Part shown: piece by piece, positions 1-64,000 of the stretch
Layout: the number at the start of each line of letters is the position of its first letter
Numbering within the stretch: the stretch's first letter is position 1
DNA from: Bacilli bacterium
Lineage (GTDB): Bacteria > Bacillota_I > Bacilli_A > RFN20 > DUOF01
Assembly (NCBI GenBank): GCA_017517765.1
Contig: JAFWYE010000006.1
Span: forward strand, 372,001 to 436,000
Direction of reading: 5' to 3'
DNA: 64,000 nt
The notes under the pieces: generated by a model
Database searches by the model: none
Told to the model about the DNA's origin: nothing
Seen by the model: only the letters and a program-made list of their open reading frames with translations
Program-made: the position numbers and the translations under genes

Positions 1-14
1 CATTTGCTCTTTCT

Positions 15-1292
15 TTAATTTATATATTCAAATTCAATATCTTGACATTTACCAAATGTAGTGTCTGACTTCTTTATGTTCTTTCTCATCTTAACATTTT
101 TTAGTTTTTTACATCCATAAAAGCAATAGTCACCTAAAGATTTTATGTTGCTACCTAAAGTTACTTTTTCTAGTTTTTGACATCCCCCAAATGCATTATC
201 ATCAATATAGGCATCGTTAATACTAATCTCTTTTAATGAATCACATCTGAAAAATGCACAATCCCATATTTTAATTTTATGAATTGGAAACTCCACTTTC
301 TTTAAAGATTTACAACACATAAATGCTGAACTATCAATTTCTAAAATAGAGGTAGGAATATTAGCTTTTATAAGAGAAACGCAATCTCTAAAAGCGCTTG
401 GCCCAATTTGAGTTACACCATCAGGTATATAAACTTCTTTTAAGTTCTCACATTTTTCACATGCTCTTTTATATATTACTTTTGTATTATCATGTATTTT
501 TAATACACTTGCTTCCTTATCTTCCATCCTCACAAAAACAACATAATTATTGTCTTTATTACCAAGATACAAACCATTCTCCCACTTATAATAAGTTAAT
601 TCATATGTAGACAAGGCATCATCAACTATTTTAGTAATACTATTTGGAATACTCAAAGTTTTTAAATTCTCACACATATCAAAAGCGTACATGTCAATTC
701 TTTGTACTCCCTCATATAAGTCAGCCTTCCTTAAAGCACTACAATATTGGAAAGCAAAAGGATCTATATACAATAATCCTTTAGACATTTTAACTTCCTC
801 TAAGTTCTCACACTCACAAAATGCGCTTTTAGAAATTTGAGTAACGGTATCTGCAATAGAAACTCTTTTTAAAGAAGAAAACTCTCTAAAAACATCTACA
901 TCTATTATTCTAACACCTTCATCAATAACTACTTCACTAACCTTATTATCACCATATTCAGATAATATGACTTTAGGATTATTTTTATTTCCTAAATACT
1001 TATTGTTATCAATAAGGTTGTATTTTAATTTACCACAACCAGCAACTATTTCTTCATCTATCTTTTCTATAGTATTAGGTAGCTCTATTTCTTCTAGATT
1101 AATACATCCATTAAATGCACCATAATATATTATTTTAACACCTTCAGGAATAACAATTTTTTTCACATATCTATTATTCCAAAAACAATGAGTAAATATT
1201 TCTTCAATTCCTTCAGGAATAACTACAATTTCATCTTTTCCCTTATAAGAAACTAACACATTACCATTAATTATAAACTTTTTATTTCTCAT
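15..1292 (-). CDS. BspA-type leucine-rich repeat protein (LRR_5)
   Basis: A 425-residue protein made almost wholly of repeats of about 23 residues of the BspA/LRR_5 kind, with recurring cores such as 'VVIPEGVKII', 'AFNGCINLEEI' and 'AFRDCVSLIKA'. Two short inserts carrying 'KYLGNKNN' and 'LYLGNKDN' break the array near residues 95-115 and 240-260. No signal peptide or membrane segment is visible, so either a cytosolic location or non-classical export is possible; the family usually mediates protein binding or adhesion. I chose the ATG at 1292 because AAAGGAG lies just upstream; a longer reading from 1349 would run through the dut terminator. A TACAAT at 1319-1324 may be its -10. The molecular target cannot be read from sequence. 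Confidence 0.85.
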   Translation of the reverse strand: MRNKKFIINGNVLVSYKGKDEIVVIPEGIEEIFTHCFWNNRYVKKIVIPEGVKIIYYGAFNGCINLEEIELPNTIEKIDEEIVAGCGKLKYNLIDNNKYLGNKNNPKVILSEYGDNKVSEVVIDEGVRIIDVDVFREFSSLKRVSIADTVTQISKSAFCECENLEEVKMSKGLLYIDPFAFQYCSALRKADLYEGVQRIDMYAFDMCENLKTLSIPNSITKIVDDALSTYELTYYKWENGLYLGNKDNNYVVFVRMEDKEASVLKIHDNTKVIYKRACEKCENLKEVYIPDGVTQIGPSAFRDCVSLIKANIPTSILEIDSSAFMCCKSLKKVEFPIHKIKIWDCAFFRCDSLKEISINDAYIDDNAFGGCQKLEKVTLGSNIKSLGDYCFYGCKKLKNVKMRKNIKKSDTTFGKCQDIEFEYIN

Positions 1293-1331
1293 AATTTTAT
1301 AATCTCCTTTATACATAAATTGTAGCACAAA

Positions 1332-1360
1332 TAAAAAAGCTAAGAGCATTTCTCTTAGCT
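1332..1360 (-). terminator. Intrinsic terminator after dut
   Basis: A 9-bp perfect stem (AGCTAAGAG / CTCTTAGCT, loop of 5) is followed on the minus strand by six T. It lies just downstream of the dut stop codon and closes the rnr-smpB-S51-dut unit. Confidence 0.85.
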
Positions 1361-1369
1361 ATATTTATA

Positions 1370-1828
1370 TTAATTAGATTTAACAGTAGATCCAAATCCA
1401 CCTTTTCTAGTTTCAGTAGGTGCAACTTCATCATCTACAGTTAAAAATTTAAAGAAGAATATTTGACCAATCTTATCGCCTTTTTTAACTGTATAAGTTT
1501 CTTTTCCTATATTATGTAACATAAATCCTATATTACCATCATTATTTTCATTATCTGCATAATCGCTTTCAATTATACCAATACCATTAGCTAGGATAAT
1601 TCCCCTTTTACCCATACCACTAGTAGAAGCTAAAATAAATCCTTCATCATGATTGCAATAAGCCTTAACATTTGTAAATATTAAATTAGTATCACCTGGT
1701 TCTACAGTTGTATCAATTGGTGAATAACAATCATAACAAACTGAGTGTTTTGTAGCCCTTACTGGCATCTTAATTTCATCATCATTATACTTTTTAAATT
1801 CTTTTCTAACTGGTGCAAATTTTCTCAT
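1370..1828 (-). CDS. dut: dUTP diphosphatase (dUTPase)
   Basis: Hydrolyses dUTP to dUMP and diphosphate, which keeps uracil out of DNA and feeds dTMP synthesis. The trimeric-dUTPase motifs appear in order within 152 residues: motif 1 'YDCYSPIDTTVEPG', motif 2 'STSGMGKRGI', motif 3 'GIGIIESDYADN...NIG', motif 4 'KKGDKIGQIFF' and the C-terminal P-loop-like motif 5 'RKGGFGSTV'. The length is normal. The start is the ATG at 1828, because GGGGAGGA sits directly upstream; the GTG at 1843 would place the ribosome site inside the gene. It is the last gene of the rnr operon, 27 bases after the S51 peptidase gene. Confidence 0.93.
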   Translation of the reverse strand: MRKFAPVRKEFKKYNDDEIKMPVRATKHSVCYDCYSPIDTTVEPGDTNLIFTNVKAYCNHDEGFILASTSGMGKRGIILANGIGIIESDYADNENNDGNIGFMLHNIGKETYTVKKGDKIGQIFFFKFLTVDDEVAPTETRKGGFGSTVKSN

Positions 1829-1855
1829 ATATTTCCTCCCCACACACTAAGAATA

Positions 1856-2650
1856 TTATACTCTTTTTATACCCATTTTAAAATCTTTATTTTTAAATAA
1901 ATGAGCATATTTTTCAAGAGAAATACACTCTCCATTATCAATAATTTTTTCACATTTATTTTTATCAAATAAGTATGATTCTCCATATAAATTACTACCA
2001 TTTTCATCAAGTAAAATATACCCACTATCAATAAGACCAATATGAGGAATAAATTCACTATCTTTAAGGCACATCTCATATGCTGTAACCCCAAGTAACT
2101 CATCTGTATGAGCTCTATTCATGTGTGGCATAACTATATAATCTGACAAAGCTAAACCACTATCTATCTTTTTAAAATTCTTATCTAGCATCTCTTCTTC
2201 ACACTCTGGTTGAATATATACCACTCTAGACATATTCATACCACCTGCACTTTGCCCTACTACTACACCATTATAATCATCTAATATCTCTTTCAAGCTT
2301 ATTTCTTTTATAAAAGCATTTTGACTTGGAACATGTCCTCCAAGCAAAAATACTAAGTCTGAGCTTAGTATTTCTTCTTTAATATTTCCTTTAAACTCAT
2401 AATCAATAATTACACTCTCTTCAGTTTCAAAACCATCTATTATAAATGATTCTTTAATAATATCAGAATATAATTTTGATTTTCGATGACCATTAGGGTT
2501 AGAAGCAATAAAGCATATCTTTTTTACTTTAGAAGCATGCTTTTTTAAATTAGTTACAAATTCATTACTATTATCCATGTTAGTAGCAACTTTATTACCA
2601 TTAACACTTGTATAATTATTTAATGAACTAATTACAAATACTGCTTTCAT
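1856..2650 (-). CDS. Peptidase family S51 (dipeptidase E / cyanophycinase-like)
   Basis: A 264-residue member of the S51 class-I glutamine-amidotransferase-like fold. The nucleophile elbow 'GVVVGQSAGGMNMS' (about residues 130-143) holds the catalytic Ser, and 'DLVFLLGGHVPSQN' (about residues 97-110) fits the strand that precedes it in PepE proteins. Family members cleave Asp-X dipeptides or beta-aspartyl peptides. The length is somewhat above the roughly 230 residues of PepE. It sits between smpB (11 bases upstream) and dut and has a clear AAAGGGG site. With no secretion signal, an intracellular dipeptidase is the simplest reading; substrate specificity is not determined. Confidence 0.8.
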   Translation of the reverse strand: MKAVFVISSLNNYTSVNGNKVATNMDNSNEFVTNLKKHASKVKKICFIASNPNGHRKSKLYSDIIKESFIIDGFETEESVIIDYEFKGNIKEEILSSDLVFLLGGHVPSQNAFIKEISLKEILDDYNGVVVGQSAGGMNMSRVVYIQPECEEEMLDKNFKKIDSGLALSDYIVMPHMNRAHTDELLGVTAYEMCLKDSEFIPHIGLIDSGYILLDENGSNLYGESYLFDKNKCEKIIDNGECISLEKYAHLFKNKDFKMGIKRV

Positions 2651-2661
2651 AATTATCCCCT

Positions 2662-3126
2662 TTATTTATTCATTTCTTTTAACATCTTATTAATATTTCT
2701 ATTAATATCTTTATTCTTTTCAACTTCTCTTTTATCGTAGTTATGTTTACCTTTAGCAAGAGCAATCTCTAACTTAGCTAAACCATTTTTTAGATACACT
2801 CTAGTAGGAACTATAGTAAACCCTTTTTCATTAATCTTAATAGCTATTTTATTAATCTCTATTTTATTTAAAAGCAATTTTCTAGTTCTTGTTGTACTAG
2901 GTAAAAAGAAGCTTGATTTTTCATAGTTAGCTATGTGCATATTGATAATAAATGCTTCGCCATTTTTAATATGCACATAACTATCTTTTAAATTAACTCT
3001 GCCCTCTCTTATTGATTTAATTTCGCTACCCTCTAAAACTAAACCGGCCTCGTAAGTATCAAATAAGAAATAATCATAACTAGCCTTTTTATTAAGTGCT
3101 ATAACTTTTATTCCTTCACTCTTCAT
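2662..3126 (-). CDS. smpB: SsrA-binding protein SmpB
   Basis: Binds tmRNA and carries it to stalled ribosomes for trans-translation. The 154-residue sequence has the SmpB core 'NKKASYDYFLFDTYEAGLVLEGSEIKSIREGRVNLKDSY' (about residues 12-50), the central 'LLLNKIEI' strand and the basic C-terminal tail 'GKHNYDKREVEKNKDINR', which follows the mRNA channel in the ribosome. It starts 2 bases after the rnr stop codon. The rnr-smpB pairing is common in Bacillota and fits their joint job, since RNase R degrades non-stop mRNA released by trans-translation. The tmRNA gene itself is not in this window. Confidence 0.97.
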   Translation of the reverse strand: MKSEGIKVIALNKKASYDYFLFDTYEAGLVLEGSEIKSIREGRVNLKDSYVHIKNGEAFIINMHIANYEKSSFFLPSTTRTRKLLLNKIEINKIAIKINEKGFTIVPTRVYLKNGLAKLEIALAKGKHNYDKREVEKNKDINRNINKMLKEMNK

Positions 3127-3128
3127 GA

Positions 3129-5318
3129 TTATCGCCTGGACTTTTTCTTTCTATCATCATTAGCACTTTTAGGCTTATCTTTATCTAATCTTCTAATTAA
3201 AGAGAAATCGATTTGACTCTCTGACTTACTTGCTCTTTTTACACTTACTTCAAGTGGAGTACCAAGAGTGTAAACTTCTCCTGTTCTTCTACCTACTGCC
3301 ACTTTTCTATTATCATCATAAGTAAATGCATCAGTATTAATTGATCTGAATGGAATCATACCTTCAATTGTATTAGGTAATTGTACAAAGATACCATTTT
3401 TAGAGAAACCGCTAACAGTTGCTTTATATTCTTCTCCTATATGATCTTGCATATATTCAGCAAACTTCATCTTATTAGTATCTCTTTCTAATTGATCAGC
3501 TCTTTTTTCTTGAGCAGAAGTAGTTTTACCAAGTTCTACTAAAGATTCATACATATCTAAAACAGCTTGATAATTTTCTGGATGTTTCTCTAAATCACCA
3601 ATCATATCTAAGATATATTCATTAATTAAGTCTGGTAATCTTCTGATAGGTGAAGTTAATTGAGCATAATATTGTAATGCTAAACCAAAGTGACCAATCT
3701 CATCTGGAGCATATACAGCCTTAGGTAAACATCTTAAGAATGCATCACTTAATGCACTCTTAACTGTTTCATCTTCTACTAAAGCCATAATTCTTTTATA
3801 CTCATGTGCATAGTTATCATTTTGGAATCTTGGTTGAATCTTAAGCGATTTACATAATGGAATAAAGTTTGCTTCTAATTTTTCTAAATCTGGATATTCA
3901 TGATTTCTAAATAAGAACTTAAGTCCCATATCACTAACATATCTAGCTCCAGCTTCATTTGTAGCAACCATTAAGTCTTCAATTAATCTTTCAGATTCTC
4001 TTTGAACTCTTACTTTAACATCTGTAACTTTACCATTTTCATCTACGATTAACTTAGCTTCTCTAGTATCTAGTTTTAATTCTCCATGTCTTTCTTTTCT
4101 CTTTGATAATCTCTTACTAGCTTCAAAAGACAAATCAAATAATTCTAAGTATTCTTTATTTTCTGCTCTTACTTCTTCATTTCCTTCATATATAGCTTGT
4201 ACTTCATCATAAGTGAAAGCTTTTCTAGATCTAATAACACTGTTTTTAACACTGAAGTTTCCAACACTACCATCTTCATAAATATCAAATTCATAACTCT
4301 TTGCTAATCTATCAACATTAGGATCTAATGAACAGATACCATTACTTAATTTTCTAGGAAGCATAGGAATAACTCTATCAGCCAAGTAACAAGATGTACC
4401 TCTCTCTAATGCATCCATATAAATTGGAGAATTGAAAGGAACGTAGTGAGCAACATCTGCAATATGAACTTTTACTCTTAAAGTACCATCAGATAACTTA
4501 ACAATTTCATAAGCATCATCTCTATCTTTAGTATCAGCACCATCAATAGTAATAACTAAATTACTAGTATAATCCACTCTACCTTTTCTTTCTGCCTCTG
4601 TTACCTCATTAGGAGCATTATCTGCTTGCATTAATGCTTCCTCACTAAATTCAATTGGTACTTCTGCTTCAATTGCCATTGAAGTAATATCTACACCAAT
4701 ATCATTTTTGTGACCAATAATTCTATCAAGATGAGGAACTAAACCACTCTTAGTAGCCTCTAGAGTAAATACAACTTTATGTCCATCAACTAAGTTTTTA
4801 CATTCTTCTTTATTCAAATGTAATTTATAACCAATTCTTTTAGATTGAGGTTTAATATAATATTCATATTTACCTTCTCTATAACCCTCAACAATAATTT
4901 CTCCAACTAATGTAGGATTACTACTCTTTATTACTTTTACAATTTCACCATTGTTACCATTAAAGTCATAAGATTTAATAACAACTTCACTCTTAGGAAA
5001 GATAACTTCAAATGATTTTCTACTAACTCTAAAATCATCATCCATTCCATCTACTTTTACATAAACATAATCATCATTTACTCCAGTAACTTCTCCTTTA
5101 AAGATTCCACTACTTTGAGCATTTTGAATATTTTTTCTGGAAGTCATGATAAGATCATAATCCTCTAGCATACTATCAACAGTATGAGCTACTTCTTCTT
5201 TGCCATAATAATTAGCAAAATGAGAGACTAATTCTTCTTTTGAACAAGGTGTAAACTTCTTACCTCTTGTAAAGTTTAAAATTGCATCTCTAATTTCATT
5301 TTGTACTTGCTTCTCCAC
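3129..5318 (-). CDS. rnr: Ribonuclease R
   Basis: A processive 3'-to-5' exoribonuclease of the RNB family. Over 729 residues the order is an N-terminal helix-turn-helix-like region, two cold-shock OB domains (about 65-225), the RNB catalytic domain beginning near 'VITIDGADTKDRDDAYEI' with its metal-binding aspartates, and a C-terminal S1 domain ('YKATVSGFSKNGIFVQLPN'). A basic Lys/Arg tail ends the protein. The start is GTG, placed by a strong GGAGGG six bases upstream. It is the first gene of the smpB operon. The family helps degrade structured RNA and mature rRNA. Confidence 0.96.
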   Translation of the reverse strand: MEKQVQNEIRDAILNFTRGKKFTPCSKEELVSHFANYYGKEEVAHTVDSMLEDYDLIMTSRKNIQNAQSSGIFKGEVTGVNDDYVYVKVDGMDDDFRVSRKSFEVIFPKSEVVIKSYDFNGNNGEIVKVIKSSNPTLVGEIIVEGYREGKYEYYIKPQSKRIGYKLHLNKEECKNLVDGHKVVFTLEATKSGLVPHLDRIIGHKNDIGVDITSMAIEAEVPIEFSEEALMQADNAPNEVTEAERKGRVDYTSNLVITIDGADTKDRDDAYEIVKLSDGTLRVKVHIADVAHYVPFNSPIYMDALERGTSCYLADRVIPMLPRKLSNGICSLDPNVDRLAKSYEFDIYEDGSVGNFSVKNSVIRSRKAFTYDEVQAIYEGNEEVRAENKEYLELFDLSFEASKRLSKRKERHGELKLDTREAKLIVDENGKVTDVKVRVQRESERLIEDLMVATNEAGARYVSDMGLKFLFRNHEYPDLEKLEANFIPLCKSLKIQPRFQNDNYAHEYKRIMALVEDETVKSALSDAFLRCLPKAVYAPDEIGHFGLALQYYAQLTSPIRRLPDLINEYILDMIGDLEKHPENYQAVLDMYESLVELGKTTSAQEKRADQLERDTNKMKFAEYMQDHIGEEYKATVSGFSKNGIFVQLPNTIEGMIPFRSINTDAFTYDDNRKVAVGRRTGEVYTLGTPLEVSVKRASKSESQIDFSLIRRLDKDKPKSANDDRKKKSRR

Positions 5319-5362
5319 AAATATCCCTCCTAAGTCACATAAGTCTTATTACTTACACTTTC

Positions 5363-5391
5363 ATTTTACATTAGTTATATATATCTTTCAA
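5363..5391 (-). promoter_or_regulatory. Promoter of the rnr operon
   Basis: TTGAAA, a 17-base spacer and TAAAAT on the minus strand, with TG just before the -10 box. It lies 45-73 bases upstream of the GTG of rnr. The spacing is ideal and each box has one mismatch or so; there is no experimental support. Confidence 0.55.
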
Positions 5392-5428
5392 CAATTATTT
5401 TATCCCCCCATATTATATATGGGAGAAA

Positions 5429-5454
5429 AAAAATAGCACCAAGTGCTATCTTTT
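5429..5454 (-). terminator. Intrinsic terminator overlapping the ankyrin-gene stop codon
   Basis: Minus-strand hairpin GATAGCACTTGGTGCTATT followed by a run of T. The TAG stop of the ankyrin-like gene lies inside the stem. Confidence 0.8.
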
Positions 5455-5949
5455 CATACCTTCACTAACAACCTTATTCTTTACTAATTTCTTATATAAT
5501 TCAGGTCTACGAGTTTTAATTATTTCCTTAGCACTCTTAAAATTTTGTCTTTTAGTAGTAGGAACATAATCTAAAGTTGCTGCTCCACCTTTTTTTACTA
5601 AAAACTCTACTAAATCATCACTTACAAAATTAGTATTTTCAGCAGCCCAATAAATAAAGTATGGTCTACTTTCATTGTAAACACCCTTATCACCATGCTT
5701 AAAGTTAACTTCAGCACCACGATTAACTAAGTATTTTACAATAGTTTCACCTTTGCTATCTTTTCCTTCACATGCTCTAAGTGCATATACTAATACTCTA
5801 GCATAATTTGCAGCATCCATTGCATTAATGTTTGCCCTATATTCTTCAACACACTTAACAACCTTATCTAAATCAAGGCTTTTACATGCTCTAATAAGCA
5901 TCAAATCAACTTCTTGTTGACTTACTTTTTTACCATCTATCTCTATCAT
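5446..5949 (-). CDS. Small ankyrin-repeat-like protein
   Basis: A 167-residue protein with two or three degenerate ankyrin-like units. The clearest is 'IVKYLVNRGAEVNFKHGDKG' (about residues 88-107), followed by 'WAAENTNFVSDDLVEFLVKKGGA'. It has no signal peptide or membrane segment and is probably a cytosolic protein-binding module. It follows the Sel1-repeat gene by 22 bases on the same strand and shares its terminator, so the two are probably one transcript. AAGGAG lies upstream of the start. The partner and function are unknown. Confidence 0.7.
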   Translation of the reverse strand: MIEIDGKKVSQQEVDLMLIRACKSLDLDKVVKCVEEYRANINAMDAANYARVLVYALRACEGKDSKGETIVKYLVNRGAEVNFKHGDKGVYNESRPYFIYWAAENTNFVSDDLVEFLVKKGGAATLDYVPTTKRQNFKSAKEIIKTRRPELYKKLVKNKVVSEGMKR

Positions 5950-5971
5950 ATTAACTGCTCCTTATCATTTA

Positions 5972-7558
5972 TTATTTAATTGCATCTTTAATTAACTCTG
6001 CGGCTTTTAGATACTTTCTAGATTTTTCTGCATCTCTTTCAGTACCAATGTTATATTCATAACACCAACCTAAGAATTCATTTATTTCATAACTGTTTAC
6101 ATCATATAAAGTCTTAAGTAAGTCTACACCCATTTTTGCTTTACCTGGAATAAATAAACAAGTTATTGCATATCCAACTCCTGCATCAAATAATTTTTTA
6201 CTTTCATAAATCTTTTTATACATCTTGTTTGCCTTAGATGCTGATGCCTTAGTTCCATGACCATCAAATACCAAATCAGCTAAAGCAACTTGAGAAAGTG
6301 GATAGCTAGAAGCTGATCTATTATACCAATACTTAGCTTTCTTATAATCAGCATCAACTAAATTAGCATATTCATAACATCTACCAAGATAATATTGAGC
6401 TTCAGGATAATTAAGTTCAGCTGCTTTTGATAAAAACTCAAATGCTTTTGTTTCATCTTTTTCTATACCTTTACCCAATGCATAGCAAAGAGATAAATTA
6501 TAGCAACTCAAAGCCCAATCATTTTTAGCACCAAACTTGAATAATTCAACTGCACCTTCTTCATTTAAAGCTGTACCAACGCCTTGTAGCATACAACAAG
6601 CAATCGCATCGTTTGCAAGTTCCATACCTTGCTCTTTACAAGCTACAAAATAGTTATATGCTTCTCTTTCATTTTTTGTAGTGCCTATACCATATAGTTT
6701 ACAAATAGCAACTTCATATAACGATTCAAAGTCACCTTCACCCGCTATAATCTTAAATAACTTATATGCAAGAACTTCATTAACTGGACATCCATATCCA
6801 TTTTGATAACACTTAGCTAAATAATATGTTGACTTTAAATTACCTCTTTTAGCACTAACTTGGAAGCAATCAAATGCCTCATCATAATCTTTAGAATCAA
6901 GGAAATATAATCCAAGTCTTCCTATAGCCACATCATTTCCTAAACTAGCACTAGTTTCATACCACTTACTTGCCTTACTTTCATTCTTTTTAGTACCTAT
7001 ACCAAATTCATAACAATAAGCCAAATTATAAGCTGCTTCTCCATTGCCATTTCTAGCAGCATTAAGGAAATGTTTAAATGCTAATTTTTCATCTTTAGCA
7101 ACTCCATTACCATTTAAGTAACATAGTCCTAAAATAAACTCAGCATAATCATTACCCAATTCTATTGCCTTATTATACCAATAGATAGCTTTCTCATAGT
7201 TTTGTACTACTCCCTTACCATTGAAATAACTATATCCCAAGTTGAAGATACTAGTCTCATCATTTTGTTTAGCAGCCTCTACAAACCAATAAATCGCCTT
7301 ACTATAATCTTGTTCAACTCCAATACCATTAGCATAACAAACACCAACATTACATTGAGCACTTACAAAACCTTGTTCAGCAGATTTAGAGAACCAATGA
7401 AAAGCTTTCTTTAAATCATATTCTTCACATCTAGGTGTAGCATAATAAATTCCAAGATAATATTGACTTGTAGCATCACCATTTAATGCAGCATCTTGAA
7501 TCTCTTCAATATTATCAAATATCATTTGCTCGTAATCACTATTATTTATATTTGCCAT
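5972..7558 (-). CDS. Sel1-repeat (TPR-like) protein
   Basis: A 528-residue protein composed of about 13 Sel1-like repeats of about 36 residues, with consensus pieces such as 'AQCNVGVCYANGIGVEQDYSKAIYWFVEAAK'. These form a helical scaffold that binds other proteins. No secretion signal is present. I chose the ATG at 7558 over the GTG at 7570 because AGAGGTGG sits eight bases before it. A TATAAT at 7579-7584 could be its -10 box, without a good -35. It is followed by the ankyrin-like gene. The client of the scaffold is unknown. Confidence 0.88.
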   Translation of the reverse strand: MANINNSDYEQMIFDNIEEIQDAALNGDATSQYYLGIYYATPRCEEYDLKKAFHWFSKSAEQGFVSAQCNVGVCYANGIGVEQDYSKAIYWFVEAAKQNDETSIFNLGYSYFNGKGVVQNYEKAIYWYNKAIELGNDYAEFILGLCYLNGNGVAKDEKLAFKHFLNAARNGNGEAAYNLAYCYEFGIGTKKNESKASKWYETSASLGNDVAIGRLGLYFLDSKDYDEAFDCFQVSAKRGNLKSTYYLAKCYQNGYGCPVNEVLAYKLFKIIAGEGDFESLYEVAICKLYGIGTTKNEREAYNYFVACKEQGMELANDAIACCMLQGVGTALNEEGAVELFKFGAKNDWALSCYNLSLCYALGKGIEKDETKAFEFLSKAAELNYPEAQYYLGRCYEYANLVDADYKKAKYWYNRSASSYPLSQVALADLVFDGHGTKASASKANKMYKKIYESKKLFDAGVGYAITCLFIPGKAKMGVDLLKTLYDVNSYEINEFLGWCYEYNIGTERDAEKSRKYLKAAELIKDAIK

Positions 7559-7630
7559 TAAAGTCACCACCTCTTTAAATTATACATGAAACCTTGTCCA
7601 TTCACTTATATTTTTTACAAAAATATTTTT

Positions 7631-8839
7631 CTATTTACACTTTTTTACAATATCTTTAACTCTTTCTTTGATTGTAACATCTCTTTGTATGCCTTTTAAA
7701 GCACAAACTATAATATCTGCTATCTCTTTAAAATCATATTCTTTTAACCCTTTGCTAGTCATATAAGCACTACCAACTCTGATACCAGAAGCAACACTTG
7801 GCTTCTCTGTATCAAAAGGTAACACATTTTTATTTACATACACTCCTAGTTTAGCAAGTATTGTTTCACTATCTTTTCCAGTTATTCCAAAACTAGCCTT
7901 TGTATCAATAAGAAGAAGATGATTATCACTTCCACCACTCACAAGTTTTACTCCATAATCATTAAACACTTCTTCCATTGCTTTAATATGTTTTATTACA
8001 TTCTTTTGATATTTTACAAAGCTTTCACTTCCAGCTTCATAAAAGCATTGACATTTAGCAGCAATAATATTTTCTAATGGACCTCCTTGAATTCCAGGAA
8101 AGACACTCGAATCAATTGCTTTTGCATACTTTTCTTTACACAATATACATCCACCTCTAGGACCTCTTAGAGTCTTTTGAGTAGTCATTGTAACAAAATC
8201 GGCATATCCAACTGGGCTAGGATGTAAACCAGCTACTACAAGACCAGCAGTGTGAGCAATATCAGCAAGTAAATATGCTCCAACTTTATCTGCTATTTGC
8301 CTAAATCTTTTAAAGTCAATTGTTCTAGAGTAACTGCTTGCCCCACACACAATAAGTTTAGGAGTGTATTCCATTGCAAGTTTTTCTACATTATCATAAT
8401 CAATCACACCATCTTCATTTACACCATAACTGATTATCCTATAGTCTTTTCCACTAAAACTTACTGGACTACCATGACTAAGATGTCCTCCATCATTTAA
8501 ATTCATAGAAAGGATAGTATCCCCTTTTTCTAGTACAGCCATATAAACAGCCATATTAGCTTGAGATCCACTATGAGGTTGAACATTAGCATGATACTTT
8601 TGTGCTTTAAAAATTTCTTTTAATCTTTCTTGAGCTAACCGTTCAATTAAATCAATATTTTCACATCCACTATAATATCTTTTATCAGGATATCCTTCGG
8701 CATACTTATTAGTTAAAACACTTCCCATTAATTCCATTACTTCTTCACTAACAACATTTTCAGAAGCTATAAGATTAATTGTGGTTTCTTGTCTTTTTTC
8801 TTCTTGCTTAAGAAATTTATATAAAACTTTATCTTTCAT
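7631..8839 (-). CDS. glyA: Serine hydroxymethyltransferase, with an unusual Gln at the PLP motif
   Basis: Interconverts serine plus tetrahydrofolate with glycine plus 5,10-methylene-tetrahydrofolate, the main source of one-carbon units. The 402 residues match the family along their whole length: '[22 protein letters not shown]' near the N-terminus, '[19 protein letters not shown]' in the middle and the PLP-lysine segment '[13 protein letters not shown]'. The usual residue before the PLP lysine is His (TTTHKT); here the codon is CAA, Gln. The gene has a GGGGTG ribosome site and is probably transcribed alone, as a terminator of the next gene lies upstream. Confidence 0.95.
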
Positions 8840-8893
8840 AAATAAAACACCCCATCTATATTGAAATTCTATAATATTTTTTATTTTTTATAA

Positions 8894-8918
8894 ATAAAAA
8901 AGGTGTATTAAATACACC
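8894..8918 (-). terminator. Intrinsic terminator after the ArsP_2-type exporter gene
   Basis: Perfect 7-bp stem GGTGTAT / ATACACC with a 3-base loop and a T-run on the minus strand, starting four bases after the stop codon. Confidence 0.85.
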
Positions 8919-8921
8919 AAA

Positions 8922-9797
8922 TTAGAAGCCAATTATAAATGAGGCAATGTAGCCAAATATTATTGCAACTAAAATAAGAGTTAAAAGAACAATCAAGTTA
9001 TCTTTTAGCATATCTTTTCTTTTGAAAATAATTAATAATCCCATACCTGCATTAACCAAAAGTCCAGACAATAATGCTCCAAAAGAAATAGCAGAACTAA
9101 CATATAAATTAGTAATAATAATCGAAGAAGCACAATTAGGTATAAGACCTATTAAAGTAGCAAATATTGGAGTTAAATATTTATTAAAATCTAAGAAAGC
9201 AGAAATATTATTTTCTCCAATGAAGTAAACTATAAATCCAAAAGCGAGATTTAGTAAGAAGACTAAACCAACTATTTTTAAAGATTTGATAAATGGATAC
9301 CAAACATGAATATCAAATTTAGTTATTTCTTCTTCATCATCTTCCATTACACAATAAACACAATTACATTCTATATTACTAACATTTTCATTTTTCTTGT
9401 TTTTATCTTTTACTTCTAATCTTCTTTTAACAAATAAATCCAATAATAACCCCACTAAAAAACCTATAACTAGTTTCAAAACTATTAATGGAATTGCCAT
9501 AAACCATTTATTGCTTGTTATAAGTATAATAATACCCTCATCACTACAAGCCAAAAATAGTGCCACCAAAGTACCAACGCTAACATATCTTTTTGTATAT
9601 AAGTCTGCCGCTACAACGCTCACTCCACATTGAGGTATAAGTCCAAATAAAGCCCCAAATAAAGGATTTAATTCATTCCCTTTTCTAAGTTTATTCACTA
9701 ATTTAGATTCAAAAAAAGATAAAACGATATATGTTATAAAGACAAACAAAAAGATGTAGGTTGAATCCTTTATTGCATCTAATATAACATCTATCAT
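8922..9797 (-). CDS. Putative manganese/heavy-metal exporter, ArsP_2-like
   Basis: A 291-residue inner-membrane protein with about 8 hydrophobic helices arranged as two similar halves. Each half carries a related signature: 'GALFGLIPQCGVSVVAADLY' near residue 50 and 'LIGLIPNCASSIIITNLY' near residue 220, followed by small-residue helices. This repeated GLIP-x-C-x-x-S motif is typical of the 'putative manganese transporter/10TM heavy-metal exporter' family (PF11449). The central loop holds 'CNCVYCVMEDDEEE', a possible metal-binding patch. No yybP-ykoY riboswitch is seen upstream. The transported ion is inferred from the family only. Confidence 0.72.
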   Translation of the reverse strand: MIDVILDAIKDSTYIFLFVFITYIVLSFFESKLVNKLRKGNELNPLFGALFGLIPQCGVSVVAADLYTKRYVSVGTLVALFLACSDEGIIILITSNKWFMAIPLIVLKLVIGFLVGLLLDLFVKRRLEVKDKNKKNENVSNIECNCVYCVMEDDEEEITKFDIHVWYPFIKSLKIVGLVFLLNLAFGFIVYFIGENNISAFLDFNKYLTPIFATLIGLIPNCASSIIITNLYVSSAISFGALLSGLLVNAGMGLLIIFKRKDMLKDNLIVLLTLILVAIIFGYIASFIIGF

Positions 9798-9825
9798 TTT
9801 ACCCTTCCTTTCTTAAAACATTAAA

Positions 9826-9854
9826 ATAATACTCTCTCAAAATAATAATGTAAA
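9826..9854 (-). promoter_or_regulatory. Promoter of the ArsP_2-type exporter gene
   Basis: TTTACA, 17-base spacer and TATTAT on the minus strand, about 30 bases upstream of the ATG. Both boxes are one base from consensus. Confidence 0.6.
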
Positions 9855-9858
9855 GAAT

Positions 9859-10692
9859 TTATTTTTTATATATTCTTATAACAAAACTTATTCTAGTTTC
9901 TAAACTATTAGTATTCTCCAATTTCACTAGTGCCTCTTTACTAGTTTTATAATAGTATGGTGTCATTTTAAAAAGATTAACAATATCCTTACTACTTTCT
10001 AATTTTATATCATCAAAAATTTCAATTTCTTCAATTAGAGTTAATCCATCTATATTTTCTTCTTTTTTCTCATTTAAATATGGCTTTTCATATAGTACCC
10101 TTTTAAGACCATAAAGATGATCTTTTCCAGGTAAAACTCTTATATATACTCCCTTTTTATTTAAAACTCTATAAAACTCTTTTTCATCTATTGGAGCAAA
10201 ACAATTTAGCAACAAATCTAAAGAATTATCTAAAAATGGGAGTCTAGACAAATTAGCAATAAAGTACTCTATATTTTCTAATTTAAGCATTCTTTTTTTC
10301 TTGTTAGCTTCATGTATTGCAAACCTAGAAATATCAATTCCATACGTCTCTATCTCATACTTTTTAGACAAATTCTCATGAAGAAAATTAGTGTAATAAC
10401 CCTCTCCACAAGCAATATCTAAAAAATTAATTTTTTCCTTATTTAGATAACTATTTATAACTTGTAAAAGCTTATTTTTTAAGCATTTATATTTATCTAG
10501 TTCAAAAAATTCTTTTCTAGATAAAACCATTTCTTTATCATCACCACTGGCATCACTAAAACTTTGATTGGCAAGCATCAAATTTGTATATCCCTTACTT
10601 GATATATCAAAAGAATGCTTATTTGCACATTTATAAGTTTTATCCATTTTATTTAATTTTTGATTACATACAGGACATTTAATAATAGACAT
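9859..10692 (-). CDS. RlmA-like 23S rRNA (guanine-N1)-methyltransferase
   Basis: A 277-residue SAM-dependent methyltransferase. The N-terminal zinc-binding module 'CPVCNQKL...YKCANKHSFD' (Cys6, Cys9, Cys22, His26) and the next segment 'ISSKGYTNLMLANQSFSDASGDDKEMVLSRKEFF' are diagnostic of RlmA/TlrB proteins, which methylate G745 or G748 of 23S rRNA. The SAM site is 'FLDIACGEGYYTNFL' (about residue 95), followed by acidic 'GIDISRFAI'. Which guanine is modified cannot be decided here, nor whether it affects macrolide resistance as TlrB does. It is a single gene with no clear terminator. Confidence 0.85.
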   Translation of the reverse strand: MSIIKCPVCNQKLNKMDKTYKCANKHSFDISSKGYTNLMLANQSFSDASGDDKEMVLSRKEFFELDKYKCLKNKLLQVINSYLNKEKINFLDIACGEGYYTNFLHENLSKKYEIETYGIDISRFAIHEANKKKRMLKLENIEYFIANLSRLPFLDNSLDLLLNCFAPIDEKEFYRVLNKKGVYIRVLPGKDHLYGLKRVLYEKPYLNEKKEENIDGLTLIEEIEIFDDIKLESSKDIVNLFKMTPYYYKTSKEALVKLENTNSLETRISFVIRIYKK

Positions 10693-10725
10693 AATATCAC
10701 CATTACTATTTAATCAAATCTTAAA

Positions 10726-10752
10726 TAAAAAAGGCAAGATTTACTCTTGCCT
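10726..10752 (-). terminator. Intrinsic terminator after nfnB
   Basis: Perfect 8-bp stem AGGCAAGA / TCTTGCCT, 5-base loop, then T-run on the minus strand, shortly after the nfnB stop. Confidence 0.88.
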
Positions 10753-10757
10753 AACTC

Positions 10758-12149
10758 TTATTTATTTTGAATATATTCATGAATGCTTGCAGCAGCAGTT
10801 TTACCTGCACCCATTGCAAGAATTACAGTAGCAGCACCAGTTACTGCATCTCCTCCAGCATATACACCCTTAACTGAAGTAGCACCACCTTCATTAACTA
10901 TAATTCCGCCCCATGATTCAGTATCTAAACCAGGAGTAGTAGACTTAATTAATGGATTAGGGCTAGTACCTAAAGACATGATTACACAATCAACATCTAA
11001 AGTAAACTCACTATTAGGTTTAACTACAGGTCTTCTTCTACCACTAGCATCAGGCTCTCCAAGTTCCATTTCAACACATTTCATTGCCTTAACAGTTCCT
11101 GTTTCATCGCCAATTAATTCAATAGGATTAGTTAAAATTTTAAACTCAATACCCTCTTCAATAGCATGTTCTACCTCTTCTTTTCTAGCTGGTAATTCTT
11201 CCATACCTCTTCTATAAACAATATATACTTTTTCTGCTCCTAAACGTAATGCACTTCTAGCAGCATCCATAGCAACATTTCCTCCACCAACTACAGCAAC
11301 ACTCTTACTCTCTTTTACTGGAGTAGATGAATCTTTTTCATATGCTTTCATTAGGTTTACTCTAGTTAAAATTTCATTTGCGCTAAATACTCCCTTTAAA
11401 TTTTCTCCAGGAATATTCATAAACTTAGGAAGTCCAGCACCACTACCAACAAATACAGCCTCATATCCATATTCATTCATTAATTCATCAATAGAGATAA
11501 CTCTTCCAATAACCATGTTAGTTTCAACCTTAACTCCCATAGCTTTTAGTCCATCAATTTCTTTTTGAACTATTCTTTTAGGAAGTCTAAATTCAGGGAT
11601 TCCATATACAAGCACTCCTCCAGCTAAATGTAATGCTTCATAAATAGTAACATCATATCCAAGTCTAGCTAAATCTCCAGCGCAAGTTAATCCACTAGGA
11701 CCACTACCAACAACTGCAACCTTATGGCCATTACTTACAGGCTTACTCACACTGCCATCACTATGAGCATTATGGTAATCTGCAACAAATCTTTCAAGTC
11801 TACCAATAGCAACTGGTTCTCCTTTAATACCTCTTATACATTCACCCTCACATTGACTCTCTTGAGGACAAACTCTACCACATACAGCAGGAAGAGCTGA
11901 TGAAGAGCTTATAACAGCATAAGCTTCTTCAAATTTCCCCTCAGCAACAAGAGCGATAAACTCAGGAATTCTTATACGAACAGGACATCCTGACATACAT
12001 TTAGGATTTCTACAGTTAAGACATCTTTTTGCCTCATCAATTGCCATTTCTTCAGTATATCCTAAAGCAACTTCTTCAAAGTTCTTTCCTCTTAATTTAG
12101 CATCTTGAACAGGCATTGGATTCTTCACATTAGACATATTAAAAGCCAT
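10758..12149 (-). CDS. nfnB: NfnB/GltD-type NADPH oxidoreductase with 4Fe-4S clusters
   Basis: A 463-residue flavoprotein like the GltB beta chain and NfnB. The N-terminal part carries two Cys-rich cluster segments, 'CLNCRNPKCMSGCPV' (about residues 42-56) and 'CGRVCPQESQCEGECI' (about 90-105). FAD binding follows ('VAVVGSGPSGLTCAGDLARLGYDVTIYEA'), then NADPH binding ('VAVVGGGNVAMDAARSALRLGA') and a second FAD motif near the end ('VKGVYAGGDAVTGAATVILA'). The start is the ATG at 12149 behind AAGGAGG. The gene follows its partner by one base. With that partner it probably couples NADH and reduced ferredoxin to NADP+ (Nfn); SudAB or a GltD role are alternatives, but no glutamate synthase large subunit is here. 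Confidence 0.85.
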   Translation of the reverse strand: MAFNMSNVKNPMPVQDAKLRGKNFEEVALGYTEEMAIDEAKRCLNCRNPKCMSGCPVRIRIPEFIALVAEGKFEEAYAVISSSSALPAVCGRVCPQESQCEGECIRGIKGEPVAIGRLERFVADYHNAHSDGSVSKPVSNGHKVAVVGSGPSGLTCAGDLARLGYDVTIYEALHLAGGVLVYGIPEFRLPKRIVQKEIDGLKAMGVKVETNMVIGRVISIDELMNEYGYEAVFVGSGAGLPKFMNIPGENLKGVFSANEILTRVNLMKAYEKDSSTPVKESKSVAVVGGGNVAMDAARSALRLGAEKVYIVYRRGMEELPARKEEVEHAIEEGIEFKILTNPIELIGDETGTVKAMKCVEMELGEPDASGRRRPVVKPNSEFTLDVDCVIMSLGTSPNPLIKSTTPGLDTESWGGIIVNEGGATSVKGVYAGGDAVTGAATVILAMGAGKTAAASIHEYIQNK

Positions 12150-12150
12150 C

Positions 12151-12993
12151 TTAGTTTTCCTCCTTTTTAAATAATCTACAAGCTTTTTCTCTAGCTCTAG
12201 CCTCAAATTCAGGATAACTTCTAGATCTAGAAATAGCTTCATCAAAATCAACTTCAAATCCATCAAAGTCAGGACCATCTACACAAGCAAACTTAGTTTT
12301 TCCACCAACTGTAAGTCTGCAACCTCCACACATTCCAGTACCATCAATCATAATAGGATTCATTGATACCATTGTCTTAATGTTATGTGGCTTAGTTGTA
12401 GCTACTACAAACTTCATCATAATAAGTGGTCCAATAGCAATAACTTCATCATATTGTTCTCCATCTTCAATTAATTTAGCAAGTGGAGCAGTAACAACAC
12501 CTTTCTCTCCAGCACTACCATCATCAGTCATAAGAAAACATTTATCACTAACAGATCTAAATTCATCTTCTAAGATAACTAAATCTTTATTTCTAAAACC
12601 AATAATTGAATGAACTTCACAACCTAAACTATGTAATTTCTTAGCAACTGGATAAGCAATAGCACATCCAACTCCTCCACCAACTACAGCAACTTTTTTT
12701 AATCCCTCAGTATGAGTAGGAACTCCTAAAGGTCCAACAAAATCATTAATATATTCACCTTCATTTAAACTATCAAGTTCCATAGTAGTACCACCTACTA
12801 TTTGATAAATAATTGTGATAGTTCCCTTTTCTCTATCATAATCTGCAACAGTAAGAGGAATTCTCTCACTATTATCAAATGGACGTAAGATAATAAATTG
12901 GCCTGGTTCTGCCTTTTTTGCTACAAATGGAGCATCAATTTCCATTAATGTAACTGTTGGATTTAATCTCTCTTTTCTAACTATTTTATACAT
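12151..12993 (-). CDS. nfnA: NfnA-type ferredoxin-NADP+ reductase subunit (FAD, 2Fe-2S)
   Basis: A 280-residue protein of the dihydroorotate-dehydrogenase electron-transfer/SudB/NfnA family. The FAD-binding region is 'FDNSERIPLTVADYD', the nucleotide site 'VAVVGGGVGCAIAYPVAKKL' (about residue 100), and the C-terminal [2Fe-2S] site 'GTGMCGGCRLTVGGKTKFACVDGP' (about 223-246). The last segment closely matches NfnA. It is sandwiched tightly between nadK (1 base upstream) and nfnB (1 base downstream). In electron bifurcation this subunit takes electrons to or from NADH while NfnB handles NADPH and ferredoxin. The assignment to Nfn rather than Sud rests on similarity and context. Confidence 0.83.
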   Translation of the reverse strand: MYKIVRKERLNPTVTLMEIDAPFVAKKAEPGQFIILRPFDNSERIPLTVADYDREKGTITIIYQIVGGTTMELDSLNEGEYINDFVGPLGVPTHTEGLKKVAVVGGGVGCAIAYPVAKKLHSLGCEVHSIIGFRNKDLVILEDEFRSVSDKCFLMTDDGSAGEKGVVTAPLAKLIEDGEQYDEVIAIGPLIMMKFVVATTKPHNIKTMVSMNPIMIDGTGMCGGCRLTVGGKTKFACVDGPDFDGFEVDFDEAISRSRSYPEFEARAREKACRLFKKEEN

Positions 12994-12994
12994 T

Positions 12995-13858
12995 CTATTT
13001 TTCCCCTTTCTTTTCTATAGATGTAACTGCTTTATAAACAGATGTATACAAAGATTTATTCTTATTAAATCTAATCATTTTAAGCGTTGATTTAGATTTC
13101 TTTATTTTTATTTCATCAAATGGAGAAACAAAATATTTGAAACAACCATCAACACTTACAATAACTTCATTATCCATAACATTAACTTTATTAGTCATAG
13201 ATAAATTAACCTTATCATCTTCACTTACAACAAGTGGAGTAAAACTCTTAGATTGAGGACATATTGGTGTTATTACATATGATTTAGATCCATATGAAAG
13301 TAATGGCCCTCCTGCACTAGCATTATAAGCGCTGCTACCAACTGGAGTAGCCACAATTACACCATCAGCATAAAACAAATCCTTATCACTTTCATTAACA
13401 CTAATTAATACAGGAAGTAATTTAAGTGATAATCCCCTGTGAAAAATAATGTCATTATAAGATGTAAAACTAACACTATTTCCACTAGTATATTCAATTA
13501 CCCCATCTAATCCTAATTGTTCAAACACTTCATATTCTTTATTTATAATCTTGTCTAAGTAAAACTTATATTCTTCGAGTTCAACAATAGTTAAAGCACC
13601 AACTCTTCCCAAATTTATACCCACATAAGGAAATCCATACTTAGCATATTTGCTAGCATATTGAAGAACTGTTCCATCTCCCCCTAAAACAATAGCAAAA
13701 TCTATTGTGTTCAAGATGTTTTCCTCAATTATTTCAACATTCAAATTTGTATTATCTGAATAAACATTTATATCTTTACCCTTTAAGTAATCAATTATCC
13801 CAAATGATATTTTATAATCTTTATCTTTGTTGTCATTTACAACAAATAAAACTTTCAT
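12995..13858 (-). CDS. nadK: NAD kinase
   Basis: Phosphorylates NAD+ to NADP+. The 287 residues contain the ATP-NAD kinase signature 'IVLGGDGTVLQYASKYA' (about residues 56-72) and the NAD site 'VATPVGSSAYNASAGGPLL' (about 171-189), a mild variant of the usual TPTGSTAY. The N-terminal start 'MKVLFVVNDNKDK' has a GAGGCGATG site. The gene leads an operon with nfnA and nfnB, so the enzyme that makes NADP+ is made together with the complex that reduces it. A near-consensus promoter lies directly upstream. Confidence 0.94.
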   Translation of the reverse strand: MKVLFVVNDNKDKDYKISFGIIDYLKGKDINVYSDNTNLNVEIIEENILNTIDFAIVLGGDGTVLQYASKYAKYGFPYVGINLGRVGALTIVELEEYKFYLDKIINKEYEVFEQLGLDGVIEYTSGNSVSFTSYNDIIFHRGLSLKLLPVLISVNESDKDLFYADGVIVATPVGSSAYNASAGGPLLSYGSKSYVITPICPQSKSFTPLVVSEDDKVNLSMTNKVNVMDNEVIVSVDGCFKYFVSPFDEIKIKKSKSTLKMIRFNKNKSLYTSVYKAVTSIEKKGEK

Positions 13859-13894
13859 TCACATCGCCTCTTTTAATTAATTCAAACAATAAAA

Positions 13895-13923
13895 ATTATA
13901 CCTTTTTCAAAAATCACTGTAAA
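13895..13923 (-). promoter_or_regulatory. Promoter of the nadK-nfnAB operon
   Basis: TTTACA, 17-base spacer and a perfect TATAAT on the minus strand, 37 bases before the nadK ATG. Confidence 0.7.
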
Positions 13924-13941
13924 CAAAGCCACCATGAAAAT

Positions 13942-13966
13942 AAAAAAAGATAGGATAAATCCTATC
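13942..13966 (-). terminator. Intrinsic terminator after the SDR gene
   Basis: Perfect 7-bp stem GATAGGA / TCCTATC, 4-base loop, seven T on the minus strand, about 25 bases past the SDR stop. Confidence 0.88.
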
Positions 13967-13988
13967 ATTTTTATTATCTAAATAAAGA

Positions 13989-14789
13989 TTAAGGTCTTTG
14001 ACCAAGTCCGCCTTCAAGAGTTAATGTTTCTCCTGTCATATACTTAAAGTCTGGATTAGCAAGTTGTACACATACTCTACCAATTTCAAGCTCAGCATCA
14101 CCAAAGTGACCCATTGGAGGCATATGAACATTCTTATTAAATGCATCTGGATAAGCATTTTTGAATTGTTCTAATTGGCTAGTCCAAGCAAGAGGGCATA
14201 CAACGTTTACGTTGATTCCATCTTTTCCCCATTCAGTAGCAGCAACTCTAGTTAATCCTCTTATACCCTCTTTTGCAGCAGCATAAGCACATTGACCATA
14301 GTTTCCAAATAAACCAGCACCGCTTGCGAAGTTTATAACACTACCCTTAGTCTCTTTAAGATAAGGATAACAAGCTTTCATATAGTAGAAAGTAGCATAT
14401 AGACCACTGTACATAGCAAGATTGAATTGCTCAGTAGTATGATCTGCTAAAGTAACCCCACTAGCACTAGCTTGAGCATTATTAATTAATACATCAATTC
14501 TACCAAATTCTTTAATTGTTTCTTCTACAACTTTATTAACAACAGCTTCGTTATCAGCACCATCATTAACATCAGCAGCCAGAATTAATACTTTAATACC
14601 ATATAATCTTTCTAATTCTTCTTTAGCATCTTCTAATTTCTTTACATTTCTTCCTGTAATAACTAGATTAGCTCCCTCTTTTGCATATGCAGTAGCAATA
14701 CCATAACCAATAGATCCACATCCACCATTGCTTAATACTGCTCTACCTGCACCTGTAATAATTGCAGTTTTCCCTGTTAAAAATCCCAT
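13989..14789 (-). CDS. Short-chain dehydrogenase/reductase
   Basis: A 266-residue NAD(P)-dependent classical SDR. The dinucleotide motif is stretched ('ITGAGRAVLSNGGCGSIGYGIA'), with an insert of about eight residues between TGAG and the last glycines. The 'NNA' motif is in 'IDVLINNAQASA', catalytic Ser in 'INFASGAGLFG' and Tyr/Lys in 'YAAAKEGIRGL'. The C-terminal 'MTGETLTLEGG' is the usual family end. The insert resembles enoyl-reductase or steroid-type SDRs, but the substrate is not predictable. It is a single-gene unit with its own terminator and a plausible promoter. Confidence 0.86.
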   Translation of the reverse strand: MGFLTGKTAIITGAGRAVLSNGGCGSIGYGIATAYAKEGANLVITGRNVKKLEDAKEELERLYGIKVLILAADVNDGADNEAVVNKVVEETIKEFGRIDVLINNAQASASGVTLADHTTEQFNLAMYSGLYATFYYMKACYPYLKETKGSVINFASGAGLFGNYGQCAYAAAKEGIRGLTRVAATEWGKDGINVNVVCPLAWTSQLEQFKNAYPDAFNKNVHMPPMGHFGDAELEIGRVCVQLANPDFKYMTGETLTLEGGLGQRP

Positions 14790-14814
14790 AATTTTCTCTC
14801 CTTTAACTTTTTTT

Positions 14815-14842
14815 ATCTTACCACTTTATTATTTCAGTTCAA
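14815..14842 (-). promoter_or_regulatory. Possible promoter of the SDR gene
   Basis: TTGAAC, 16-base spacer and TAAGAT on the minus strand, 26 bases upstream of the ATG. Each box is imperfect. Confidence 0.4.
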
Positions 14843-14850
14843 ATATTTCC

Positions 14851-15999
14851 TTATCTTTTAAAGAATATTCTTCCAATTAATGGTCTTTTAGATTTTTTAA
14901 TAGCATTTACTGGACACACTTCTTGGCAGCACCAACATCTGATACAAGTTTTTTTGTTTACTGTTGGAGTATTTTTTTCTTCCATGCAAATAGCCCCTGG
15001 AGGACATATCTTCTTACATTCTCCACACTTTATACATTTTTCTTTATCAAATACTGGATGCTCTAATACCATGTTCTTAATAATCTTGTGATCATTTAAT
15101 AGTTTTAAAGAACGTATACCAACTTCTTCTGTTTTAGCAGGTTCAAACTTAACATCATCAAATAAAGACAAATCATCTCCAATAATATCAATATTATTCA
15201 AATCAAACTCGCCTAAACCTCTATCACTAGAAAGAATAGAAATAAAACTTTTTGTGTGATCTAATTTCACTATTTCCATAGCCACTCTATCAAGAGCTAT
15301 AGCGTCTTTAGAGCCAAGTAAAACATTAGCACTTTTCTTAACTCCTCCTGTGGCAGGACCTTCTCCCTCTAATCCTTCTATACCATCCATTATATTAATA
15401 AATACTTTATCTTTTACCTCTTCTTTTATAGCACTATACAAATCAGACATAGCTTCTCCAAACTCAAGTGGAGAAGAACTTTTAACGTGCCATTGAGCTT
15501 TTTCTAGGCCATATATGGTACCAAAAAGATTTTTTTGTGCTCCAGTAAAATAAGCCAATCCATGGGTTTTAAGCTTTGGCACATTTATTAAAATATCACT
15601 TTCTACAATTTGTCTAGAAACATTAAAGTCTTTATATCTTTTGTATTCTTTTGCACTAATAACTTTTAAATCTTTATTATTAGCAAGTTCTACCCCTGTT
15701 TCTTTTATAACATCCATAGTTCCATTAACTTTATAAACAGCGGTCATTTCCTTTGTTGCAGGGTTATCTCCTACAATAATTCTGACATTATACTTTTTTA
15801 AATACTCAATAATAGCTTTAACCACACTTGGGTGAGTAGTAATTGCTCTCTCCTTTGGATGAGGAGACAACGCATTAGTCTTAATAAAAACACTCATTCC
15901 ATCCTTTATTTCAACATCTTTTAACAAATTGTCTAGTAAATAATTAACTTGATTATTTATATCATTATAATCATTTGCATACTTAACATATACTTCCAT
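14851..15999 (-). CDS. DUF362 protein with C-terminal 2x[4Fe-4S] ferredoxin domain
   Basis: A 382-residue protein. The DUF362 part (about residues 1-300) has 'VFIKTNALSPHP', 'RIIVGDNPATKEMTAVY', 'ILINVPKLKTHGLAYFTGAQKNLFGTI' and 'DGIEGLEGEGPATGG'. The last 60 residues hold two ferredoxin motifs, 'CIKCGECKKICPPGAI' and 'CIRCWCCQEVCPVNAI', each with the CxxCxxCxxxCP ligands. Such proteins are frequent in anaerobes and are thought to act in redox reactions, but no reaction is established for most of them. It is read alone on this strand, between the SDR and hisS. Confidence 0.88.
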   Translation of the reverse strand: MEVYVKYANDYNDINNQVNYLLDNLLKDVEIKDGMSVFIKTNALSPHPKERAITTHPSVVKAIIEYLKKYNVRIIVGDNPATKEMTAVYKVNGTMDVIKETGVELANNKDLKVISAKEYKRYKDFNVSRQIVESDILINVPKLKTHGLAYFTGAQKNLFGTIYGLEKAQWHVKSSSPLEFGEAMSDLYSAIKEEVKDKVFINIMDGIEGLEGEGPATGGVKKSANVLLGSKDAIALDRVAMEIVKLDHTKSFISILSSDRGLGEFDLNNIDIIGDDLSLFDDVKFEPAKTEEVGIRSLKLLNDHKIIKNMVLEHPVFDKEKCIKCGECKKICPPGAICMEEKNTPTVNKKTCIRCWCCQEVCPVNAIKKSKRPLIGRIFFKR

Positions 16000-16024
16000 T
16001 TATATCACCTAAAATCATTATAAT

Positions 16025-16055
16025 AAAAAAGAGAATAATTTTTACTTATTCTCTT
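16025..16055 (-). terminator. Intrinsic terminator overlapping the hisS stop codon
   Basis: Perfect 10-bp stem AAGAGAATAA / TTATTCTCTT with a 7-base loop and a T-run on the minus strand. The TAA stop of hisS is part of the 5' arm. Confidence 0.85.
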
Positions 16056-17329
16056 ATTTTTTCTACATTATCTAACTTCATTTCTATTTCCTTATTATTA
16101 AACATATCTTTTACTTTAAATAAGTTAGAACTAATCTCATTTTCTCCTAAAACAATTACATAAGGAATCATCTCCCTATTAGCATATGACATACTATTTT
16201 TTATCTTTTTACCACTCATATCAATATCTACTCTGTACCCCAATTTTCTAAACTCTCTAGCAAGTGATAAACTTTCCACTTTGGTGCCCATAGGAATGAT
16301 AAAAATATCAATGCCAGCGCTATCTTTTAGTTCACTTTTGTTCTTTAGTATTTCATATATACAAGTTAATCCAAAACTAATTCCAACTGCAGGATATTTC
16401 TCTCCATCATTTATAAATTCAGTAATCATTTTGTCATATCGCCCTCCGCCGCCAATACTAGAAGTAACTCTTAGTTCTTTGTCATAAACTTCAAATACAT
16501 TGCCAGTATAATATTCTTGTCCCCTTGCTAAAGAAGATGTAAATACACAAGAATCATTTAATCCTAATTTATCTATATAGTTTTCTAGTTCAGTTAATTC
16601 TAGTAATCCTTCATTAATCAATTTGTTATCACTTGCTTCAAATGTCTTGCATAATTCTTTTAATGACATACTGAAATAATTAAAAATCAATTCTATATTA
16701 TTTTTTTCTATTCCTAAATTAATTAAATTATTTTCAAATTCTTCTTTAGAAATCTTATTTATTTTATCCACAATAGTAATAGTCTCACTCAATATTTCTT
16801 CCCCTACTCCAGAAACAAGTAACAAGCCTTTCATTAGCTTTCTATTGTTGTATTTAATCATTACATTTATTTCTAATTTAGAAAATGCATCTACATATAA
16901 ACACAATAATTCAGCCTCTATTTGCTCACCATCAACACCAACAACATCCACATCACATTGAGTAAACTCCCTATCTCTGCCAACCTTAACTGGTCCATCT
17001 CTAAACACCTTAGATATCTCATATCTTTTAAATGGGAATCTAATAAGATTTTTATTTAATGCGATGCATTTAGCAAAAGGAACAGTTAAGTCATATCTAA
17101 GACCTAAGCTTCTATTACCTTGATCTTTTAATTTATATATTTCATTTACAATATCATTATTCTCATCATATTTATCCACCAATATATCATAATAGCATAG
17201 TATTGGAGTTTCGATTGGACCATACCCATACTTAGCAAAAGTATCTTTTAACACATCCATAATATAATTTCTGATTCTTTGTTCATTAGGTAAAAAATCA
17301 TAGCCACCTTTTACATTCTTAATTTCCAT
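16046..17329 (-). CDS. hisS: Histidyl-tRNA synthetase
   Basis: Charges tRNA-His. The 427 residues contain the class II motifs: 'GYGPIETPILCYYDI' (motif 1), 'RYDLTVPFAKCIA ... RYEISKVFRDGPVKVGRDREFTQCDVDVVG' (motif 2 region), the HisRS-specific 'LARGQEYYTGNVFEVY' and motif 3 'SSIGGGGRYDKMI'. The C-terminal anticodon-binding domain follows ('IDIFIIPMGTKVESLSLAREFRKLGYRVDI'). AGAGGG lies before the ATG. It stands alone behind a 200-base leader that carries a His-rich leader peptide and a terminator, so its expression is probably set by the level of charged tRNA-His. Confidence 0.97.
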   Translation of the reverse strand: MEIKNVKGGYDFLPNEQRIRNYIMDVLKDTFAKYGYGPIETPILCYYDILVDKYDENNDIVNEIYKLKDQGNRSLGLRYDLTVPFAKCIALNKNLIRFPFKRYEISKVFRDGPVKVGRDREFTQCDVDVVGVDGEQIEAELLCLYVDAFSKLEINVMIKYNNRKLMKGLLLVSGVGEEILSETITIVDKINKISKEEFENNLINLGIEKNNIELIFNYFSMSLKELCKTFEASDNKLINEGLLELTELENYIDKLGLNDSCVFTSSLARGQEYYTGNVFEVYDKELRVTSSIGGGGRYDKMITEFINDGEKYPAVGISFGLTCIYEILKNKSELKDSAGIDIFIIPMGTKVESLSLAREFRKLGYRVDIDMSGKKIKNSMSYANREMIPYVIVLGENEISSNLFKVKDMFNNKEIEMKLDNVEKIRE

Positions 17330-17360
17330 AATTATCCCTCTTTCTTTAAAAATTTTTAAA

Positions 17361-17393
17361 TAAAAAAACTATACAAGTAGTGCTCGTATAGTT
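17361..17393 (-). terminator. Regulated terminator of the hisS attenuator
   Basis: Minus-strand hairpin of 11 bp (AACTATACGAG / CTTGTATAGTT with one G-U, 5-base loop) followed by seven T. It ends 32 bases before the hisS ATG. Its left arm can instead pair with an upstream segment at 17418-17426. Confidence 0.85.
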
Positions 17394-17455
17394 AAATAAA
17401 TTATTATTTTCTATTTCTACAAGCACCACAAATAGCACTTGTATGAACCTTATAA

Positions 17456-17518
17456 TTAAATAAGTAACAAGTGCAAATTATTATGGTGATGATGTAGATT
17501 ACTATTTACTATAAACAT
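17456..17518 (-). CDS. hisS leader peptide (20 residues, HHHH run)
   Basis: A 20-codon ORF with ATG at 17518 and TAA at 17456-17458. It begins MFIVNSNL, continues HHHHNN, and ends LHLLLI, so codons 9-12 and 16 are His. A good ribosome site (AAAGGAG, 10 bases before the ATG) lies just after the predicted transcription start. It is too short for ordinary gene calls. The combination of five His codons in twenty, a promoter, a Shine-Dalgarno and a downstream terminator before hisS makes a control peptide far more likely than a functional protein. Confidence 0.8.
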   Translation of the reverse strand: MFIVNSNLHHHHNNLHLLLI

Positions 17519-17544
17519 AATAATCGCTCTCCTTTCCTTAAAAA

Positions 17545-17573
17545 ATTATATATTCTTGAATATCATTTGTCAA
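17545..17573 (-). promoter_or_regulatory. Consensus promoter of the hisS leader
   Basis: TTGACA, 17-base spacer, TATAAT: a perfect sigma-A promoter on the minus strand. The expected transcription start is near 17538, about 20 bases before the leader-peptide ATG. The -35 box contains the TGA stop of the upstream GNAT gene. Confidence 0.85.
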
Positions 17574-18181
17574 TTTAGTGTTTTTGTAAAGATATAGCTA
17601 GCATGACATGTGGCAACATTACTTTCAAAATGATTTATAACACTAGCATTTACCTCATCCACCTTAAAAAAAACCGCACCACACACATCATTTTGATATT
17701 CATTTACAATTTCATAATCATATATATTATTTTCCTTTATTAAATCAGTTGTAGCAAAATCATTTACTTGAACAAGAAGTGTAGGTTTATAACCATTTTT
17801 TAAATATACATTACATGCCCTAAATCTAGCACCTAAAGATACCTCTTTAACACCAGTTTTAACTAATCGTGACTCTATTTCTTTTATAAGCAATGATGCA
17901 TATCCTTTCCCTCTGCAATTTTTATCAACTGCTAAAACATCGAGAGTGGCCTTATTGTTAATCACATCTTTTACCCCAATACAACCAACAATATTTCCAC
18001 ATTCTTCTATATATATTAATAAGGTATTATCTTTATTATATTGCTCTTCTATCTTGGAATAGGCATTAAACATTGGATAATAATGCTCATTAAATTCTTT
18101 TGCATCTTCATAAAAAACTTTAGAAAAAAAATGATAATATTCTTTTAACTTTCCCCTATTTTCAACATATTTGATTTGCAT
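17570..18181 (-). CDS. GNAT-family N-acetyltransferase
   Basis: A 203-residue acetyltransferase. The acetyl-CoA binding motif A is 'ATLDVLAVDKNCRGKGYASLLIKEIESRL' (about residues 85-113), with the R/Q-x-x-G-x-G/A loop as 'CRGKGYA', and 'ACNVYLKNGYKP' matches motif B. The C-terminal 60 residues are not part of the core. The start is the ATG at 18181, six bases after GAGGTG; an in-frame GTG at 18190 is less likely. The stop is TGA and lies within the -35 box of the hisS leader promoter. The acetyl acceptor is unknown. Confidence 0.82.
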   Translation of the reverse strand: MQIKYVENRGKLKEYYHFFSKVFYEDAKEFNEHYYPMFNAYSKIEEQYNKDNTLLIYIEECGNIVGCIGVKDVINNKATLDVLAVDKNCRGKGYASLLIKEIESRLVKTGVKEVSLGARFRACNVYLKNGYKPTLLVQVNDFATTDLIKENNIYDYEIVNEYQNDVCGAVFFKVDEVNASVINHFESNVATCHASYIFTKTLN

Positions 18182-18220
18182 ATAAGTCACCTCACTTATA
18201 AGATATCACAAGTTAGTATA

Positions 18221-19009
18221 TTATCCTAAAGAAACATCTAATATCATCATAATAATAAACCCTAAAATAAGCCCTAAAGAAGAAAAGTTTTTATGTTCTT
18301 TACTTGCTTCAGGAAGAAGTTCTCTACCCACAACACATATCATACATCCCGCTGAAAAAGATAGTAAAAAAGGCAATATTGATCGCACAAAACACACAAG
18401 TATAGCACCTAAGACTCCAAATATTGGTTCTACCATTCCACTTGCTTGGCCATACAAAAAGCTCTTTCTTTGACTATATCCTTCTCTTCTAAGTGGCAAA
18501 GCAACACCTGCACCTTCTGGAAAATTTTGCAAACCTATTCCAAGTGCTAGTAAGCATGCGCTAATTGTAGTGGCACCATACAATCCTAATGCAGCACTAC
18601 CAAAGGCAACACCAACAGCCATTCCCTCAGGAATGTTATGTATAGTTATAGCACCCACTAATAATGCACTTCTTTTTGTATTTTGCGATATAGTATGTTT
18701 AGAGAGAACTTTGTCCAAAAGTATATCTGAACAAATCACAAAAAATCCACCACATAAAAATCCAATTGATGGAATAAGCCAAGATATCTGATTCATGGAT
18801 ATAGTAAGATCAATGGCTGGCATTAGCAAAGACCAAAATGATGCCGCTATCATTACTCCACCCGCAAACCCTAGCAACAAATTTAATATTTTGTAATTTA
18901 ATTTTTTAAACAAAAAAACACTCGCTGCTCCAAGTGAAGTAACACCCCAAGTAAAAAATGTAGCTATTAAAGTTTGTTCAACTGCATTTAAGTTAATAAA
19001 ATATTTCAT
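18221..19009 (-). CDS. ZIP-family metal transporter (ZupT-like)
   Basis: A 262-residue membrane protein with about 8 helices. The two metal-binding helices show the ZIP signatures 'TIHNIPEGMAVGVAFGSAA' (about residues 125-143) and 'IGLQNFPEGAGVALPLRREG' (about 157-176), with the His/Asn/Glu ligands present. The family imports Zn2+ and sometimes Fe2+ or Mn2+ into the cytoplasm. It is a single gene on the minus strand. No recognisable Zur box is seen upstream. Confidence 0.9.
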   Translation of the reverse strand: MKYFINLNAVEQTLIATFFTWGVTSLGAASVFLFKKLNYKILNLLLGFAGGVMIAASFWSLLMPAIDLTISMNQISWLIPSIGFLCGGFFVICSDILLDKVLSKHTISQNTKRSALLVGAITIHNIPEGMAVGVAFGSAALGLYGATTISACLLALGIGLQNFPEGAGVALPLRREGYSQRKSFLYGQASGMVEPIFGVLGAILVCFVRSILPFLLSFSAGCMICVVGRELLPEASKEHKNFSSLGLILGFIIMMILDVSLG

Positions 19010-19245
19010 ATTTTCGCCCTATATAAAGTATGTAAATGCTATTTTTTCAATTAGGCATTCATACCTTATTTATCTAATTTGAATGCAAAATTATAATTTT
19101 GTAAAAAAGCAAATTTCAATTTGTCCTTAAGATAAGAATAAAACTTGAGTTAATATCCTAGTAATGTCAAACTTATTTTGTTATAATCATAAGCGGTATT
19201 TAAATATGTTAATATTAATATAATTAATATTGGAGGTCACAAATT

Positions 19246-20094
19246 ATGAAAAGTAGAGTAATAACAGCAATTATCTTAGCCTTATTAGTTATTCCACCTA
19301 TATTCTTAGGCGGTATATTTTATTTAATTGGCATCTCAGCCATATTAGCTTTATCAATGCATGAACTACTTACAGTTAATAAATCACCTATTTGGGTACA
19401 AATTTTAGGTATCTCTTTTGTTTTAGGTTCAACAATATATGCATATTTTAACTTAGATAACATTTTTATTAACTTCAACGTGTTATCAATAATCATACCT
19501 TTGTTTACATATTTTACAATCGCAATTTTTGATAAAAGAAGAACTCTTTTAGATGCTTGCTACAACACTATAGCAACACTACTTGTTACTTTATTTGGAG
19601 TAGCATTAGTAGAACTTAGATGTACATTTGACGATGCAAACTTATTGCTATATGCGCTTATCACAACTGTTGCTGTTGATACATTTGCATTATTTATAGG
19701 ATGTAAGTTTGGAAAGCACAAACTTAACACAAGAATCTCTCCAAAAAAATCTATTGAAGGAGCAGTAGGCGGCGCTATTTGTGGCCTTATTATAGGAACT
19801 CTATTTGCAATACTTTTCCCAATCACCCATACAGCTTCATCTACATTTATCAATATTGGATGGGAACCAAACTTTGATCTTGCATATATGCTTAATGTGT
19901 TTGCACTAACTGCAGTACTTACTATTGTAGGTCAAATTGGAGATTTAACATTTAGCATGATTAAAAGGCATTATGAAGTTAAAGACTTTTCAAATATTTT
20001 ACCAGGACACGGTGGTTTTGGAGATAGAATAGATAGTGCTTGTTTTAATGTAATTACTGTTGCAACAGCACTTTCTATCTTCTTGATTTTATAA
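19246..20094 (+). CDS. cdsA: Phosphatidate cytidylyltransferase
   Basis: Makes CDP-diacylglycerol from phosphatidic acid and CTP for phospholipid synthesis. It is a 282-residue integral membrane protein with about 7-8 helices. The C-terminal family signature is complete: 'SMIKRHYEVKDFSNILPGHGGFGDRIDS' (about residues 238-265), holding the metal-binding acidic residues. GGAGGT lies ten bases before the ATG. It leads the plus-strand run cdsA-rseP-polC, an order common in Bacillota. A TATAAT-like box is upstream at about 19180, but no good -35 accompanies it. Confidence 0.95.
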   Translation: MKSRVITAIILALLVIPPIFLGGIFYLIGISAILALSMHELLTVNKSPIWVQILGISFVLGSTIYAYFNLDNIFINFNVLSIIIPLFTYFTIAIFDKRRTLLDACYNTIATLLVTLFGVALVELRCTFDDANLLLYALITTVAVDTFALFIGCKFGKHKLNTRISPKKSIEGAVGGAICGLIIGTLFAILFPITHTASSTFINIGWEPNFDLAYMLNVFALTAVLTIVGQIGDLTFSMIKRHYEVKDFSNILPGHGGFGDRIDSACFNVITVATALSIFLIL

Positions 20095-20103
20095 GGAGGA
20101 ACT

Positions 20104-21273
20104 ATGGCTACAATAGGAAATATAATATTATTTGTATTAGGTTTATCGCTTTTAATATTTATTCATGAGTTCGGTCATTTCTTATTTGCAAAATTGTTTA
20201 AAGTATATTGCCTTGAATTTTCTATAGGCATGGGACCATCTATAATAAGCAAAAAATTCAAAAAAGACGAGGAGACAACCTATTCAATAAGGGCTTTACC
20301 TATAGGTGGATATGTTTCAATGGCTGGAGAAACTCTAGATAGTGCAGAAAATGAAAAAGAATTAGAAATACCCTATCAAAGAACAATAAATGGAATTAAT
20401 CCTTGGAAAAGAGCTTTGATAACTATCGCTGGGGTAACTTTCAACTTTATTTTTGCTCTGATATTACTTGGTATATACATATTCGCAAATGGTGTATCTA
20501 CAAATGATAATTCAGTGATAATTGTAAATGATTCAATAGCCCAAGATTATGGTTTATCAACTGGAGATAAGATATTATTTGTTAAGGATGTAAGAGTAAA
20601 AAGTGGATCTGATATTATTTATAGCGATTGCACTGATGAAAATGATAGATGTGAAGTTATTTATTTCAGTGGATTCAATACGTATTTAAATAATGAACTA
20701 TTATTAGAAAAAACAAAAGATTATCATGAGGCTCATCCTAATGCAGAAATTATTCAAGAAATAACAATTATATATTCTCATAGAGGATCAACTGGAGAAA
20801 TCACAACACCTCTTCAAAGAACATTTGACAATGAAAAAGATGCATTTCCTCTTCTTGGAATCAATGAGGCTAGGACTACTCCCGATTTTTTCCAAGGTAT
20901 TGGTTTAATATTCAAAACATTTGGACAAATTATCGTACTTATGGGTGGAGCAATTATTAGTTTATTTAGTCCAGAAGGATTTAATAGTTTAGGTGGAGTT
21001 GTTTCTATGTATCAAACATCTGCAACTATGGCTAGCGAAGGAATTTTATCCTATATCTGGTATTTAGCTATTATTTCAATTAATTTAGGATTCTTTAATT
21101 TGCTTCCTATTCCTGCTCTTGATGGAGCTAGATTCTATATTTCATTAGCAGAAGGAGTATCAAGAAAGAAATTGAACCCAAAAATTGAAGGTTATTTAAA
21201 TCTGTTTGGAATGATTTTATTATTTGGTCTTATGATTGCTGTAACTGTCAAAGATATTATTATGTTGTTTTAG
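20104..21273 (+). CDS. rseP: RseP/RasP site-2 membrane metalloprotease
   Basis: An intramembrane zinc protease of family M50. In 389 residues: the first helix with 'LIFIHEFGHFLFAKLF' (HExxH, His20-Glu-x-x-His24), the 'YSIRALPIGGYVSMAGE' loop, a second helix near 110, a PDZ-like region about 140-250, and the third metal ligand in 'NLLPIPALDGARF' (about 335). It cleaves transmembrane anti-sigma factors or leftover signal peptides. It starts nine bases after cdsA and is followed nine bases later by polC. Confidence 0.95.
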   Translation: MATIGNIILFVLGLSLLIFIHEFGHFLFAKLFKVYCLEFSIGMGPSIISKKFKKDEETTYSIRALPIGGYVSMAGETLDSAENEKELEIPYQRTINGINPWKRALITIAGVTFNFIFALILLGIYIFANGVSTNDNSVIIVNDSIAQDYGLSTGDKILFVKDVRVKSGSDIIYSDCTDENDRCEVIYFSGFNTYLNNELLLEKTKDYHEAHPNAEIIQEITIIYSHRGSTGEITTPLQRTFDNEKDAFPLLGINEARTTPDFFQGIGLIFKTFGQIIVLMGGAIISLFSPEGFNSLGGVVSMYQTSATMASEGILSYIWYLAIISINLGFFNLLPIPALDGARFYISLAEGVSRKKLNPKIEGYLNLFGMILLFGLMIAVTVKDIIMLF

Positions 21274-21281
21274 GTGATATT

Positions 21282-24200
21282 ATGGATAGAAGTTTATATG
21301 AGTTTTTACAAAAATTAAATATTGAGAGCCATTGGTATGAATTATTAAAAAATGGTTCCTTGAAAGCTACTGAATATAATCCTAGTAGCAAATCTTTTAT
21401 TATACATTTACACTTCAATCAACAAATAAAACCAGCATTGTTTTTCGCTATAGTAGAAATTAAAAACAAAATGAAATATCCTACAACTTTCAAACTAACT
21501 TTTGAGAATCAAAAGTTTGATTTAGACTATTTGAAAGCTGTATTAAATGATGTTATTTTAGTCCGATATGAAAACATGGTTATGGCTAAAGCCCTAATGG
21601 AGATTGACTTAACTATGGATGATAAGAATTTTTATTTCCATTTCAATTCACCTATACAAGTAGAAAAATTCGAAAAATTTAGAAGTGAAATTGAAGGGAT
21701 TTATAAATTCTTAGGTGTAGATAAAAGTCTTATTTATAAGTTAAAAGAAATAGATATGTCCAAAGCACAAGAAGAAATTGATAGTTTAAAGAACTATGAA
21801 GTTCCTATTAGCAAACCAAAAACTGAATTTATTAGAAAAAGCGATAATATATATGAAATAGAAGAATTAGTAAGTAGTGAAAACTATGTTACTACTAGAG
21901 GTAAAATTTTCTTTGTTGAAGCTGTAGAAAGAAAAAAATTAATAGTGACTTATTATATTACTAATTACAAGGATTCAATTTCAGTTAAATGTTTTGAAAG
22001 TCAAAAATTAACAAAAGAAGTTTTAAACTCATTTAAAGAAGGAATGTGGGTTGAAGTTAGTGGTAGAGTAGGATTTGATACTTTTGCAAAAGATGAAGTA
22101 TTTACTGCTAATTCTATTAAAGAAATTGAGCCACTTGAATCAAAAAGAATTGATGAAGAAGAAGAAAAAAGAGTAGAGCTACACGTCCATACAAAAATGT
22201 CTAACATGGATGCTGTTTGCGATGCTGGAGAATATATTAAAAAAGCAGATAGCTGGGGACATAAAGCAATAGCCATTACAGACCATGGCGTTGTTCAAGC
22301 ATATCCTGATGCCGTAAAAGGATCAAAGGGAAAAGAAATAAAAGTTATTTATGGTATCGAATTCTATGTTGTTGATGAATATGATAATCACATATTTAAT
22401 CCTAGTGATGTAAAATTAGAAGGTGCTACATACGTTAGTTTTGACCTTGAAACAACAGGTTTATCATCAAGGGCAGATGAAATAATTGAAATTGGTGCTG
22501 TAAAGCATAAAAATGGAATGATTATTGATAGATTCCAAACATTTGTAAATCCACACAAAAAACTTAGTGCTTTTACAACTAATCTAACTAGTATAACTAA
22601 TGAGATGGTTGAGGGTGGATTGGAGCTTAATGTTGCTATACCTAAATTTTTAGAGTTCTGTAAAGACTCAATTCTAGTAGCTCATAATGCTGTATTTGAT
22701 TATTCTTTCATTAAGAATGCAGTTGAAAAATTAGGATTGCCTGCGATTACTAATCCAATTATTGATACCCTACCTATATCTAGACACATGTATAGTGAAT
22801 ACAGAAGTCACACTTTAGGTAGCATAGCTAGAAGATACAATATAGACTATGATGAAGAGGTTGCTCACCGTGCCGATTACGATGCTCAAGTACTTTCTGA
22901 AGTATTTGAAGTTATGCTAAATGATATTGTAAACAAAAAAGGTATAACAATTCATAAGTCAATTGCCACTATGCAAGACCCTACTAATTTTGCTAGAAAA
23001 AGGCCTATTCATGTTATTGCCCTAGCAAAGAATCAACAAGGTGTTAAAGATTTATATGGATTAGTTAGTAAATCTCATATTGAATATTACAATGAAGTAC
23101 CAATTATACCTAGAAGCTTGTTATCTGATAATAGAGAAAACTTATTAATTGGTAGTTCATGTTTAAATGGTGAAGTATTTGATACTGCCATGACTAAAAA
23201 TCATGATGATTTAGTTAGAGTTGCTAGTTTCTATGACTACTTAGAAGTTCAACCATTGTCTAACTACAAACACTTAGTAGATACATATAGTGTAGAAAAC
23301 TTAGATAGAATAAAATTGATTATCAACTATATTATTGAAGCAGGAAAAGAGCTTAATAAGCCTGTTGTAGCAACAAGCGATGCTCACTATGTTGATCCTA
23401 ATCAAAAGATATTTAGAGATGTATATATAAGTGCTCAAGCAATTGGTGGTAAACATCATCCTTTATATGATTTCAAAGGTAGAATAAAAGACAATCCAGA
23501 TCAACATTTAAGAACAACTAAAGAAATGCTTGATGAATTCTCTTTTTTAGGCCCTGAATTAGCTAAAGAAATTGTTGTTAAAAATACTAACTTAATAGCA
23601 GATATGATAGAAAAAGTTGCACCACTTAAAGATGGTACATACTCGCCTAGAATTGATAATGACAAAGAAGAATTAACGAGAATTTGTTGGGAAACTGCCC
23701 ATAAATTATATGGAGAAGAATTACCTGAAATTGTTAAGGCAAGAGTAGATAAAGAGCTTGCGAGTATCATTGGTAATGGATTCGCAGTTATGTACTACAT
23801 AGCACATAAACTAGTAAAAAAATCAAATGATGATGGATACATTGTAGGTTCAAGAGGGTCTGTTGGTTCTTCTCTAGTAGCCCATTTTACTGGTATTACA
23901 GAAGTTAACGCCCTTCCTCCACATTATATTTGTGATAATTGTAAATATTTTGAACTTGCTGATTCTAAGGTTTATAGAAGTGGGTATGATTTACCAGAAA
24001 AAATTTGTCCTAAATGTGGTAAACCTTTAAGAGGTGAAGGACAAGATATTCCATTTGAAACTTTCCTTGGTTTTAAAGGAGATAAAGTTCCTGATATAGA
24101 CTTAAACTTCTCAGGTGAATATCAACCTACTGCCCATGATTTTACTAAAGTAATGTTTGGTGAATATAACGTATATAGAGCAGGTACTATTGGTACAGTT

Positions 24201-25547
24201 GCTCAAAAAACAGCTTATGGTTATGTTAAGGGATATTTCGAAGACAAAGGTAATATTGAAAATATAAGAAAAGCGGAAATACAAAGAATTGCTATGGGTT
24301 GTGAGGGAGTAAAGAGAACCACAGGTCAACACCCAGGTGGTATTATTGTTATACCTAACTACATGGATGTACATGACTTTACACCTGTCCAATATCCTGC
24401 TGATGATATGGATGCCTCTTGGCGTACTACTCACTTTGACTTCCATGCGATTCACGATAACGTTTTAAAACTAGATATTTTAGGACACGTTGATCCAACC
24501 GCTCTAAGAATGCTAAAAGACATTACAGGAATAGAGCCAAAAGATATTCCGTGTAATGACACAAAGGTATTCTCTTTATTTACAAGTTGTGATGCAATGG
24601 GTGTAACTAAAGAACAAATTTTAAATGAAAATGGTGTTGTAGGAATTCCTGAGTTTGGTACTAACTTTGTAAGAAAGATGGTACTTGAAGCTCACCCTAC
24701 TACATTTGCTGATTTAATACAAATTTCTGGATTAAGCCATGGTACTGATGTATGGAATGGTAATGCCCAAACACTTATTCAAAATGGAACATGTAAGTTA
24801 AATGAAGTTATTGGATGTCGTGATGATATCATGAACGTGCTTATTCAATACGGGCTAGAACCATCTCTAGCATTTAAGATTATGGAATCTGTTAGAAAGG
24901 GTAAAGGCTTATCTGCAGAATGGGAACAAGAAATGATAAATCATAATGTTCCTGACTGGTATTTAGAATCATGTAAAAAAATTAAGTACATGTTCCCTAA
25001 AGCTCATGCTGTTGCCTATGTTACAATGGCAATTCGTATTGCTTGGTTTAAGGTACATATGCCACTTGAATACTATGCAACATATTTTTCTACTAGATGT
25101 GATGTATTTGATGTGGAAACATTTGTAAAAGGTTATGATGCTATAAAAGAAAAATTCTTGTCTATTCAAAATAGACTTGCCAATTTTGAGACAGCAAAAG
25201 ATGTAAGTAGTAAAGAACAAAGTTTATTAACTACTCTAGAAAGTGCAATAGAAATGACTGCAAGAGGATACTCTTTTACTAACATAGACTTGTACAAGAG
25301 TGATGCAACTAGATTTGTTGTAGATAAAGAAAATAAGGCTCTTATTCCTCCATTTGTAGCATTAGATGGACTAGGTGCTAACGTTGCCATGTCTGTAGTA
25401 GAAGCTAGAAAAAATGGAGAATTCCTATCTATTGAAGATTTAGCTAATAGAACTCAACTTAATGGTACTATTATTAAAAACTTACAAGCTATGGGAGTAA
25501 TTAAACTTCAAGAGAGAAATCAATTATCTCTAGACCTATTTGGATAA
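21282..25547 (+). CDS. polC: DNA polymerase III PolC (Gram-positive type alpha subunit)
   Basis: The main replicative polymerase of low-GC Gram-positives, with built-in proofreading. The 1421 residues hold an N-terminal domain, an OB fold (about 185-285), a PHP domain beginning 'VELHVHTKMSNMDAVCDAGEY' (about 303), an inserted DnaQ-like 3'-5' exonuclease ('YVSFDLETTGLSSRADEIIEIG', about 385, ending 'HRADYDAQV'), and the polymerase core with 'GSRGSVGSSLVAHFTG' and 'VPDIDLNFSGEYQ' (metal-binding Asp pair). A zinc module 'CDNCKYF...CPKCGKPL' (about 883-911) lies between them. The length is typical. It ends the cdsA operon at a bidirectional terminator. Confidence 0.97.
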   Translation: MDRSLYEFLQKLNIESHWYELLKNGSLKATEYNPSSKSFIIHLHFNQQIKPALFFAIVEIKNKMKYPTTFKLTFENQKFDLDYLKAVLNDVILVRYENMVMAKALMEIDLTMDDKNFYFHFNSPIQVEKFEKFRSEIEGIYKFLGVDKSLIYKLKEIDMSKAQEEIDSLKNYEVPISKPKTEFIRKSDNIYEIEELVSSENYVTTRGKIFFVEAVERKKLIVTYYITNYKDSISVKCFESQKLTKEVLNSFKEGMWVEVSGRVGFDTFAKDEVFTANSIKEIEPLESKRIDEEEEKRVELHVHTKMSNMDAVCDAGEYIKKADSWGHKAIAITDHGVVQAYPDAVKGSKGKEIKVIYGIEFYVVDEYDNHIFNPSDVKLEGATYVSFDLETTGLSSRADEIIEIGAVKHKNGMIIDRFQTFVNPHKKLSAFTTNLTSITNEMVEGGLELNVAIPKFLEFCKDSILVAHNAVFDYSFIKNAVEKLGLPAITNPIIDTLPISRHMYSEYRSHTLGSIARRYNIDYDEEVAHRADYDAQVLSEVFEVMLNDIVNKKGITIHKSIATMQDPTNFARKRPIHVIALAKNQQGVKDLYGLVSKSHIEYYNEVPIIPRSLLSDNRENLLIGSSCLNGEVFDTAMTKNHDDLVRVASFYDYLEVQPLSNYKHLVDTYSVENLDRIKLIINYIIEAGKELNKPVVATSDAHYVDPNQKIFRDVYISAQAIGGKHHPLYDFKGRIKDNPDQHLRTTKEMLDEFSFLGPELAKEIVVKNTNLIADMIEKVAPLKDGTYSPRIDNDKEELTRICWETAHKLYGEELPEIVKARVDKELASIIGNGFAVMYYIAHKLVKKSNDDGYIVGSRGSVGSSLVAHFTGITEVNALPPHYICDNCKYFELADSKVYRSGYDLPEKICPKCGKPLRGEGQDIPFETFLGFKGDKVPDIDLNFSGEYQPTAHDFTKVMFGEYNVYRAGTIGTVAQKTAYGYVKGYFEDKGNIENIRKAEIQRIAMGCEGVKRTTGQHPGGIIVIPNYMDVHDFTPVQYPADDMDASWRTTHFDFHAIHDNVLKLDILGHVDPTALRMLKDITGIEPKDIPCNDTKVFSLFTSCDAMGVTKEQILNENGVVGIPEFGTNFVRKMVLEAHPTTFADLIQISGLSHGTDVWNGNAQTLIQNGTCKLNEVIGCRDDIMNVLIQYGLEPSLAFKIMESVRKGKGLSAEWEQEMINHNVPDWYLESCKKIKYMFPKAHAVAYVTMAIRIAWFKVHMPLEYYATYFSTRCDVFDVETFVKGYDAIKEKFLSIQNRLANFETAKDVSSKEQSLLTTLESAIEMTARGYSFTNIDLYKSDATRFVVDKENKALIPPFVALDGLGANVAMSVVEARKNGEFLSIEDLANRTQLNGTIIKNLQAMGVIKLQERNQLSLDLFG

Positions 25548-25549
25548 AA

Positions 25550-25588
25550 TAAAAACAATGGATTATCTTAAATCATCCATTGTTTTTT
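25550..25588. terminator. Bidirectional terminator between polC and rpe
   Basis: An inverted repeat (AAACAATGGAT ... ATCCATTGTTT) with A-run on the left and T-run on the right. It serves polC on the plus strand and rpe on the minus strand; the rpe stop lies in the loop. Confidence 0.8.
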
Positions 25589-26201
25589 CTTTTAAACTAT
25601 TGGCTAAATATGTACCTACAATAATTACATCTGCTCCTGCTTCTTTTACAAGCTTTGCAGTTTCATTATTTATTCCACCATCTACAGATATAAGGTAATG
25701 GTATTTATCTTGTCTTTCTCTTAAATATTTGATTTTATCTATACTAGAATCAATAAATTTTTGTCCACCCTTACCAGGCTCGACACTCATAATTAATATA
25801 TTATCTAGGTAAGGTAAAAACTCTTCTAAAACTTCTACATTAGTATTCGGTTTTATACTAATACCTACTTTCATATCATAAGTTCTTACTTCGTTTACTA
25901 AAAGCATTATTTCTTCTTTTTTTACAGCCTCATAATGAAATGTAATGCTCTTTGCTCCAGCCTCAGCATAGTGCTTAATATCATCAATTGGATTCTCACA
26001 CATTAAATGAACATCAGCATATAATTTGTTATACGTATTTATTTCTTTTACTAATTCATAATTAAACGTAGTACTAGAAACAAACTTACCATCCATAACA
26101 TCAAAATGAAGCCAATCTTTAGTTGTTAAGGAATTGTAATGTTCAATAGCAGCTTTATAACCACTATTAATTAAGTTTAAAAAAGAAAATGCAATTATCA
26201 T
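25563..26201 (-). CDS. rpe: Ribulose-phosphate 3-epimerase
   Basis: Interconverts ribulose 5-phosphate and xylulose 5-phosphate. The 212-residue TIM barrel shows 'WLHFDVMDGKFVSSTTFN' (metal-binding His and Asp), 'YADVHLMCENP', 'ILIMSVEPGKGGQKF' and 'LISVDGGINNETAKLVKEAGADVIIVGTYL', all at the family positions. The ATG overlaps the rsgA stop as ATGA. Linkage prpC-prkC-rsgA-rpe is a standard Bacillota order. It is the last gene of a long minus-strand run. Confidence 0.95.
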   Translation of the reverse strand: MIIAFSFLNLINSGYKAAIEHYNSLTTKDWLHFDVMDGKFVSSTTFNYELVKEINTYNKLYADVHLMCENPIDDIKHYAEAGAKSITFHYEAVKKEEIMLLVNEVRTYDMKVGISIKPNTNVEVLEEFLPYLDNILIMSVEPGKGGQKFIDSSIDKIKYLRERQDKYHYLISVDGGINNETAKLVKEAGADVIIVGTYLANSLKEKTMDDLR

Positions 26202-27061
26202 ATCTTTTTACCTCCTGAGATATCTTTTAATAGTCTCAAATAATTTTCATAAGACTCCCTTAGTATTATACCATCATCTACATCATTTTTAATCTTACAA
26301 CCTATTTCTTTATCATGTTTACATCCTCTAAACTTACACTCCCCAAAATTTTTAAATCCTGGATATATACAAGATAATCTAGCTGAATCTATATCTAATT
26401 TAAGGGAAGAGAACCCAGGAGTATCTGCAACTAGCCCACCACAAATTTCCATAAACTCCACTTCTCTAGTAGTATGTTTTCCTCTACCTAAACTATAAGA
26501 AATATCACTAGTTTTTAAATTAAGGGAAGAGTCTAGAGAATTAAGTAAAGTTGATTTCCCTGCTCCACTTTGTCCAGTTAAAATAGTCTTCTTTCCTTTA
26601 AAAATTTCTTCAAGCACTTTTTTATTTTCTAATGCCAAACTATTTCCATAATAACATTCAATTCCAATTGAACGATAATACTCAATGTATTTCATATAAT
26701 CATTAATATTAACTTTATCCACTTTAGAAAAATAAATTAAAGGAGTAATCTCATTATCTAAAACCTGTAATAATAATTTATCTAATAGATATGAGGAAAA
26801 GTCAGGATCCTTTAATGAAGTAACAATTAAAGCCTGATCTATATTACTTACTGCAGGTCTAACTAAAGAATTTTTTCTTTTTTCAACTTGCTTAATATAC
26901 CCTTTATCATTTTCTAACTCTTCATAGATAACTCTATCTCCAGGAACAGGTATAACTTTATAGTCTCTCAATTTTCCAGATGCATGACAAACTATTATTT
27001 TATTATTATCCTTTACATAAAAGTTTCCACCATTTACTTTTATTAAATCTCCACTAGGCAT
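26198..27061 (-). CDS. rsgA: Ribosome small-subunit GTPase RsgA
   Basis: A circularly permuted GTPase that checks maturation of the 30S subunit. In 287 residues: an OB domain ('GGNFYVKDNNKIIVCHASGKLR'), the permuted G motifs 'YFSKVDK' (G4), 'LTGQSGAGKSTLLNSL' (P-loop), 'GRGKHTTREVEF' (G2) and 'ADTPGFSSL' (G3), then the zinc site 'CIYPGFKNFGECKFRGCKHDKEIGC' cut by Cys and His ligands. I chose the ATG at 27061 behind GGGGT; it overlaps prkC by 8 bases. The longer reading from 27097 would add a tail not found in the family. Confidence 0.95.
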   Translation of the reverse strand: MPSGDLIKVNGGNFYVKDNNKIIVCHASGKLRDYKVIPVPGDRVIYEELENDKGYIKQVEKRKNSLVRPAVSNIDQALIVTSLKDPDFSSYLLDKLLLQVLDNEITPLIYFSKVDKVNINDYMKYIEYYRSIGIECYYGNSLALENKKVLEEIFKGKKTILTGQSGAGKSTLLNSLDSSLNLKTSDISYSLGRGKHTTREVEFMEICGGLVADTPGFSSLKLDIDSARLSCIYPGFKNFGECKFRGCKHDKEIGCKIKNDVDDGIILRESYENYLRLLKDISGGKKI

Positions 27062-27926
27062 CTTTTTTACCCCACTTAAATAGTCTAGAAAATACACTCT
27101 CTTTTTCTAGCGCTTCATTATTTAAATCTTTTCTTAAATCTCCCATAGTAAGATATCTACTTCTAGGCTCTTTATTACATGCTTTAGTGATAATCCTATC
27201 AATTCTTTTATCAACATCATTACTATATTTTTTAACACTAGGAAATTGTTCGCTAATATGCTTCATTGCAATATTAACAGCACTATTATCAGTAAATGGT
27301 AATTTACCAGTTAATAACTCAAAGAAAGTAACTCCAAGTGAATAAATATCACTTTGAACTGTAGCACTTTTACCCTCAGCAATTTCTGGAGCCATATAGT
27401 GAACACTACCTATAACAATATCTTTTTGTGTTAGGTGTGGAGCATCATTAACAAGAGCAATTCCAAAATCACCAAGCTTGATACTACCATCATTTTTAAT
27501 CATCACATTTTGTGGCTTTATGTCACGATGAATAATTCCATGTTCATGGGCATGGGATAATGCATCAGATAGTTGATCTATAATATCAATAGCTTCACTT
27601 TGTCTAAAACATCCTCTAGTTTTCAATACATCCTTTAGACTTTTACCATTGACGTATTCCATTACCATATATGGCTTACCATGATACTCATCAACATCAT
27701 ATATTTCAATAATATTTTTATGCCTTAAAGCCGCACTAGCCCTAGCTTCTCTTTGAAACCTAGCAATATTAAGTGGATCCATTGATGTAGAATCTTTAAT
27801 GATTTTAATTGCAACTTCTCTTTTGGCAATAACATCATTAGCAACATAAACTTGAGCCATTCCACCCTCACCCAAGAAAGAAATAATATAATATCTATTC
27901 TTTAAAGACTTACCAATCAAATTCAT
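27054..27926 (-). CDS. prkC: PrkC-type Ser/Thr protein kinase lacking TM and PASTA domains
   Basis: A Hanks-type kinase of only 290 residues. The catalytic features are intact: glycine loop 'LGEGGMAQVYVA' (18-29), Lys41 in 'VAIKIIKD', 'HRDIKPQNVMI' (133-143), 'DFGIA' (153-157) and 'GSVHYMAPE'. The protein stops at 'SVFSRLFKWGKKDA', about where other PrkC proteins begin their juxtamembrane region. The usual membrane helix and the PASTA repeats that sense peptidoglycan fragments are absent. The stop is a real TAG inside the next gene's ribosome-binding region, with no sign of a frameshift. Its ATG overlaps the prpC stop. It is probably soluble and opposed by PrpC. Confidence 0.93.
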   Translation of the reverse strand: MNLIGKSLKNRYYIISFLGEGGMAQVYVANDVIAKREVAIKIIKDSTSMDPLNIARFQREARASAALRHKNIIEIYDVDEYHGKPYMVMEYVNGKSLKDVLKTRGCFRQSEAIDIIDQLSDALSHAHEHGIIHRDIKPQNVMIKNDGSIKLGDFGIALVNDAPHLTQKDIVIGSVHYMAPEIAEGKSATVQSDIYSLGVTFFELLTGKLPFTDNSAVNIAMKHISEQFPSVKKYSNDVDKRIDRIITKACNKEPRSRYLTMGDLRKDLNNEALEKESVFSRLFKWGKKDA

Positions 27927-28651
27927 CTAATATCCTCCACTAAGATAACACTAATGTTATCCCTTCCGCCATTGATATTAGCTAAATCAATAAGTTCTAA
28001 AGCCTTATTGCTAGGTGAATCACCATTATTTAATATTTTACAAATAGTTTTATCATCCACCATATTATATAAACCATCACTACAAAGTAAATAGTTATAT
28101 TCTCCCTCAATTTCCTTTACTTGAATGTCAAGTTCACTAGGATCGCTAGAACCCACAGCACAAAGAAGCATATTCTTTTTAGGATGTATTTCTGCTTCTT
28201 TTTCATTTATATATCCTGCTTTTAATAAAGCATTAGTAAATGTTTGATCATAACTAAATTGAGTGAATTCTTTGTGGTTGTAGCCATATATTCTACTATC
28301 ACCAACACTTGCATATAAAGAGAAATTTTCAGCAATCATCAAACCAACAAAAGTAGTACCCATACCTTCATATGAAAGATCTTTATTAGCCATTTCATTT
28401 ATTTTATCATTAGCCTTTAATATTACTTCATATATCCAGTTTTTAGCGTCTTCTAAAGTAGTGAATTTACTCTTTCTAAATTCACCTCTTACATATTTAA
28501 CACATTCACTAGAAGCAATAGCGCCACCTTTATATCCTCCCATACCATCACAAAGAAGATATAATCTAACACCATCTAACCTAGTTTCAACAGCAATACT
28601 ATCTTGATTTTCTTCTCGATTACCTTTATCAGTCTTTAATGCATCACTCAC
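27923..28651 (-). CDS. prpC: PP2C-type protein phosphatase
   Basis: Dephosphorylates proteins phosphorylated by PrkC. The 242 residues have the PP2C metal-binding motifs 'RLYLLCDGMGGYKGGAIAS' (about residues 29-47), 'LYASVGDSRIYGY' (about 112), 'YLLCSDGLYNMV' (about 187) and 'GGRDNISVILV' near the end. The start is GTG at 28651 (GTG-AGT-GAT), overlapping the rlmN stop by eight bases; translation is likely coupled. It is followed by prkC through an ATGA overlap. Confidence 0.94.
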   Translation of the reverse strand: MSDALKTDKGNREENQDSIAVETRLDGVRLYLLCDGMGGYKGGAIASSECVKYVRGEFRKSKFTTLEDAKNWIYEVILKANDKINEMANKDLSYEGMGTTFVGLMIAENFSLYASVGDSRIYGYNHKEFTQFSYDQTFTNALLKAGYINEKEAEIHPKKNMLLCAVGSSDPSELDIQVKEIEGEYNYLLCSDGLYNMVDDKTICKILNNGDSPSNKALELIDLANINGGRDNISVILVEDIR

Positions 28652-29702
28652 TAATTACACCTTCTTTTTTTGCTCTAAGTTGGCCACACGCTGCATCTAT
28701 ATCAGTACCAAACTCTTTACGAATAGTAACATTAACACCTTTACTCTTTAATCTTTCATAAAAAGCTCTTACTTCTTTCTTTTCACTACGCCTAAATTCA
28801 TTTTCTTTAACCTCATTATAAGGAATTAAATTAACATAGGCAAAAGTTCCTTTTAATAATTCTACAAGTTCATCAGCATTAGTTAAGGAATCATTAATTC
28901 CTTTAAGTAAGATATATTCAATAGTAACTCTTCTATCAGCATTTTTAGAATACTCTCTAATAGCCTCAAATAACTTATTTAATGGATATGCTTTGTTAAT
29001 TGGCATAATCTTATTTCTAGTTTCATCATTTGATGCATGAAGTGAAATCGCAAGATTTACTTGCAATCCTTCCTTTGAATAATCAACAATTTTATTTGCA
29101 AGACCTGAAGTAGAAACAGTAATATGTCTAGCACCAATAGCAAGACCTTTTTGATCATTACAAATTCTAATAAATCTCATTACATTTTCATAGTTATCAA
29201 AAGGTTCTCCACTTCCCATTATAACTATATGACTAACTCTTTCTCCTTTTCCCTCTTTATCTAGATACTCTTGCATTTTCATTACTTGAGAAACCATTTC
29301 ATATGCCTTAAGATCTCTTTGTTTTTTTAGTAATCCCGAAGCACAAAACTTACATCCCATATTGCAGCCAACTTGACTAGAAACACAAATAGCATTTCCA
29401 TAGTCATATCTCATAAGTACAGTTTCTACACTTTGTTTATCTTCAAGCTCTAGTAACATTTTTACTGTACCATCATAACTAACTTGTTCTCTTATAATTT
29501 CTGGTAATGAAAGAGTATATTTTTCTTTTAATACTTCTCTAAAAGAAACAGAAACATCACTCATGTCATCAATACTATTAACTCTTTTTTGATAAACCCA
29601 CGAGAAAACTTGGTTACCCCTAAAACTCTTTTGATTTAAAGAAACCATCTCATCCTGTAACTCTTTTAAAGTAAAATCATATAAACTCTTCATTTCTACC
29701 AT
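28644..29702 (-). CDS. rlmN: Dual-specificity 23S rRNA/tRNA A2 methyltransferase RlmN
   Basis: A radical-SAM enzyme that makes 2-methyladenosine at A2503 of 23S rRNA and A37 of some tRNAs. The 352 residues include the cluster motif 'CNMGCKFCASG' (CxxxCxxC, about residues 114-124), 'GSGEPFDNYENVMRFI', 'LAISLHASNDETRNKIMP' and 'VTIRKEFGTDIDAACGQLR', whose Cys is the methyl-carrying residue. It starts 3 bases after the upstream gene and precedes prpC, as in Bacillus. Confidence 0.96.
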   Translation of the reverse strand: MVEMKSLYDFTLKELQDEMVSLNQKSFRGNQVFSWVYQKRVNSIDDMSDVSVSFREVLKEKYTLSLPEIIREQVSYDGTVKMLLELEDKQSVETVLMRYDYGNAICVSSQVGCNMGCKFCASGLLKKQRDLKAYEMVSQVMKMQEYLDKEGKGERVSHIVIMGSGEPFDNYENVMRFIRICNDQKGLAIGARHITVSTSGLANKIVDYSKEGLQVNLAISLHASNDETRNKIMPINKAYPLNKLFEAIREYSKNADRRVTIEYILLKGINDSLTNADELVELLKGTFAYVNLIPYNEVKENEFRRSEKKEVRAFYERLKSKGVNVTIRKEFGTDIDAACGQLRAKKEGVISE

Positions 29703-29705
29703 CCT

Positions 29706-31139
29706 TTATTTTTTCTTTTGTATTTTCTTTAGTTTTTCTATTTCTTCTAAAGTATATTTTTTAACATCCTTTTTATCACAATTCATAATTCTAGAAACAC
29801 CTTTAGCAATGTTATCAAAAGGTAATAGTCTATTAGCTTGAGCCAAATTCATGGTAGTACTTAAATGTACTTTGCTAAGCTCTTTTTTATAGCGTTTAAA
29901 AACAAACTCCATATACTCTAATGTGTGATCATAAACATTTAAAGCATCTGAATTGGAACAAGGGGAAATAATATTTCCACTCTTCTCTACCACTTTACCC
30001 ATAACTTTTTTAGAAAGTGCATTTACATATGCCTCTTCTAAATCTAAATAAGCTTTACTATCATTAAAATATAAACCACGCTTGTTATTAGTTTCATTTA
30101 TTCCACCCAAATAATGTATAAGCTCATGAATACACGTATCATTGAATTCAGTTGTATAAAGCATTTCATTATTTGCAAATACTACATAACTTTCTAGTCC
30201 TCTTTTACCCTCAATTTGGAAGTTAACACCATAAACAGAGGGATTATTAAACATATATGCTACATTTGTAAAATCAGGAGTATATCCTTTAGATTCTAAT
30301 TCATCATAGATATCAAAAACATTTGTATATGCTCTTAAATCGCTCTTACATTCTTTAACAAATCTAGTGCAAAACTCATGTTCTAAATCCAAAGCAATTT
30401 GCTTATTCATAACAATACCATTCTTTTTAGCAGATTCTTCTAGTTGTTGTAAAGTTCCTCCCCTACATCCAATGGCACTATAAAATTTCTTTCTTAAATC
30501 ATAAATGTGATTCTTATATTCTTCACTGCAATTTTTTAAATCTTCATTGTTAAGAGTAAAAGCACTCAACGTATCCCATAGCCATCCAACATTATAAGTA
30601 TCCCTAACATGTACATTAAACTTATCTCTTAAAATGTCAGCCTTTATTTCATACATTTTAGAAACAACTTTTTCTCTATGAGTTTCTCCCCTTTGAAGAT
30701 TATCAATTATATCCTTTACTTCATAATCTCTTAAAAAATTCTTAATCGCAGATTTAATATTGTTATATGCTGCATTTTTAGTATTCTTAAACTCATCTTG
30801 TTTAGAAACAAAGTCTTCAATGATGGGTTTAAGAGCAACATCATCTAGATGATAGCTTGAAAGAATAAGTTTGGTTAAATCATTTGCTAGTTCTTTCTCT
30901 CTTTCTTCATCTAATAATAAATTTTCATAAACATCACTAGCATAATCACCAGCAATCTTAGCCAAATCCACATTTGTTAATCTTTGTGATTGATTATAGT
31001 AATCTTCATAAACATAAAAATTCAAAGCTTTTAATCTATTTGAAATTAGCGTTTCATCTACATTAAGAAAAGATGCTATAGAATCACCTATAATTCCTAA
31101 CTTATCTCTTATTTGACCCACAACTACTTTAGCATCCAT
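29706..31139 (-). CDS. Uncharacterised 477-residue protein with HELIH zinc-protease motif
   Basis: I do not recognise this family. The first 250 residues are helical and charged. The region about 315-375 looks like a minimal metallopeptidase: 'YVVFANNEMLYTTEFNDTCIHELIHYLGG' carries HExxH, and 'AYLDLEEAYVNALSKKVMG' some 27 residues later could provide a glutamate ligand as in gluzincins. The C-terminus ends in 'EEIEKLKKIQKKK'. There is no signal peptide or membrane helix, so it would act in the cytoplasm. It follows the Cys/His-rich gene by 16 bases, in probable co-transcription, and precedes rlmN by three. The function is unknown; an inactive fold with a chance HExxH is possible. Confidence 0.7.
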   Translation of the reverse strand: MDAKVVVGQIRDKLGIIGDSIASFLNVDETLISNRLKALNFYVYEDYYNQSQRLTNVDLAKIAGDYASDVYENLLLDEEREKELANDLTKLILSSYHLDDVALKPIIEDFVSKQDEFKNTKNAAYNNIKSAIKNFLRDYEVKDIIDNLQRGETHREKVVSKMYEIKADILRDKFNVHVRDTYNVGWLWDTLSAFTLNNEDLKNCSEEYKNHIYDLRKKFYSAIGCRGGTLQQLEESAKKNGIVMNKQIALDLEHEFCTRFVKECKSDLRAYTNVFDIYDELESKGYTPDFTNVAYMFNNPSVYGVNFQIEGKRGLESYVVFANNEMLYTTEFNDTCIHELIHYLGGINETNNKRGLYFNDSKAYLDLEEAYVNALSKKVMGKVVEKSGNIISPCSNSDALNVYDHTLEYMEFVFKRYKKELSKVHLSTTMNLAQANRLLPFDNIAKGVSRIMNCDKKDVKKYTLEEIEKLKKIQKKK

Positions 31140-31155
31140 CTTAATTCACTCCTAA

Positions 31156-31746
31156 CTACTTTGTTTTCTTTTTACTGCTTGTCTTCTTTTTACTATTTGT
31201 TTTCTTTTTATCTTTGCAAGTGCAATCATCTCCACATTCGCAACTATCTCCACAAGTGCACTCTTCTCCTTCTTTACATCCACACGTATGAGCATGTTCT
31301 TTACAAGTACAGCCTTCATCATGACAATGACAATCATCGCCCTCGCAGTCACAACCATCATCATGACAATGACAAGCACCATCTTCACAATCACAACCAT
31401 CATCGTGACAATGGCAAGGCTTACCTTCTACTTTGTAAGCATATATTAAACTTGTATCAATAATTTCATATCTAATATAAAACTCACTTACAAATCCACT
31501 TAAATATTTAGCCAAAATATCAGATATTTCATCCATGTGAGAAACATACTCATTACTAATTGTAACGGTAGCTTCAACTCTTGTATTGAAATCAACATCA
31601 CCAAAAGCAAAATAATCTACTACCGGTGCCTCATATATTATTTCTTTTTCATCAATTTCTAATAATGGAGCTATTTCTTTACTTGAATAGTAAGAAATAT
31701 ATCCAGCTATATCACTTCTATTAGCATTTATACTTATTTTAATCAT
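31156..31746 (-). CDS. DUF1904-like protein with metallothionein-like Cys/His tail
   Basis: A 196-residue protein in three parts. Residues 1-108 contain no Cys and look like a tautomerase-type DUF1904 fold ('EIIYEAPVVDYFAFG', 'VEATVTISNEYV', 'FYIRYEIIDTSLIYAYKVEGK'); this match is from memory and moderate. Residues 111-177 hold 20 Cys and 8 His, every Cys in a CxC pair. They begin with three 14-residue repeats of the form 'CHCHDDGCDC' plus four acidic or polar residues, then 'HTCGC', 'CTCGDSCECGDDCTC'. Residues 178-196 are nearly all Lys, Ser and Thr. The tail can be expected to bind Zn, Cu or similar ions. The gene has its own promoter. Its role could be metal storage or sensing. Confidence 0.75.
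   Translation of the reverse strand: MIKISINANRSDIAGYISYYSSKEIAPLLEIDEKEIIYEAPVVDYFAFGDVDFNTRVEATVTISNEYVSHMDEISDILAKYLSGFVSEFYIRYEIIDTSLIYAYKVEGKPCHCHDDGCDCEDGACHCHDDGCDCEGDDCHCHDEGCTCKEHAHTCGCKEGEECTCGDSCECGDDCTCKDKKKTNSKKKTSSKKKTK
31291..31416 (-). repeat. Three tandem 42-bp coding repeats
   Basis: Three in-frame copies of a 42-bp unit encode the 14-residue Cys/His repeats at residues 111-152 of the metal-binding protein. The copies differ at third positions and in the last four codons, so they are not fresh duplications. Confidence 0.8.
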
Positions 31747-31772
31747 TTCAATTTCCCCCTATAATCACAATT

Positions 31773-31802
31773 AGTATAACACACTTTATATTTAATTAAC
31801 AA
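31773..31802 (-). promoter_or_regulatory. Promoter of the Cys/His-rich gene
   Basis: TTGTTA, 18-base spacer, TATACT on the minus strand, beginning one base after the priA stop codon. It would give the metal-binding gene and its HExxH neighbour transcription independent of priA. Confidence 0.55.
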
Positions 31803-33974
31803 TTAAATATCGTTGCTTGGATTAACTATTATTGTAATTTTAACTCTATTATTTTTTAAATTTTTCTCCTTAAATTCTTTAAATATCTTAATGCTTCTTT
31901 TAATGTCTCTAAACTTAACCATAAGTTTCAGTCTATGCACCCCATTAATCTTAGATATATATGGAGAACTAGGTCCTAAAGTTGTAAAATTAACTTCATT
32001 TAAATTTTCAAGATACAACTTACTTTCCTTAGCAAATTTATATAATTCACTATAATCTTTTCCCGACAATAAAATGTAAGCAATATTTCTAAATGGAGGA
32101 TATTCCATCCTTTTTCTATAAGCTAATTCTTTATTACAAAATAGATCATAGTTATATTCACAAACCTCTTTTAAAACATCATTATCCTTGTTATGTGTTT
32201 GAATCAAAGCAAGCCCCTCTTTTTCACTTCTTCCTGCTCTACCCAGTACTTGAACAAGTAATTGATAAGCTCTCTCTTTTGCTCTATAATCACTAGCATT
32301 TAAACTAGAATCAATATTTAATACCGCAACTAAAGTAACATTTGGAAAATCTAATCCCTTAGCAACCATTTGAGTCCCTACTACAATATCAACTTCATTA
32401 TTTCTAATCATTTCAACATATTTTAAATGACTATCTTTTCCTTTTGTAGTATCTAAATCCATCCTAAGGACTCTTGCTTCTTTATATAGTTCCTTTACTA
32501 ACTCTTCTATCCTTTGACTACCTACACCAGTCTTATCAAAAAATCCACTTCCGCATTCTGGACACTTATCTAAAACTCTCTCGCTTCCACAATAATGGCA
32601 TTTTAATTTATTATCTATCTTATGGTAATTTTCACTAACATCACAATTACTACACTTGAATATGTATCCACACTTTTTACATCTAACATATGGAGAATAT
32701 CCTCTTCGATTAATTAAAATAATAACTTGTTCTTTTTTATTTAACCTATCTTGTATCAACAATTTTAACTCATTTGAAAATAATTCATCTTCTTCCTTAT
32801 TCATATCAACAATTTTCACTTCAGGAAGTTTCTTATTATTAACTCTAGTTCTTAAATATATTTGGTTATATTCTCCCTTCATTGCTCTAATTTTAGATTC
32901 AAGTGAAGGAGTAGCACTACCAAGTAAAACTTTAGCATTATTATAATTAGCTCTATATAAAGCAATATCTAAGGTATCATAACATGGTGTAGACTCTTGT
33001 TTATATGACTCACTATGCTCTTCATCAATAATAATTAATCCAAGTTTTGATAAAGGTGCAAAAATAGCACTTCTTGTACCTATTACAACCTTCACATCGC
33101 CATTTTTTATTCTCCTGTATTCATCATACTTTTCTCCCTCAGATAAAGAAGAATGAAGAAGAGCCAATTCATCTTTAAAATAGCCTTTAAATCTTGCTGC
33201 AATTTGGCTTGTTAAAATAATTTCGGGGACAAGTAAAATAACACTTTCTCCCTTATTATAGAAATGCTTAGCTAAAGTAAAATAAACTTCACTTTTCCCG
33301 CTTCCTGTAACACCCTCTAAAAGGCTACATCTTTTATCTGTATTAATAACACTATCAAAAGCTTTTTGTTGATCATCATTTAATACTAAATCCTTGGAAT
33401 ACTCTTTATTATCACTAATTGATACTCTTCTAAATTGCTCTATATCGACTTTTTTTATACACCCTTTTGCCACTAATGCATTAGCAATTCCAGCATTTAC
33501 ATCTTTAGCTAAAACCTCTTTTTTTTCTTTAATAAAGCCTAACAATTCTCTTTGTTTAACAGTCAAATTTTCCCCATCATTTAAATACCTATATCCAAGC
33601 AAATATTTTATCTTACTACCCTTTACCGTTTTAGGCTTTAAAGTTTTAGGCAACATAACTTGTAAACAAGCAATAAGAGGAGAAACATATTTATAGGACA
33701 TGTATGAAGCAACATCTAATAATTCTTCATTAATAAGTGCTTCATTATCAATAACTTTATTTATAAAATTAAGTTTAAATCCATATTCCTCCTCTAATTC
33801 TTCTTTTGACAAATCACTAAAAGAGGTATCTAGGACATAACCTATTACCTCTCTATGATTAAAAATTACACTAACTCTTTTTCCTATTATATTCTCGTCA
33901 CCCAAATATAAATAATCAAAAGTTTTATCTAATCTATCATCACTATATTCAATTACAACACTAGCTATTTGCAT
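31803..33974 (-). CDS. priA: Primosomal protein N' (replication restart helicase PriA)
   Basis: A superfamily-2 helicase that reloads replication forks. In 723 residues: the 3'-DNA binding domain (1-105), a winged-helix region, Walker A 'LLEGVTGSGKSEVYF', DEEH box 'LIIIDEEHSESYKQES', the zinc cluster 'CKKCGYIFKCSNCDVSENYHK' and 'CHYCGSERVLDKCPECGSG' (eight Cys), and helicase motifs 'IVVGTQMVAKGLDFPNV' and 'QVLGRAGR'. The length is a little below the 800 of Bacillus, mainly in the C-terminus. Its ATG overlaps the upstream kinase-like gene by 14 bases. Confidence 0.96.
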   Translation of the reverse strand: MQIASVVIEYSDDRLDKTFDYLYLGDENIIGKRVSVIFNHREVIGYVLDTSFSDLSKEELEEEYGFKLNFINKVIDNEALINEELLDVASYMSYKYVSPLIACLQVMLPKTLKPKTVKGSKIKYLLGYRYLNDGENLTVKQRELLGFIKEKKEVLAKDVNAGIANALVAKGCIKKVDIEQFRRVSISDNKEYSKDLVLNDDQQKAFDSVINTDKRCSLLEGVTGSGKSEVYFTLAKHFYNKGESVILLVPEIILTSQIAARFKGYFKDELALLHSSLSEGEKYDEYRRIKNGDVKVVIGTRSAIFAPLSKLGLIIIDEEHSESYKQESTPCYDTLDIALYRANYNNAKVLLGSATPSLESKIRAMKGEYNQIYLRTRVNNKKLPEVKIVDMNKEEDELFSNELKLLIQDRLNKKEQVIILINRRGYSPYVRCKKCGYIFKCSNCDVSENYHKIDNKLKCHYCGSERVLDKCPECGSGFFDKTGVGSQRIEELVKELYKEARVLRMDLDTTKGKDSHLKYVEMIRNNEVDIVVGTQMVAKGLDFPNVTLVAVLNIDSSLNASDYRAKERAYQLLVQVLGRAGRSEKEGLALIQTHNKDNDVLKEVCEYNYDLFCNKELAYRKRMEYPPFRNIAYILLSGKDYSELYKFAKESKLYLENLNEVNFTTLGPSSPYISKINGVHRLKLMVKFRDIKRSIKIFKEFKEKNLKNNRVKITIIVNPSNDI

Positions 33975-34917
33975 TATTATTCCTACTCATCTTTTGGATA
34001 ATTTTAGGTCTATAATTATAGATGAATCCATTCATATTTTCCCAATCCAAAATATCTTGTTCTGTAATAGATAAAGCTTTTTTAACAATATGCCCTTCGC
34101 TATCTATATCATCTTCGCTTAAAACAATACGAGGATTAAATAATCTAATTTTAGCAAGATTATATGCAACAATCCTATTATGACCATCCTTAATAAACAA
34201 AGCATCATGAATTCTTATTAACTCAACTTGTTCAAGTGATTCGTGCCTATAGATTCTATCTAAATACCCATCTACTTTTTCTTTATTAATTCTATCAATA
34301 GACATTGTAGGAAAAACAAATTCAGGAGATATCCACAATCTTTCATATGGTTGGTTTAGTGTTTTCTTTTTATAACAATCCATAATTATTTCAGATGCCT
34401 CTAAAGCATTTATATAACTTGTATCAATAACTAAATCATAATTGTTTAAATCTTCACAATTTACTCCATATATAGCTTTATATCTTTTGTTTTCTAAAAC
34501 TCTTCTTTCTACTAAAGCATCAATTGCCTCTTCTAAAGTATCATAACTTTCATCTTCGCTTTTTCTAGTTAAATATGTTCTAGTAGCAGCTTGATATGGA
34601 GAAACAACGATAAAAATATTAAATGTTTTACTTTTGTCTAAAAAATGCCAAGCAAGTCTAGAATCAAAAATGACATTTTCATTATCTTTTACATTATTGA
34701 ATTCCTCAATCATTTTTTGATCAATTATTCTATCTACTTCACTATCACCTTTAGCAGTTAACTCTTTTGTCATATCTAAAACACTAATATTTTTTTCAAG
34801 ACCCAATTGTCTAAAAATGCCGCCTGCATGAACTCTTCTAAAATTATATTCACGAGACAAAATATCACAAATAGTAGTTTTACCACTACCCATATAACCC
34901 GTTATTGTAAAGATCAT
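33961..34917 (-). CDS. Cytidylate-kinase-like NTPase fused to a ParB/Srx-like domain
   Basis: A 318-residue two-domain protein. Residues 1-185 resemble cytidylate/dephospho-CoA-type kinases: P-loop 'GYMGSGKTT' (7-15), 'RRVHAGGIFRQLG', 'NVIFDSRLAWHF' (82-92), 'IFIVVSPYQAATRTYLTRKSED' and 'LVIDTSYINALEASEII'. Residues 195-275 contain 'RIHDALFIKDGHNRIVAYNLAKI', the D-G-H-x-R motif of ParB/sulfiredoxin-like folds, which in SerK-type proteins bind nucleotide. The ATG overlaps the upstream methyltransferase stop as TAATG, and its 3' end overlaps priA. The substrate is unknown. It might be a nucleotide or cofactor kinase; the normal cmk could lie elsewhere. Confidence 0.7.
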   Translation of the reverse strand: MIFTITGYMGSGKTTICDILSREYNFRRVHAGGIFRQLGLEKNISVLDMTKELTAKGDSEVDRIIDQKMIEEFNNVKDNENVIFDSRLAWHFLDKSKTFNIFIVVSPYQAATRTYLTRKSEDESYDTLEEAIDALVERRVLENKRYKAIYGVNCEDLNNYDLVIDTSYINALEASEIIMDCYKKKTLNQPYERLWISPEFVFPTMSIDRINKEKVDGYLDRIYRHESLEQVELIRIHDALFIKDGHNRIVAYNLAKIRLFNPRIVLSEDDIDSEGHIVKKALSITEQDILDWENMNGFIYNYRPKIIQKMSRNNNANS

Positions 34918-35672
34918 TATTTTTCCCCCTTTATATAATACATAGCAATACTTCCCGCAACAGAAACATTAAGTGAATCTATTTTATTAGACATATGAAT
35001 CTTAACAATTTCATCTGCATTATTTTTACTTGTATCACTAATTCCATTTCCCTCATTACCAAGTACTAAAGCACATTTTTTACTTGGTTTTAACTCTTCT
35101 AAAAAGACACTATTATTAGTTAAAGCTGTCGCATATATTTTAAACTTTTCTCCCTTTAAAAAATGGAAAATGTTATCTAAGCTATCTCTTTTAATATTTA
35201 TCTTAAATATTGCACCTTGACTAGCCCTAATAACTTTATCGTTATATAAGTCAACACTATTATCACTTATAAATACTTGATTATAATTGAAAGCTAAAGC
35301 ACTTCTTAAAAGTGTACCAACATTTCCAGGGTCTTGAAGATTATCCAAAACTAAAACCTTAGATAATCCTTGAACATAAACTTCTCTTTTTCTTACTACT
35401 CCAATTATTCCTTGTGGTGACTTAGTATATGATAATTTATTAACAATAGCTTCATTTACTATTATCGTATTATCTTCACTTATTAAATCTAAATACTTTT
35501 CTAGTTCATTTTCATCAACAAGAATTGTTTCTAAATTACCTGCTTCTTGAGCCATTCTAACCAAATGTTCGCCCTCAATAATAAAAAGGGAAGTCATATC
35601 TCTATATTTTTTTTCTTTTAATTTAGCAATATCTTTGATTGCTTGATTTTGTATTGATTTAATAATTCTCAT
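34917..35672 (-). CDS. TrmH/SpoU-family RNA 2'-O-methyltransferase
   Basis: A 251-residue SPOUT methyltransferase. An N-terminal substrate-binding domain ('LFIIEGEHLVRMAQEA') precedes the knotted SAM-binding domain with motif 1 'LVLDNLQDPGNVGTLLRSALAF', motif 2 'CALVLGNEGNGISD' and motif 3 'IHMSNKIDSLNVSVAGSIAMYY'. Such proteins 2'-O-methylate rRNA or tRNA. The start is the ATG at 35672 behind AAGGAG. In many Bacilli a similar protein (YsgA) sits near pheST; here it lies between a YgjP-like peptidase and the kinase fusion. The target nucleotide is unknown. Confidence 0.9.
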   Translation of the reverse strand: MRIIKSIQNQAIKDIAKLKEKKYRDMTSLFIIEGEHLVRMAQEAGNLETILVDENELEKYLDLISEDNTIIVNEAIVNKLSYTKSPQGIIGVVRKREVYVQGLSKVLVLDNLQDPGNVGTLLRSALAFNYNQVFISDNSVDLYNDKVIRASQGAIFKINIKRDSLDNIFHFLKGEKFKIYATALTNNSVFLEELKPSKKCALVLGNEGNGISDTSKNNADEIVKIHMSNKIDSLNVSVAGSIAMYYIKGEK

Positions 35673-36273
35673 AATATACAAACTCCTTTTTACATTTACT
35701 TCTAACTTTCAAATAATTTGGCAAGTGTTTTTTTACTTCCTCCCAAAAATCCTTTTGATGATTCATATACTTTATATGACAAAGTTCATGAATTATAACA
35801 TATTCCACACAATCAGGATCTAAATGACCAATTAAAATATTTAAGTTTATCAAATGCTCTTTTTTATTATATTGACCTAAATACCCTTTTACCCTTTTAA
35901 ATCTAAGAGTAGGAATATTATTAATCCCCATTCTCAAACAGATATTAACATAATTATTTTTTACATATTCCTTTAACTTGTAAGTCAATAAATAATTGAT
36001 ATCCTCAATATCACCTTTATTATAACTAACTCCTAATATTTTTATCATTCCATCATTTACAACACTCTTTTGTTTTTTTCTTTTCTTTTCAATCTTTTTT
36101 TGAAGTTTAAAATAAGCTTCTATTACAAACTTTTCAATAGTTTTCTTATTAGCTAAATATGGGGCAGTAATGATTACATTTCCATATTCATCCATCCTAG
36201 CATATACATTTTTAATTTTCTTTTTGATGACATTATAATATATAGTTGTACCATTAACTACTATACTTTCCAT
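35659..36273 (-). CDS. YgjP-like zinc metallopeptidase (DUF45)
   Basis: A 204-residue protein of the YgjP/UTP-associated metallopeptidase family. The signature 'VEYVIIHELCHIKYMNHQKDFWEEVKKHLPNYLKVRSKCKK' includes HExxH (HELCH) and the later His/Trp residues typical of the WLM/M48-like fold. An N-terminal beta domain ('VVNGTTIYYNVIKKKIKNVYARMDEYGNVIITAP') precedes it. It has no signal peptide. The start is the ATG at 36273, behind GAGGTG. It overlaps the next gene by 14 bases and probably heads the long priA run. The substrate is unknown. Confidence 0.87.
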   Translation of the reverse strand: MESIVVNGTTIYYNVIKKKIKNVYARMDEYGNVIITAPYLANKKTIEKFVIEAYFKLQKKIEKKRKKQKSVVNDGMIKILGVSYNKGDIEDINYLLTYKLKEYVKNNYVNICLRMGINNIPTLRFKRVKGYLGQYNKKEHLINLNILIGHLDPDCVEYVIIHELCHIKYMNHQKDFWEEVKKHLPNYLKVRSKCKKEFVYYENY

Positions 36274-36317
36274 ATCATCACCTCTATTCAATTAATATTA
36301 TTATAAAATAAATAATA

Positions 36318-36346
36318 TTAAAAATAGATGGAAGCCCATCTATTTT
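36318..36346 (-). terminator. Intrinsic terminator overlapping the M42 stop codon
   Basis: Perfect 10-bp stem AAATAGATGG / CCATCTATTT with loop GCTT on the minus strand, T-run after. The TAG stop lies in the 5' arm. Confidence 0.85.
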
Positions 36347-37425
36347 TTATAATTTTTAAGTTCTTCTAGCATATCCTTATCTAATCTAGAAACAAATTCA
36401 GTTAACAAATCAACACATGCATTATAGTCTTTCAAATTAATAACAGAGTTGTGTGAGTGGAAATATCTACATGGCAAAGATAAAGTCATATTGATAACAC
36501 CATCAAAGCTTTTATTAATCTCTCCACTATCTGTTCCTCCAGCCACTAAAGAATCATAAGTGAATGGAATATTTTTCTCATTACAAATATCTCTTAGCAT
36601 TTTAAATAATCCTCTATGAGCTATTACACTAGAATCCATAAGTGATAATGCTACTCCTTTTCCTAGTTTGCTTTCTCCCTTACTAGATCCAGGAACATCA
36701 TATGACATTGAAACATCAATTGCAATTGCCACATCAGGCTTAACTTTATAAGTAGAAGTTCTAGCACCTCTTAAACCAACTTCTTCTTGAACACTACCAA
36801 CACTGTAAAGTGAACTCTTAATCTTTTTATCTTTTAAATTACGCATAACTTCAACAACTACAGCAGCACCGATTCTATCATCAAAAGCTTTAGAGCATAG
36901 ATATTCAGGATTATTCATAACCATAAATTCAGTATATGGAATTACACTATCTCCAACGTTAATTCCTAAATCTAGAACTTCTTTTTTATTACTAACTCCT
37001 AAGTCTACATATAAATCCTTAATATCCATAACTTTGCTTCTTACTTCTGGTTTCATTCCATGAGGTGGAATAGATCCAATAACGCCCATGTAAACATTAC
37101 CATCTAACGTTTTTACACTTACTTTTTGACTAGGTAAAACGTGTGCCCACCATCCACCAACTGGAGATATTCTCAAGAATCCATCTTCTTCTATATATGA
37201 AACAATAAATCCTACTTCATCGATATGCCCACTAAGCATAACCTTAACATCTTGACTGCCCTTTTTTAAAGCAATCAAAGATCCTAAATTATCATAATCA
37301 AACTCATCTGCATATCCCTCTAAATATTTTTTCATTACTCTACTTACTTCTTTTTCATCCCCACTAATACCTTTAGCTTCAGTAAGTTCTTTTAAAAATG
37401 CTAATTGTTCTTCTCTATTCATCAT
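36340..37425 (-). CDS. M42-family aminopeptidase (glutamyl/cellulase-type)
   Basis: A 361-residue zinc- or cobalt-dependent aminopeptidase. Metal ligands and catalytic residues occur in the family order: 'KVMLSGHIDEVGFIV' (His/Asp, about residues 61-75), 'CSKAFDDRIGAAVVVEVM' (bridging Asp, about 178-196), 'SVGSVQEEVGLRGART' (catalytic Glu pair, about 209-224), 'VAIAIDVSMS' (Asp) and 'LPCRYFHSHNSVINLKDY' (His, about 324-341). These peptidases form large tetrahedral cytosolic complexes that trim peptides. AAGGAGG is seven bases before the ATG-ATG start. It appears to be transcribed alone. Confidence 0.94.
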   Translation of the reverse strand: MMNREEQLAFLKELTEAKGISGDEKEVSRVMKKYLEGYADEFDYDNLGSLIALKKGSQDVKVMLSGHIDEVGFIVSYIEEDGFLRISPVGGWWAHVLPSQKVSVKTLDGNVYMGVIGSIPPHGMKPEVRSKVMDIKDLYVDLGVSNKKEVLDLGINVGDSVIPYTEFMVMNNPEYLCSKAFDDRIGAAVVVEVMRNLKDKKIKSSLYSVGSVQEEVGLRGARTSTYKVKPDVAIAIDVSMSYDVPGSSKGESKLGKGVALSLMDSSVIAHRGLFKMLRDICNEKNIPFTYDSLVAGGTDSGEINKSFDGVINMTLSLPCRYFHSHNSVINLKDYNACVDLLTEFVSRLDKDMLEELKNYKK

Positions 37426-37470
37426 TAAAGACCTCCTTATTTAATTATTGACAGTATTAATTTTTTTAAC

Positions 37471-38940
37471 CTAAATATCTCTCATTCTTTTATATACAAG
37501 CACTTGGAAAGGTTTAACATGCATTTGCATAGCTAAAGTTTTGCCATGTATTTTTTTACTTCTAGTCATATATAATTCTTCATCTTTTTCATTATTACAA
37601 CTATCTAACATAAGCCTATAGTAGCCATAATATGGCATCCCTAAATCAAACTTAGGATCTTCTAAATCACTAAAGTTAATAACCATAATTATATATTCAT
37701 TTCTATGTGATATTTGATATGCAAAATAATTGTTCTTTTTACCATTCAAAAGTAAGTCCATTGTATTAGAATTATGCAAAGATTTACTAGAAGCATATAT
37801 TTCTCCTAGAACTTTTAAACAATATAGATATTCCTCATTTTTATTAAATTTAGTCACACAATTATGATTAGAAATATATGTCATGGCAAGCAAAATTTTT
37901 GCTATTTTATTTTTATGAGCAACTGTTCCCTCAACTTTAGAAACACAATAATCATAATCAAAATACAAATATGAATTCTTTTCTATTTCTTTATAGTAAT
38001 TAACAAATTTATTAAAATCAAACTTACCATTTAAATTATTAATAACTTTATTCACATATTCATCAGATAAGCACCCAGATTTATTCTCATTAGAGGTATA
38101 AATAACTAATTTATCTCCAATAGTTTTTGAAATTTCTTTATTAAAGTCGCTTTCATTTAAACAAATTCCATCCCCATGGAAAACATTTAAATAATAATGA
38201 ATAACAGAAAGCATATATGATTTAGCACTATTTTTTGAATAATCAAAATACATCTTTCCAGGTTCTTTTATTTTATCCTCATCCAAATTATATATAGAGG
38301 CTCCATCTAAATCATTTAATCCATATTCGTAATCACAAAAACATTCAGTATCAAATTTAAACATTACCCCAATATTAGCGGCATGTAAGTTATTAATAAA
38401 ATGCTTTAGACTTGTTTCATTAATGAATAACTCATTAACAACAAATAAATTTTTAAATGTATATGGAGTCAAAACCACATAGTTATAATGATATTCCTTT
38501 AAATACTCTACAAAATACCTTTGATCATCAATATTAAATTCATCTTCAATATAACATGCATTAAATACATTATCATTCTTTGCTTTTTTAAGCCATTTTT
38601 CATCATCAAAAACATAGTCATCATTTTCCACTAGAACAATATTTTTATCATGAACATATCTAGCATATGGATCATCTTTTTTTATCCATATATCATCAGA
38701 TGTCAGTATTCTAAAGTAATAAGAGTCAAATTCTTTAACACCTGCAACTCTTACCTCAAATATTCCTCTAAAATCTATTTTTTCCATCTTATAAGAATTA
38801 TTTAAAACTACAACTTCAACATCTTTAGCATGTGGAGCATAAATTCTAAAATTAGCACCATCACTAACTTTAAATGCGCCAAAATATAAATATGAATCGC
38901 AACTAGACCCATTTATAAATCTCTCAACTTGACTACTCAT
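37471..38940 (-). CDS. Glycogen-branching-enzyme-like pseudoenzyme (CBM48 + degenerate GH13)
   Basis: A 489-residue relative of GlgB. The N-terminal CBM48-like part is clear: 'YFGAFKVSDGANFRIYAPHAKDVEVVVLNNSYKM' (19-52), 'DPYARYVHD' (90-98). The barrel keeps weak landmarks, but all three catalytic acids look lost. The nucleophile site reads 'HGDGICLNE', with Cys260 and Asn262 for the usual Arg and Asp. The Glu strand reads 'LVIYTSNE', and the 'SHDEVVHGK' site reads 'SKVEGTVAHK'. The C-terminal beta domain remains ('NNYFAYQISHRNEYIIMVINFSD'). It may bind glucan without cutting it. It overlaps the CpXC gene by eight bases. Confidence 0.72.
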   Translation of the reverse strand: MSSQVERFINGSSCDSYLYFGAFKVSDGANFRIYAPHAKDVEVVVLNNSYKMEKIDFRGIFEVRVAGVKEFDSYYFRILTSDDIWIKKDDPYARYVHDKNIVLVENDDYVFDDEKWLKKAKNDNVFNACYIEDEFNIDDQRYFVEYLKEYHYNYVVLTPYTFKNLFVVNELFINETSLKHFINNLHAANIGVMFKFDTECFCDYEYGLNDLDGASIYNLDEDKIKEPGKMYFDYSKNSAKSYMLSVIHYYLNVFHGDGICLNESDFNKEISKTIGDKLVIYTSNENKSGCLSDEYVNKVINNLNGKFDFNKFVNYYKEIEKNSYLYFDYDYCVSKVEGTVAHKNKIAKILLAMTYISNHNCVTKFNKNEEYLYCLKVLGEIYASSKSLHNSNTMDLLLNGKKNNYFAYQISHRNEYIIMVINFSDLEDPKFDLGMPYYGYYRLMLDSCNNEKDEELYMTRSKKIHGKTLAMQMHVKPFQVLVYKRMRDI

Positions 38941-39127
38941 CTTTACCTCTTGTTAATTCTGTATTACATACAGGACAAAAATTCTTAAATAATGTCCCTT
39001 CCATCGCCTTTTGTCTTAATACTGGATCATTTTGAAGCATATATGAATTTGTAGATAATACTACAGGAACCTCATATTCTTTCTTACAATTCTTACAATA
39101 TAATTTTTGTTTTATTATTTTTGTCAT
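38933..39127 (-). CDS. Small CpXC-type zinc-ribbon protein
   Basis: A 64-residue protein with two Cys pairs, 'LYCKNCKKEYEVPV' (residues 9-22) and 'FCPVCNTELTRG' (50-61), and between them 'VLRQKAMEGTLFKN', which fits the CpXC domain pattern. It should bind one zinc ion. It has a clean ribosome site (AGAGGTG) and its end overlaps the start of the branching-enzyme-like gene, so the two products are translated together. CpXC proteins have no assigned activity. Confidence 0.75.
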   Translation of the reverse strand: MTKIIKQKLYCKNCKKEYEVPVVLSTNSYMLQNDPVLRQKAMEGTLFKNFCPVCNTELTRGKDE

Positions 39128-39229
39128 ACTAACACCTCTTTTATATTATAAAAGATTTTAAAGTAATCTACTATATTTCATTGTTAAATCTTGGTTTTCA
39201 TAATACAATTTACTAAGGAGGAAAACACA

Positions 39230-39793
39230 ATGAATATAGAAAAAGATTTTAAAAATACTTTAGAAAAAAAGGATTACGTAACTTATTTATTAACAACCAA
39301 TAACATTTTGTTAATTTCACCAATTATTATAATTTCACTACTGATAGCAATTATCTACTCACTAGTAACATCAGGGTTTAAAATTGAAATTATAATTTAT
39401 ACTTTACCTATAGTATTATTCATATTAAGTTATATCAAAATGTATAAAGTTATAAGCAATACTTTAAAATCTCAAAAAGAGCTTTATGAATTAACAATAA
39501 CTTTAACAGATAATGAGTATAAAGATGTTACAAATGGAGAACACAATTCATTTGCCTATTCAAAAGCATATTGCTATAAAGAAACTAAAAACTATTTTTA
39601 TCTTCACATAGACAAAAACAATGCTCTAATTATTCCAAAAAGAAAATTTAATGAAGATGAGATCGCAAAAATAAGAACTACATTTTCTTCTAAAATCAGA
39701 AAAGAAAATATTATTACAATCACATCTTTATTAACTACTGCAATATTTATTGTATTAGTTGCTCTAATTACAATTTCATTATTTACAGTATAA
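39230..39793 (+). CDS. YcxB-like membrane protein
   Basis: A 187-residue protein with two N-terminal membrane helices ('ILLISPIIIISLLIAIIYSLV' split near residue 30, then 'IYTLPIVLFILSYI'), a cytosolic YcxB-like domain ('FAYSKAYCYKETKNYFYLHIDKNNALIIPKRKF') and a third helix at the C-terminus ('LLTTAIFIVLVALITISLF'). The ATG at 39230 follows AAGGAGG by seven bases; an upstream in-frame TTG at 39191 has no such site. It is a single plus-strand gene between minus-strand genes. No function is known for the family. Confidence 0.8.
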   Translation: MNIEKDFKNTLEKKDYVTYLLTTNNILLISPIIIISLLIAIIYSLVTSGFKIEIIIYTLPIVLFILSYIKMYKVISNTLKSQKELYELTITLTDNEYKDVTNGEHNSFAYSKAYCYKETKNYFYLHIDKNNALIIPKRKFNEDEIAKIRTTFSSKIRKENIITITSLLTTAIFIVLVALITISLFTV

Positions 39794-39830
39794 AAAAAGG
39801 TTCACCTTTCAAAGTGAACCTTTTATTTTT
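39793..39830. terminator. Bidirectional terminator between the YcxB-like gene and cdaA
   Basis: Inverted repeat AAAAGGTTCAC / GTGAACCTTTT (11 bp, 8-base loop), with A-run left and T-run right, shared by the convergent genes. Confidence 0.85.
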
Positions 39831-40557
39831 CCATTTCTCTTTTAAATGATTGAAGGAAGTTTTCTCTAGAAACAGCCTGTAACTCACCATCTATTGCAAG
39901 TGATATTCTTCCTGTTTCTTCACTTACAACAACAGTAACAGCATCGCAAACTTCACTTATACCCAAACTTGCTCTATGTCTAGCACCATATTTACCATTC
40001 ATAGGTTTAACTGTAGGAATATAATATACAGATGCTGCAATAATTGTATTTCCTCTTATAATTACAGCTCCATCATGTAGAGTTGTACCATTGTAGAATA
40101 TTGTTGTTAGTAACTCTTGGCATACAGGAGCATTTATTTTTACTCCCTTATTAATAAATTCATCTAATGAGTTATGCTTTTCAAATGTCATTATTGCACC
40201 GGTCTTTGATGTTGAAAGAGCTGCAACTGTATTATTGATAACTTTGTATAATTGTCTTCTATCCTCACTGGTATATCCATTCTCTTTTGTTGCTTTCTTT
40301 CTTTTCATAAGTTTATTCATCTTTTGATCATTAGATATAACCACAGCTAAAAATAGACACACAGTAGCAGCTATACAAAGATGTGAAATCAAGCTCATTG
40401 AAAAATAACTAGCAACTATATTAATTATTGTTGCCACAAACAAAGGAATTGCTATATTTGATCTTACAAATACTTTTTTGATAATTAAATATATAACTAT
40501 GACTGCAATTAAATAAACAATGCTATCAATTAAAACCAACCAACTAAATTCAGGCAT
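39823..40557 (-). CDS. cdaA: Diadenylate cyclase CdaA
   Basis: Makes cyclic di-AMP from two ATP. The 244 residues begin with three membrane helices (about 8-85), then a linker and the DAC domain. The catalytic signatures are intact: 'TTLHDGAVIIRG' (DGA) and 'YGARHRASLGISE' (RHR), with 'AVTVVVSEETGRISLA' after them. Length and layout match CdaA/DacA. In most Bacillota the ybbR (cdaR) and glmM genes follow; neither is here, and the next gene downstream is on the opposite strand. Cyclic di-AMP controls potassium and osmolyte balance. Confidence 0.95.
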   Translation of the reverse strand: MPEFSWLVLIDSIVYLIAVIVIYLIIKKVFVRSNIAIPLFVATIINIVASYFSMSLISHLCIAATVCLFLAVVISNDQKMNKLMKRKKATKENGYTSEDRRQLYKVINNTVAALSTSKTGAIMTFEKHNSLDEFINKGVKINAPVCQELLTTIFYNGTTLHDGAVIIRGNTIIAASVYYIPTVKPMNGKYGARHRASLGISEVCDAVTVVVSEETGRISLAIDGELQAVSRENFLQSFKREMEK

Positions 40558-40638
40558 AACATCATCTCCTACAATTTCATTATATATTCATTTTTTTAAA
40601 TGTAGGATACAAATACTCTATTTTTTTAATTATTAATT

Positions 40639-40664
40639 AAAAAAGCCCTCTTATGAGGGCCTTT
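40639..40664 (-). terminator. Intrinsic terminator after the CvpA-like gene
   Basis: GC-rich 6-bp stem GCCCTC / GAGGGC extended by A-T pairs, loop ATAA, T-run on the minus strand. Confidence 0.85.
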
Positions 40665-40671
40665 ATATTAA

Positions 40672-41649
40672 TTATAAGATAAACATTTCAGAGAATTTAT
40701 CTGCTAGAGTTATACCATATAACTTTTCTAACTTACTAGCAACACTAAATGCATTATCTATTCCTGCTATCTTCTCAGCACCACCATGCATTGAAGACAT
40801 TTGAGATATTGCTTTATTAAGGGCATCTTTAGTTAGAGAGATCATCTCTTCATATCCACCAAGAGGCACTCCCTCATCACCTACAAACAAAGATTCTTGT
40901 AGAAGTAAGATATGTTCCATATTATCTACCGCTCTTTGAACTTCTTCCATATCCATGTTCTTAGGAGCAAGAGTTTGCTTTCCTAAAGCATCTGCCATTC
41001 CTATAAAATGAGCTATATCATCTTCATTAACCTTAGCTAATACATCTCCTTTTAAGGCAAGTATTGTAATATTAGCTTCAACGTTTTGCGAATTTCCACC
41101 ACAAGCATCAATGATAATGTCATCAACTCTAGTAACATATTTTGTAACAAATGAGTTATCTAAAGTCTTATCCATTCCAACAAGTGGATTGTCTGCAACT
41201 GATAGAAGTAAGATCACTAAGAATCCATGAATGAAGAAACTAGCAACACCACCAAAAACTCTACTAATTACAGTTAAATCAATTCTACCTATTCCATTCT
41301 TCTTTCTATAAACTCTAATAATTATTAATTTTACCAATCTAGCAATAACGTAAACTAAAAGCGATAAAATTAGTGCTGCCATAAACATATAAAGTGAAGA
41401 CATTGCTATTTTACCTTCAGCAGAATAGGAAACATTGTTGCCAATATTTATAATCTTAGCTAATAATTGTGCGATATAAACTTTAACAACATTAGTAAAC
41501 GGCATAAAACCTAATACTAATGAAACAATTAGTAAAACAATATTTATAAGTGTATGCTTCACTCCCTTGAATACTCCAATAGCTATAAGAGAAAGTAGAG
41601 CTACAACCATAATCACATCAAGGACTATTGCATTGAATTGAGGTAACAT
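40672..41649 (-). CDS. CvpA-like multi-pass membrane protein
   Basis: A 325-residue protein with four predicted helices in the first half: 'IVLDVIMVVALLSLIAIGVF', 'LINIVLLIVSLVLGFMPF', 'LYMFMAALILSLLVYVIARLV' and 'VASFFIHGFLVILLL'. The pattern of a 'G.F.G..' turn after helix 1 and an amphipathic linker before the last helix resembles CvpA proteins. The C-terminal 160 residues are soluble and helical and match nothing I recognise. The start is the ATG at 41649, eleven bases after GGAAGG. It lies directly upstream of cdaA but ends at its own terminator. Confidence 0.7.
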   Translation of the reverse strand: MLPQFNAIVLDVIMVVALLSLIAIGVFKGVKHTLINIVLLIVSLVLGFMPFTNVVKVYIAQLLAKIINIGNNVSYSAEGKIAMSSLYMFMAALILSLLVYVIARLVKLIIIRVYRKKNGIGRIDLTVISRVFGGVASFFIHGFLVILLLSVADNPLVGMDKTLDNSFVTKYVTRVDDIIIDACGGNSQNVEANITILALKGDVLAKVNEDDIAHFIGMADALGKQTLAPKNMDMEEVQRAVDNMEHILLLQESLFVGDEGVPLGGYEEMISLTKDALNKAISQMSSMHGGAEKIAGIDNAFSVASKLEKLYGITLADKFSEMFIL

Positions 41650-41675
41650 TTCAATCACACCCTTCCTTATTAATG

Positions 41676-41684
41676 ATTATATCA
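41676..41684 (-). promoter_or_regulatory. Extended -10 promoter of the CvpA-like gene
   Basis: TGATATAAT on the minus strand (TGn plus perfect -10), 27 bases before the ATG, with only a weak -35. Confidence 0.5.
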
Positions 41685-41711
41685 TTACAGGTTATGTTTT
41701 ACATCGATTTC

Positions 41712-41740
41712 TTCTCAATAATCCAAAAAATGTTTATAAT
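41712..41740 (+). promoter_or_regulatory. Promoter of the TVP38-U32 operon
   Basis: TTCTCA, 17-base spacer and perfect TATAAT on the plus strand. The start of transcription would fall near 41747, at or within a few bases of the first usable ATG codons. Confidence 0.5.
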
Positions 41741-41750
41741 ATTAATGGAG

Positions 41751-42482
41751 ATGATTTTTATCAAAGAAATAAAGGTTAACAAAAAAGTCATTTTTATGGC
41801 TTTGTCATTGATTATAATACTAGGTATTTCTATATATGCATGCATCAAATTATTTCCATTTTTGTTATCGCTTACAAACGAAGAAAATTTGATAGCCTTT
41901 GAAGCATATATTGATGAATTAGGATTTAAAGGAGTTTTACTTCTTCTAGCAATTCAAATCGCCCAAGTTTTTATTGCTATAATACCTGGAGAAATAGTAG
42001 AACTGATCGCAGGTTTCCTATATGGAACGTGGGGTGGATTGCTTATCTGTTTAGTAGGTAATTTTATTGCTTCATTTTTGATATATTGTGTGGTAAAATT
42101 ATTTGCCAAAAAGTATATGATAAAGTTGCAAGAGAAGCTTAAGCAATACGACTTTTTAAATAACAAAAAGAAAGTGGCAATTTACCTATTTATTATCTAT
42201 TTGATACCAGGAATTCCTAAGGACATAATAACTTACCTAGTGCCTTTCTTGCCTATTGGTTTTTTACCATTTATTGCAGTCACTAGTATAGCTAGAATAC
42301 CATCAATTATTAGTTCAACATATTCATCAGCTTCTTTTTTAGATAACAATTATGTCATGGCTATTATTGTTGTAGCAATATTTACAATACTGGGATTGCT
42401 AGGTTTTATATATAGAGAGAAAATTCTTGCACTTATTAGAAAAAACAATAAGGAAATCACAAATGAAAATAAAGAGGAGTGA
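41751..42482 (+). CDS. TVP38/TMEM64-family (DedA-like) membrane protein
   Basis: A membrane protein of about 243 residues. The SNARE-associated/VTT core is plain: 'AQVFIAIIPGEIVELIAGFLYGTWGGLLICLVGNFIASFLIYCVVKLF' followed by 'IYLFIIYLIPGIPKDIITYLVPFLPI' and 'SIARIPSIISSTYSSASF'. The conserved E/G-rich and 'IPGIPKD' re-entrant loops are those implicated in lipid scrambling or transport in the wider family. The start is uncertain. ATGs at 41745 and 41751 lie almost on the predicted transcription start and GGAG abuts the second, so the mRNA may be nearly leaderless. It precedes two U32-family genes. Confidence 0.83.
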   Translation: MIFIKEIKVNKKVIFMALSLIIILGISIYACIKLFPFLLSLTNEENLIAFEAYIDELGFKGVLLLLAIQIAQVFIAIIPGEIVELIAGFLYGTWGGLLICLVGNFIASFLIYCVVKLFAKKYMIKLQEKLKQYDFLNNKKKVAIYLFIIYLIPGIPKDIITYLVPFLPIGFLPFIAVTSIARIPSIISSTYSSASFLDNNYVMAIIVVAIFTILGLLGFIYREKILALIRKNNKEITNENKEE

Positions 42483-42491
42483 GTAGTTAAT

Positions 42492-43382
42492 ATGGAATTA
42501 ATATTAAACATAAATCAATATGGATATAGTGCTTTTTTAGATTCTAAAGCAGATTCATTTGTTTTAGGTCTTAAAGGCTTTTGTGCAGGATATGAAATGT
42601 CATATGAAATTGACGAATTCTCAAGAATAGAAAAATATGTTCATGAAAAAGGAAAAAAGTTATATATTTCATTAAATATCTTAGCAAACGAAAATACCGC
42701 ATCAGAATTAGAAAAAAGCATGCCTTTCATCAAAGATTTAGATGTAGATGGTTTTGTTGTTAGTGACTTTGGAATTCTACAAATCTTCATAGATCATGGG
42801 CTTACTAATAAAGTGATTTTCAATCCTATCACTACTATAACAAACAAATACAGCGCCAAGATTTCAAACGAGCTAGGCATTAATCATGTCTGTTTAGCAA
42901 ATGAATTAAACATAAAAGACATATTAGAAATTAGTAATTACACAAAAGGAAATGTAGAAATATTAGCTCACGGGTATTATCAAATTTGTAATTCCAAGCG
43001 TCCTCTTTTAACATATTTTATAAATAAACATAAAAAAAGAGGAGTTCAGGAAACAAATCATTATTTTATAAAAGAAGAATCTAGAGACTATGCTTATCCA
43101 ATAATAGAAATAGACGATGATTTATTTATTTATATTGATAAACAAAGGTGTGTATTACCTTATTTAAAGGAGTTAATCTCAACTAATATTTCATATCTAA
43201 GAATAGACACCATCTTCCTAGAAATGGAGCAAATAAATACCATTGTAGATGCCTATAAAGATTCTATAGAATCTCTAGATAATTTAGAAGCTTCTCTTGA
43301 AAAGTTAAAAGAAAACACTGATTCCAATTACAAATGCCTAGATAATATAAGCATATTAAAAAAGGAGAAAGAAAATGAATAA
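42492..43382 (+). CDS. U32-family protein, short paralogue (YrrN/TrhP1-like)
   Basis: A 296-residue protein with the TIM-barrel start of the U32 family ('ADSFVLGLKGFCAGYEMSYEIDEFSRIEKYVHEKGKKLYISLN') and 'GFVVSDFGILQIF', 'INHVCLANELNIKDI', 'VEILAHGYYQICNSKRPLLTYF'. The longer paralogue's four Cys near the barrel end are reduced to one here. In Bacillus the adjacent pair YrrN/YrrO (TrhP1/TrhP2) makes 5-hydroxyuridine at tRNA position 34 from prephenate; the same order here supports that role. Its end overlaps the next gene by eight bases. Confidence 0.8.
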   Translation: MELILNINQYGYSAFLDSKADSFVLGLKGFCAGYEMSYEIDEFSRIEKYVHEKGKKLYISLNILANENTASELEKSMPFIKDLDVDGFVVSDFGILQIFIDHGLTNKVIFNPITTITNKYSAKISNELGINHVCLANELNIKDILEISNYTKGNVEILAHGYYQICNSKRPLLTYFINKHKKRGVQETNHYFIKEESRDYAYPIIEIDDDLFIYIDKQRCVLPYLKELISTNISYLRIDTIFLEMEQINTIVDAYKDSIESLDNLEASLEKLKENTDSNYKCLDNISILKKEKENE

Positions 43383-44574
43383 GATAGAATTACTTGCTCC
43401 TGCTGGAGATTTAAATAGATTAAAAGTTGCATTTGCCTATGGTGCAGATGCAGTATTCTTTGGAGGCAAAAAATATTCACTTAGAAGTAGAGCTAGTAAC
43501 TTTAGTATCGACGATATCAAAGAGGCTTGTAAAATTGCAAAAGAATACAATGGTAAAACTTATGTAACATGTAATATCTTTGCTTTAAATGAAGATTTAT
43601 TAGATTTAAAAGATTTAGAGCAATACCTAAAAGACTTAGAAAGTGCTGGAGTAGATGCGATCATTACTAGCGATTTTGCAATCATCGAGACATGCAAAAG
43701 AGTATGTAAAAAAATGCATATACATATTTCTACTCAGCTATCTTCTTATAATAGCAAAGCCCTTAAATTCTTTGAAAATATGGGTGCTACTAGAGTAGTG
43801 TTAGCTAGAGAGACAACTCTTGAAGAAATGAAACAAATAAAGAAAAATAGCAATGTAGAGATTGAAGCATTTATACATGGAGCAATGTGTATGTCAATGT
43901 CTGGAAAATGTACTCTTTCAAATCACATGACTAATAGAGATGCTAATCGTGGAGGGTGTGCTCAATCTTGCAGATGGTTTTATTCTTTAACTAATGAGCA
44001 TGGAGAAGAAATGTCAGATAAGTTATTTACCCTATCTAGTAAAGATTTAAGAATTATAAAGCAAATAAGAGATTTAATTGATATGGGTGTATCAAGCCTA
44101 AAAATCGAAGGAAGAATGAAAAGTGAATATTATATAGCTACAATCATTTCTACATATAGAAGGATTATAGATGACATATATGCAGGCAAATTAAAAAGTG
44201 AAAAAAAATATATAAAAGAATTAAACAAGGCTGCATCTAGACCAGCTTCAATTGGATTCTATAAAGGATTAGTAACCACCAAAGAGCAAATATATGATAA
44301 GAGCGCTGAAATTCCTTTGCAAAACTTTGTAGCAAGAGTTGTAAGTTATGATAAAGAAACTAAAACAGTAACAATAGAACAACGAAATAATTTTACAATT
44401 AAAAAGCCTATAGAAATATTTGGTCCTAATGGCAAACTAATAAAATTCAAGATCAAAGAATTATATAACAAAAATGGTGAACTTGTAGAAGTTGCAAATC
44501 ATGCTCAAGAAATATTAACATTTAAAATTGATCATGAATTAACAAACATGGATATGATAAGACAAAAGAAGTAG
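43375..44574 (+). CDS. U32-family tRNA hydroxylation protein (YrrO/TrhP2-like)
   Basis: A 399-residue U32 protein. The start 'IELLAPAGDLNRLKVAFAYGADAVFFGGKKYSLRSRASNF' and the signature 'EAFIHGAMCMSMSGKCTLSNHMTNRDANRGGCAQSCRW' are family hallmarks; its four Cys (MCMS, GKC, GGC, SCRW) are thought to hold an iron-sulfur cluster. 'LSSKDLRIIKQIRDLIDMGVSSLKIEGRMKS' completes the barrel and the C-terminal 80 residues form the extra beta domain. It is the last gene of the plus-strand run and ends in a terminator that includes its stop codon. Confidence 0.9.
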   Translation: MNKIELLAPAGDLNRLKVAFAYGADAVFFGGKKYSLRSRASNFSIDDIKEACKIAKEYNGKTYVTCNIFALNEDLLDLKDLEQYLKDLESAGVDAIITSDFAIIETCKRVCKKMHIHISTQLSSYNSKALKFFENMGATRVVLARETTLEEMKQIKKNSNVEIEAFIHGAMCMSMSGKCTLSNHMTNRDANRGGCAQSCRWFYSLTNEHGEEMSDKLFTLSSKDLRIIKQIRDLIDMGVSSLKIEGRMKSEYYIATIISTYRRIIDDIYAGKLKSEKKYIKELNKAASRPASIGFYKGLVTTKEQIYDKSAEIPLQNFVARVVSYDKETKTVTIEQRNNFTIKKPIEIFGPNGKLIKFKIKELYNKNGELVEVANHAQEILTFKIDHELTNMDMIRQKK

Positions 44575-44590
44575 CAATACTTCTTTTTTT
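44564..44590 (+). terminator. Intrinsic terminator of the TVP38-U32 operon
   Basis: Perfect 10-bp stem AAAAGAAGTA / TACTTCTTTT, loop GCAA, then T-run on the plus strand; it overlaps the TAG stop. Confidence 0.8.
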
Positions 44591-44595
44591 AAACA

Positions 44596-44617
44596 AAAAA
44601 AGGGCAAATGCCCTTTA
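44596..44617 (-). terminator. Intrinsic terminator of the infC-rpmI-rplT operon
   Basis: Stem AAAGGGCA / TGCCCTTT with a very short loop and T-run on the minus strand, 20 bases after the rplT stop. Confidence 0.8.
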
Positions 44618-44636
44618 TTTTAAGATTTAGTTTTAA

Positions 44637-44993
44637 TTACTTAGCTGTTGCTTTTTTAGCAGTTTCTACTAAGCTCTTGAATGTAGCTTCATCATGGATA
44701 GCAATTTCAGATAACATTTTTCTGTTGATATCAATGTTAGCAACTTTTAAACCATGGATTAATTTGCTATAGCTAATTCCATTGTTATTAGCAGCAGCAT
44801 TAATTCTTGTAATCCATAATTTTCTGAAATCTCTTTTCTTATTCTTTCTGTCTCTATAAGCATATCTTAATGAGTGCATAACTTGCTCATGAGCTGTCTT
44901 ATAAAGAACATGTTTGCTACCATAGTAACCTTTAGCTAACTTTAATATTTTCTTACGTCTATTCTTTGCAACGTTTCCGCCTTTTACTCTCAT
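44637..44993 (-). CDS. rplT: 50S ribosomal protein L20
   Basis: A 118-residue ribosomal protein needed early in 50S assembly. The basic N-terminal extension '[66 protein letters not shown]' is interrupted by nothing and matches the family; the C-terminal globular domain is '[27 protein letters not shown]'. L20 also represses its own operon by binding the leader RNA upstream of infC. It follows rpmI by 18 bases with an AGGAGG site. Confidence 0.97.
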
Positions 44994-45011
44994 CTTTCCT
45001 TACCTCCTAAA

Positions 45012-45209
45012 TTAACCTTGAATTAATTGTGCAATTCTCTTTTGGTCAGTAGAATTTACATATGCAGCTTTAGCTAGTTGTCTTCTTTGTTTAACACTTC
45101 TACCCCAAGCTTTGTGGTTCTTACCACATTGTTTTCTTTTTAATTGTCCACCTGCAGTCATCTTAAATCTTTTAGTAACAGCCTTTTTTGTTTTCATTTT
45201 GTTTTTCAT
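45012..45209 (-). CDS. rpmI: 50S ribosomal protein L35
   Basis: A 65-residue basic protein with the L35 signature 'MKTKKAVTKRFKMTAGGQLKRKQCGKNHK' spread over its first half. It lies between infC and rplT, the conserved order. GGAGG lies ten bases before the ATG. Confidence 0.97.
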   Translation of the reverse strand: MKNKMKTKKAVTKRFKMTAGGQLKRKQCGKNHKAWGRSVKQRRQLAKAAYVNSTDQKRIAQLIQG

Positions 45210-45230
45210 TTAATTTTTCCTCCTTTAAAA

Positions 45231-45779
45231 CTATTTCTTTTGCGATTTTGGTGTAATGAAGCCCAGAATCAATTTTCCATCTAATGTTGGCGCTTTTTCA
45301 ATTGTAGAAATATCTCCACACATATTGATAAAAGAATTAACCATATCAATTCCCTTATCAGCAAAAGCAAGTTGTCTACCCTTTAATCTTAAAGAGATTT
45401 TAACTTTATCCCCTGCTTCTAGGAATTTTCTAGCAGCTTTAAGCTTTGTATCAAAGTCATGTTGACCAATGTTAACAGATAGTTGAACTTCTTTAACATC
45501 CATAACTTTCATATTCTTTTTAGCCTCTTTAGCTTTCTTTTGTTGTTCGAAACGATACTTACCATAGTTTACAATTTTGCAAACTGCAGGTTTAGCACCA
45601 GGAGCAACACAAAGTAAGTCTAAGCTTCTTCCTTTAGCAATTGCAAGAGCTTCTACTCTAGATTTAATACCTAATGATTCTCCATTCTCATCGATAAGTA
45701 ATACCTCTGGGAAACGGATATACTCATTAACTAAATCTCCATCTTTGTTTGTAGCAAATTTTTCATTGTGTTCAGCCAA
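45231..45779 (-). CDS. infC: Translation initiation factor IF-3, non-ATG start
   Basis: IF-3 keeps the ribosomal subunits apart and checks the start codon. About 182 residues: N-domain 'VNEYIRFPEVLLIDENGESLGIKSRVEALAIAKGRSLDLLCVAPGAKPAVCKIVNYGKYRFEQQKKAKEAKKN' in pieces across 18-90, and C-domain 'VKEVQLSVNIGQHDFDTKLKAARKFL' with 'LRLKGRQLAFADKG'. No ATG fits. Behind GGAGGTG the in-frame candidates are ATT at 45785 (3 bases away) and TTG at 45779 (9 bases away); I chose TTG. Rare start codons are the rule for infC and let IF-3 limit its own synthesis. Confidence 0.93.
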   Translation of the reverse strand: MAEHNEKFATNKDGDLVNEYIRFPEVLLIDENGESLGIKSRVEALAIAKGRSLDLLCVAPGAKPAVCKIVNYGKYRFEQQKKAKEAKKNMKVMDVKEVQLSVNIGQHDFDTKLKAARKFLEAGDKVKISLRLKGRQLAFADKGIDMVNSFINMCGDISTIEKAPTLDGKLILGFITPKSQKK

Positions 45780-45785
45780 ATAAAT

Positions 45786-45935
45786 ACACCTCCATGTAAT
45801 AAAAAAACGGGCTTCGCACCCGTTCAAAATACATCCTAAATATCAAGTTTAGTAATGTGACCTTTTACCCAAATCTATTTAGAAATCAGGTGAGAAGCGG
45901 GTGCCTCTACTTTTCACAACTTTTGTTGCGGTAAT
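45786..45935 (-). promoter_or_regulatory. L20 leader (ribosomal protein autoregulation) upstream of infC
   Basis: The leader RNA carries the recognisable L20-leader parts: 'AGAGGCACCCGCTTCTCACCTGA' region at about 45885-45910, 'GGTCACATTACTAAACTTG' at about 45843-45862, and a terminator with ACGGG / CCCGT stem and T-run (45803-45825). GCACCCG at 45898-45904 is complementary to CGGGTGC in the terminator, giving the antiterminator. This corresponds to the known class (Rfam L20_leader) in which L20 binding favours termination. Confidence 0.88.
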
Positions 45936-45964
45936 ATATTACCACTAGTTTATTCACTTGTCAA
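45936..45964 (-). promoter_or_regulatory. Promoter of the infC-rpmI-rplT operon
   Basis: Perfect TTGACA, 17-base spacer, TAATAT on the minus strand. The -35 box abuts the stop codon of the upstream surface-protein gene. Confidence 0.8.
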
Positions 45965-47170
45965 CTAGATATAACTAAGTTTCTTTTTCTTTTGATGATT
46001 ATTATATAGTATAACACCTAGTATACTAAAGGTAACCAAGATAACTCCAACACTAACTAAAATAGCAATCATGCTTCCACTATTATCGGCAGGAATCTCT
46101 ACTTTAACTTTAACTACAACACTACTAGTATTACCAAGTCTATCAGCAGCACTATATGTAACAAGTTGATAATTATCTTCTTTGTAGTTTATTCTAATAA
46201 CATCTAAATCATTATCCACTATACATTCATCAGTGGTGAAAGTCGAATCTCTACATGTTGCATCTTGTGCCTTATATTTACTACCTACAGGAACAAAAAT
46301 CCATTGTCCTCCTTCAATAGTAATTTTAGGCCCAACTGTATCTAAAATTATTTTTTTAGAAATCAAAGTACTATTTGTATCTGAAAAATTATTATCAGTA
46401 ATAGTTTGATCTCTTTTTACTAGATAAAAATTAACAGTTTTTTCTCCATCACCATAAGACTCAAAATAATAATTAATAGCATCTTCACTAATTGTATATT
46501 TCAAACATTTATGATTTGCTTCTTGATAATATTCACAAACATATACTTCTCCATTATAAGTAACATATTCATCAGTAAATAAACCAATGTTAATTTTATT
46601 ATTTCTAGTTGGTGTATATTGAATGTTATCATAACTATATGTAGGTTTTCCTTCTGCATCTGCATTGATAACTATTCTTTGATTAAGAGTAGATAACTTA
46701 TATACTCCAAAAGCATAATCTTGTTCAGTACCACTCATGATACCTCCACTACCACTTAAACATTGGATTAAGATAAAAATATCTCCATCACTAACTGTTT
46801 GAATAGTATACCTAGTTGTGTGCAACAATTCACCATCAACATTATCTTGAGGGATATTAATTCGCGTTTCTTCTCCCACAACCTTCATGAAAATATCACT
46901 ATAATCTATATCATTATTTTTTGCTCTAGCATACTTTTGACAACTATCCTCTTCTTCAACACTACAAACAGCAAGCTCACTGATAAGAAATGATCTAGCA
47001 TAACCATTGTAATTAGTGATAGTAATGTCAATAATTCTATTATCATATGAATCAGCAAGGTCAATTGTATATTGCATAGGTCCTTCTGCTGCGCTTACCA
47101 CATTAGAAGTAAGCCCAAAGAAAAAGAAACTAAACATAAATATTAATGTAAAAAAATACTTTTTCATCAT
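45965..47170 (-). CDS. Secreted, C-terminally anchored protein with Ig-like domain
   Basis: A 401-residue exported protein. A signal peptide ('KKYFFTLIFMFSFFFFGLTSNVVSAAEG', cleavage after SAA near residue 28), a long beta-rich extracellular region, an Ig-like/DUF5011-type module near 285-370 ('DTVGPKITIEGGQWIFVPVGSKYKAQDATCRD ... YSAADRLGNTSSVVVKVKV' in outline), then one membrane helix ('MIAILVSVGVILVTFSILGVILY') and a Lys-rich cytosolic end. No LPXTG sorting motif is present. Several Cys pairs may form disulfides. It is not in an obvious operon with the genes on either side. The ligand is unknown. Confidence 0.78.
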   Translation of the reverse strand: MMKKYFFTLIFMFSFFFFGLTSNVVSAAEGPMQYTIDLADSYDNRIIDITITNYNGYARSFLISELAVCSVEEEDSCQKYARAKNNDIDYSDIFMKVVGEETRINIPQDNVDGELLHTTRYTIQTVSDGDIFILIQCLSGSGGIMSGTEQDYAFGVYKLSTLNQRIVINADAEGKPTYSYDNIQYTPTRNNKINIGLFTDEYVTYNGEVYVCEYYQEANHKCLKYTISEDAINYYFESYGDGEKTVNFYLVKRDQTITDNNFSDTNSTLISKKIILDTVGPKITIEGGQWIFVPVGSKYKAQDATCRDSTFTTDECIVDNDLDVIRINYKEDNYQLVTYSAADRLGNTSSVVVKVKVEIPADNSGSMIAILVSVGVILVTFSILGVILYNNHQKKKKLSYI

Positions 47171-47224
47171 TTCAACCCCTTACTAAAATATTACTTTATC
47201 TAAACTTATAATTTCAAGCATTCA

Positions 47225-48007
47225 CTAATTATCTTTATAGATTAAGTGACTTATACCCAATAATGTGTTTTCCCTATTGTCTTTTGTAGAGACACAATTA
47301 ACATTTTTTGGTAATTTTAAATACTTTCTAAAATCCTCATAATATTGTCCTAGATATCCTGCAAAAACTATATCATTAACTTTCAATGTACTAGTAACCC
47401 TTTTTATTTCTTCACTTAAATTTTTACACCAAGAATTAACAATTCCTTTTGCAATCTCATTATTACTAAAGAAATATATACCAACAAATTCATCATCTAA
47501 ATCTTTTTTCAAGCACTCTGCTTTAAATGCACTTTTGTTACATTTATCAATATTTTTTCCTTTTCTAATATCAATATCATCATCTAAAACAACAACATTT
47601 TTATCATAGATAAAACTATTACTTACTTTATTATCAACTATCAAATATAGTAATGATTTTGAGTTTAATTTATAAGCCATTGCAAGTCCTGCAAGCATTG
47701 TTTCATCTAAGACATAAACATCTTTTTTAAACAATTTATATAATGACTTAGTAATATTATATCTACTAGCACCTTGTAAGTTATAAACAATATCATCTTT
47801 AAACTCTATATTATTTGAAATACCTACACCAACATATGCAATTTTATAATTGCCAAAATATAACTTGTAATAAGAATATATACTATTTGAAACGTCCATG
47901 TTTTTATTATATTTACAAACTCGTTTTTCTACAATTTCATGATTAGAATCAATTATTGCTATATCAAAATATGAATGATGTAATCCTATCGCTAAACAAA
48001 ATTTCAT
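47225..48007 (-). CDS. ROK/ASKHA-like protein, probably degenerate
   Basis: A 260-residue protein that resembles the sugar-kinase/ROK fold but lacks its key signatures. The N-terminal phosphate loop (DIGGT in ROK kinases) reads 'IGLHHSYFDIAIIDSNHEIVEKR'. 'YVGVGISNNIEFKDDIVYNLQG' and 'VYVLDETMLAGLAMAYKLNSKSLLYLIV' follow the ROK order, the latter keeping one Asp where NDANAAA is expected. The CxCGxxGC zinc motif is absent. It follows pyk by one base, so it is co-expressed with glycolysis genes and could be a binding or regulatory relative rather than an active glucokinase. Confidence 0.6.
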   Translation of the reverse strand: MKFCLAIGLHHSYFDIAIIDSNHEIVEKRVCKYNKNMDVSNSIYSYYKLYFGNYKIAYVGVGISNNIEFKDDIVYNLQGASRYNITKSLYKLFKKDVYVLDETMLAGLAMAYKLNSKSLLYLIVDNKVSNSFIYDKNVVVLDDDIDIRKGKNIDKCNKSAFKAECLKKDLDDEFVGIYFFSNNEIAKGIVNSWCKNLSEEIKRVTSTLKVNDIVFAGYLGQYYEDFRKYLKLPKNVNCVSTKDNRENTLLGISHLIYKDN

Positions 48008-48008
48008 A

Positions 48009-49418
48009 TTATTTAACTTGCATAATCTTCATGGTGTCCGCTTTATTACTTTCTTCATTTACACCAACTAAAATTATGGTTTCTCCTTTTTTTACTCCAT
48101 ATTGTTTTGCAATTCTATTAGCATATTCTTCTTTATTTGTAATTTTTTTACTTATACATACTGGATTAATTCCATAGTACAAACCATTTAAAGTATTCGC
48201 ACTTGCCTTATCATTTACAAATGCCACTATTGGCGCCTTAATCTTGAATTTTGCAAGTTTTCTTACTGCACTAAATTCATGAGAGAACATTACAATTAAT
48301 TTAGCATCTAACATTAATGCACTTTTAGAAACACTTATACCAATTGCATCTCCTTGAGACTTATTACTAGCCTCATAAAACTCATTAGCAAACTTTTCAT
48401 AATCCAATATTTCTTCTGCTTTTCTAGCAATTTGATCTTGAGTTTTAACTGATTCAACTGGATACTTACCAGTAGCACTCTCACCAGACAGCATAACTGC
48501 ATCTGCCCCATCTAGTATAGCGTTAAATACATCACTAACTTCTGCCCTAGTAGGTCTTGAGTTAGTTTGCATTGAATCAAGCATATGTGTAGCAACAATA
48601 ACAGGCTTTCCTGCCAAATTACATTTATGAATTAATTCTTTTTGAATATTAGGAACTTCAGTCAAGTCCACCTCTACTCCCAAATCTCCTCTAGCAACCA
48701 TTACAGCATTGCTAACTTCTAAAATATCATCAATATTTTCCACACCCTCAGGAGATTCTATTTTTGATACTACTTTAATATCATCTCTACCACATTTTGC
48801 TAGTAATTTTCTTATTTCAATTACATCTTCTTTTCTTCTAACAAAACTAGCAGCCACAAAGTTAACCTTTTCTTTGCATAATAGTTCAATATCGTTTTTA
48901 TCTTTTTCGGACATATATTCATTCATTAATTTAATATAAGGCGCATTTAGCCCTTTTCTATTCTTTAAAAAATAATTATTTTGAACTTCGCAAACTAGAG
49001 TAGATGGCTCTTCTTTATTAATTACTTTAAAGCTAAGTAATCCATCATCAAAAGTGAATACATCATTAACTTTTAAATCATCATAAAGCCCTTTATAAGA
49101 AACACTAAATCTTTCTTTATTACCAATAACATCATCTTTAACAATTCTAATAATGTCTCCTTTTGATAATTCAACACCATCATTTTCAAAAGTACCACAT
49201 CTTATTTTAGGCCCTTTAAGATCCATCATGATTCCTAAAAAATACCCATCTTCTCTTAATTGATTAATCACATCAATTTTAGCCTTATGTTCTTCCCATT
49301 TACCATGAGACATATTAATTCTAGCAAGATCAAGTCCAGCATCTAATAAAGCTTTAATAGTGTCATAACTATCACTACTAGGTCCTAGGGTTGCAACTAT
49401 TTTAGTTTTAATATCCAT
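48009..49418 (-). CDS. pyk: Pyruvate kinase
   Basis: Converts phosphoenolpyruvate and ADP to pyruvate and ATP. The 469 residues show 'KIVATLGPSSDSYDTIKALLDAGLDLARINMSHGKWEEH' (N-terminal Arg/Asn of the active site), 'GIMMDLKGPKIRCG', 'VVSKIESPEGVENIDDILEVSNAVMVARGDLGVEV' (catalytic Lys and metal-binding Glu/Asp) and 'PVIVATHMLDSMQTNSRPTRAEVSDVFNAILDGADAVMLSGESATGKYP'. The extra C-terminal PEP-utilizer-like domain of Bacillus enzymes is missing, so this is the short form. It follows pfkA by ten bases. Confidence 0.97.
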   Translation of the reverse strand: MDIKTKIVATLGPSSDSYDTIKALLDAGLDLARINMSHGKWEEHKAKIDVINQLREDGYFLGIMMDLKGPKIRCGTFENDGVELSKGDIIRIVKDDVIGNKERFSVSYKGLYDDLKVNDVFTFDDGLLSFKVINKEEPSTLVCEVQNNYFLKNRKGLNAPYIKLMNEYMSEKDKNDIELLCKEKVNFVAASFVRRKEDVIEIRKLLAKCGRDDIKVVSKIESPEGVENIDDILEVSNAVMVARGDLGVEVDLTEVPNIQKELIHKCNLAGKPVIVATHMLDSMQTNSRPTRAEVSDVFNAILDGADAVMLSGESATGKYPVESVKTQDQIARKAEEILDYEKFANEFYEASNKSQGDAIGISVSKSALMLDAKLIVMFSHEFSAVRKLAKFKIKAPIVAFVNDKASANTLNGLYYGINPVCISKKITNKEEYANRIAKQYGVKKGETIILVGVNEESNKADTMKIMQVK

Positions 49419-49428
49419 AAGCTCACCC

Positions 49429-50385
49429 CTAACCTATAATTTCATTAATTTTATATAAATCTAAATAATCAATATCTCTATGCTCAACTACTTCTTCTAA
49501 AGTTTTTGTATAAACATGATTATCTAAAAAATAAACCATTTTTCCACTTTCCTTATTCATTAATAATTCAAGTGCTTTATAACCAAGTATGCTACCAGTT
49601 ACTCTATCCATAGCACTAGGGATACCACCTCTTTGAAGATGCCCAAGTACTGTGGCTCTACTTTCAAATCCAGTAGCTTTTTCTATATTTTTAGCAAGTT
49701 CTTCAACATCAAGAATTCTTTCACTAACTACTATAAGCACATGTTTTCTTCCTTCATGTTTCATTCTTTTCACATCTTCTACAATCTTATCAAAATCATA
49801 CCCTGTATTAGGATCAATTAAAATATCTGCTCCACAAGCAAGAGAAGCATACAAAGCAAGATCACCACAATGTCTACCCATAACCTCAACTATACTACAT
49901 CTAGTATGACTTGAAGAAGTAACTCTAATTTTATCAATACAATCAACAATTGTATTAAGCGCGGTATCAAAACCAATTGTATATCCAGAACAATTAATAT
50001 CATTATCGATAGTTCCACATATACCTACAACATTAAGACCCATATTATCTAAATCAATAGCACCTCTAAAAGAGCCATCTCCTCCAATAACTACTAAGTC
50101 ATTAATTCCTAGTGCTTTAAGATTTGAAATAGCTTTTTCTCTTACTTCTAATTCAGTAAACTCAGGTAATCTAGCAGTACCAATAATTGTTCCACCTCTA
50201 TTTAAAATTTCAGAAACAAATCTTCTATGTACTTGTAAGATTTTCCCCTCTACTAATCCTTTATAACCATCATAAACCACAAAAGGTTCTACCCCATTAT
50301 TTAATGCTCCTCTAACTACAGCTCTTAAACAGGCATTCATTCCTGGAGCATCTCCACCACTTGTAATAATTGCTAATCTTTTCAT
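49429..50385 (-). CDS. pfkA: ATP-dependent 6-phosphofructokinase
   Basis: Phosphorylates fructose 6-phosphate, the committed step of glycolysis. It is a normal-length 318-residue bacterial PFK with 'ITSGGDAPGMNACLRAVVR' (ATP site), 'VVIGGDGSFRGA', 'VGICGTIDNDINCSGYTIGFDTALN' (catalytic Asp) and 'EVMGRHCGDLALYASLACGAD', and 'LGHLQRGGIPSAMDR' near residue 245. The start is the ATG at 50385 behind AAGGTG; an in-frame TTG at 50400 is rejected. It leads pfkA-pyk-ASKHA. The promoter upstream contains a palindrome in its spacer. Confidence 0.97.
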   Translation of the reverse strand: MKRLAIITSGGDAPGMNACLRAVVRGALNNGVEPFVVYDGYKGLVEGKILQVHRRFVSEILNRGGTIIGTARLPEFTELEVREKAISNLKALGINDLVVIGGDGSFRGAIDLDNMGLNVVGICGTIDNDINCSGYTIGFDTALNTIVDCIDKIRVTSSSHTRCSIVEVMGRHCGDLALYASLACGADILIDPNTGYDFDKIVEDVKRMKHEGRKHVLIVVSERILDVEELAKNIEKATGFESRATVLGHLQRGGIPSAMDRVTGSILGYKALELLMNKESGKMVYFLDNHVYTKTLEEVVEHRDIDYLDLYKINEIIG

Positions 50386-50404
50386 TATATTCACCTTCAA
50401 AACA

Positions 50405-50434
50405 ATAATATCATTTATAATGATATTCTAACAA
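50405..50434 (-). promoter_or_regulatory. Promoter of pfkA-pyk with palindrome in the spacer
   Basis: TTGTTA, 18-base spacer, TATTAT on the minus strand. The spacer and -10 edge contain a perfect inverted repeat AATATCAT-TATAA-ATGATATT (50407-50427), a possible operator. Confidence 0.55.
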
Positions 50435-50448
50435 TAAAAGGGCTAAAT

Positions 50449-50474
50449 AAAAAAGATAAGTATTACTACTTACC
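50449..50474 (-). terminator. Intrinsic terminator after dnaI
   Basis: Stem GGTAAGTA / TACTTATC (8 bp, one G-U), loop GTAA, T-run on the minus strand. The dnaI TAG stop lies in the stem-loop. Confidence 0.75.
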
Positions 50475-51356
50475 TTCGATTACTATTTGCTTAGGGCAAA
50501 CACTTTTAACTCTTTCAACAAACTTATTTGCTTTTATTCTTCCAACATCACTGGCACCCGTTTTAGTAACATTATATAAAGAAATAAGTTCATCTATTGT
50601 ATAACTGCTAGTTATATAAGTTAGTAATTCATTTTTAGCTCTATAATCTAAAATACCCGATAAAATATCATCTCTTACCCATTCACTTATTTTTTCATCA
50701 CCCAAGTTATCTAAAACTAATACATCAGCTTCTTTAACTTTAGACATAAGAATGCTATATTGATCTCTATGATCAAGAGTAGACTTTAACTCTTCAAAAA
50801 AGTTTCTAACCTCAATAAAAGAGCAAGTTTTACCACCCCTTACAAACTCATTACATAAAGCAATAAGTGGATATGATTTACCACTACTACTAGGACCCGT
50901 AATAAATAACCCCACATTATTACCATCAACATCAGTTTGCATTAATTCCTTTTCATATGGAAATCTTCCCTTTTTATTATCAATATCATCAAGAACAATT
51001 CCTAAATAAGCATCAGGAAAATCTCTTAATAAATACTTTTTAGCAACAGTTCTTTCTAACTCTCTTGGAGGACATAAACTAAAGCTTCTTTCAATTCCAA
51101 ATTCACTACGATATAAATCCATAGCAATTCCCTCAAATTGTTTACTACACTTTTTAGGATTCTTACATTTACTACACATCATCTTATCTTCTAGATATGT
51201 TTGAAAATATCCCAAATATGTATCAAACTCTTCATCACTAACATTAAGTTCATGCATTTTTTTCATGATAAAAGGATTATCAATAAGTTCTTCTTTTACT
51301 CTTTTTTTACTCTCTTTTATCTTATCTGTATTAACATTAATCTTCCTTATTTCCAT
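50466..51356 (-). CDS. dnaI: Primosomal protein DnaI (helicase loader)
   Basis: AAA+ ATPase that loads the replicative helicase DnaC. The 296 residues have the DnaI-type N-terminal zinc module 'MMCSKCKNPKKCSKQFEG' (about 59-76), Walker A 'GLFITGPSSSGKSYPLIAL' (slightly unusual SSSGKS in place of GxGKT), Walker B 'VLVLDNLGDEKISEWVRDDIL' and sensor region 'LLTYITSSYTIDEL'. Its start overlaps the end of dnaB by 20 bases. It is the last gene of the replication/repair operon. Confidence 0.94.
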   Translation of the reverse strand: MEIRKINVNTDKIKESKKRVKEELIDNPFIMKKMHELNVSDEEFDTYLGYFQTYLEDKMMCSKCKNPKKCSKQFEGIAMDLYRSEFGIERSFSLCPPRELERTVAKKYLLRDFPDAYLGIVLDDIDNKKGRFPYEKELMQTDVDGNNVGLFITGPSSSGKSYPLIALCNEFVRGGKTCSFIEVRNFFEELKSTLDHRDQYSILMSKVKEADVLVLDNLGDEKISEWVRDDILSGILDYRAKNELLTYITSSYTIDELISLYNVTKTGASDVGRIKANKFVERVKSVCPKQIVIEGK

Positions 51357-52677
51357 TGCTATTCTTCCTCTTTCTTCTTGCCGCCTTCAATAGTTCTAAC
51401 TCCATTGCCTCATCAATTGTAGACTCTTGAAGTACAGTGGTATTGATAGGTTCAGCTTGTTTAACTACTGGAGCAACACTAATAGGTTGACTGACGGTTA
51501 CACTTTGACTAACATTAGAACTATTATTAGAATTAGATGCTCTATTAGTAATATTTGAAAAATAGCTCATCGCCTCTTCTGCTGTTCTAATACCAGCATT
51601 AGATAAAGAAGAAGCTATTTTCATAACATAATTGTATGGTAGTCTTCCACTTTGTTTAATTAAAACATAATCAATTAATACGTTAATAACTTCATTGCTT
51701 AACTTAGAAACAATAGAAAGGTCTTCCAACAATTTAATGTTTTGGAACGATGGATCTTCATTATTTTGTCTAATTTTCAAATATTCAAATGGTTCTACCC
51801 CTTTAAGTAGTTCAACCTTTTTAGCCATACCAATTCTTTTATCAGTATATCTTTTTGTTTCTTTAGTATCCATTGTAGGAATCTTTTTATATGAATAACA
51901 TTTACTCCTAAAAGTATCAAAATTAATAACAGCTTTATTTCCAACACCCTCAATTGAAGTACTAAGTATCTCACAAAGTTCTGATTCATCTAATTTATAT
52001 AAACTAGCCATCGACTTTAATAATTCCACAAAACTTGTAGTAATTAAACTCTTCTTTATTTTCTTTTCGTTTAAAGCAACTAGAAATAAAGATAAAGAGA
52101 AATTACTCTCTATTTCACTACTACTCTTATTAGCTAAATTAGCTCCACCTCTAATAACTTCTTGTAAAGATGAAACATCATTAAAGTCAATATTATAAAC
52201 ATCATTAAACTTATGAGTAATATCTGTATAATTATCATAATCTGAAGTTTCAACTTCAAATGAAGACTTAATCTTTTCATAACTTCTTTTAGGCATTATT
52301 TGTTTATAAAGTGTACCAAGTAATTCATGAGTAAAGAAATCTTTTGGGGTTAAAGGAGCATATAACTCATACTTATAAACTCTTAATTCTTCATTTAAGT
52401 ATGTTTTTAATAGCCCAATACCTTCTAATTTATTTTTGTATACTTCAATATCTTCAAGTTCACAATTCATCATTTTTGTTAAAAAATCAAATTTGAATGC
52501 ACTATTCTTCTTATAGTGTTCTGCTTGTGCCCATAAATTAAGATATAAAGAAACAGCCTCATATCCACATAATGGTTGATATAACATTACTAAACTAGTT
52601 CTATCAGCACCACCTAAAATAGACATAAGATTAACTATGTATGAATCTTCACTTTGAATAGACTCTAAATTAGACAT
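51337..52677 (-). CDS. dnaB: Replication initiation protein DnaB (DnaD/DnaB family)
   Basis: The Gram-positive initiation protein DnaB, not the helicase. The 446 residues include the N-terminal winged-helix part ('LVMLYQPLCGYEAVSLYLNLWAQAEHY', about residues 30-56), the middle 'FAHELLGTLYKQIMP'-like segment, and a C-terminal DnaD/DnaB domain ('LPYNYVMKIASSLSNAGIRTAEEAMSYFSN', about 355-384). It is followed by a Ser/Asn/Val-rich linker and a charged tail. Gene order dnaB-dnaI is the standard Bacillota one. It starts 13 bases after mutM. Confidence 0.92.
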   Translation of the reverse strand: MSNLESIQSEDSYIVNLMSILGGADRTSLVMLYQPLCGYEAVSLYLNLWAQAEHYKKNSAFKFDFLTKMMNCELEDIEVYKNKLEGIGLLKTYLNEELRVYKYELYAPLTPKDFFTHELLGTLYKQIMPKRSYEKIKSSFEVETSDYDNYTDITHKFNDVYNIDFNDVSSLQEVIRGGANLANKSSSEIESNFSLSLFLVALNEKKIKKSLITTSFVELLKSMASLYKLDESELCEILSTSIEGVGNKAVINFDTFRSKCYSYKKIPTMDTKETKRYTDKRIGMAKKVELLKGVEPFEYLKIRQNNEDPSFQNIKLLEDLSIVSKLSNEVINVLIDYVLIKQSGRLPYNYVMKIASSLSNAGIRTAEEAMSYFSNITNRASNSNNSSNVSQSVTVSQPISVAPVVKQAEPINTTVLQESTIDEAMELELLKAARRKRKNSNGNKED

Positions 52678-52690
52678 ATCTTCACTCCCC

Positions 52691-53515
52691 TTACTTTTGA
52701 CAATTATGGCAATAATAGGTTCCCCTTCCTCCTACTACCATCTTTTCTATTTTAACTCCACATCTAACACAATTGCAGCCTTTTTTCCCATAAACTTTAT
52801 GTTCGTTTTGAAAACCACCAGATTCATTGTTGTTAAAGTGGTAAGTTGCAATTGTACTTCCTTTTAATTCAATTGCTCTATTTAGTATTTTTATACTACT
52901 ATCAATAATAATTTGACACTCTTCTTGGCTAACACCTCTAGCTTTCCTAGTAGGTAATATACAAGCATCAAATAGCACTTCATCCACATAAATATTTCCA
53001 AGTCCTGCCATCACACTTTGATCTAAAAGACATTGCTTAATACATTTATTTAGATTGTGTAACCTATTATACAATTGTAAAGCATTTATATCAAAGGGTT
53101 CTTTACCTAATTTAGCAAGACTTTTATCACTTGCATAATTATCTTTCAAAGATAACTTCATTTTTCCAAATTTTCTAACATCATGATAAATTAAATATCC
53201 CTTGTCTAAAACAAAAGTAATTATCTTATGTTTTTTTATATATTCATCTTCATCATTTAGTGTATCTAGGTAAAAATATTTTCCCTCCATCCTAAGATGA
53301 GAAATAAGTGCATTTTCATCTAATATAAATATTAAATATTTACCCATTCTAGAAATATCATTAATTCTTTGTCCTACTATCTTAGTTTTAAATTCATCAA
53401 ATGTAATATCTTCTAAAACATTATTATAATGAATAATTACATCCTTAATAACTCTGTTTTTACTCCAAGAAACTAATGTTCTTCTAACAGTTTCCACCTC
53501 AGGTAATTCCGGCAT
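52691..53515 (-). CDS. mutM: Formamidopyrimidine-DNA glycosylase (Fpg)
   Basis: Removes 8-oxoguanine and formamidopyrimidines from DNA. The 274 residues start 'MPELPEVETVRRTL' with the catalytic Pro1-Glu2, include 'SHLRMEGKYF' (Lys-type loop), 'DQSVMAGLGNIYVDEVLFDACI' and the zinc finger 'CNCVRCGVKIEKMVVGGRGTYYCHNCQK' holding four Cys. Its place between polA and dnaB is as in Bacillus (where coaE follows mutM; it is absent here). Confidence 0.96.
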   Translation of the reverse strand: MPELPEVETVRRTLVSWSKNRVIKDVIIHYNNVLEDITFDEFKTKIVGQRINDISRMGKYLIFILDENALISHLRMEGKYFYLDTLNDEDEYIKKHKIITFVLDKGYLIYHDVRKFGKMKLSLKDNYASDKSLAKLGKEPFDINALQLYNRLHNLNKCIKQCLLDQSVMAGLGNIYVDEVLFDACILPTRKARGVSQEECQIIIDSSIKILNRAIELKGSTIATYHFNNNESGGFQNEHKVYGKKGCNCVRCGVKIEKMVVGGRGTYYCHNCQK

Positions 53516-53526
53516 ATTTTCACCTC

Positions 53527-56067
53527 CTATTTAGCATCATACCAATCTTTTCCAACACTACTTGACGCTACTAATCTCACTCTCAAATTACTAGCTTCTT
53601 CCATAATATTTTTAAATATATCCACTAGATATAATTCTTCAGGATGTAAATCAAATACAAGTTCATCATGTATTTGAATTATAAGTTTACTTTTAACCTT
53701 ATTTTCTTCCATATATTTATAAATGTTTACCATTGCTATCTTTATAATATCTGCACTAGTACCTTGAATTGGTGTATTCATTGCTACTCTTTTTCCAAAT
53801 TCACGTTCATTATAAACACTAGAATTTATCTCTCCTACATCTCTTCTTCTTTTATATAAAGTAGTAACATAGCCATTTTCTTTACAACTAGCTACAACTT
53901 CATCTAAATACGATTTAATTCCTGGGAAAGTTAAGAAATATTTCTCTATGAAATTCTTTGCTTCTTTTGGAGTACTTTTAATTTGTTCTGCAAGCCCCCA
54001 ATCAGAAATGCCATAAACTATCCCAAAATTAATTGCTTTTGCTTTTCTTCTTAAATCATCAGTTATCATCTCTTTTGGTAAACCAAATACACTTGAAGCA
54101 GTAAGAGTATGAACATCATCCCCATCCTCAAAAATTCTAATCATATTTTCATCATTTGACAAAGATGCAAGAACTCTAAGTTCTACTTGAGAATAATCTA
54201 TTGAAAGGATATATCCATTTTCAAATCTTGATGGAAATGCTTTTCTAATATACTTACTCTCTTCATCTCTAACACTAATATTTTGCATATTAGGCTCACT
54301 AGAGGACAATCTTCCTGTTTGTGTTTGAGTTTGATTAAACTCTGGATGAATGTATCCGTCCTCATAAATAAAATTAGATAATCCCTCAATATAAGTTGAT
54401 AATAACTTAGCATACTTTCTATAACTTAAAATAAGCGATACAACTTTATGCTCATGAACTAATTTTTCAAGTTCTGCTTCATTTGTACTTCTCTTTTTAT
54501 TTTCAGTTAAGCCAAGCTTATCAAATAATACTTCTGCTACTTGTTTGGGTGAAGCAACATTAAACTCCATCCCTACTTCTTTAAATATTTCATTTTCTAA
54601 ATTATTAAGTTTAAACCTATACTCTACTCCTAAAACATCTAATTGTTCCTTATTAATAGCAACACCATTATCTTCCATTTTAGTAAGTACATCTACTAAA
54701 GGTAACTCCAAATTGTAATATAAGTCCTTTAAATCATACTCATCTAATTTTTCTAAAATAGTTTTAAATACTTTAGACATAACAAAACTAACATAAGAAG
54801 CATGCTTTATTTTATCTTCCTTTAAAGAAGGTAAAATGTATCCATAACTATTAAATATAGAATCCAAATCTTCTTTTAAATTACAATTAACTAAATTAGC
54901 AGCTATTTTAAAATCAAGAGCATTAATTCCTTGTACTCCCAATTTAATAAATGCAATTTTAATGGCCTTTAAATCATAAACCACTTTTTTAGAAGTGCCC
55001 ACCAAGTATCTTATAGCACTACTATTTAAAACATCTTCCTTACTTAAATAATATGTTTTAATCCCATCACTAAATGAAATCCCCTCTAATACAGCTTTAT
55101 GATAGTTTGCTTCACTAAACAAAGGATAAATACTTAATTCTTTAGATAAAAAATCATCATCAAGTTTATTAACAACTTCATATTCAAATTTTTCATCCTC
55201 TTTAACATTTACCTTTTTCATAAGAGAAAACATTTCATATCTTTGATAAAAATCTACTAATTCTTGCCCTGGAGAATTGATTAAGCAATCATCAATTCCA
55301 AACTCAAGAGGTACACTAGTAAATATAGTAGCTAACTTTTTACTATTAAAAGCATCTTCTTTTCCCTCGATTAACTTTTCTTTTAGTTTACCTTTAATAG
55401 AGTCAATATTTTCATATATTCCTTCAATACTACCATAATCTTGTAGTAATTTTATTGCGGTTTTTTCTCCAACTCCAGCAATCCCTTTAATATTATCACT
55501 GTCATCTCCTCTTAATCCCTTGTAATCAGTTATTTGTTTTTCACTTACTCCATAAAACTCTACAATATTAGAAGGAGTAATAACATTAATATCACTTATT
55601 CCCTTAACTGTAATATTAAGTGATATATTTTCATCTACAAGTTGAAGAAGATCTCTATCTGAAGAAAATACATCTACTTTGTATCCTTTATTGCTAGCTT
55701 CTTTAGCTAATGTTCCTACAATATCATCTGCCTCATATCCTACAAGTTCAAACCACTTAATTCCCATCTTCTCAATCATTTCTCTAGCAAGAGGAAATTG
55801 CATAACTAACTCAGCAGGAGCAGGCTTTCTTCCTTCTTTATATTCTTTATACTCTTCATGCCTAAAAGTTTTACCCTTAGCATCAAAAGCCACAAGAGCA
55901 TAATCAGGATTACTAATCTCATAAACTTTATTTAACATATTAGATAAAGCAAAAATTGCATTTGTATATACCCCATCTTTAGTATGCATAATATTACCAC
56001 TATAAGCAGTAGCATAATATGCTCTAAAAAGAAGCGAATTACCATCAATCAATAATACTTTTTTCAC
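53527..56067 (-). CDS. polA: DNA polymerase I
   Basis: Repair and Okazaki-fragment processing polymerase, 846 residues. The 5' nuclease occupies 1-290 ('KVLLIDGNSLLFRAYYA', 'GYEADDIVGTLAKEA', 'GLRGDDSDNIKGIAGVGEKTAIKLL'). The middle exonuclease-like domain lacks the DxE metal motifs, so proofreading is absent, as in Bacillus. The polymerase part has motif A 'ILSIDYSQVELRVLA', motif B 'RRKAKAINFGIVYGISDWGL' and motif C 'IQIHDELVFD'. It follows dnaE by four bases. Confidence 0.97.
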   Translation of the reverse strand: MKKVLLIDGNSLLFRAYYATAYSGNIMHTKDGVYTNAIFALSNMLNKVYEISNPDYALVAFDAKGKTFRHEEYKEYKEGRKPAPAELVMQFPLAREMIEKMGIKWFELVGYEADDIVGTLAKEASNKGYKVDVFSSDRDLLQLVDENISLNITVKGISDINVITPSNIVEFYGVSEKQITDYKGLRGDDSDNIKGIAGVGEKTAIKLLQDYGSIEGIYENIDSIKGKLKEKLIEGKEDAFNSKKLATIFTSVPLEFGIDDCLINSPGQELVDFYQRYEMFSLMKKVNVKEDEKFEYEVVNKLDDDFLSKELSIYPLFSEANYHKAVLEGISFSDGIKTYYLSKEDVLNSSAIRYLVGTSKKVVYDLKAIKIAFIKLGVQGINALDFKIAANLVNCNLKEDLDSIFNSYGYILPSLKEDKIKHASYVSFVMSKVFKTILEKLDEYDLKDLYYNLELPLVDVLTKMEDNGVAINKEQLDVLGVEYRFKLNNLENEIFKEVGMEFNVASPKQVAEVLFDKLGLTENKKRSTNEAELEKLVHEHKVVSLILSYRKYAKLLSTYIEGLSNFIYEDGYIHPEFNQTQTQTGRLSSSEPNMQNISVRDEESKYIRKAFPSRFENGYILSIDYSQVELRVLASLSNDENMIRIFEDGDDVHTLTASSVFGLPKEMITDDLRRKAKAINFGIVYGISDWGLAEQIKSTPKEAKNFIEKYFLTFPGIKSYLDEVVASCKENGYVTTLYKRRRDVGEINSSVYNEREFGKRVAMNTPIQGTSADIIKIAMVNIYKYMEENKVKSKLIIQIHDELVFDLHPEELYLVDIFKNIMEEASNLRVRLVASSSVGKDWYDAK

Positions 56068-56071
56068 TTAC

Positions 56072-59000
56072 TCACCCTCCTAATTTATACTCTTTTAAAC
56101 CATTAGCAATTAAGCTAATTGTCTCTTTAATTTCAAGTTTACCCTCAATAGAGTAGTATTTACCAATATACAAAGATTTACTTACTTCTTTATATACTCT
56201 TGGGAAAATAACCACGCTAATTTCACTAAATTCATCTACAAATGTAGCAATAGCCATTAATTCTCCTTTTTTGGTTTTTATTATTCTTGAACTTTTATAT
56301 AATCCAACCCATTTAATATTCTTTTCATTATAGTTATTAAACTTATCACTACAAATATAGCCAAGTTTGTTTAGTTTGTTTCTCTCATTCTCAAGAGGAA
56401 ACTCACTAACATAATAACCTAAAACTTCTTTTTCTAGTTCAAGTTTATTTATATCTTCCTCGATCACATTAATCTTAGGTTTATCCATAATATCAAAATC
56501 AAAGCTCACTTGACCATCAACAACATAGCCAAACATAGCAGCATACTTTAATAGTTTATCTAAATTGTTTTTACATGTTGCTCTATTAAGTCCAAATTCA
56601 TCTAAGGCACCAGCATCTATTAGAGCAATATATTGAGATTCACTAAGTTTATACTTACTCATTCTCAAAACAAAATCGCTATAATCTACAAATTGTTTTT
56701 TATTAGCTTCTTCAATAATCTCTTTAGCAGACATACTATTTAATCCCTTTATATGAGCTAGTCCATATAATATTTCATCCTCTTTAATACTTCTAAACTC
56801 TAAATCACTATGATTAACACTAGGAAGAAGTAACTTAATACCATTCTCTTTTGCTTCACTTGCATACTCATTAAATTTATTCGAGAAAGTAAACGATTCC
56901 ATAGCGCATGCATAAAATACTGAAGGATAATATTTTTTAAGATATGTCATATACATACTTATAACTGTATAAGAAACACTATGAGCTTTATTAAACCCAT
57001 AACTAGCAAACTTAGCAACTAATTCATATACTTCATTAGCCTTTTGTAGACTATGCCCTTTATTTAAACATGAATTAATGAACTCTTCTTTTATTTCCTT
57101 CATTTTATCCATATCTTTTTTAGACATTGCTCTTCTTAAAATATCGGCTTTAGCCAAACTAAGTCCTGCAAACTTATAAGCAATTTGCAATATTTGCTCT
57201 TGGTAAACAATAATCCCATATGTCGAAGATAATATTTCTTTTAATGATTCATCAACATAATCAACTTTCTTACCATGCCTTCTTTCATTAAACTCACCTA
57301 TAAATTCTCTAGGTCCAGGTCTATATAAGGCAAGCACATTACACACATCAATGAAATTTTCTGGTCTAATAGTTTTAAGTGTTTTTCTCATTCCATCACT
57401 TTCAAATTGGAATATACCACTAGTCTTTCCATTAGCTAATAGCTCATATAATTTTTTATCTTGTAAATCGATCTTGCTTAAATCTATATTAACCCCATAA
57501 ATGCGTTTAATCTCTTTTAAACAGTCATCAATAATAGTTAAATTTCTTAATCCAAGTAAATCCATTTTAAGTAATCCAGTACTTTCAACATAATTCATAT
57601 CATATTGAATAACTAAATCTTTACCATTATTAGAAAATGTAGGCACTATTTCTTCTAAATCTTCTTCACTTAAAACAACACCTGCTGCGTGTAAAGAAGT
57701 TTGCCTTGGTAAATCTTCGATAACTAAAGCACTTTTATAAACATCCAAATATTTATCTTCACTATGAATAAATTCTTTAAATTCTTCACTTAATTCAACC
57801 ATATCTTTTAATGATGCATTATATGGACACTTATGTGCTTTTTTAGATATCTTTTCTAAATCACCTTTAGATAAGCCTAAAACTTTTGCACAATCTCTTA
57901 ATGCTTGTTTACTTGATAATGTAGAGAAAGTAACAATATTTGCCACCTTCTTATATCCATATTTATTCTTCAAATAATCAACAACTAACTCTCTTTTATT
58001 ATCTTGAAAATCAATATCAATATCTGGCATTGTTCTTCTTTCTTTATTTAAAAATCTCTCAAATAGCAAATCATACTCTAGTGGATTAATGCTTGTAATA
58101 CCTAAACAATAAGATACTAAACTAGATGCTGCACTACCTCTTCCTGGCCCTACAAGTATGCCATTTTCCTTAGCGAATTTAACATAGTCATATACCACTA
58201 AAAAATAATCTGCAAATCCCATTTCAAAGATTACATTTAGTTCTTCATTTACTCTATCTACATATCTTTTATTCTTTATATATCCTTTATTTCTTTTTTC
58301 TAACCCTTTGTAAACTAAATTTTTTAAATATTCTTTTGAATCAATCTTCAATGGGTTATCATATTTAGCTAATTTTAACTCACTTTTTTCAAATTCAAAG
58401 TTACACAATTTAACTATTCCAAAAACATTATCAATTTCAGTTTCAGTGAAACTAGCTTCACTTTCAAATGATGCATAATCATACTTACTTTTTCTAGCAT
58501 ATCCTAAAATTGTATTAGTATCTATAGCATTTAATAACTCTATATATTCTAATTCATCATCACTCCTAGAAACTATGTTGTTAAACGCAACAGAATTGAA
58601 CTCTAAAGTATCTATATATGAATTAAGCAAATAGCAATCTTCATTTTTATATATTTCTTTTCCCACATAAAAATCATCTAAGTAAATATCTTTCAAATTT
58701 GATAAAAGTGGTAATATTTTTTCTTTATTCATGTCCTTAAAAGCACGAAAAGAAGGAGCAATTGCAATTAGTCCTTCTCTGTATTCTTTTAAATTATTTA
58801 TTGTTAAAATTACATCTCTAGCAGAATTCTTATAACTAGTTAGTTTAACCAAATTCTTATAGCCAATTTCATCTTTAGCAATTAAACAGACAATAAAATC
58901 TTCCACATCAAATTCCACTCCAATAATTGGATGTATATTGTTTGCTTTACACCCCTCATAGAATTCTTTAGCACCAAACATAACATTCTTATCCATTAAC

Positions 59001-59107
59001 CCTAGTGAATCATAGTTATTGTTTTTAGCATAATCTAGAAGTTTGTCCACTCTTAAAGTACTAGACAAAAAACTATATCCACTTTTTATGCATAATTCAC
59101 ACTTCAT
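56072..59107 (-). CDS. dnaE: DNA polymerase III alpha subunit DnaE
   Basis: The second replicative polymerase of low-GC Gram-positives, which extends RNA primers before PolC takes over. The 1011 residues include a PHP domain, whose metal motifs are degraded ('CIKSGYSFLSS' and 'LGLMDKNVMFG' for the usual HxHS and TDH). The polymerase palm shows 'GPGRGSAASSLVSYCLGITSINPLEYDLLFERFLNKERRTMPDIDIDFQD' in pieces around residues 320-370. A C-terminal OB domain follows ('KGELMAIATFVDEFSEISVVIFP'). It lies between a TrmH gene and polA. Confidence 0.96.
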   Translation of the reverse strand: MKCELCIKSGYSFLSSTLRVDKLLDYAKNNNYDSLGLMDKNVMFGAKEFYEGCKANNIHPIIGVEFDVEDFIVCLIAKDEIGYKNLVKLTSYKNSARDVILTINNLKEYREGLIAIAPSFRAFKDMNKEKILPLLSNLKDIYLDDFYVGKEIYKNEDCYLLNSYIDTLEFNSVAFNNIVSRSDDELEYIELLNAIDTNTILGYARKSKYDYASFESEASFTETEIDNVFGIVKLCNFEFEKSELKLAKYDNPLKIDSKEYLKNLVYKGLEKRNKGYIKNKRYVDRVNEELNVIFEMGFADYFLVVYDYVKFAKENGILVGPGRGSAASSLVSYCLGITSINPLEYDLLFERFLNKERRTMPDIDIDFQDNKRELVVDYLKNKYGYKKVANIVTFSTLSSKQALRDCAKVLGLSKGDLEKISKKAHKCPYNASLKDMVELSEEFKEFIHSEDKYLDVYKSALVIEDLPRQTSLHAAGVVLSEEDLEEIVPTFSNNGKDLVIQYDMNYVESTGLLKMDLLGLRNLTIIDDCLKEIKRIYGVNIDLSKIDLQDKKLYELLANGKTSGIFQFESDGMRKTLKTIRPENFIDVCNVLALYRPGPREFIGEFNERRHGKKVDYVDESLKEILSSTYGIIVYQEQILQIAYKFAGLSLAKADILRRAMSKKDMDKMKEIKEEFINSCLNKGHSLQKANEVYELVAKFASYGFNKAHSVSYTVISMYMTYLKKYYPSVFYACAMESFTFSNKFNEYASEAKENGIKLLLPSVNHSDLEFRSIKEDEILYGLAHIKGLNSMSAKEIIEEANKKQFVDYSDFVLRMSKYKLSESQYIALIDAGALDEFGLNRATCKNNLDKLLKYAAMFGYVVDGQVSFDFDIMDKPKINVIEEDINKLELEKEVLGYYVSEFPLENERNKLNKLGYICSDKFNNYNEKNIKWVGLYKSSRIIKTKKGELMAIATFVDEFSEISVVIFPRVYKEVSKSLYIGKYYSIEGKLEIKETISLIANGLKEYKLGG

Positions 59108-59123
59108 CTAGTACCCTCCTTTT

Positions 59124-59990
59124 TTATCTTTTCTTTATAAACCCATTTTGCTTCATACTAGCCTCATAGGCTACTATAGTAGTAGCAATAGCAACATTTA
59201 AAGAATCACATTGTCCTAGCATTGGTATTGAAATCATATTATATTTTCCTTCATACCATGGTTTAGTAATACCATATCTTTCACTTCCCATAATAATAGC
59301 AACTCTTCCAGAATAATCATATTCAAAGTAATGCTTTTCTGCTCTAGTATCAGCTAAATATAATTCAAAGTTCTTCTTTCTTAACCAATCTCTACATTCT
59401 TCCACTGAAGCAAATTCTACTACCGGAATAGTAAATGCCGCCCCCATACTTCCTTTAATAATTTTAGGATGAGTAATTCTAGCTCTTCTATTGCAAATAA
59501 ATACTCCATCAATTTTAGCTCCATCACAAGTTCTAAGAATGGTTCCCACATTTCCAGGAATCTCTAATCCATCAAGAACTATAATGATATTATCTTTTCT
59601 TAAAGGGATATCATCTAAACTTGCAAGAGGAAACTTACAAATAGAAATCATTCCTTTTGGATCATCCTTTTCACATATCTTCATAAATGTTTTTAAAGAA
59701 ACGCAATACGTTTTTTTAGCTAACTTGAAAAATTCTTCAACAAGATTCATTCCTTCATGACTTGTTATGATTTCCTCACAAAAAATAAACGAATCCACTT
59801 CTAACCCATTATTAAGAGCTTTTTCATGAGCCCAAATCCCATCAATAACAAACAAATGATTCTTGTTTGGCTTAGTATTATTAATAAGAGCTACAACTTC
59901 CTTTATCTTTCCATTTTGTGCTCCGATAAATTCTATTTCATGCTTATTTTTTTCCATGAAATCCCTTAATCTATTTTCTACATTCTCCAT
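59124..59990 (-). CDS. TrmH-family rRNA methyltransferase (TsnR-like)
   Basis: A 288-residue SPOUT methyltransferase, distinct from the one at 34.9-35.7 kb. The N-terminal RNA-binding part ('HLFVIDGIWAHEKALNNG') is followed by motif 1 'IVLDGLEIPGNVGTILRTCDGAKIDGVFI', motif 2 'VAIIMGSERYGITKPWY' and motif 3 'ISIPMLGQCDSLNVAIATTIVAYEA'. The domain layout is close to the thiostrepton/nosiheptide resistance enzymes, but related housekeeping proteins are widespread. It leads the operon with dnaE, polA, mutM, dnaB and dnaI and is preceded by a palindromic promoter region. Confidence 0.9.
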   Translation of the reverse strand: MENVENRLRDFMEKNKHEIEFIGAQNGKIKEVVALINNTKPNKNHLFVIDGIWAHEKALNNGLEVDSFIFCEEIITSHEGMNLVEEFFKLAKKTYCVSLKTFMKICEKDDPKGMISICKFPLASLDDIPLRKDNIIIVLDGLEIPGNVGTILRTCDGAKIDGVFICNRRARITHPKIIKGSMGAAFTIPVVEFASVEECRDWLRKKNFELYLADTRAEKHYFEYDYSGRVAIIMGSERYGITKPWYEGKYNMISIPMLGQCDSLNVAIATTIVAYEASMKQNGFIKKR

Positions 59991-60004
59991 TAAAAATCAC
60001 CACG

Positions 60005-60027
60005 ATTTTATTGTATAACAATAAAAT
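60005..60027. repeat. 23-bp perfect palindrome at the trmH-dnaE-polA promoter
   Basis: Arms ATTTTATTGT and ACAATAAAAT (10 bp each) around a 3-base centre, 15 bases before the ATG of the first operon gene. A plausible promoter (TGGAAA, 17 bases, TACAAT) places the -10 box inside it, so it could be an operator. Confidence 0.65.
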
Positions 60028-60061
60028 GGATTTTTCCACCATTAATAATCATAACTAGATT

Positions 60062-60091
60062 AAAAAACTCAGTGTTTTATCCACTGAGTTT
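60062..60091 (-). terminator. Intrinsic terminator after the coiled-coil gene
   Basis: Perfect 10-bp stem AAACTCAGTG / CACTGAGTTT, 7-base loop, T-run on the minus strand, closing the deaminase-like operon. Confidence 0.88.
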
Positions 60092-60095
60092 ATTA

Positions 60096-60656
60096 TTACC
60101 TTTTATTATTCTTTTTAGGATCAAATCTTTTTACACTAGCAGCTTCCGCTCCACCCATAAATGAAGCAAATCTGTCATACCTTTTGTTATACTTACTAAA
60201 TTCGCTAAAGTAGATATTTTTAAATGCTTTATTTAATATAGATACAACAGGCAAATATCCTGCTCCAACTTTACAAGCAGGTTTAGATAAAACTTTTGTA
60301 TCATCCACACTAAGAATATACACTCCATCCTTTAAAAGAGAAGTTCCACTTTCAAGTTTCATATCTTTTGGTTTTGCAACATGAATGGTATTACCCTCTA
60401 ATTTAACCTCTACAAGTTCATAATTATCATCATGTAAATATTTCATGAATGCTTCATTAAATGTTTTAGAATCCACAGTTAATATTTCCTCTAACCTTTC
60501 TGTAAGAGTAGCCAGTTCTTTCTTCTTTTCGGCAAGCTCTTTTCCATACCTATCACTAGCATATTCACTATCATAAGTATGTTGAGTAATAGAGTTAACC
60601 TCATAAACAAGTTCTTGAATTCTATTAAGTAATGCAACATATTCTTTTTGTTTCAT
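60096..60656 (-). CDS. Uncharacterised coiled-coil protein, partner of the deaminase-like gene
   Basis: A 186-residue protein I cannot place. Residues 1-60 form a probable coiled coil ('VALLNRIQELVYEVNSI', 'LAEKKKELATLTERLEEIL'). The middle is beta-rich ('VEVKLEGNTIHVAKPKDMKL', 'LLKDGVYILSVDDTKV'), and the end is basic ('KRFDPKKNNKR'). No membrane helix or signal peptide is seen. It begins 12 bases after the adenosine-deaminase-like gene, behind AGAGGTG, and the pair ends in one terminator. A partner or regulator of that enzyme is the obvious guess, with no direct evidence. Confidence 0.65.
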   Translation of the reverse strand: MKQKEYVALLNRIQELVYEVNSITQHTYDSEYASDRYGKELAEKKKELATLTERLEEILTVDSKTFNEAFMKYLHDDNYELVEVKLEGNTIHVAKPKDMKLESGTSLLKDGVYILSVDDTKVLSKPACKVGAGYLPVVSILNKAFKNIYFSEFSKYNKRYDRFASFMGGAEAASVKRFDPKKNNKR

Positions 60657-60668
60657 ATTCTTTCACCT

Positions 60669-62855
60669 CTACCTTCGCGAATTAGGATTTGTGACCTTCT
60701 TTTTAGGAGCGGCCTCAACTCTTCTTTCAATTTCTTCCATATCTATAATAGCTTGACTTCTAGTTCCATTTTCTCTCATCCTGTTTTGTTCTTGACTAGC
60801 ACCCGGGATTTTTTCATCCGTATGCCATCTTACATGATTATTTTCACAATTCACAATAAGATCTGAAGCAAATGCTCCACCACCAAGCACAAACATTTGT
60901 CCATTATGCTTTCCATAAAACTTACCTAAGCTTCTAGATACTTCAAACTTATCAATACCATAAGCTTTTTCTCCTTCTCTAACAGGAATAGACTCAAGTT
61001 TTATTAAATTAACTTTTTCTCTTGCGCAAGCTTCAATTACTAAGTCATTTATATATGATCCATCATTATAGATACAGATATTTTTATTATTTCTTTTAGC
61101 ATTGCTTATAATTTTAGCAACATCATTTTTTAACCTTGCTTCTATTTCAGGGTTATTAATTCTTTGCTCTGCTCCACAAACAAAAATAGGCATATCTTTT
61201 TCTAATTCACTATTTATTTCTTGAGTATTATAGTTTACTTCTATTCTTTGTATACCAGGCAAATTAACTGACTCAGGAATATAATCAACATAGTCATGTT
61301 CTTTACCATTGCCCCTTAAATGAGCTTCATTTCTTTTTCCTTGTATATACTTACGTTCAAAATCTACCATATCTCGAAGTTCTTCAACAGTTACTCCTAA
61401 TTGATGGGCAATCAATGCTTCTTGTCTGGCATCAGTACCATATAAACCAGCACCATCACTTCCCAAAACAACTCTTACCCCTTTATCCAAATATTTTCTT
61501 ATTGGAATTTGGGACAACTCTGTAATGTTATTCAAAGACATATTACTAGAAGCATTTATTTCTATTATTGCTCCTGTCTTCTTTATTAATTCCAAAGTTT
61601 CTTCATCTAAACCACCATGCAAACCATGTCCAATTCTAATATCAGGATAAAAATCAGGGTCTTTTATTTCCCCACTTTTCTTCAAAGCATCTATTTCTGT
61701 AGTTACAGACTTTAAAAAATCTTTTATATTATCTTTATGCTCATCACTTTCTCCTGCATGGCTTCTAATAGTAAAATGTTTCCACCCATTTTTAGCACAC
61801 ATGTTAGCAGCTGCAGCAAATATATATGAGTAATCTTTATTTGATGTCTTTTCATGTCCTAATAAATCAATTCCTGCAACAAAAGGCATATGGGCTTCAT
61901 TAATAAAACTTCTGGTAAACCACATCATCGATTGATCATCACGTTTCACTCTAGGAGTAGCAAGTAAAAAAGCAACTGTTACCCCATACTTCTTATAAGC
62001 TTCCTTTACTGCATCAGAAAAAGCTTTATGCCTATTTTGGTTATCTTTAGGATCATTACCTTGAAACATCCAAGTACATGTGGATAATTCACAATAATCC
62101 ACTCCATTTTTTGCATAATTTTCCGCTATTTTTAATACATAGTTCTTAATTAAATTAGGATTATTACTGTCAAAAAATGGTCCTCTAGCATAATATAGCT
62201 CATCCATATCCATAAATGTAATTTGATCTTGAATATTAACTTCCATGCTATTAATTATTTTTTCTCTAACACCCTTAATCTTATCTAAAACATCTAGTGT
62301 AGTTTGTTCACCCAAACCATGATTCTCAGGTAATATACCATTTTTCACTAACTTTTCTGTGTTGAAAACAACTGTTTTAGGCGCAGTTTTTAATGCAATA
62401 TCATAGACATCTCTAGCTGGCAATTGACCTGTGTAGTGGGTGTGTAAATCTGTTTTAGGAGAAGGTACTTTTTCACTTGAGGAAAAAACCCTATCATATG
62501 AATCTCCACTTCTACCAAGAGATAACATTTTGACCTCCAAAGTTGTAAGCGGAGCATTTGAAATAAAACTCCCCTTACTAATGGTCCCTAAACTTCTAAC
62601 AACTGCATTTGAATTTCCATCTTTACCAACAATATTCAAACTTAAAACTCCATTTTCTTCTTTTATACTAAGCAAATCTTTTAAATTATTTTTAAGTGTT
62701 ATTAATCTTTCATTATCAACATCATGATGAATAAGAGGCTCAATTTCATACTTACCATTAACAAGTGATATTTGCGCCTCAATAAGCGGGCCTTTTCCAT
62801 CTTGGCCTATATAAATTGGATTTTTCAATTTTATAACCTTAGACATAACTCCCAC
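60669..62855 (-). CDS. Adenosine-deaminase-like amidohydrolase fused to a C-terminal Rossmann-like domain
   Basis: A 728-residue protein. Residues about 135-505 are an adenosine/AMP-deaminase-type barrel with the full metal and catalytic set: 'TDLHTHYTGQLP' (His138, His140), 'IRSHAGESDEH' (His366, Glu369), 'IRIGHGLHGG' (His410) and 'VLGSDGAGLYGTDARQEA' (Asp467). An extra domain of 130 residues precedes it. Residues about 550-670 look Rossmann- or SLOG/LOG-like ('MPIFVCGAEQRINNPEI', 'NICIYNDGSYINDLVIEACAREKV', 'QMFVLGGGAFASDLIV'). The end is charged. The start is GTG at 62855 (or ATG at 62846). The fusion suggests nucleotide processing; the substrate is unknown. Confidence 0.75.
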   Translation of the reverse strand: MGVMSKVIKLKNPIYIGQDGKGPLIEAQISLVNGKYEIEPLIHHDVDNERLITLKNNLKDLLSIKEENGVLSLNIVGKDGNSNAVVRSLGTISKGSFISNAPLTTLEVKMLSLGRSGDSYDRVFSSSEKVPSPKTDLHTHYTGQLPARDVYDIALKTAPKTVVFNTEKLVKNGILPENHGLGEQTTLDVLDKIKGVREKIINSMEVNIQDQITFMDMDELYYARGPFFDSNNPNLIKNYVLKIAENYAKNGVDYCELSTCTWMFQGNDPKDNQNRHKAFSDAVKEAYKKYGVTVAFLLATPRVKRDDQSMMWFTRSFINEAHMPFVAGIDLLGHEKTSNKDYSYIFAAAANMCAKNGWKHFTIRSHAGESDEHKDNIKDFLKSVTTEIDALKKSGEIKDPDFYPDIRIGHGLHGGLDEETLELIKKTGAIIEINASSNMSLNNITELSQIPIRKYLDKGVRVVLGSDGAGLYGTDARQEALIAHQLGVTVEELRDMVDFERKYIQGKRNEAHLRGNGKEHDYVDYIPESVNLPGIQRIEVNYNTQEINSELEKDMPIFVCGAEQRINNPEIEARLKNDVAKIISNAKRNNKNICIYNDGSYINDLVIEACAREKVNLIKLESIPVREGEKAYGIDKFEVSRSLGKFYGKHNGQMFVLGGGAFASDLIVNCENNHVRWHTDEKIPGASQEQNRMRENGTRSQAIIDMEEIERRVEAAPKKKVTNPNSRR

Positions 62856-62870
62856 CCAATCCTTTAATTA

Positions 62871-62899
62871 ATTATATCAAATCTAACATTACACTTCAA
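62871..62899 (-). promoter_or_regulatory. Promoter of the deaminase-like operon
   Basis: TTGAAG, 17-base spacer, perfect TATAAT with TGn before it (extended -10), minus strand. Transcription would start about 62864, leaving a 5' leader of only 9-18 bases that begins with AAAGGA. Confidence 0.75.
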
Positions 62900-62923
62900 T
62901 TTTCTTCTAAAATTATAAACAAT

Positions 62924-62948
62924 AAAAAAGAGGTATTTCTACCTCAAA
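62924..62948 (-). terminator. Intrinsic terminator after the cold-shock gene
   Basis: Stem GAGGTA / TACCTC, loop GAAA, six T on the minus strand, starting a few bases after the stop. Confidence 0.85.
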
Positions 62949-62950
62949 AA

Positions 62951-63154
62951 TTACTCTTCAACTACAACAATATTAACAGCTCTTAAACCTTTTTCAGTTT
63001 CAATAAGTTCAAACTCAACTACTTTGTTAGCTTCAACTGTTTTAAAACCTTCCATTTTTAGTTCGCTATAATGAAAGAATACATCTTTACCTTCTTCAGT
63101 TTTGATAAAACCATATCCTTTTTCTTTGTTAAAGTTTTTAACTTTACCTATCAT
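62951..63154 (-). CDS. Cold-shock domain protein
   Basis: A 67-residue single CSD protein that binds single-stranded RNA and DNA. RNP1 is 'KEKGYGFIKTE' and RNP2 'DVFFHYSEL'; the C-terminal strand 'GLRAVNIVVVEE' completes the beta barrel. It is a single-gene unit. Upstream on the minus strand there is TTGAGT with an extended -10 (TGATATACT) 15 bases away, and the leader of about 40 bases is U-rich with only a weak ribosome site. Confidence 0.95.
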   Translation of the reverse strand: MIGKVKNFNKEKGYGFIKTEEGKDVFFHYSELKMEGFKTVEANKVVEFELIETEKGLRAVNIVVVEE

Positions 63155-63240
63155 TCTTTTAAAACCTAAACCTTTCTAAAAAAAAGTATATCATAAAAGA
63201 TTAATACTCAATATATTTCAAACGTTTTTTAGTATTAAAT

Positions 63241-63275
63241 AAAACAAGTCTAGAATAAACTAGACTTGTTTTTTC
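63241..63275. terminator. Intrinsic terminator after the surface-protein gene
   Basis: Perfect 13-bp stem AAAACAAGTCTAG / CTAGACTTGTTTT with a 6-base loop, directly after the TAG stop of the gene at the window end. The A/T flanks may allow use in both directions. Confidence 0.85.
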
Positions 63276-64000
63276 TAACTGTTATTAGGAATTGCATCAA
63301 TTACTAATATCAAATCAATAATTTCATTTTGTGTATGATCATTTTTCGAAATCAATACATCATGATATATATATGACTTAGTAAATACACAGTTTTTTGA
63401 ATTTCCAATACCTAAAATTTTATATCCTGCTGCTCCCAATATATTATTAAGTTGCTCTAATGTCAGCGAAATAGCACCAGAGAAATTCTCCCTTTGAATA
63501 GTAACCATTAATGTTCTCTCCTTCAGTACAATTTCCACATTATATATATCAGCCTTACTTGCGGAATCCGAAACAAGCTTATCAGGATCTATTGGAACTG
63601 ATGAATTTCCATAATCTCCAACATTTACATTCATTGCAATTCTATACGTTGAGCCGCCACGAGGACTATTTCCAGAGTTATAGAAATCAATTCCACTTGG
63701 CAGACTGAGTACATTACCCGCATTATCTCTAGTAACAAAATCAGTTAACACATACAAATAATAACTTTGACCAGAAATATACATTGGGACATCATCTCCA
63801 GATGAGCATGATGAATTTGAGCCTTTAGCATCAATTGGAGTGACAGAGTTAAACATTACCGCATTAGATGTTGACATATAATATGAATAACATGTTCCTA
63901 ATTTTGATGGAGTAGATAAATAAGTGTCAGTAAAATTAACTATCGTAGTTTTTTTCTCTTGATCAGTTTGAACGTTAATTACCGGTCTTACGTTATCCAA
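63275..64000 (-). CDS. C-terminal part of a surface/adhesin-like protein (cut by the window end)
   Basis: 241 residues of an open frame that continues past the end of the window, so the true start is not seen. 'VRPVINVQTDQEKKTTIVNFTDTY' looks like the start of an Ig-like or cadherin-like module of cell-surface proteins. 'GTCYSYYMST...SSCSSGDD' and 'VTRDNAGNVLSL' follow, and the last 70 residues are soluble with no LPXTG or membrane helix. It resembles the Ig-like part of the anchored protein at 46-47 kb in style. The function is unknown. Confidence 0.6.
   Translation of the reverse strand: MDNVRPVINVQTDQEKKTTIVNFTDTYLSTPSKLGTCYSYYMSTSNAVMFNSVTPIDAKGSNSSCSSGDDVPMYISGQSYYLYVLTDFVTRDNAGNVLSLPSGIDFYNSGNSPRGGSTYRIAMNVNVGDYGNSSVPIDPDKLVSDSASKADIYNVEIVLKERTLMVTIQRENFSGAISLTLEQLNNILGAAGYKILGIGNSKNCVFTKSYIYHDVLISKNDHTQNEIIDLILVIDAIPNNS

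Follow-up and report, generated by a model that had tools for sequence, protein, structure and literature searches.

The window considered here, a stretch of 64,000 nucleotides from a Bacilli bacterium, encodes a small protein whose N-terminal part is free of cysteine and whose C-terminal part is dense with it. The locus raises the question of how such a tail came to stand on such a domain, whether by a one-off joining of two parts or otherwise, and of what the tail might do. An earlier note, made from the DNA letters, had described it as a metallothionein-like tail added to a DUF1904-like protein.

The gene and its Cys/His-rich tail

Translation of the open frame bore out what the earlier note had stated: residues 111-177 contain 8 His together with 20 Cys that all belong to CxC pairs. 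The Cys stand at positions 111, 113, 118, 120, 125, 127, 132, 134, 139, 141, 146, 148, 155, 157, 163, 165, 169, 171, 175 and 177, and one more His lies at residue 70. The N-terminal part without Cys proved longer than the 108 residues given there (residues 1-110), and the three 14-residue repeats that the note had described are all real, although the third ends in CTC and not in CDC. Across the open frames of the window with 60 codons or more, no other 67-residue stretch has more than 10 Cys, and the one that reaches this number lies in a protein whose CxxC motifs resemble those of ferredoxins. Complete pairing of the 20 Cys never arose in 500 shuffles at fixed composition, for which the mean was 7.7. 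Binding of several metal ions by the tail is the most likely reading of these residues. Searches of Pfam and NCBIfam with the whole protein gave no match, including none to a metallothionein family. The PDB sequence matches of the whole protein to neuraminidases, with E-values from 0.0007 to 0.013, are confined to the Cys-rich tail and were dismissed as an artefact of its composition.

The gene contains tandem repeats of 42 bp and 21 bp. Between the repeats of the window gene, the codon differences in Cys/His columns were all synonymous (3/3), while the other columns held 3 synonymous differences and 8 amino-acid changes. The tail of a relative (L005) contains three near-identical 39-codon repeats. 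Across the repeats of both species, the Cys/His columns showed 6 synonymous and 0 amino-acid changes, against 5 synonymous and 11 amino-acid changes elsewhere (Fisher p = 0.012); a random change in a Cys or His codon would be synonymous about one time in five or six. With few changes counted and a recent duplication, these data provide modest evidence that the ligand residues are kept by selection.

The tailed gene is present as one copy in its genome. Within that genome a query with the tail matched only its own gene, arguing against a mobile module spread through the host, and matches to a multi-CxC pattern elsewhere appeared chance-like when judged by eye. Horizontal gain from a plasmid or phage was likewise set aside, no match being obtained. 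The contamination of the assembly (6.87%) is unlikely to matter, because the gene sits in the conserved gene order of its order on an 862-kb contig.

Table 1 Features of the tailed gene and its surroundings, in positions of the window.
Feature	Positions	Strand	Remarks
196-aa protein with a DUF1904-like tautomerase-fold domain and a Cys/His-rich tail	31156-31746	-	
Residues 1-109, predicted tautomerase-fold domain without Cys and without Pro-1	31420-31746	-	AlphaFold2, Foldseek, hhalign
Residues 111-177, putative metal-binding tail with 20 Cys as 10 CxC pairs and 8 His	31216-31416	-	
Three 14-residue repeats, CHCHD[DE]GC[DT]C	31291-31416	-	
Lysine-rich end, KKKTNSKKKTSSKKKTK	31159-31209	-	From an 18-bp tandem repeat
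AT-rich perfect inverted repeat between the gene and priA	31788-31810		10-bp arms, 3-bp spacer
Weak promoter-like site TTGTTA-18-TATACT, TG ahead of the second hexamer	31773-31802	-	9/12 bases match
priA (primosomal helicase), conserved upstream neighbour	31803-33974	-	
477-aa protein with HELIH (HExxH) motif	29706-31139	-	
rlmN, within the conserved downstream run	28644-29702	-	
prpC (PP2C phosphatase), prkC-like kinase, rsgA and rpe, conserved downstream run	25563-28651	-	

The N-terminal domain and its orthologues

The AlphaFold2 single-sequence model of the N-terminal domain (pLDDT 77.8, pTM 0.73; residues 46-54 poorly predicted) follows the order strand-helix-strand-strand-helix-strand-strand, with strands at residues 2-8, 36-39, 56-63, 88-95 and 101-106 and helices at 11-29 and 65-82. 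In this model a single chain would thus hold the two beta-alpha-beta units expected of the tautomerase superfamily. A Foldseek comparison with the PDB assigned the model to the MIF/tautomerase fold (probability 1.00, TM-scores mostly 0.5-0.68), with MIF proteins as the top matches and the DUF1904 structure 1u9d at rank 36. Against the Pfam DUF1904 profile (PF08921) the window copy gave no match at the gathering cut-off of 24.1 bits, whereas at least six orthologues passed it (G077 27.4, G039 27.1, G033 26.7, G067 25.2, G018 24.9 and G006 24.2 bits), with matches spanning the full or nearly full domain, and for some relatives DUF1904 was the only full-length Pfam match. Alignment of the family profile with a canonical DUF1904 profile by hhalign also succeeded (96.2%, E 2.1e-9, 103 columns); the profile of the order family gave a weak sequence match to the structures 1u9d and 4m1a. 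The DUF1904-like or tautomerase-like domain that had been proposed from the letters is therefore supported by predicted fold, by the profile-profile match and by orthologues above the Pfam cut-off, and sequence and model together indicate that it is a divergent DUF1904 homologue of the MIF/tautomerase fold.

Pro-1 is the catalytic residue of the tautomerase superfamily, and a survey found 346 of its more than 11,000 members to be without it (PMC5818174). Eight aligned canonical DUF1904 proteins have an invariant Met-Pro start and an invariant W-x-x-R (W60, R63). By contrast, none of 95 aligned rows of the order family has Pro at residue 2 (Ile 73, Val 20, His 1, Leu 1), and W-x-x-R is not conserved among them. 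Since the order family lacks the catalytic residue of its superfamily, tautomerase chemistry via Pro-1 is not expected. Canonical DUF1904 proteins, with the Met-Pro start and no tail, were also seen in family f11 of the class (L174, L175, L180-L193), in genomes of 0.8-1.4 Mb that apparently read TGA as a sense codon.

Of the 279 genomes of the order, 255 have an orthologue, with few exceptions in single copy. When an even sample of the whole class was searched, 54 of 55 matches lay inside the order, and the sole match outside it was internal, covering about 60 residues of a 1360-residue open frame. As judged from these searches, the protein is an order-specific core protein, and the rest of the class hardly has it. 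An isolated fusion of two parts is not borne out by this distribution.

Tail variation and gene neighbourhood across the order

To what extent the tail is shared was seen by comparing C-termini over the order. No Cys is present in the tail of 56 of the 94 members examined, and 45 of the 94 reach either three Cys or four His there, or more. The usual C-terminus is strongly acidic and without Cys (Asp + Glu make up 36% over all tails), and near its end a [YFWM]xG[ND] motif is conserved, present in 85 of 95 rows (shuffled-tail mean 3.7), which was seen in the C-terminal regions of orthologues L006-L029 and L071-L140 and is possibly a docking site. In the window's own family (f1), all four genera have a Cys-rich tail, with 6, 13, 20 and 41 Cys, and the motif is absent from all four members. 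Outside this family, Cys numbers reach up to 19 in L115, 15 in L075 and 11 in L112 and L113, nine further members have 6 to 9, and the tails of L024, L105 and L106 are rich in His and poor in Cys. Tail length varies greatly between genera, and in many of them the Cys/His-rich ends stand beyond or within the motif. In most Cys-rich tails the CxC spacing exceeds that of shuffles, and in seven of them none of 500 shuffles matched the observed value.

On a tree built from the domain only, the distribution of Cys-rich tails cannot be explained with fewer than 10 state changes when the threshold is set at 5 Cys, or with fewer than 13 when it is set at 3. This tree has 114 columns and many open forks, and a count of changes on it cannot tell gain from loss. 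The scatter of Cys-rich tails over this tree implies that they were repeatedly gained or lost. Homologues that lack a Cys tail and keep a stable copy number, which the earlier note had named as counting against its reading, are thus largely what was found. Because the core protein occurs nearly throughout the order and more than half of the tails examined are free of Cys, the tail is an appendage, able to evolve, on a core protein that already existed, and the locus is more fittingly taken as one member of an order-wide series than as a new fusion.

The position of the gene is similarly shared. Among 16 relatives whose neighbourhoods were compared, the gene lies directly 3' of priA in 15, with a guanylate-kinase-like gene usually 5' of priA; in the remaining one (L057) it directly follows the guanylate-kinase-like gene, with no priA between. 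Downstream, the usual order is a cluster c7 gene (416-519 aa), rlmN, prpC, prkC, rsgA and rpe, of which the window's own rlmN, prpC, prkC, rsgA and rpe were checked by Pfam, c7 being without a profile identity. In the window the c7 gene is absent and the HExxH protein stands in its place. That the tailed gene precedes a HExxH protein, as the earlier note had pointed out, is correct as to location (16 bp 3'), but this neighbour is not a conserved partner; it is an orphan in the order, with no relative in the other 278 genomes searched. The neighbourhood of the tailed gene yielded no gene for a metal transporter, sensor or nickel enzyme. In one relative (G002), the next gene downstream of the orthologue (L053:6298-7098, +) encodes an unrelated His-rich protein of 266 aa with CNCPHHHHHPHHH.

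Upstream, the inverted repeat of Table 1 overlaps the priA stop and was not seen 5' of the other three family-f1 orthologues. The proposal that the gene has its own promoter fared poorly, the candidate site being weak and its region containing 9 promoter-like sites against 5.3 expected, which is not clearly above shuffles.

Readings of the tail and comparison with known systems

Taken together, these comparisons make it probable, in our judgement, that the window gene encodes an order-specific core protein with a metal-buffering or metal-delivery tail that works in the manner of the SlyD and HspA tails. The scaffold would be the single-copy DUF1904-like domain of the tautomerase superfamily, its catalytic proline lost, and in family f1 a stretch rich in Cys and His, probably disordered and able to bind several soft metal ions, would have taken the place of its acidic C-terminal tail. 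From the mixed Cys/His make-up Zn(II) is the most likely metal, with Cu(I), Cd(II) or Ni(II) possible. Judged only by the number of ligands, the 20 Cys and 8 His would suffice for about seven tetrahedral sites, and if the scaffold trimerises like MIF, an assembly would carry about 60 Cys. Metal might then be buffered, stored or handed over while tethered to a partner of the core domain. As Cys is missing from the tail in over half of the members examined, the core function of the protein must be something other than metal binding.

Three other readings of the same residues were weighed. The Cys pairs might act as a thiol redox element, forming disulfides or taking up oxidants and so serving the protein as a shield or a switch, in which case metal binding would be a side effect. 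We consider this unlikely: a tail of 20 Cys with many acidic spacers would suit such a role, and the Cys of the SlyD tail can give disulfide-linked multimers in vitro (PMC7840056), but metal ligands agree better with the spacing of the Cys as CxC, with the His set between them and with the His-rich, Cys-poor tails of other members. It is similarly improbable that the tail is a low-complexity stretch, grown by tandem duplication and with little or no selected function. The tandem repeats in the window gene and in L005, and the great differences in tail length among genera, are consistent with this, and tandem-repeat growth could indeed lengthen such tails without selection, a point against the metal-tail reading, as is the small number of changes on which the ligand-codon test is built. 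Conversely, all six differences in ligand codons between repeats are synonymous, CxC spacing is above shuffles, the Cys-rich tail is kept in all four genera of family f1, and Cys-rich ends recur on separate branches.

Metal might instead serve as a signal, altering the oligomer state or the partner binding of the core domain and so acting on a product of the priA-rlmN-prpC-prkC-rsgA run. The place of the gene is conserved, and the tail replaces a C-terminus that bears [YFWM]xG[ND] in most other members; since this motif is conserved, the C-terminus probably had a function before the change. However, most members lack the metal ligands and a conserved gene order is no proof of physical interaction, which leaves such a switch doubtful. 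We give as little weight to the idea that the core protein, with its fixed place between priA and a run of translation and phosphorylation genes, is a docking platform with a C-terminus repeatedly rebuilt to store metal. It would then be a metallochaperone, or a regulator responding to metal status, dedicated to the adjoining metal-dependent PriA, RlmN, PrpC, RsgA and Rpe.

Tails of a related make-up were also seen on other proteins. A histidyl-tRNA synthetase of the same order (G073, L069:3681-5066, +) has a C-terminal tail rich in Cys, His and acidic residues (HHHHHDHDEGCDCEDGSCTCEGEECECNEDGCQCKEHK), and a GrpE of an uncultured bacterium (contig CASXBC010000018.1, L030:3935-4639, +), encoded in the order hrcA-grpE-dnaK, has a long N-terminal CxC/His-rich stretch. 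The habit of adding tails is therefore not confined to the DUF1904-like protein. The tail profile (A2) missed L003 and L115, and is thus insensitive for surveying other tailed proteins. Few cases of metal-binding tails on housekeeping proteins are known (SlyD, HspA, GroEL1). Here, one orthologous single-copy protein provides a natural series from 0 to 41 Cys within one order, which opens the origin of a metal-binding tail to direct test and offers a first handle on an order-wide protein of unknown function.

The metal-tail reading places the protein in a known kind, a metal-binding tail on a housekeeping protein, but on a scaffold for which we found no description; DUF1904 itself had a single mention within the literature searched. 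The family is like DUF1904 (PF08921; 1u9d, 4m1a) in its full-length profile match and in its predicted fold, which is that of 1u9d. The canonical members examined are about 100-110 aa long, with the Met-Pro start, W60 and R63, whereas the order family has no Pro after Met and a long C-terminal tail. GrpE (L030) and histidyl-tRNA synthetase (L069) resemble it in bearing a CxC/His/acid stretch at the end of a housekeeping protein; they are different proteins, and the likeness is presumably convergent. With the metallothioneins SmtA, PflQ2MT and TvMT the window protein shares a CxC-rich stretch with His ligands, and its 20 Cys in 67 residues amount to the high Cys content in CxC motifs that marks such proteins; purified SmtA and TvMT bind four Zn (PMC10612145). 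Metallothioneins are small free proteins, however, whereas the Cys stretch of the window protein is a tail on another domain, so that it is no small free-standing protein of a described family.

Closer parallels are found among tailed housekeeping proteins. A mycobacterial GroEL1 has a His-rich tail that binds copper, as a model peptide (PMC10170517), and the Cys/His/acid-rich tails of SlyD and of the GroES protein HspA of H. pylori bind nickel and store or deliver it (PMC7840056). Like the tail described here, that of H. pylori HspA is a lineage-specific Cys/His-rich extension on a core protein, missing in relatives elsewhere (PMC7840056), although HspA has another fold and its role is nickel sequestration tied to nickel enzymes. 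SlyD likewise consists of a housekeeping fold with a C-terminal Cys/His/acid tail of species-variable length: SlyD tails range from 2 to 50 residues, varying between species, and that of E. coli, with 13 His, 6 Cys and carboxylates, binds up to 7 Ni per molecule (PMC7840056). SlyD is an FKBP-type prolyl isomerase, whereas the window protein has a tautomerase/DUF1904 domain, no FKBP-type prolyl isomerase domain and a tail in which Cys outnumber His; its mode of action may resemble that of SlyD, but it is no SlyD.
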